From: Actinomycetota bacterium
GTDB taxonomy: Bacteria; Actinomycetota; Actinomycetes; Nanopelagicales; Nanopelagicaceae
DNA length: 15,040 nucleotides
Direction: 5' to 3'
NCBI GenBank assembly: GCA_009697555.1
Contig: WLQV01000003.1
Span: 1-15,040 of the forward strand
Shown here: positions 1-15,040 of the stretch, one piece after another
How positions within the stretch are numbered: position 1 is the first letter of the stretch
How the letters are laid out: each line of letters starts with the position of its first letter
Position numbers and translations under genes: made by a program
Notes under the pieces: model-generated
The model's input: the letters and a program-made list of their open reading frames with translations, nothing else
What the model was told of the DNA's origin: nothing
Databases searched by the model: none

Positions 1-406
1 CAAAGGCTGCATTGAGTGCGCGCCACTGTGCCGGAGTGACAAGGTCGGCAACTTTGCTCCACCTTCTACTTCCCGTAATGCTCGCTTCGACCTGAGCAAC
101 TGGCAGCTTTAAAATTGGCGCAGCAATTCGCGCTGCAACTTTTGGATTTTGGATCAGAGTTTGATCTGCAACAACTCGCACCGACGAGACACTTCGCGCA
201 AATTCAACACCATTAATGTCGGTGATTGTGCCGCGGGGTGCTGGCATGGTGCTGGTCATCATAATTTCATTCATGGCTCGTTGAGAGAGTGAACTTGCTT
301 CAACTGCTTGAATCTGAACTAATCGAATTCCAAATGCAGCAAAAATTACCGCAACGGCAGCAATCAACATCCGCATCCGACTACTTGATAAGGAGAGGTT
401 GCCCAT
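1..406 (-). CDS. ftsI: Septal peptidoglycan transpeptidase FtsI (PBP3), N-terminal part, cut by window edge
   Basis: About 135 N-terminal residues are visible; the rest lies beyond the left edge. FtsI is the class B penicillin-binding protein that cross-links septal peptidoglycan. The visible part has a short cytoplasmic tail (MGNLSLSSSRMRM), one membrane anchor at about residues 12-30, then the dimerisation-domain signature PRGTITDINGVEFA at about 58-71, matching the family RGxIxDRNGxxLA. The transpeptidase domain with SxxK, SxN and KTG is not in view. I chose the ATG at 406-404: it lies one base after the ftsL stop, and a strong GGAGG (minus strand, 419-423) sits 12 bases upstream inside the ftsL end. 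Position after rsmH and ftsL is the standard dcw order, so it is very likely cotranscribed with them. FtsI rather than another class B PBP is inferred from this order. Confidence 0.93.
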   Translation of the reverse strand, partial: MGNLSLSSSRMRMLIAAVAVIFAAFGIRLVQIQAVEASSLSQRAMNEIMMTSTMPAPRGTITDINGVEFARSVSSVRVVADQTLIQNPKVAARIAAPILKLPVAQVEASITGSRRWSKVADLVTPAQWRALNAAF

Positions 407-407
407 A

Positions 408-797
408 TTATTTACTCACCTCCGCGGGAGATAAGTCGAGGAAAGTTGGATTAAGACCAGGCTTCATTCCTAATTTCTTGGCGGCAAGTGCAAGGTGTGA
501 TGGATCTGCTGCATCTGCCAGTTGATTTTCCAAAGCATCACGTTGGTCACTCAGCAGAACCGCCTGGCGTTGCAACGCACTCAAGGCAAATGCATCTTTT
601 ATTAGGAAGGTTTGAATGGCCAAAGTCAGCACTAAGCCGCCAACTAAAATCGTAGTCATTCCTAAATAGAAAACCTGGGTGCGAGCTTTTGCTTCATCCT
701 CTTTCTCCGGAACAATCCGAAGGGCGGCGCGATTGGACTTATGGATAAATAATTGGCCCGACCGGGTCAGGGCTGGAACGAAATCTGCGATCGCCAT
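408..797 (-). CDS. ftsL: Cell division protein FtsL
   Basis: A 129-residue bitopic membrane protein: a basic cytoplasmic N-terminus of about 40 residues, one membrane segment at about 42-64, then a heptad-like extracytoplasmic stretch at about 70-97 rich in Leu, Gln and Ala. The C-terminus has the pattern DPSHLALAAKKLGMKPG, the xxAxxLGMxP motif typical of actinobacterial FtsL. FtsL acts with FtsB/DivIC and FtsQ in the divisome and helps activate FtsW/FtsI. The sequence family is poorly conserved, so the call rests on topology, the C-terminal motif and position between rsmH and ftsI. Its ATG shares one base with the rsmH stop (TAATG at 799-795), which suggests coupled translation, and no separate promoter is needed. 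Confidence 0.9.
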   Translation of the reverse strand: MAIADFVPALTRSGQLFIHKSNRAALRIVPEKEDEAKARTQVFYLGMTTILVGGLVLTLAIQTFLIKDAFALSALQRQAVLLSDQRDALENQLADAADPSHLALAAKKLGMKPGLNPTFLDLSPAEVSK

Positions 798-1753
798 TAC
801 GCAGCCACCCGTTCTATTGCACGGAGTTTTACTGAGGTCGAACGTGGATTGCTGGCTTGCTCATCATCACTTGCCGATTTACTTCCGCGAATAACGAGCG
901 CAAACTTCGCAGCTAATTCAGGAATCTCCACTGGCAATTCGCGCGGGGTGCCAGATGCTGTTGCGACTGTGAAAAACTCTTTAACAATCTTGTCTTCTAG
1001 CGATTGGAAGCTCATCACAACCAAGCGACCGGAAATCGCCAATAGTTCTAGGGCTTGTGGAATGGCCGAAGTGATCGCATCGAGCTCGCCATTGACTGCA
1101 ATACGAAGGGCTTGGAAGGTGCGCTTTGCTGGATTGCCACCGGTACGACGAGTTGCAGCAGGAATCGCCTTCTTTACTATTTCAGCTAATTCGATGGTGT
1201 CGGTGAGCTGCGATTTCGAGCGTCGTTCAATGATCGCATCGACAATTCGTGGTGCAAATTTCTCTTCGCCAAAGTTGCGAAGAATCGCTACTAATTCTTC
1301 ACGTGAATAGGTGTTGATAATTTCACCGGCAGTAATTCCCTGTGAGGCATCCATACGCATATCAAGTGGAGCTGAGTGGGAATACGCAAAGCCGCGATTC
1401 TTCTCATCGAGTTGCATTGAAGAAACGCCAAGATCAAAGAGGATGCCGCAGACTTCACTTCTGCCTGTTGCGCGGACAACGGAGGAGATTTGATCAAATA
1501 CTGCATGTGTCACAGTGATACGATCGCTAAATTCTGACAAATTTGCTTGAGCGATAGCGATGGCAGCAGTGTCGCGATCAATAGCAATTATTCGTAATTG
1601 AGGAAATTTTTGGAGAAGTGCCCTGCTATGTCCGCCTAAACCTAAAGTAGCATCGACGACAACAGCTTCGCCGCCTTGCGCAATTGCACTTTCAATTGCG
1701 GGTGCAAGGAGCGATAGACATTCATCAAGCATTACCGATACATGTTCTGCCAT
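797..1753 (-). CDS. rsmH: 16S rRNA (cytosine(1402)-N(4))-methyltransferase RsmH (MraW)
   Basis: A 318-residue SAM-dependent methyltransferase that modifies C1402 N4 of 16S rRNA in the decoding centre. Visible motifs are the N-terminal HVSVMLDECL (family HxPVLLxE), the SAM loop DATLGLGGHS at 34-43, the acidic DRD at 59-61, ILFDLGVSSMQLD at 104-116 followed by RGFAYSHSAPLDMRMD, the RRTGGNPAKRTFQALRIAVN block at 202-221 and MSFQSLEDKIVK at 247-258. Gln in place of His in the last motif is, as I recall, the usual actinobacterial version. The length matches the family. The ATG at 1753-1751 has a strong GGGGGAG Shine-Dalgarno 5 bases upstream. The gene overlaps ftsL by one base. A structured 190-base leader separates it from mraZ. 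Confidence 0.97.
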   Translation of the reverse strand: MAEHVSVMLDECLSLLAPAIESAIAQGGEAVVVDATLGLGGHSRALLQKFPQLRIIAIDRDTAAIAIAQANLSEFSDRITVTHAVFDQISSVVRATGRSEVCGILFDLGVSSMQLDEKNRGFAYSHSAPLDMRMDASQGITAGEIINTYSREELVAILRNFGEEKFAPRIVDAIIERRSKSQLTDTIELAEIVKKAIPAATRRTGGNPAKRTFQALRIAVNGELDAITSAIPQALELLAISGRLVVMSFQSLEDKIVKEFFTVATASGTPRELPVEIPELAAKFALVIRGSKSASDDEQASNPRSTSVKLRAIERVAA

Positions 1754-1838
1754 CTTCGCTCCCCCTTTCCATTACTGCCTTACCTAGTGATGCGTTAACT
1801 GCTACTGCGTTACAACTTTGCTGATGTTTTCTATCTCC

Positions 1839-1932
1839 TCATCACCTCTGGTCACTGCCGGCCGACGGATCTCGTAACGGCGCCGGGGAAGGGGCGCCGT
1901 TCTTGAAGGTCGGCAGTGGCCACAAGTGATGA
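1839..1932 (-). promoter_or_regulatory. Multi-stem structured leader between mraZ and rsmH, candidate mraW RNA motif
   Basis: Three nested inverted repeats share one axis. The outer is TCATCAC (1839-1845) with GTGATGA (1926-1932). The middle is CACTGCCG (1853-1860) with CGGCAGTG (1911-1918), extended by three more pairs beyond one mismatch. The inner is AACGGCGCC (1876-1884) with GGCGCCGTT (1893-1901) around an 8-base loop. It begins 11 bases after the mraZ stop and lies 86 bases before the rsmH ATG, in the same transcript. A conserved structured RNA named the mraW motif is known upstream of mraW (rsmH) in Actinobacteria; position and form fit, but I could not run a covariance model. There is no T-run after the inner stem on the minus strand, so a simple terminator is less likely. 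A second register, GCCGAC (1861-1866) with GTCGGC (1909-1914), could compete with the middle stem. Confidence 0.65.
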
Positions 1933-1943
1933 ATAAATCTGAG

Positions 1944-2375
1944 TTAGAACAACCCTGGGAATACCTCCTCAGAAACATCAGCAAAACCCTTTTCGCGATC
2001 GGAGAGGTACTCACTCCATGAAGTTGCATCCCAAATTTCAACGCGAGTGTTTGCGCCGATAACAACGCATGCTTTTTCTAATCCGGCATAAGTACGAAGG
2101 CCTTGCGGAATTGTTACGCGACCTTGACGATCTGGAATTTCATCGTGTGCGCCGGCAAACATCACACGCATGTAATCGCGAGCTGATTTTGCAGTGACTG
2201 GCGCTTGTCTTAGCTGCTCTGTGATGGTTGCAAATTCATCGCTAGGAAATACATACAAGCAACGCTCTTGTCCTTTAGTAATTACTAAACCTTTTGCAAG
2301 ATCATCGCGAAATTTCGCGGGAAGAATGAGGCGACCTTTTTCATCGAGGCGGGGTTCATGCGTGCCAAGAAACAT
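1944..2375 (-). CDS. mraZ: Transcriptional regulator MraZ
   Basis: A 143-residue protein, the normal MraZ length, with two SpoVT/AbrB-type DNA-binding halves: [21 protein letters not shown] at about 6-26 (family H.LD.KGRl.iPakfR) and [19 protein letters not shown] at about 75-93. MraZ forms oligomeric rings that bind short direct repeats upstream of its own gene and control the dcw operon. The ATG at 2375-2373 follows an AAGGGGGAT Shine-Dalgarno (minus strand) about 7 bases away. Matching repeats lie at 2408-2433 just upstream. The gene is first in the transcript leading through the structured leader to rsmH, ftsL and ftsI. Confidence 0.97.
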
Positions 2376-2407
2376 CGGTGAATCCCCCCTTCCCCAAGGT
2401 GATGGAT

Positions 2408-2433
2408 CCCCACTTTACTCCACTTTCCCCCTA
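2408..2433 (-). promoter_or_regulatory. MraZ operator: three GTGGRG-type boxes with 10-base period
   Basis: Read on the minus strand, the boxes are TAGGGG (2433-2428), GTGGAG (2423-2418) and GTGGGG (2413-2408), starting exactly 10 bases apart, with AAA before the second and third. MraZ is known to bind such short G-rich direct repeats spaced 10 bases, one helical turn, upstream of mraZ. A further weaker unit, GTGGTT, falls in register at 2443-2438. The boxes end 33 bases before the mraZ start codon. I could not pick a convincing -10 in this G-rich region, so the transcription start is not assigned. Confidence 0.75.
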
Positions 2434-2478
2434 TTTCAACCACCTACCTCCCTTTGGAGCCCCACCCCTCCCCACATG

Positions 2479-2513
2479 AAAAAGACCCCCGAACCCGGTG
2501 CGGGTCGAGGGTC
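2479..2513 (-). terminator. Rho-independent terminator after the DUF3040 gene
   Basis: On the minus strand an imperfect hairpin starts GACCC (2513-2509) and closes with GGGTC (2488-2484). Inner pairs are TCGA with TCGG and CCC with GGG around a GCACC-type loop. Five T residues follow directly (2483-2479). It starts 20 bases after the DUF3040 stop and lies upstream of the MraZ operator, so it should insulate mraZ from upstream transcription. The plus strand has no T-run after the stem. Confidence 0.8.
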
Positions 2514-2533
2514 GAGCGCGAGCGCTTTAGCTA

Positions 2534-2902
2534 TTAATTATCGAAGTTGCGGCGATCCCAGCGTGATTCCATGCGTGAGGCCCAGGTGCTGCGCTTGGCT
2601 TTGGCCGCCTTGGGGCCGCCGCCACGGAGGGCGCCAACAAGAACTGAGATAGCACCAATCGCCATAATGACTCCGCCCAAGGCGATAAGGAAGCCGAGAA
2701 TTCCAATAACGGTCTGCTTTGAGATGAGGCCGGCGAAGAGGGTGGCGATACCGCCAACAATTATTGCCACGCTCACGAGCAGGCGCGAGCGTCCTGGATA
2801 GAGGCGGGTTCCGGTGAGGGCGCCGACCAAGGCAGGGTCATCTACAGAGAGGGCTTCTTCCATCTCTGCAAGAACTCTGCGTTCATTCTCCGATAGCGCC
2901 AT
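2534..2902 (-). CDS. DUF3040 family small membrane protein
   Basis: A 122-residue protein. The N-terminal cytoplasmic part MALSENERRVLAEMEEAL is the hallmark of DUF3040, an actinobacterial family often found just upstream of mraZ. Two hydrophobic segments follow at about 41-60 and 64-90, then a basic, Arg-rich tail (SRMESRWDRR). Function is unknown. I chose the ATG at 2902-2900 because the family motif starts there; the frame stays open further upstream, but that extension runs into the end of dinB and has no family character. No Shine-Dalgarno is visible. A TATCCT hexamer ends 7 bases before the ATG, consistent with a leaderless transcript. The gene is 34 bases downstream of dinB with no terminator between, so read-through from the SOS operon is possible. 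Confidence 0.88.
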   Translation of the reverse strand: MALSENERRVLAEMEEALSVDDPALVGALTGTRLYPGRSRLLVSVAIIVGGIATLFAGLISKQTVIGILGFLIALGGVIMAIGAISVLVGALRGGGPKAAKAKRSTWASRMESRWDRRNFDN

Positions 2903-2909
2903 GTTGGTA

Positions 2910-2915
2910 AGGATA
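2910..2915 (-). promoter_or_regulatory. Candidate -10 hexamer for leaderless DUF3040 mRNA
   Basis: TATCCT on the minus strand matches TANNNT and is followed by 7 bases (TACCAAC) and then the ATG. That spacing would start transcription at the start codon, a common arrangement in Actinobacteria. There is no good -35; the best at the right distance is TAGTCA, overlapping the dinB stop codon. Confidence 0.45.
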
Positions 2916-2936
2916 GAACAGTTTCTGGCTCCCTGA

Positions 2937-4145
2937 CTACTCCAATTCGCGCTCTGGCCCCTGTGAAGTTCCACCGAGTTTCTCATACGGTGGGATTAGC
3001 CGAGCTGGGTGGACGCTGCCACCGCCAAAACGATTGCGCGCCTTATCCAGGGCGGTCTGTACATGGCGCCAACTCTTATCGCGCTCATCAAAACTCATCT
3101 GCTCCGGTGCATCTTCGCTGAAATTCTCTAAGGCAACGCCAATAAGTCGCAACCGCGCACCTTCAATTTTCAATGCAAGGTAGAGCCCCTTAACAACTTC
3201 ATAAGTGTCATGTGCGGTGTTAATTGCAAGTGGCAGAGTCTTTGAACGATTGATGGTCGTGAAATCTGCGTAGCGAACTTTGATCGAAATAGTCTTTGCA
3301 AATAAGCCACTCTCCCGTAATCGAGCAGTGGCCTTTTCGGTAAGTCGAAGAAATTCCTGTAAGAGAATCTCTGGATCATCAATGTCTCGCGCAAATGTCT
3401 GTGCTGCGCTAATACTTTTTTCGGGTTCGTTGGGTGTGACATCGCGATAGTCACGTCCCCATGCCAATTCATAGAGTGAAGCGCCACTTGCTTCACCCAG
3501 TGCACGAATGAGTGTGGAGCGCGGTGTATCAGCTAATTCCTTTACGGTGCGCAACCCTAGCCGTTCGAGTGATTCGGCAGTCTTAGGACCAACTCCCCAA
3601 ATGGCGCTGACGGGCAATGGGTGGAGAAATTCTAAAATTCGATCTGGTGCAATCTCTAAAATTCCATTGGGTTTGCAGCGTCCAGAGGCGAGCTTGGCGA
3701 TAAATTTTGAAGGTGCAATTCCCACTGAGCAGGTAATGCCCTCTTGCGATTCCACTTGAGCCCGGATGGCAATAGCAATTTCTCGCGGCGTACCTTTTAA
3801 GCGAAGTGAGCCGGTGACATCGAGGAATGCTTCATCGAGTGAGAGCGGTTCAACGAGTGGAGTGAAGGAGTGAAAGATCTCCATGACGCGTTCGGAGATT
3901 TCTGAATATCGATGATGCTCTGGTGCTACAAATATTGCATGTGGCGCTAATCGTTTGGCACGTCCGACTGGCATCGCAGCTCGAATGCCGAAGGTACGCG
4001 CTAAGTAATTGGCAGAGAGAACAACGCCGCGCGCTCCTGCGCCAACAACAACGGCCTTGCCTTTGAGCGATGGGTTATCGAGTTCGGCCACTGATGCATA
4101 GAAAGCATCCATGTCGATGTGGAGAATCGATGAAATCTCACTCAT
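2937..4145 (-). CDS. dinB: DNA polymerase IV, Y-family translesion polymerase DinB
   Basis: A 402-residue Y-family polymerase with intact catalytic residues: HIDMDAFYASV with D11 and D13, and LSLDEAFLD with D104 and E105. It also has the finger motif YLARTFGIRAAMP at 48-60, TCSVGIAPSKFIAKLAS at 138-154, a helix-hairpin-helix thumb (AIWGVGPKTAESLERLG, 181-197), a little-finger domain at about 245-345, and a candidate beta-clamp peptide EQMSFD at 348-353. The usual Glu after ASV is Ala here (ASVAELDNP). It extends past mispaired or damaged primer ends in SOS mutagenesis. The ATG overlaps the stop of dnaE2 (ATGA), so translation is coupled and both probably answer to the SOS box at 7827. Because the carboxylates are present it is an active DinB, not the catalytically dead ImuB of the mycobacterial mutasome. 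Confidence 0.95.
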   Translation of the reverse strand: MSEISSILHIDMDAFYASVAELDNPSLKGKAVVVGAGARGVVLSANYLARTFGIRAAMPVGRAKRLAPHAIFVAPEHHRYSEISERVMEIFHSFTPLVEPLSLDEAFLDVTGSLRLKGTPREIAIAIRAQVESQEGITCSVGIAPSKFIAKLASGRCKPNGILEIAPDRILEFLHPLPVSAIWGVGPKTAESLERLGLRTVKELADTPRSTLIRALGEASGASLYELAWGRDYRDVTPNEPEKSISAAQTFARDIDDPEILLQEFLRLTEKATARLRESGLFAKTISIKVRYADFTTINRSKTLPLAINTAHDTYEVVKGLYLALKIEGARLRLIGVALENFSEDAPEQMSFDERDKSWRHVQTALDKARNRFGGGSVHPARLIPPYEKLGGTSQGPERELE

Positions 4146-7100
4146 GATACGAGCGTACTTTGATTAGCACGCCATTTTCCGTATACATCAGCTAAATCCC
4201 ATGCGCCAGTTGCACGAAGTGAGATACCGCGCGCACCAGTGCGGCGCACGATGCCACGAATTAAGAAGAGCGTGCTACTAAAAAGCACTGGACCGCACTC
4301 TCGCTGCGCATCTGTGAAGAATGTAATGTCGCTGCAACCATAACCATCATCGATCGTAAGAAAGATCACCCGATTGCCAGAGCGCACTGGTGGTGTTTGC
4401 AGCGCAACTCTGACGCCAGCGACGAGGATGGATGATCCCGATCGTTGAGTGAGTAGATCGGCAGAGCGCACTGCACCGATTGCATTGAGAAATGGTGCAT
4501 AGAACTCAATGAGATGGTGCGAGACCTCCATACCTAGCTGCTCGACTTCATGACGGACTTTCTCATCGGCGTGGAGATCGGGCAGGCCACTTGCACTCAA
4601 TGGTGGCGTTGGAAAACCTAAACCTAATTGAGTACTGCCAGCTCGATTGCGTTTGCGTGGGCCACTTCCAGCGCGATAGAAATCTTGGAGATGAAGTAAG
4701 AGATCGCGTCGATTGATACCGCTCTCTTCTGCATGAAGTGAATGAATGCGATCGAATGCGCCGACGAGAATAAGGCGTTCGGTAATGGGTTCGGAGACAT
4801 TGCTGCGATGGAGAAAATCGATGAGATCTTCATAAGGTTGTCCTGCAATAATTCCAGCAACTTCCGCATCGCTAATGCCATTGAGATCACCGAGTGATAA
4901 CCGAATTGCATAACCACGTGCATCAGGCAGGGAGAGTTCCTTTCCGGTACTTGCGCTATTAATCACCGCTACCGGCGTAGGTGCGGTATCGGGATCGCAA
5001 CGTTCGACTCGATAACTATCGCTAGAGAGATTGATATCCAGTGGTGCAATTGAAATCCCCCACTGCTTTGCCTCATCGATAATGACGCGCTTGGGATACA
5101 TCCCTGGATCGTGGGTAAGAACACCTGCCAGAAATGCTGCGGGATAGTGGCGTTTGAGCCAGGCAGATTGATAGGTCGGAAGTGCGAAAGCTGCAGCATG
5201 TGCTTTACAGAAACCAAAGGCGGCAAAGGCGCGAAGTACCTCCCAGACCTTATCGATCACGCTACTTTCATAACCGCGCGCTAAGCAGGCTGAATAGAAC
5301 CAATCGCAGACTTGCTGCTGCCCTTCGGCACTTCCTAAAGCCCGACGCTTCTCATCGCCAAGTGCCAAAGATGCACCACTCATAGTGGAGATGATCTCGA
5401 TTACCTGTTCATGAAAGACAACAACGCCTTCGGTGGGTGCCAAAATCTCATGGAGATCGGGATGAATAATCTGCGCACTTGCCCATCCGTGACGCGCGCG
5501 CAGAAATGGCGTAATCATGTCGCTCTGCATTGGCCCAGGTCGAAAGAGTGAGATATCAATAATGAGATCTTCAAAAGACTTTGGCGCTAACTTGCCCACT
5601 AACTCGCGCTGTCCCGGACTTTCAATTTGGAAGATTCCAATAGTTCGTGCAGATTGAATGAGGTCGAAGGTAGGTAGATCATCCAGTGGTACTCGATCGA
5701 TGTCGATAGCAGTGCTCTCACTCCGTGCAATTTCAGCAACGCTATAAGCGATAGCAGATTGCATGCGCACACCTAAAATATCGAGCTTGAGTAAGCCGAC
5801 CGCTTCGACATCATCTTTATCAAACTCCACCATGGGATAGCCAGCGGCATTGACTTGTAGTGGAACTCGATCGAGAAGTGCGCTATCGGAGAGAACTACT
5901 GCACATGGATGCATCGCTAAATGGCGCGGTAGGCCATCTAGTTTTTCGGCTAGCGCAATTGTCATGGCGACGAGTGGTTGAGAGATATTGAGTTGAGATA
6001 ACTCGGGCAGATTCGCGAGTGCCTGTGAAATATTGCGGGCGCGAATATGTGGCATCGCCTTAGCAAGGAGATCGATCTCGCCAGCGGCCAGACCCAGCGC
6101 TGCTCCTGCATCGCGAATGGCATGGCGGGCGCGATAGGTATCGACCATCGCAACGGTGGCGCAGCGCGATGTATTGCCTGGCGTGCTCCACTTTCGATCG
6201 CCATAACGTGCAAAAACTAGATTGTAAATTTCTAAGCGGCGGGCAGATTCCACATCAATATCAATGTCAGGTAATTCACGGCGCAGTGGCGAGCAGAAGC
6301 GCTCCATTAATAAACCATGGCGGAGTGGATCGACACCTGAGATACCTAAGAGATGACAGATCAATGAACCGGCGCCGCTACCCCGCGCCGCAACGCGGAT
6401 TCCGCGATCGCGCGCCATCTGCGCAATATCAGCGACAGTTAAGAAGTAACTCTCATAACCCAGGGTGGCCACAGTGGTGAGTTCATCGGCTAGTCGATCG
6501 CGCGCTACGGCAAGTGTTTTACTGCTGCTATAGCGCCAATGTAATCCAGCTTCACTGCGCTCTTGTAAGAGTGAGCGCAATTGCTCAGCAGAGTTCGCAC
6601 CGACAACTTCTGGTTCGGGTAAATAAATTCCGCCTAAGCCAAAATCTTTCTTGGGCGAGAGAATGGAGCGCATCGCTAATTCATGTGTGCTCTTAAGAAG
6701 TGCACGACCACTGCGCTCTCCTGCGCTACGTGAAATTTCATCGGCAAGTGCTGCCATCTCTTCACTTGATTTAAGAAATGCTTCGCTATTTCTCCGTTCG
6801 ACATGGCGCTTATCGAGTGGGCGTAACTTACGTGCCGAATCGAGGATATCGCTGATCGGTGCATCGCTGCGATTGAGCATGCGCACCGCATTGGTGAGAA
6901 TCGCCGGCAGATCGTGATCGCGGGCAAAGCCCAATAATTGCGCAGCATGTCTAGTAGTAAATGGGCCATTGCCTGGTGCTAAGTGGGAGACACATTCAAT
7001 AACTTGATCGGCAAAGAGATCGCGCCCATTATTAAAGAGTGCAAGCGCTACTTCACTCTGGCGGGCAGAAATTGCTTGGGCAAGAGGTGAGAGTGGGGTA

Positions 7101-7522
7101 TGAATAAGTGTGAGGTTCTTGGTGTACTCGCTAAAGCGCGCTAAGAAGTGATCGGTGAGATGTGGCGCAGTAATGCGAGTAAGTAGGCCAGATTCGGATA
7201 CCTCTGAATCAGATGTATGAAGGGCGGTACTTAATCGACAGAGCGAGCGCCATCCTCCTTCGCTGCGCGCGAGAAGTGTGACGCGACCGCTGCTCTTATA
7301 TTTTTCAGAGTGGTAGCCAAGGTTGAGTCCGATGATTGGTGCAATGCCGGCTCGCACAGTTGCTTGAATAAAACGAATTGCACCAGCCAGGCTATCGCGA
7401 TCGGTGAGTGCAAGTGCTGGTGCTTCATATTCAATGCTCCGAGCAACAAGGGCATCGGGTGGCGTTGTTCCATATTTAAAGGAGTAGGAACTCACAACAT
7501 TGAGATGGATAAAATTTTTCAT
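4142..7522 (-). CDS. dnaE2: Error-prone C-family DNA polymerase III alpha subunit, DnaE2 type
   Basis: A 1126-residue C-family polymerase. The order is a PHP domain (1 to about 230), the palm with GSGAGS at 381-386 and PDIDID holding catalytic D419 and D421, the third Asp D581 in LLKLDILG, the fingers with GIFQIESPGQ near 629-638, RPGPMQ, and FCKAHAAAFALPTYQSAWLK near 771-790, then a helix-hairpin-helix region, a possible clamp-binding QLGLGF at about 965-970, and an OB fold with VAGVRVALQTP near 1034-1044. The PHP metal motif is broken: family HLHVHSxYS reads HLNVVSSYS, so PHP exonuclease activity is doubtful. That, and the SOS-controlled operon with dinB, argue for a mutagenic polymerase rather than the replicative DnaE1. 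The start lies 12 bases after the DUF6504 stop with only a weak ribosome site. DnaE2/ImuC naming is by analogy; it may be a separate actinobacterial subgroup. Confidence 0.92.
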   Translation of the reverse strand: MKNFIHLNVVSSYSFKYGTTPPDALVARSIEYEAPALALTDRDSLAGAIRFIQATVRAGIAPIIGLNLGYHSEKYKSSGRVTLLARSEGGWRSLCRLSTALHTSDSEVSESGLLTRITAPHLTDHFLARFSEYTKNLTLIHTPLSPLAQAISARQSEVALALFNNGRDLFADQVIECVSHLAPGNGPFTTRHAAQLLGFARDHDLPAILTNAVRMLNRSDAPISDILDSARKLRPLDKRHVERRNSEAFLKSSEEMAALADEISRSAGERSGRALLKSTHELAMRSILSPKKDFGLGGIYLPEPEVVGANSAEQLRSLLQERSEAGLHWRYSSSKTLAVARDRLADELTTVATLGYESYFLTVADIAQMARDRGIRVAARGSGAGSLICHLLGISGVDPLRHGLLMERFCSPLRRELPDIDIDVESARRLEIYNLVFARYGDRKWSTPGNTSRCATVAMVDTYRARHAIRDAGAALGLAAGEIDLLAKAMPHIRARNISQALANLPELSQLNISQPLVAMTIALAEKLDGLPRHLAMHPCAVVLSDSALLDRVPLQVNAAGYPMVEFDKDDVEAVGLLKLDILGVRMQSAIAYSVAEIARSESTAIDIDRVPLDDLPTFDLIQSARTIGIFQIESPGQRELVGKLAPKSFEDLIIDISLFRPGPMQSDMITPFLRARHGWASAQIIHPDLHEILAPTEGVVVFHEQVIEIISTMSGASLALGDEKRRALGSAEGQQQVCDWFYSACLARGYESSVIDKVWEVLRAFAAFGFCKAHAAAFALPTYQSAWLKRHYPAAFLAGVLTHDPGMYPKRVIIDEAKQWGISIAPLDINLSSDSYRVERCDPDTAPTPVAVINSASTGKELSLPDARGYAIRLSLGDLNGISDAEVAGIIAGQPYEDLIDFLHRSNVSEPITERLILVGAFDRIHSLHAEESGINRRDLLLHLQDFYRAGSGPRKRNRAGSTQLGLGFPTPPLSASGLPDLHADEKVRHEVEQLGMEVSHHLIEFYAPFLNAIGAVRSADLLTQRSGSSILVAGVRVALQTPPVRSGNRVIFLTIDDGYGCSDITFFTDAQRECGPVLFSSTLFLIRGIVRRTGARGISLRATGAWDLADVYGKWRANQSTLVS

Positions 7523-7534
7523 TCTGATCTGAAC

Positions 7535-7834
7535 TTAAATACTGCGGATGAGCCAAGCGCCACTTGCTTCATCGCGCTCTAATTCAAATGTGACAACTGC
7601 CCCGATTGGAGCTGCCTCTACTCGCCAGAGTGCGCGAGCGCGATCATCGGGGCGAAGCACACCATCGCTAATGTGGTTCCACCACTCTCCTGACTCGCAC
7701 CAGCGAGAGAGAGTTGTATGTACGCGAAAGCGCCGTCCGTTAAATGTGAACTCGATCGGGCTCTGGCCATCGATAAGAACATCATGGGTAAGACGGGCCG
7801 GTGGCGGCGCTGGTATATCTCTTTTTTCGAACAT
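7535..7834 (-). CDS. DUF6504 family protein, first gene of the SOS mutagenesis operon
   Basis: A 99-residue soluble protein. From residue 28 it shows the pattern I associate with DUF6504, a family next to dnaE2/dinP genes in Streptomyces: FTFNGRRFRVHTTLSRWCESGEWW (FxWxGRxYxVxxVLxxWxxxGEWW) in 29-52, LWRVEA at 69-74 and FELERDEASGAWLI at 83-96. No catalytic motif is evident; a role as accessory factor for the two polymerases is inference. I chose the ATG at 7834-7832, which lies inside the SOS box. The frame is open 21 codons further to a TTG, but that extension would cover the promoter and is Arg/Cys-rich. There is no Shine-Dalgarno, and the promoter at 7843-7871 predicts a leaderless mRNA. 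The family assignment is from memory of its sequence pattern. Confidence 0.82.
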   Translation of the reverse strand: MFEKRDIPAPPPARLTHDVLIDGQSPIEFTFNGRRFRVHTTLSRWCESGEWWNHISDGVLRPDDRARALWRVEAAPIGAVVTFELERDEASGAWLIRSI

Positions 7835-7842
7835 TTGTTCGA
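7827..7842. promoter_or_regulatory. LexA-binding SOS box
   Basis: TCGAACATTTGTTCGA is a perfect 6+4+6 palindrome matching the actinobacterial SOS consensus TCGAAC-N4-GTTCGA at every conserved base. It starts directly downstream of the -10 hexamer at 7843-7848 of the minus-strand promoter and covers the predicted transcription start and the ATG of the DUF6504 gene. LexA bound here would block initiation until cleaved after DNA damage. It is about 60 bases upstream of the doxX promoter candidate and is less likely to control that gene. Confidence 0.93.
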
Positions 7843-7871
7843 AAAGTACCCGTAACCTCCGACATTGGCAA
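7843..7871 (-). promoter_or_regulatory. SOS promoter for DUF6504-dnaE2-dinB
   Basis: On the minus strand, TTGCCA (7871-7866) is followed by exactly 17 bases and TACTTT (7848-7843), a -35/-10 pair close to the vegetative sigma consensus. Initiation 6-8 bases after the -10 falls at 7836-7834, on or next to the A of the ATG at 7834, so the message is probably leaderless. Confidence 0.75.
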
Positions 7872-7902
7872 GGCAGGCAGGCGCGCCAGAGCGGCAAAAT
7901 GG

Positions 7903-7930
7903 TTGAACTTTCAACTATCTACGCTACGCT
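7903..7930 (+). promoter_or_regulatory. Candidate promoter for doxX
   Basis: TTGAAC (7903-7908), a 16-base spacer and TACGCT (7925-7930) form a plausible vegetative promoter in the 146-base divergent gap. It would give a leader of about 44 bases that holds the AAGGAG ribosome site at 7971-7976. The -10 is weak, so this is tentative. Confidence 0.4.
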
Positions 7931-7980
7931 CGAAAGGTACACAAACAACCCTGGTAAAAATGCCAGATTTAAGGAGCACC

Positions 7981-8397
7981 ATGTCAGCAGTACTCGCAAT
8001 TGGGCGCATTCTCTTTGCCCTCATCTTTATCAACTCAGGTATCAGCCACCTCACCAAGCTCGAAGCTATGACTGGCTATGCCAAGTACAAGAAAGTCCCA
8101 GCAGCCAAGCTCTCAGTCATCGTTTCCGGATTAATGATCCTCGTTGGCGGAATTTATGTAGCACTTGGTATCTACGCCGATCTTGGCGCACTTCTTATCG
8201 CGATCTTCCTGATTCCTACCGCACTCATCATGCATACCTTCTGGAAAGAAACTGATCCAACTGCAAAGCAGAATGCAAGCATCAGCTTCTTTAAAGATAT
8301 CGCACTCGCCGGTGCAGCGCTCATGATCTTCGTAATGGTCGGCAGCGGTGCAGATTTCGGTTGGCACATTACATCTGCATTCTTTAACTTCAAATAA
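7981..8397 (+). CDS. DoxX family membrane protein
   Basis: A 138-residue protein with four hydrophobic segments (about 4-20, 43-65, 69-83 and 102-124). Its N-terminus has the DoxX family look: GRILFALIFINSGISHL, matching R..la..fi.sG..hl. DoxX-type proteins are small integral membrane proteins; some are linked to thiosulfate oxidation or oxidative-stress complexes, but most have no defined role, and none is assigned here. The ATG at 7981 has AAGGAG four bases upstream. The frame is open back to 7801, but the extra part crosses the SOS box and divergent promoter and is not family-like. A strong hairpin follows the stop. Confidence 0.85.
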   Translation: MSAVLAIGRILFALIFINSGISHLTKLEAMTGYAKYKKVPAAKLSVIVSGLMILVGGIYVALGIYADLGALLIAIFLIPTALIMHTFWKETDPTAKQNASISFFKDIALAGAALMIFVMVGSGADFGWHITSAFFNFK

Positions 8398-8410
8398 GAC
8401 CAAGTACTCC

Positions 8411-8447
8411 AGAAGCGCCGCGTTGCCATTGGCAGTGCGGCGCTTCT
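8411..8447 (+). terminator. Long GC-rich hairpin after doxX, possible terminator
   Basis: AGAAGCGCCGC (8411-8421) pairs perfectly with GCGGCGCTTCT (8437-8447). The 15-base loop carries a second small stem, TGCC with GGCA (8424-8427 and 8431-8434). It begins 13 bases after the doxX stop. No T-run follows on the plus strand and none is strong on the minus strand, so it may end transcription inefficiently or protect the 3' end of the doxX message ahead of the downstream permease gene. Confidence 0.55.
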
Positions 8448-8461
8448 GTCATGATTGAGCA

Positions 8462-9214
8462 ATGAGCGCTCTGACCCTGCTTGGTGCACTGAGTGCAGGT
8501 GCATTTATTGGGGCGGTCCTAGGATTCATCGGCGCAGGTGGGGCCATGCTCTCAGTACCGATTCTGATTTATCTCTTTAACTTCACTCCCCATCACGCAT
8601 CAACGGCTGCGCTACCCATCGTCTTTGCCGCAGCTGCTGCTGGTTCGATCTCTAAATTTAAGAGCAAAGATGTCCTCATCAAAGAAGCCACTGCTATTTG
8701 GGCCCTTGGTTTAGTAACAAACATTGGTGGCGCAGTTATTTCGCATCACCTGAGCGATACAACAATTCTTACCGGCTTTGCACTAGTCCTCTTTCTAGCT
8801 GGTGGCTCAATGTTGATCAAACCCATCGCGGATAATCCCGAAAAGAAAATGTCGCCAGCGATCTTGCTCCTTGTCTCGCTAGTGATTGGCTCCATGACGG
8901 GAATCTTTGGAATCGGTGGCGGCTTCTTAGCTATTCCAGTCCTAGTGCTCTTCTTTCATACTCCTCAAAATAAAGCAGCCGGAACATCCCTTGTCATTAT
9001 TGCTCTCAACTGCTTCACCGCATTTATTGCACGGTTTTCCACCTGGCATGAGATCTCATGGGGTATTCCGCTCGCTATCGCGCTTTCGGCCATTCTTGTT
9101 GCACGTTTTGCATCGCGTGCAAGTTCTCGAGTATCGCAAAGCACCCTTCGTAAGGCATTTGCATTCCTGCTCTTTGGAATCGCCCTCTTTACAATTTTCC
9201 ACGCACATGGATAG
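8462..9214 (+). CDS. TauE/SafE family membrane permease (probable anion or sulfite exporter)
   Basis: A 250-residue polytopic membrane protein of about 8 segments with the two family repeats: GFIGAGGAMLSVPIL at 21-35 and GIFGIGGGFLAIPVLV at 147-162. TauE/SafE proteins move small anions such as sulfite, sulfoacetate or related organosulfur compounds; the substrate here cannot be read from sequence. The length is normal for the family. The ATG at 8462 lacks a Shine-Dalgarno; CATGAT at 8450-8455, six bases before it, could be a weak -10 for a leaderless message, or the gene could be read through from doxX. Its 3' end overlaps the end of the opposite-strand MFS gene by 26 bases. Confidence 0.9.
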   Translation: MSALTLLGALSAGAFIGAVLGFIGAGGAMLSVPILIYLFNFTPHHASTAALPIVFAAAAAGSISKFKSKDVLIKEATAIWALGLVTNIGGAVISHHLSDTTILTGFALVLFLAGGSMLIKPIADNPEKKMSPAILLLVSLVIGSMTGIFGIGGGFLAIPVLVLFFHTPQNKAAGTSLVIIALNCFTAFIARFSTWHEISWGIPLAIALSAILVARFASRASSRVSQSTLRKAFAFLLFGIALFTIFHAHG

Positions 9215-10394
9215 CGCGCGCTTGAAAACCTGCAATTACTAACATCACGCACGGAAATGCCATCGCAATTGGTAGCGAAGTCACTTCCGCAAATAATCCA
9301 ATTGATGCCGGTCCAATAAAGAATGCACCCAGACTAATTACTCCCACTCGCCCAATTGCTACCGATGGCGCAATTCCCGGAACTGAACTTGCGGCGATGA
9401 TGAAGGCAGGAAACATCGGTCCGATCCCAAGACCAGCACAGATGAAACCGATGTTAATAATTATCAGAGCGCCAATTCGAGAGTGATCTGAGAGTGGAAC
9501 TGCAATTGCAATCGAAGTGGCCCAGGCAAGACCACCGGCAAATCCTCCGATTCGAACCACGCGACCTGCGCCCCATTTTGCAAGTGCCCGATCCCCAAGA
9601 AACCTTGCAACAATCATTGCAAGTGCAAATGATGCAAATGCACTTGCATACCAACCCTTTGCAATTCCCATATTTTCGCGGAGCAAAATTGCACCCCAAT
9701 CACTTGCTGCACCTTCGGCGATGATTGCCGCCAGCATGCCAAAGCCAATTCCCCACAGCGCTAGTGCATCTTTGCCGAAGAGTGAAACTTTTCCCGCCAT
9801 TTCACACTCAGTGCCTTCGTGACCATCGACTTCATCTGGCAGTAAAGAACTATTTGAAACGAGTAGTGCGAAGAAAGCTACCGCTCCAATTGCAACGAGA
9901 TTTCGTTCCGGTGAAATAATTCGCGAGATGCCACCACCAATAATCGTGGTGAGCAATGAGCCAACGCTCCACATGCCATGGAAGGAGGCCATGTAGCGCG
10001 CTTTACTTAACCGCTCCACAGCTACTGCTTGAGTGTTCAGGCAGACATCGAGTCCGGTGTAGCCCATTCCTAATAAAACTAATGCGACAAAGAATCCTGT
10101 GCGTGAATGTGTTGTCGCACTCATAGCGATCAGTCCAAAAGAAAGTATTACGCCAGTGAGATAGGCAATCTTTCGCGAACCAAATGTGTGCGCCAATCGC
10201 CCAGTAACTTGCGCGCCAAAGAGTGCGCCGCAAGTAGATCCCAGAAGCATGAGCCCCAATTGGCCATTGTTGAGAGCAAGTGAATCCTTGATTTCAGGGA
10301 TTCGCGGAACCCAGGCCATCGAGACAACGCCCATGAGGAAGAAGGATCCCCATAGAGCGTTGCGTGCTTGATTAATGCGCGAGTGATGCACCAT
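9189..10394 (-). CDS. MFS transporter, YbjJ-like
   Basis: A 401-residue, 12-segment major facilitator. TM1 ends in SMAWVPRIPEIKDSLALNNGQLGLMLLG, the WxPRIPxIKxxLxLsxgxLGlaLL pattern of the YbjJ-like group. The cytoplasmic loop 2-3 motif is degenerate (GRLAHTFGSRK), and DVCLNTQAVAVE in TM4 is typical of the group. Substrate is unknown. Start choice: the frame reaches TTG at 10421, with ATG at 10412 and 10394; I prefer 10394 because it leaves a normal short N-terminus and the smallest overlap (23 bases) with the upstream transporter gene. No Shine-Dalgarno supports any of them, so translation is probably coupled to the upstream gene. It ends tail to tail with the TauE gene. Confidence 0.87.
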   Translation of the reverse strand: MVHHSRINQARNALWGSFFLMGVVSMAWVPRIPEIKDSLALNNGQLGLMLLGSTCGALFGAQVTGRLAHTFGSRKIAYLTGVILSFGLIAMSATTHSRTGFFVALVLLGMGYTGLDVCLNTQAVAVERLSKARYMASFHGMWSVGSLLTTIIGGGISRIISPERNLVAIGAVAFFALLVSNSSLLPDEVDGHEGTECEMAGKVSLFGKDALALWGIGFGMLAAIIAEGAASDWGAILLRENMGIAKGWYASAFASFALAMIVARFLGDRALAKWGAGRVVRIGGFAGGLAWATSIAIAVPLSDHSRIGALIIINIGFICAGLGIGPMFPAFIIAASSVPGIAPSVAIGRVGVISLGAFFIGPASIGLFAEVTSLPIAMAFPCVMLVIAGFQARAIHVRGKL

Positions 10395-11838
10395 CTGCTG
10401 ATTTAACCGCATCTTTGCCAATGTTGATCGTTACCAAGATAACAATCGCCGCAAGGGCTAAGAAAATCGCACCAAATTTGAATGCAACGGTAAATCCATG
10501 TACTTGAGCAAATGCCTGAAGGTTTTCACCCATTTCGCTGTGTGCCTTCGAATAACTAGTTGCCGCAGTAACTGCAACAGTATTGAGAAGGGCCGCACCA
10601 AGTGAGCCACCAATTTGCTGCGATGTATTTACCATGGCACTGGCAACACCAGAATCACGTCCACCGATTCCATGAAGCCCAGTAGTTGCACTAGGAATAA
10701 AGACCATCGCTAAACCAGTACTCATAATGACGAGCGCGGGAAGGATGTGTGCGGCATAAGTTGATGTTGGCGTGATTTGCGAGAGAAGTAGCAAACCAAT
10801 TGCACCCATGAATAGGCCGGTAAGCATTAATGGTCGAGGACCAATCTTTGGCATGAGAACTGAAGAGACTCCAGCAAATGCAATCACGCCAAATGAGAAT
10901 GGCAAGAAAGCAAAGCCAGATTTCAACGGCGAATAGCCAAGTACTCGCTGCAAGTAAATGCTCAAGAATAAGAACATCGTAAATAGCCCGGCACCAACTA
11001 ATAGCGTTGCCAGATAAGAACCACCACGATTGCGCTCTGCCAGAACTCGCATCGGAAGAATTGGCCCAGTCGTCTTCGACTCGATGTAGAAGAAGATTGC
11101 TAAAAAGACTGCAGCAATAATAAAGAATTGGTAGGTGCTTGATTTGGCCCAGCCATGAGTTGCTGCTTGGCTAAATCCATAAACCAAACTCACTAATCCG
11201 ATAGTTACTGTAATAGCGCCGGGAATGTCATAACTGTGATCACCCGAAGCTTTAGATTCGTGAATAAATGGAATTGCCAAGACAAGGGCAAGAAGTGCAA
11301 TTGGAACATTGACACCTAAACACCAGCGCCAACTAAAGTATTGAGTCAGCGTGCCACCGAGAATTAACCCAATGGCCGCTCCGCCACCTGCGATCGCACC
11401 ATAAACACCAAATGCTTTTGCTCGCTCTTTAGGAATCGTAAAGGTGACATTCACCAATGAGAGTGCGGCAGGTGCAAGTAGCGCACCAAAAACGCCCTGC
11501 AGTGCGCGAGCACCAAAGAGCATTCCCTGATTAGCGGCAATTCCACCGAGGGCCGATGCGCCGGCAAAACCAGCCAGGCCAATCATGAAGGCGCGCTTTC
11601 GACCGATGAAGTCTGCAATTCGCCCACCCAGTAGAAGGAGTGACCCAAATGCCAGCGTGTATGCAGTAACAATCCATTGGCGATTTGCTGCAGAAATTCC
11701 TAAATCCTGTTGTGCATTAGGAATAGCGATATTCACGATTGAACCGTCGAGAACCACCATTAATTGAGAAATTCCAATGACGGCTAACGCGCGCCATCTG
11801 TTGGGATCTAAACCATCTTCTACGCGCGCTTTACTCAC
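10372..11838 (-). CDS. MFS drug-efflux transporter, DHA2 (EmrB/QacA) family, 14 TM
   Basis: A 488-residue proton-coupled antiporter of the 14-segment DHA2 type. Visible signatures are the TM1 motif LDGSIVNIAIP at 30-40, QWIVTAYTLAFGSLLLLGGRIADFIGRKR (motif A) ending near residue 82, RALQGVFGALLAPAALSLV (motif B region) at 111-129, and the antiporter motif C region AIAGGGAAIGLILGG at 148-162 followed by SWRWCLGVNVPI. Such proteins export hydrophobic or cationic drugs; the actual substrate is unknown. The start is GTG at 11838-11836 with GAGGAG four bases upstream, and MSKARVEDGLDPNRW is a normal short N-tail. No adjacent regulator gene is present. It probably forms an operon with the second MFS gene, which it overlaps. 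Confidence 0.92.
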   Translation of the reverse strand: MSKARVEDGLDPNRWRALAVIGISQLMVVLDGSIVNIAIPNAQQDLGISAANRQWIVTAYTLAFGSLLLLGGRIADFIGRKRAFMIGLAGFAGASALGGIAANQGMLFGARALQGVFGALLAPAALSLVNVTFTIPKERAKAFGVYGAIAGGGAAIGLILGGTLTQYFSWRWCLGVNVPIALLALVLAIPFIHESKASGDHSYDIPGAITVTIGLVSLVYGFSQAATHGWAKSSTYQFFIIAAVFLAIFFYIESKTTGPILPMRVLAERNRGGSYLATLLVGAGLFTMFLFLSIYLQRVLGYSPLKSGFAFLPFSFGVIAFAGVSSVLMPKIGPRPLMLTGLFMGAIGLLLLSQITPTSTYAAHILPALVIMSTGLAMVFIPSATTGLHGIGGRDSGVASAMVNTSQQIGGSLGAALLNTVAVTAATSYSKAHSEMGENLQAFAQVHGFTVAFKFGAIFLALAAIVILVTINIGKDAVKSADGASLAH

Positions 11839-11948
11839 TGTGCTCCTCTACTTGGGATTGCAAAAATGACTTCTGCGCCGGTTCGACGCAACCTCGGAAG
11901 TTTACTGATTGCTCAGCAAAATCTCTTCGTGAAACTCACGCCACCGCT

Positions 11949-11954
11949 TAGAAT
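11949..11954 (+). promoter_or_regulatory. Candidate -10 hexamer for leaderless ybaK operon
   Basis: TAGAAT matches TANNNT and is followed by six bases (CACGAT) and then the ATG at 11961, which predicts a leaderless message. The -35 is poor: TTCGTG at 11926-11931 with a 17-base spacer is the best at the right distance. No Shine-Dalgarno precedes the ATG, in keeping with this. Confidence 0.5.
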
Positions 11955-11960
11955 CACGAT

Positions 11961-12446
11961 ATGGAAGGCATCCTGGAACGAGCCACGGTTAAGCGCGTGC
12001 AATCAGCAATTACTACCGCTGGTATGCCAGGCACTGTGATCGCTCTCACCGATTCTGCGCGTACTGCAGCAGAAGCGGCTGCTGCCTTGAATATTGAGGT
12101 AGGACAAATTGCTTCATCACTTGTCTTCAAATTGCCCGATGAATCACCACTTCTCATTATTACCAGTGGCCGCCATCGCATTAATACCGAACTTGTTGCA
12201 AAGAATTTAGGTATTGCAACTCTTGGTAGAGCAGATGCAGATTATGTAAAAACCGTGAGTGGTTTCTCAGTTGGCGGCGTTGCGCCACTTGCTTGGGTTT
12301 CGCCCGCAACAATTCTCATTGATGAAGCACTGAGCGATTATGAAGTTGTGTGGGCCGCAGGTGGTCATCCCCATGCAGTCTTTCCAACAACGTTTGCAGA
12401 GTTAATCTCTTGCACAAAGGCTCGGCCAATGATTGTTGGTGATTAA
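11961..12446 (+). CDS. YbaK/EbsC-type aminoacyl-tRNA deacylase
   Basis: A 161-residue protein of the YbaK/ProXp superfamily, free-standing editing domains that hydrolyse mischarged tRNAs such as Cys-tRNA(Pro) or Ala-tRNA(Pro). Visible are GQIASSLVFK at 48-57 with the conserved lysine K57, GRHRINTELVAKNLG at 70-84, the GFSVGGVAPL loop at 101-110 (family GxxxGGvsP) and AAGGHPHAVFPTT at 132-144 (family GGgr.. phxl). Which tRNA is the substrate cannot be told. It is the first gene of a tightly packed plus-strand operon: the next gene starts two bases after its stop. Functional link to the carotenoid genes downstream is not evident. Confidence 0.9.
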   Translation: MEGILERATVKRVQSAITTAGMPGTVIALTDSARTAAEAAAALNIEVGQIASSLVFKLPDESPLLIITSGRHRINTELVAKNLGIATLGRADADYVKTVSGFSVGGVAPLAWVSPATILIDEALSDYEVVWAAGGHPHAVFPTTFAELISCTKARPMIVGD

Positions 12447-12448
12447 CC

Positions 12449-13234
12449 ATGCGCTTGAAGTACGCGCGTAAAGGCAGTGGCGATCCCCTGGTATTTATCC
12501 ATGGTCTTGGTTCGGCAGCAACCATCTGGCGTTCTTTAACAGAACCACTCGCTAAAGATTTCGACACTATCTCGGTAGATCTGCCAGGACATGGCCAGAG
12601 CGATCTACCTGAAGGCATCGATGTCACACCAGAAGCGCTAGCTGATTATGTAATTGAAACCCTCGACCATTTACAAATTAAAACTTTTCACCTTGCCGGC
12701 AATTCCCTCGGTGGATGGGTCGCACTCGAACTTGCTGCGAAATATCCCACTCGGGTTCGCTCTCTGGTTGGCTTTGCTCCTGCTGGGCTCTGGCTCACTC
12801 CATTTAGGTCGCGATATCCCGGAACGGCACTTCCTCGCATCGTTGCAAAGATTTCATTTCCAATCACCCCACTTATCCTGCGCAGCAAAATAATTAGGAA
12901 GTTGGCATTTACAAATATCTCACCAAAAGCCGATCAACTTCAATTCAAAATCTGTCTCGATGCCAGTCGTGCAATTGCAAAATCTCCTGGTTATTACCCA
13001 GCATGGAATGGAATGCTCCATCGCAGATTTGATAAGAAAAGTCCTCCATCAATTCCAGTTGCGATTATTTTCGGTGATACTGATAAGACCCTTCCGGCGC
13101 ACACATCGCAAGAGCGCTCTTTAGCCCCGGCTCAAAGTAATTGGCAGATTTGGCCAGAGTGCGGGCATGCGCCAATGTGGGATGAGCGCGAGAAGTCGAT
13201 AGCGATAATTTATGAGATTGCAGGCCGTAAATGA
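12449..13234 (+). CDS. Alpha/beta hydrolase
   Basis: A 261-residue alpha/beta-fold hydrolase with a full catalytic set: oxyanion-hole HGLGSA at 18-23, DLPGHGQSD at 44-52, nucleophile elbow GNSLGGW with Ser86, acid in FGDTDKTLP (Asp212 likely, Asp210 the alternative) and His240 in CGHAPMWDE. A cap region spans about residues 115-195. No signal peptide is visible, so it is probably cytoplasmic. The substrate is unknown; its place directly before crtA, with a 4-base ATGA overlap, makes an ester-type carotenoid or lipid substrate conceivable, but this is only a neighbourhood guess. The ATG lies two bases after the ybaK stop. Confidence 0.9.
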   Translation: MRLKYARKGSGDPLVFIHGLGSAATIWRSLTEPLAKDFDTISVDLPGHGQSDLPEGIDVTPEALADYVIETLDHLQIKTFHLAGNSLGGWVALELAAKYPTRVRSLVGFAPAGLWLTPFRSRYPGTALPRIVAKISFPITPLILRSKIIRKLAFTNISPKADQLQFKICLDASRAIAKSPGYYPAWNGMLHRRFDKKSPPSIPVAIIFGDTDKTLPAHTSQERSLAPAQSNWQIWPECGHAPMWDEREKSIAIIYEIAGRK

Positions 13235-13899
13235 AAGTCACTGTTCTCTACTTCTGGCGTATCAATCGCCAATCAATTCCTGCCGCATTCTTTCGAATGG
13301 CGCTAGATCGCCGATCGTTGAAGAGATCTACTGGCGTCAGTTTTGCAAAACTCTTGGGCTGCGGCAAAGGAGAGAGCTTTACACCGAGCGATGCCGATCC
13401 ACGCAGATGGGCAATTTTGATCACTATCGATGAGAGTGCGTTAGTTAAATTCGATAACTCTGCTTTAGTGAAGAGATGGCGGAAAAAATCTACATCTGAA
13501 TTCCGCGTGATGCTCGATGCAATTTCAGTTCACGGTGAATGGTCCAAGCGCAAGCCATTTGAGATTAGCGCAGCGAAAGATTTTTCTGGAAAAGTTGTTG
13601 CAATCACACGAGCGCGGATTGCCTGGCGCCAGACTCTTCGCTTTTGGCGCGCAGTTCCGCCAGTGACATCTGCACTCCATGTGGCTCCGGGATTAATAAA
13701 GGCGATTGGAATTGGTGAAGCACCAATTGGTTTACAGGGAACTTTCTCGATCTGGGAATCTGCGGCCGCGGTGCGAGCCTTTGCATATCAAGGTGCGGCA
13801 CATCAAGGCGCAATCGCGGCAACGAAGGAACATAACTGGTATTCCGAGGAGCTATTTGGTCGATTTGCAGTGCGTGAAGTCCGAGGAACCCTCGAATAG
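13231..13899 (+). CDS. crtA: CrtA-like carotenoid ketolase (spheroidene monooxygenase family)
   Basis: A 222-residue protein aligning by eye with CrtA, the oxygen-dependent enzyme that puts a keto group at C-2 of acyclic carotenoid ends in purple bacteria. Matching blocks are LLGCGKGESFTP at 41-52, VVAITRARI at 122-130, FWRAVPPVTSALHVAPGLIKAIGIGEAPIG over 138-167, LQGTFSIWES at 168-177, VRAFAYQGAAHQGAI at 181-195 and WYSEELFGRFAV at 203-214. Length is slightly below that of purple-bacterial CrtA. No membrane segment is evident. The ATG overlaps the hydrolase stop (ATGA), so translation is coupled, and cruF follows after 15 bases. The exact substrate in this host is unknown; CruF next door suggests a psi-end carotenoid with a C-1 hydroxyl. 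Confidence 0.88.
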   Translation: MKVTVLYFWRINRQSIPAAFFRMALDRRSLKRSTGVSFAKLLGCGKGESFTPSDADPRRWAILITIDESALVKFDNSALVKRWRKKSTSEFRVMLDAISVHGEWSKRKPFEISAAKDFSGKVVAITRARIAWRQTLRFWRAVPPVTSALHVAPGLIKAIGIGEAPIGLQGTFSIWESAAAVRAFAYQGAAHQGAIAATKEHNWYSEELFGRFAVREVRGTLE

Positions 13900-13914
13900 G
13901 GCAGACTACTTCTC

Positions 13915-14718
13915 ATGTCACTTCGTCAATTTAACCCGCGGCGCAATCGCCGACGTGGAATTGCACCAGGTGCCAATCGCCTTCTTTTAACTACTTTATT
14001 TACCACCATTGCACTTCAAATTTCTTATCCACTACTCGATGGCGACGCACTGCGCTTAGTTACCTTAATTACGGTTTATTGCGCAGCCGCCGCAATGCTG
14101 CTCCATGCTCTCTACTCCTATGGCAATCGATACTTCTTCACTTATCTAATTGTGACTTTTATATTTGGCTTCTTAATTGAGGAAATTGGCGTGCGAACCA
14201 GTTGGCCATTTGGTCAATATGAATATTCTGATTCACTCGGTATAAAACTTTCACACGTGCCACTTGTTGTTCCCTTTGCTTGGATCATGATGGTTCATCC
14301 AGTACTTGTTGCCGCTCGACGAGTAACAAGTAATTGGGCCTTTCTTTATGGTGGGCTACTACTGATGACCTGGGACCTCTTCCTCGATCCGCAGATGGTG
14401 AGCGCTGGGCGATGGAGTTGGAAATTCGATGGGGCTCACGTTCCATTTCAACCTGAGATTCCACTCTCTAATGCTGCAGGATGGTTGCTCTCTGGAATGG
14501 CCATTGTCGGAATTCTTCACCTCGCACTTCCGCGGGAGCGACGAAAGCAAGCTGCATCCTCAATGGCAGTTGATATCTTCTTAGCGTGGACTTGGTTTGC
14601 CGGAGTGATTGGAAATATTTTCTTCTTCCATCGTCCGGCAATTGGCCTCGCGGTTGGAACCATCTTCCTGCTGGCTTTTCTTCCCTATCTTTTCGCTCGC
14701 TCAGTAACAGGCGAATAA
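13915..14718 (+). CDS. cruF: Carotenoid biosynthesis membrane protein CruF (1',2'-hydratase family, DUF422)
   Basis: A 267-residue membrane protein of about 7 segments after a basic N-terminus. Family blocks are FIFGFLIEEIGVRTSWPFGQYEY at 82-104 (family E..GxxTGxPFGxYxY), LSHVPLVVPFAWIMM at 112-126 (VPLxIPxxWxMM), TWDLFLDPQMV at 152-162 (DLxxDPxx), and SWKF with the later segments near 221-239. Known CruF adds water across C-1',2' of the psi end of gamma-carotene or similar carotenoids in the membrane. The ATG at 13915 lacks a clear Shine-Dalgarno; it lies 15 bases after crtA. CruG follows after 7 bases, the usual partner order. Confidence 0.9.
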   Translation: MSLRQFNPRRNRRRGIAPGANRLLLTTLFTTIALQISYPLLDGDALRLVTLITVYCAAAAMLLHALYSYGNRYFFTYLIVTFIFGFLIEEIGVRTSWPFGQYEYSDSLGIKLSHVPLVVPFAWIMMVHPVLVAARRVTSNWAFLYGGLLLMTWDLFLDPQMVSAGRWSWKFDGAHVPFQPEIPLSNAAGWLLSGMAIVGILHLALPRERRKQAASSMAVDIFLAWTWFAGVIGNIFFFHRPAIGLAVGTIFLLAFLPYLFARSVTGE

Positions 14719-14725
14719 TTCAATC

Positions 14726-15040
14726 GTGTTCTTTCTAGATTGCTTCGTTCTTCTCTTTCTCTCTATTTCAATTTCTAATTTCTTCCTGATTAGAAAACCT
14801 AGAAATCAAGAGCAGCAATTACTGCCCAGCGTGGGAGTTCTAGTACCTATGCGCAATGAGGCAGAGAATGTGGCGGAACTGGTCGCATCTCTCAAAGCCC
14901 AACGTGGACTCTCTCGTGCGCACTTCTACCTGCTCAATGACAATTCAACAGATCAGACCTTCCAACTTCTTCAAGCTTCAATTGGAACGGATCCAAGATT
15001 TACCGTGATCAATGGTTCAGAACTTGGTGCTGGTTGGCTC
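14726..15040 (+). CDS. cruG: CruG-like family 2 glycosyltransferase, N-terminal part, cut by window edge
   Basis: 105 residues are visible, open to the right edge. A membrane anchor covers about residues 2-22, then the GT2 domain starts: SVGVLVPMRNEAENV at 35-49 (family VSVLVPARNEexnI), FYLLNDNSTDQT at 67-78 with the nucleotide-sugar binding D-x-S motif, and DPRFTVINGSELGAGWL at 89-105, which fits the DPRxxVxxGxxLPxGW start of the CruG group. CruG glycosylates hydroxylated carotenoid ends such as myxol. The start chosen is GTG at 14726, 7 bases after the cruF stop; no strong Shine-Dalgarno is seen. The assignment leans on both motif and the cruF neighbour. Confidence 0.85.
   Translation, partial: MFFLDCFVLLFLSISISNFFLIRKPRNQEQQLLPSVGVLVPMRNEAENVAELVASLKAQRGLSRAHFYLLNDNSTDQTFQLLQASIGTDPRFTVINGSELGAGWL

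Follow-up and report, generated by a model that had tools for sequence, protein, structure and literature searches.

A predicted start codon inside a LexA-type operator at a putative composite damage promoter of an accessory-polymerase operon in a freshwater bacterial family

The window, by which we mean the whole stretch of 15,040 nucleotides analyzed here (contig WLQV01000003.1 of an Actinomycetota bacterium, family Nanopelagicaceae), carries a three-gene operon on its minus strand. The first gene (7535..7834) encodes a 99-aa protein beginning with MFEKRDIP and matching DUF6504 (PF20114; E 2.3e-8, over the cut-off). The second (4142..7522) encodes a DnaE-type polymerase of 1126 aa, and the third (2937..4145), which overlaps the end of dnaE by 4 nt, encodes DNA polymerase IV (DinB). 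This DnaE is one of two DnaE matches in the genome, and it is called accessory because a better-scoring DnaE is encoded elsewhere in the genome. In NCBIfam, no family was found for the DUF6504 protein, and the DnaE received no over-cut-off name beyond that of the superfamily.

The promoter elements, all on the minus strand, extend into the beginning of the DUF6504 gene. A −35-like hexamer, TTGCCA (7866..7871), lies 17 nt from a −10 hexamer, TACTTT (7843..7848), which conforms to TANNNT; both were read directly. The −10 hexamer abuts, with zero gap, the perfect palindrome TCGAACAAATGTTCGA (7827..7842), a predicted LexA operator (SOS box), and the predicted ATG start codon of the DUF6504 gene (7832..7834) is located inside this palindrome, as judged from direct reading and from conservation. 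An earlier note on this DNA had described the TTGCCA-N17-TACTTT promoter, the abutting LexA-type palindrome, and the DUF6504 ATG within it, and all of these were confirmed.

The window contains a single exact copy of the palindrome, and none was found in 400 dinucleotide shuffles of the window. Moreover, the −10 hexamer with an abutting perfect box was found at 73 sites in 71 of the 101 family genomes, against none for the reversed control pattern. A chance palindrome was ruled out by these results. Palindromes with up to three mismatches, by comparison, show no excess (three in the window against 6.3 expected). The exact sequence CGAACN4GTTCG is present at just two sites of the 988-kb genome (78% complete): the DUF6504 promoter and the region upstream of recA. 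A LexA-type operator, defined as a perfect or near-perfect TCGAACN4GTTCGA at a core promoter, is found here. LexA itself is present in 87 of the 101 family genomes; in the window's own assembly, which is 78% complete, it gave no match.

A search for DUF6504 in 150 relatives provided 104 matches, 77 of them among 90 genomes of the same family. The window, these 77 family loci, and three loci from a second family (f5) are referred to as the 81-locus set hereafter. The box is intact (12/12) in 72 of the 81 loci. The −10 hexamer plus abutting perfect box is found exactly at the DUF6504 box in 62 and is absent there in 19, while 10 of the 73 sites mentioned above fall in genomes outside this set. 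In the alignment across relatives, a check proposed in the earlier note, an in-frame ATG lies within the operator at 59 of the 81 loci, namely in the window and in 58 of the 77 same-family loci; it is elsewhere in 19 family loci and in the three f5 loci. At the genus level, the in-operator ATG was found in 12 of 16 genera, the genus of the window included, and was absent from g5, g12, g14, and g16; in g8, it is present in four of five genomes. The earlier note had named orthologues starting elsewhere as evidence against its view, and such orthologues do exist in these four genera and in one g8 genome. Such starts mark a phylogenetic limit, and for the window they are no refutation.

Among the 59 in-operator loci, the information content of the box is 1.9–2.0 bits except at one spacer base, that of the TA and the last T of the −10 hexamer is 1.5 bits, that of TGTC is 1.4–1.5 bits, and that of TTGC at the −35 distance is 0.9–1.9 bits. 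The values between and after the elements are mostly below 0.5 bits, and conservation is poor from the second base after the box onward. The four spacer bases occur in two forms alone, ATAT (34 loci) and AAAT (25 loci), and the invariance of the ATG in this group is partly a result of how the group was defined. As a separate observation, one family locus (L091 in genome G044) has two promoter–operator–ATG units 1.9 kb apart (contig positions about 51328 and 53237); a 255-codon ORF lies between them and the second unit opens a 28-codon frame, as if the operon start had been duplicated or interrupted.

The TGTC noted above belongs to an element that the earlier note had overlooked when it called the promoter an SOS switch; the LexA-type box agrees with that description, but a PafBC (RecA-NDp, −26) motif, TGTCGGAG (7857..7864, minus strand), is located between the −35 and −10 hexamers, 8 nt from the latter. 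The arrangement TGTCGGAG-N8-TACTTT fits the published consensus, tTGTCRgtg-8 nt-TannnT (PMC5656591): in the window, which reads aTGTCGGAG-GTTACGGG-TACTTT, all of the capital positions fit and two of the lower-case positions differ. TGTC-N12-TANNNT was found upstream of the box in 74 of the 81 loci and at none of the other spacings examined. The seven loci without this strict spacing are L047–L049, L114, and three in-operator loci of g17. The PafC HTH profile matched the window's own genome and 95 of the 100 others, and thus 96 of the 101 family genomes. PafBC is activated by single-stranded DNA, with PafB touching the −26 element and PafC touching sigma-A (PMC11804915), and mycobacterial genes bearing both LexA and PafBC motifs are known (PMC8223512). 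For Streptomyces venezuelae, an initial search by the authors of that study pointed to a lack of conservation of the PafBC motif known from M. smegmatis (PMC9380542). Because of the motif between −35 and −10, the DUF6504 promoter is probably not an SOS-only switch.

The recA loci of the family serve as an internal control. Thirty were fetched, of which three had no RecA anchor and one was short, and each of the remaining 26, which had enough sequence, contains a box together with a [CT]GTCRG-N10-TANNNT motif upstream of recA; boxes together with PafBC-type motifs thus exist in this family. These motifs mostly begin with CGTC and not TGTC. In 22 of the 26 loci, the box precedes the motif by 73–115 nt, the order also known for mycobacterial P2/P1, and in four g16 loci a motif abuts the box, as at the DUF6504 promoter. 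Mycobacterial recA likewise places both damage pathways on one gene, with LexA acting on promoter P2 and PafBC on promoter P1 (PMC5656591, PMC8223512). However, those are two separate promoters, whereas in the window both elements are on one promoter, and LexA would therefore also block a PafBC-assisted start. Apart from recA, two boxes (10–12 of 12 matching positions) were seen at the lexA loci (L126–L155), about 58 nt apart in most of them. In the complete genome of the relative G017 (contig C1, about 822213–822271), the gene divergent from lexA, whose 99-aa product is LysM-like by eye, has TGTCAGTG ahead of the far box. The same contig also carries, at 508314, a Pol IV-like gene with an upstream PafBC-type motif, far from the DUF6504–dnaE operon of that genome.

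Outside the family, the strict motif was found in six of 20 loci from the class and in all three f5 loci. In the six class loci, the box is located 8–10 nt behind the −10 hexamer in five and overlaps it in one (L024), and across the 20 class loci the DUF6504 domain match starts 34–288 nt downstream of the box. These occurrences suggest that the composite promoter predates the family and that the start inside the operator is younger, though 14 of the 20 class loci lack the strict motif.

Based on these elements, we consider it probable that one composite promoter, assisted by PafBC and blocked by LexA, drives the genes of DUF6504, the accessory DnaE, and Pol IV. PafBC, activated by single-stranded DNA, would aid RNA polymerase through TGTCGGAG, while LexA on the operator, reaching from the −10 hexamer to about +10, would exclude the polymerase, and expression would require cleavage of LexA regardless of PafBC activity. 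The transcript would begin at the ATG or two nucleotides before it, and translation would start from the operator ATG without a Shine–Dalgarno site, as appears common in a relative (see below). A translesion-synthesis operon would in this manner be placed under a single composite damage promoter; both this mechanism and its regulatory logic are predictions.

The alternative that survives best is a plain sigma-A promoter with a LexA operator and a strictly leaderless mRNA, in which TGTC is nothing but spacer. It was set aside once the TGTC spacing proved to be fixed, and it is retained as a rival that we regard as unlikely. The conserved TTGC at the −35 distance, the perfect LexA site, the commonness of the leaderless signature, and the lack of TGTC in the three in-operator g17 loci are compatible with it. 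It does not account for the high conservation of TGTC, which ranks with the best-conserved positions outside the box and is held at a fixed distance to the −10 hexamer, for the fit of this element to the published PafBC consensus, or for the similar motifs at recA in the family.

The earlier note took the operator ATG as the sole sensible start, and this stands: within its open frame, the single further ATG, GTG, or TTG ahead of the DUF6504 domain is a TTG at 7897, which precedes the promoter, and no in-frame ATG, GTG, or TTG was found between the operator ATG and the domain in the window. No alternative start led by a Shine–Dalgarno sequence exists for this gene, and the bases preceding the ATG are those of the promoter. 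Among the 59 in-operator loci, 40 have no other in-frame ATG or GTG before the domain, 15 have one without a Shine–Dalgarno-like core, and four have one with it. It is quite improbable, in our judgment, that the operator ATG is an unused by-product of a preference of LexA in the spacer and that translation starts at the TTG at 7897 or at a non-standard downstream codon. Such a by-product is conceivable since an ATG stands at the equivalent place in 10 of 18 operators from the class but outside the family, eight of these 10 not in an open DUF6504 frame (the two in an open frame are L016 and L026), and since Planktophila-like loci start downstream. The location of the TTG upstream of the promoter, the 40 loci without another in-frame start, and the preservation of the frame in 58 of 77 relatives argue against it. 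An artefact of chance or recent ancestry without function is scarcely credible: relatives do share sequence by descent and the counts are not independent, but the DnaE proteins of the compared rows differ much (long branches), the bases next to the elements and the flanks are conserved little or less than the box, and the exact box never appeared in the shuffles. In three g5 loci (L047, L048, and L049), the operator ATG opens a 29-codon frame other than DUF6504, and the DUF6504 frame begins about 150 nt downstream.

The gap between the −10 hexamer and the ATG is 8 nt in 53 of the 59 in-operator loci and 9 nt in six. For comparison, among 951 ORFs of G017 (1.20 Mb), 147 have a TANNNT that ends precisely 6 nt ahead of the first ATG, while 44 have a gap of 7, 29 a gap of 9, and 22 a gap of 8, with 7–22 ORFs at each of the other gaps. 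From this peak at 6 nt, leaderless mRNAs are probably common in G017, and we thus dropped the notion that leaderlessness is itself unusual. The earlier note had predicted a leaderless mRNA. The absence of an alternative start led by a Shine–Dalgarno sequence agrees with this, but the gap is 8–9 nt and not the leaderless mode of 6 seen in G017, and the claim was slightly too strong; that note was right on the start and the operator and incomplete on the promoter. With a gap of 8 nt and the usual spacing, the first transcribed base would be the invariant A located two positions upstream of the ATG, and the predicted start region is 7834..7836 (minus strand), corresponding to a leader of 0–2 nt. 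A 2-nt leader seems at least as likely as none. In mycobacteria, leaderless translation required RTG at the transcription start (PMC4633059), and the leaderless lexA of M. tuberculosis is translated from its transcription start (PMC2897130), akin to the prediction for the window. The acuR operon of Rhodobacter sphaeroides is also akin to the window in that its transcript starts from its AUG and its operator overlaps the promoter; the difference is that no start codon is described within that inverted repeat in the text available, whereas the ATG of the window is inside the palindrome (PMC3017554). Separately, a PafBC-type motif whose −10 hexamer is separated by 6 nt from the ATG of a gene for a DnaQ-like exonuclease (name given by eye) was noticed in G017 (C1, 728683), and this may be a PafBC-only leaderless gene.

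The mis-starts by gene callers that the earlier note expected do occur. Among 92 predicted homologues, classified by pattern, 34 take the operator ATG as their start, 29 extend across the operator from a start upstream of it, and the other 29 begin downstream or are unclear; the 29 read-through gene models include lineages with a downstream start. Proteins predicted by reading through a promoter are thus a recurring annotation error. That note also held that the operator dictates the first codons and that these bases are under both LexA and coding constraint. The first part is supported and the second is not: each of the 10 g16 loci has an intact palindrome (12/12) that is no longer part of the DUF6504 coding sequence, and DUF6504 homologues that start elsewhere lack the MFE start, so that the operator alone appears to dictate the codons.

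A quick IQ-TREE phylogeny built from partial DnaE proteins (76 of the 81 rows; rooted at the midpoint) requires three changes of the in-operator state, against a mean of 17 when shuffled; several supports are 80–94, some branches are long, and the placement of the window itself is unsure. The natural reading would be that the state was gained once and lost twice, in the g16 clade and in a single g8 genome, with f5, g14, g5, and g12 lying outside. Besides the operator ATG, three g3 loci possess a second in-frame ATG, at 47, behind a Shine–Dalgarno-like core, and they form a plausible bridge to the g16 state. We also scanned named genomes, using the best 80 of 155 loci, which overlap the first set; 78 have the box. 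Among these 78, the start is outside the operator in 65, mostly Planktophila-like loci, and a downstream in-frame start was found in 63 of the 65, with a Shine–Dalgarno-like core (by a loose list of cores) in 62 of the 63 and the ATG 38–70 nt from the box start. Such cores were found in 17% of shuffled leaders and in the same stretch of 13 of the 59 in-operator loci. Ten of the 13 inside-start loci among these best 80 have no downstream start. The ATG carried by operators of later-starting relatives supports exaptation of the DUF6504 start codon from the operator.

Going further, we tentatively suggest a wider scheme, which we hold to be somewhat less probable than its negation. The accessory-polymerase operon would follow the logic "PafBC on AND LexA off" on one promoter in the family and parts of the class, while recA would mostly use two promoters ("either"); the leader would have collapsed in the window's family, making the operator the translation start, and a later clade would have released it by means of a Shine–Dalgarno sequence. 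If this is true, mutagenic polymerases need both damage signals and recA needs one, and the damage logic of the two may differ in freshwater actinobacteria in a testable manner. The natural variants, with starts ahead of the operator, within it, and after release from it, would illustrate the passage of an operator into coding sequence and back. Literature searches covering listings and partial texts found no published case of a start codon placed within a LexA operator, and the operator-embedded start is predicted to be an evolutionary variant of known switches in a freshwater bacterial family.

One of the closest counterparts of the operon is dnaE2-dinP of S. venezuelae, likewise a LexA-controlled pair of an accessory DnaE and a DinB-type polymerase, two boxes of which bound LexA in vitro; its box is at −68 from the predicted dnaE2 start, whereas the ATG of the window is inside the box (PMC9380542). 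The imuA-imuB-dnaE2 mutasome and the stand-alone ImuB-C cassettes likewise combine DnaE2 with a Y-family polymerase, in some cases with a small beta-rich protein, and often together with lexA (PMC6511836, PMC3765255, PMC8072749). The three genes of the window include neither ImuA nor ImuB, and DUF6504 is weakly linked to ImuB-C. The body of DUF6504 is conserved and all-beta in a model of modest quality (mean pLDDT 72.8). A fold search with this model gave no match at E 0.001, and no function was therefore derived from the fold; a literature search on DUF6504 found no papers. PF20114 matched, weakly and below the cut-off (E 0.0054), the C-terminal part of a Rhizobium Y-family ImuB-like protein encoded beside ImuA, the DUF6504 search gave a match in the Caulobacter genome used as a control, and stand-alone ImuB-C genes adjoining dnaE2 or Pol IV have been published (PMC3765255, PMC6511836). 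A role of DUF6504 as a stand-alone ImuB-C-like protein is thus plausible as a candidate. On a Streptomyces plasmid relative, a Ku gene and not an annotated DUF6504 gene precedes dnaE; hence, the DUF6504–dnaE order is not universal. Finally, DUF6504 and dnaE were also found on the conjugative Arthrobacter plasmid pYA7-1a (L264, 2130–5734), where TGTCGGTG-N8-TAGTGT occurs and its last T is the first base of a 10/12 box.
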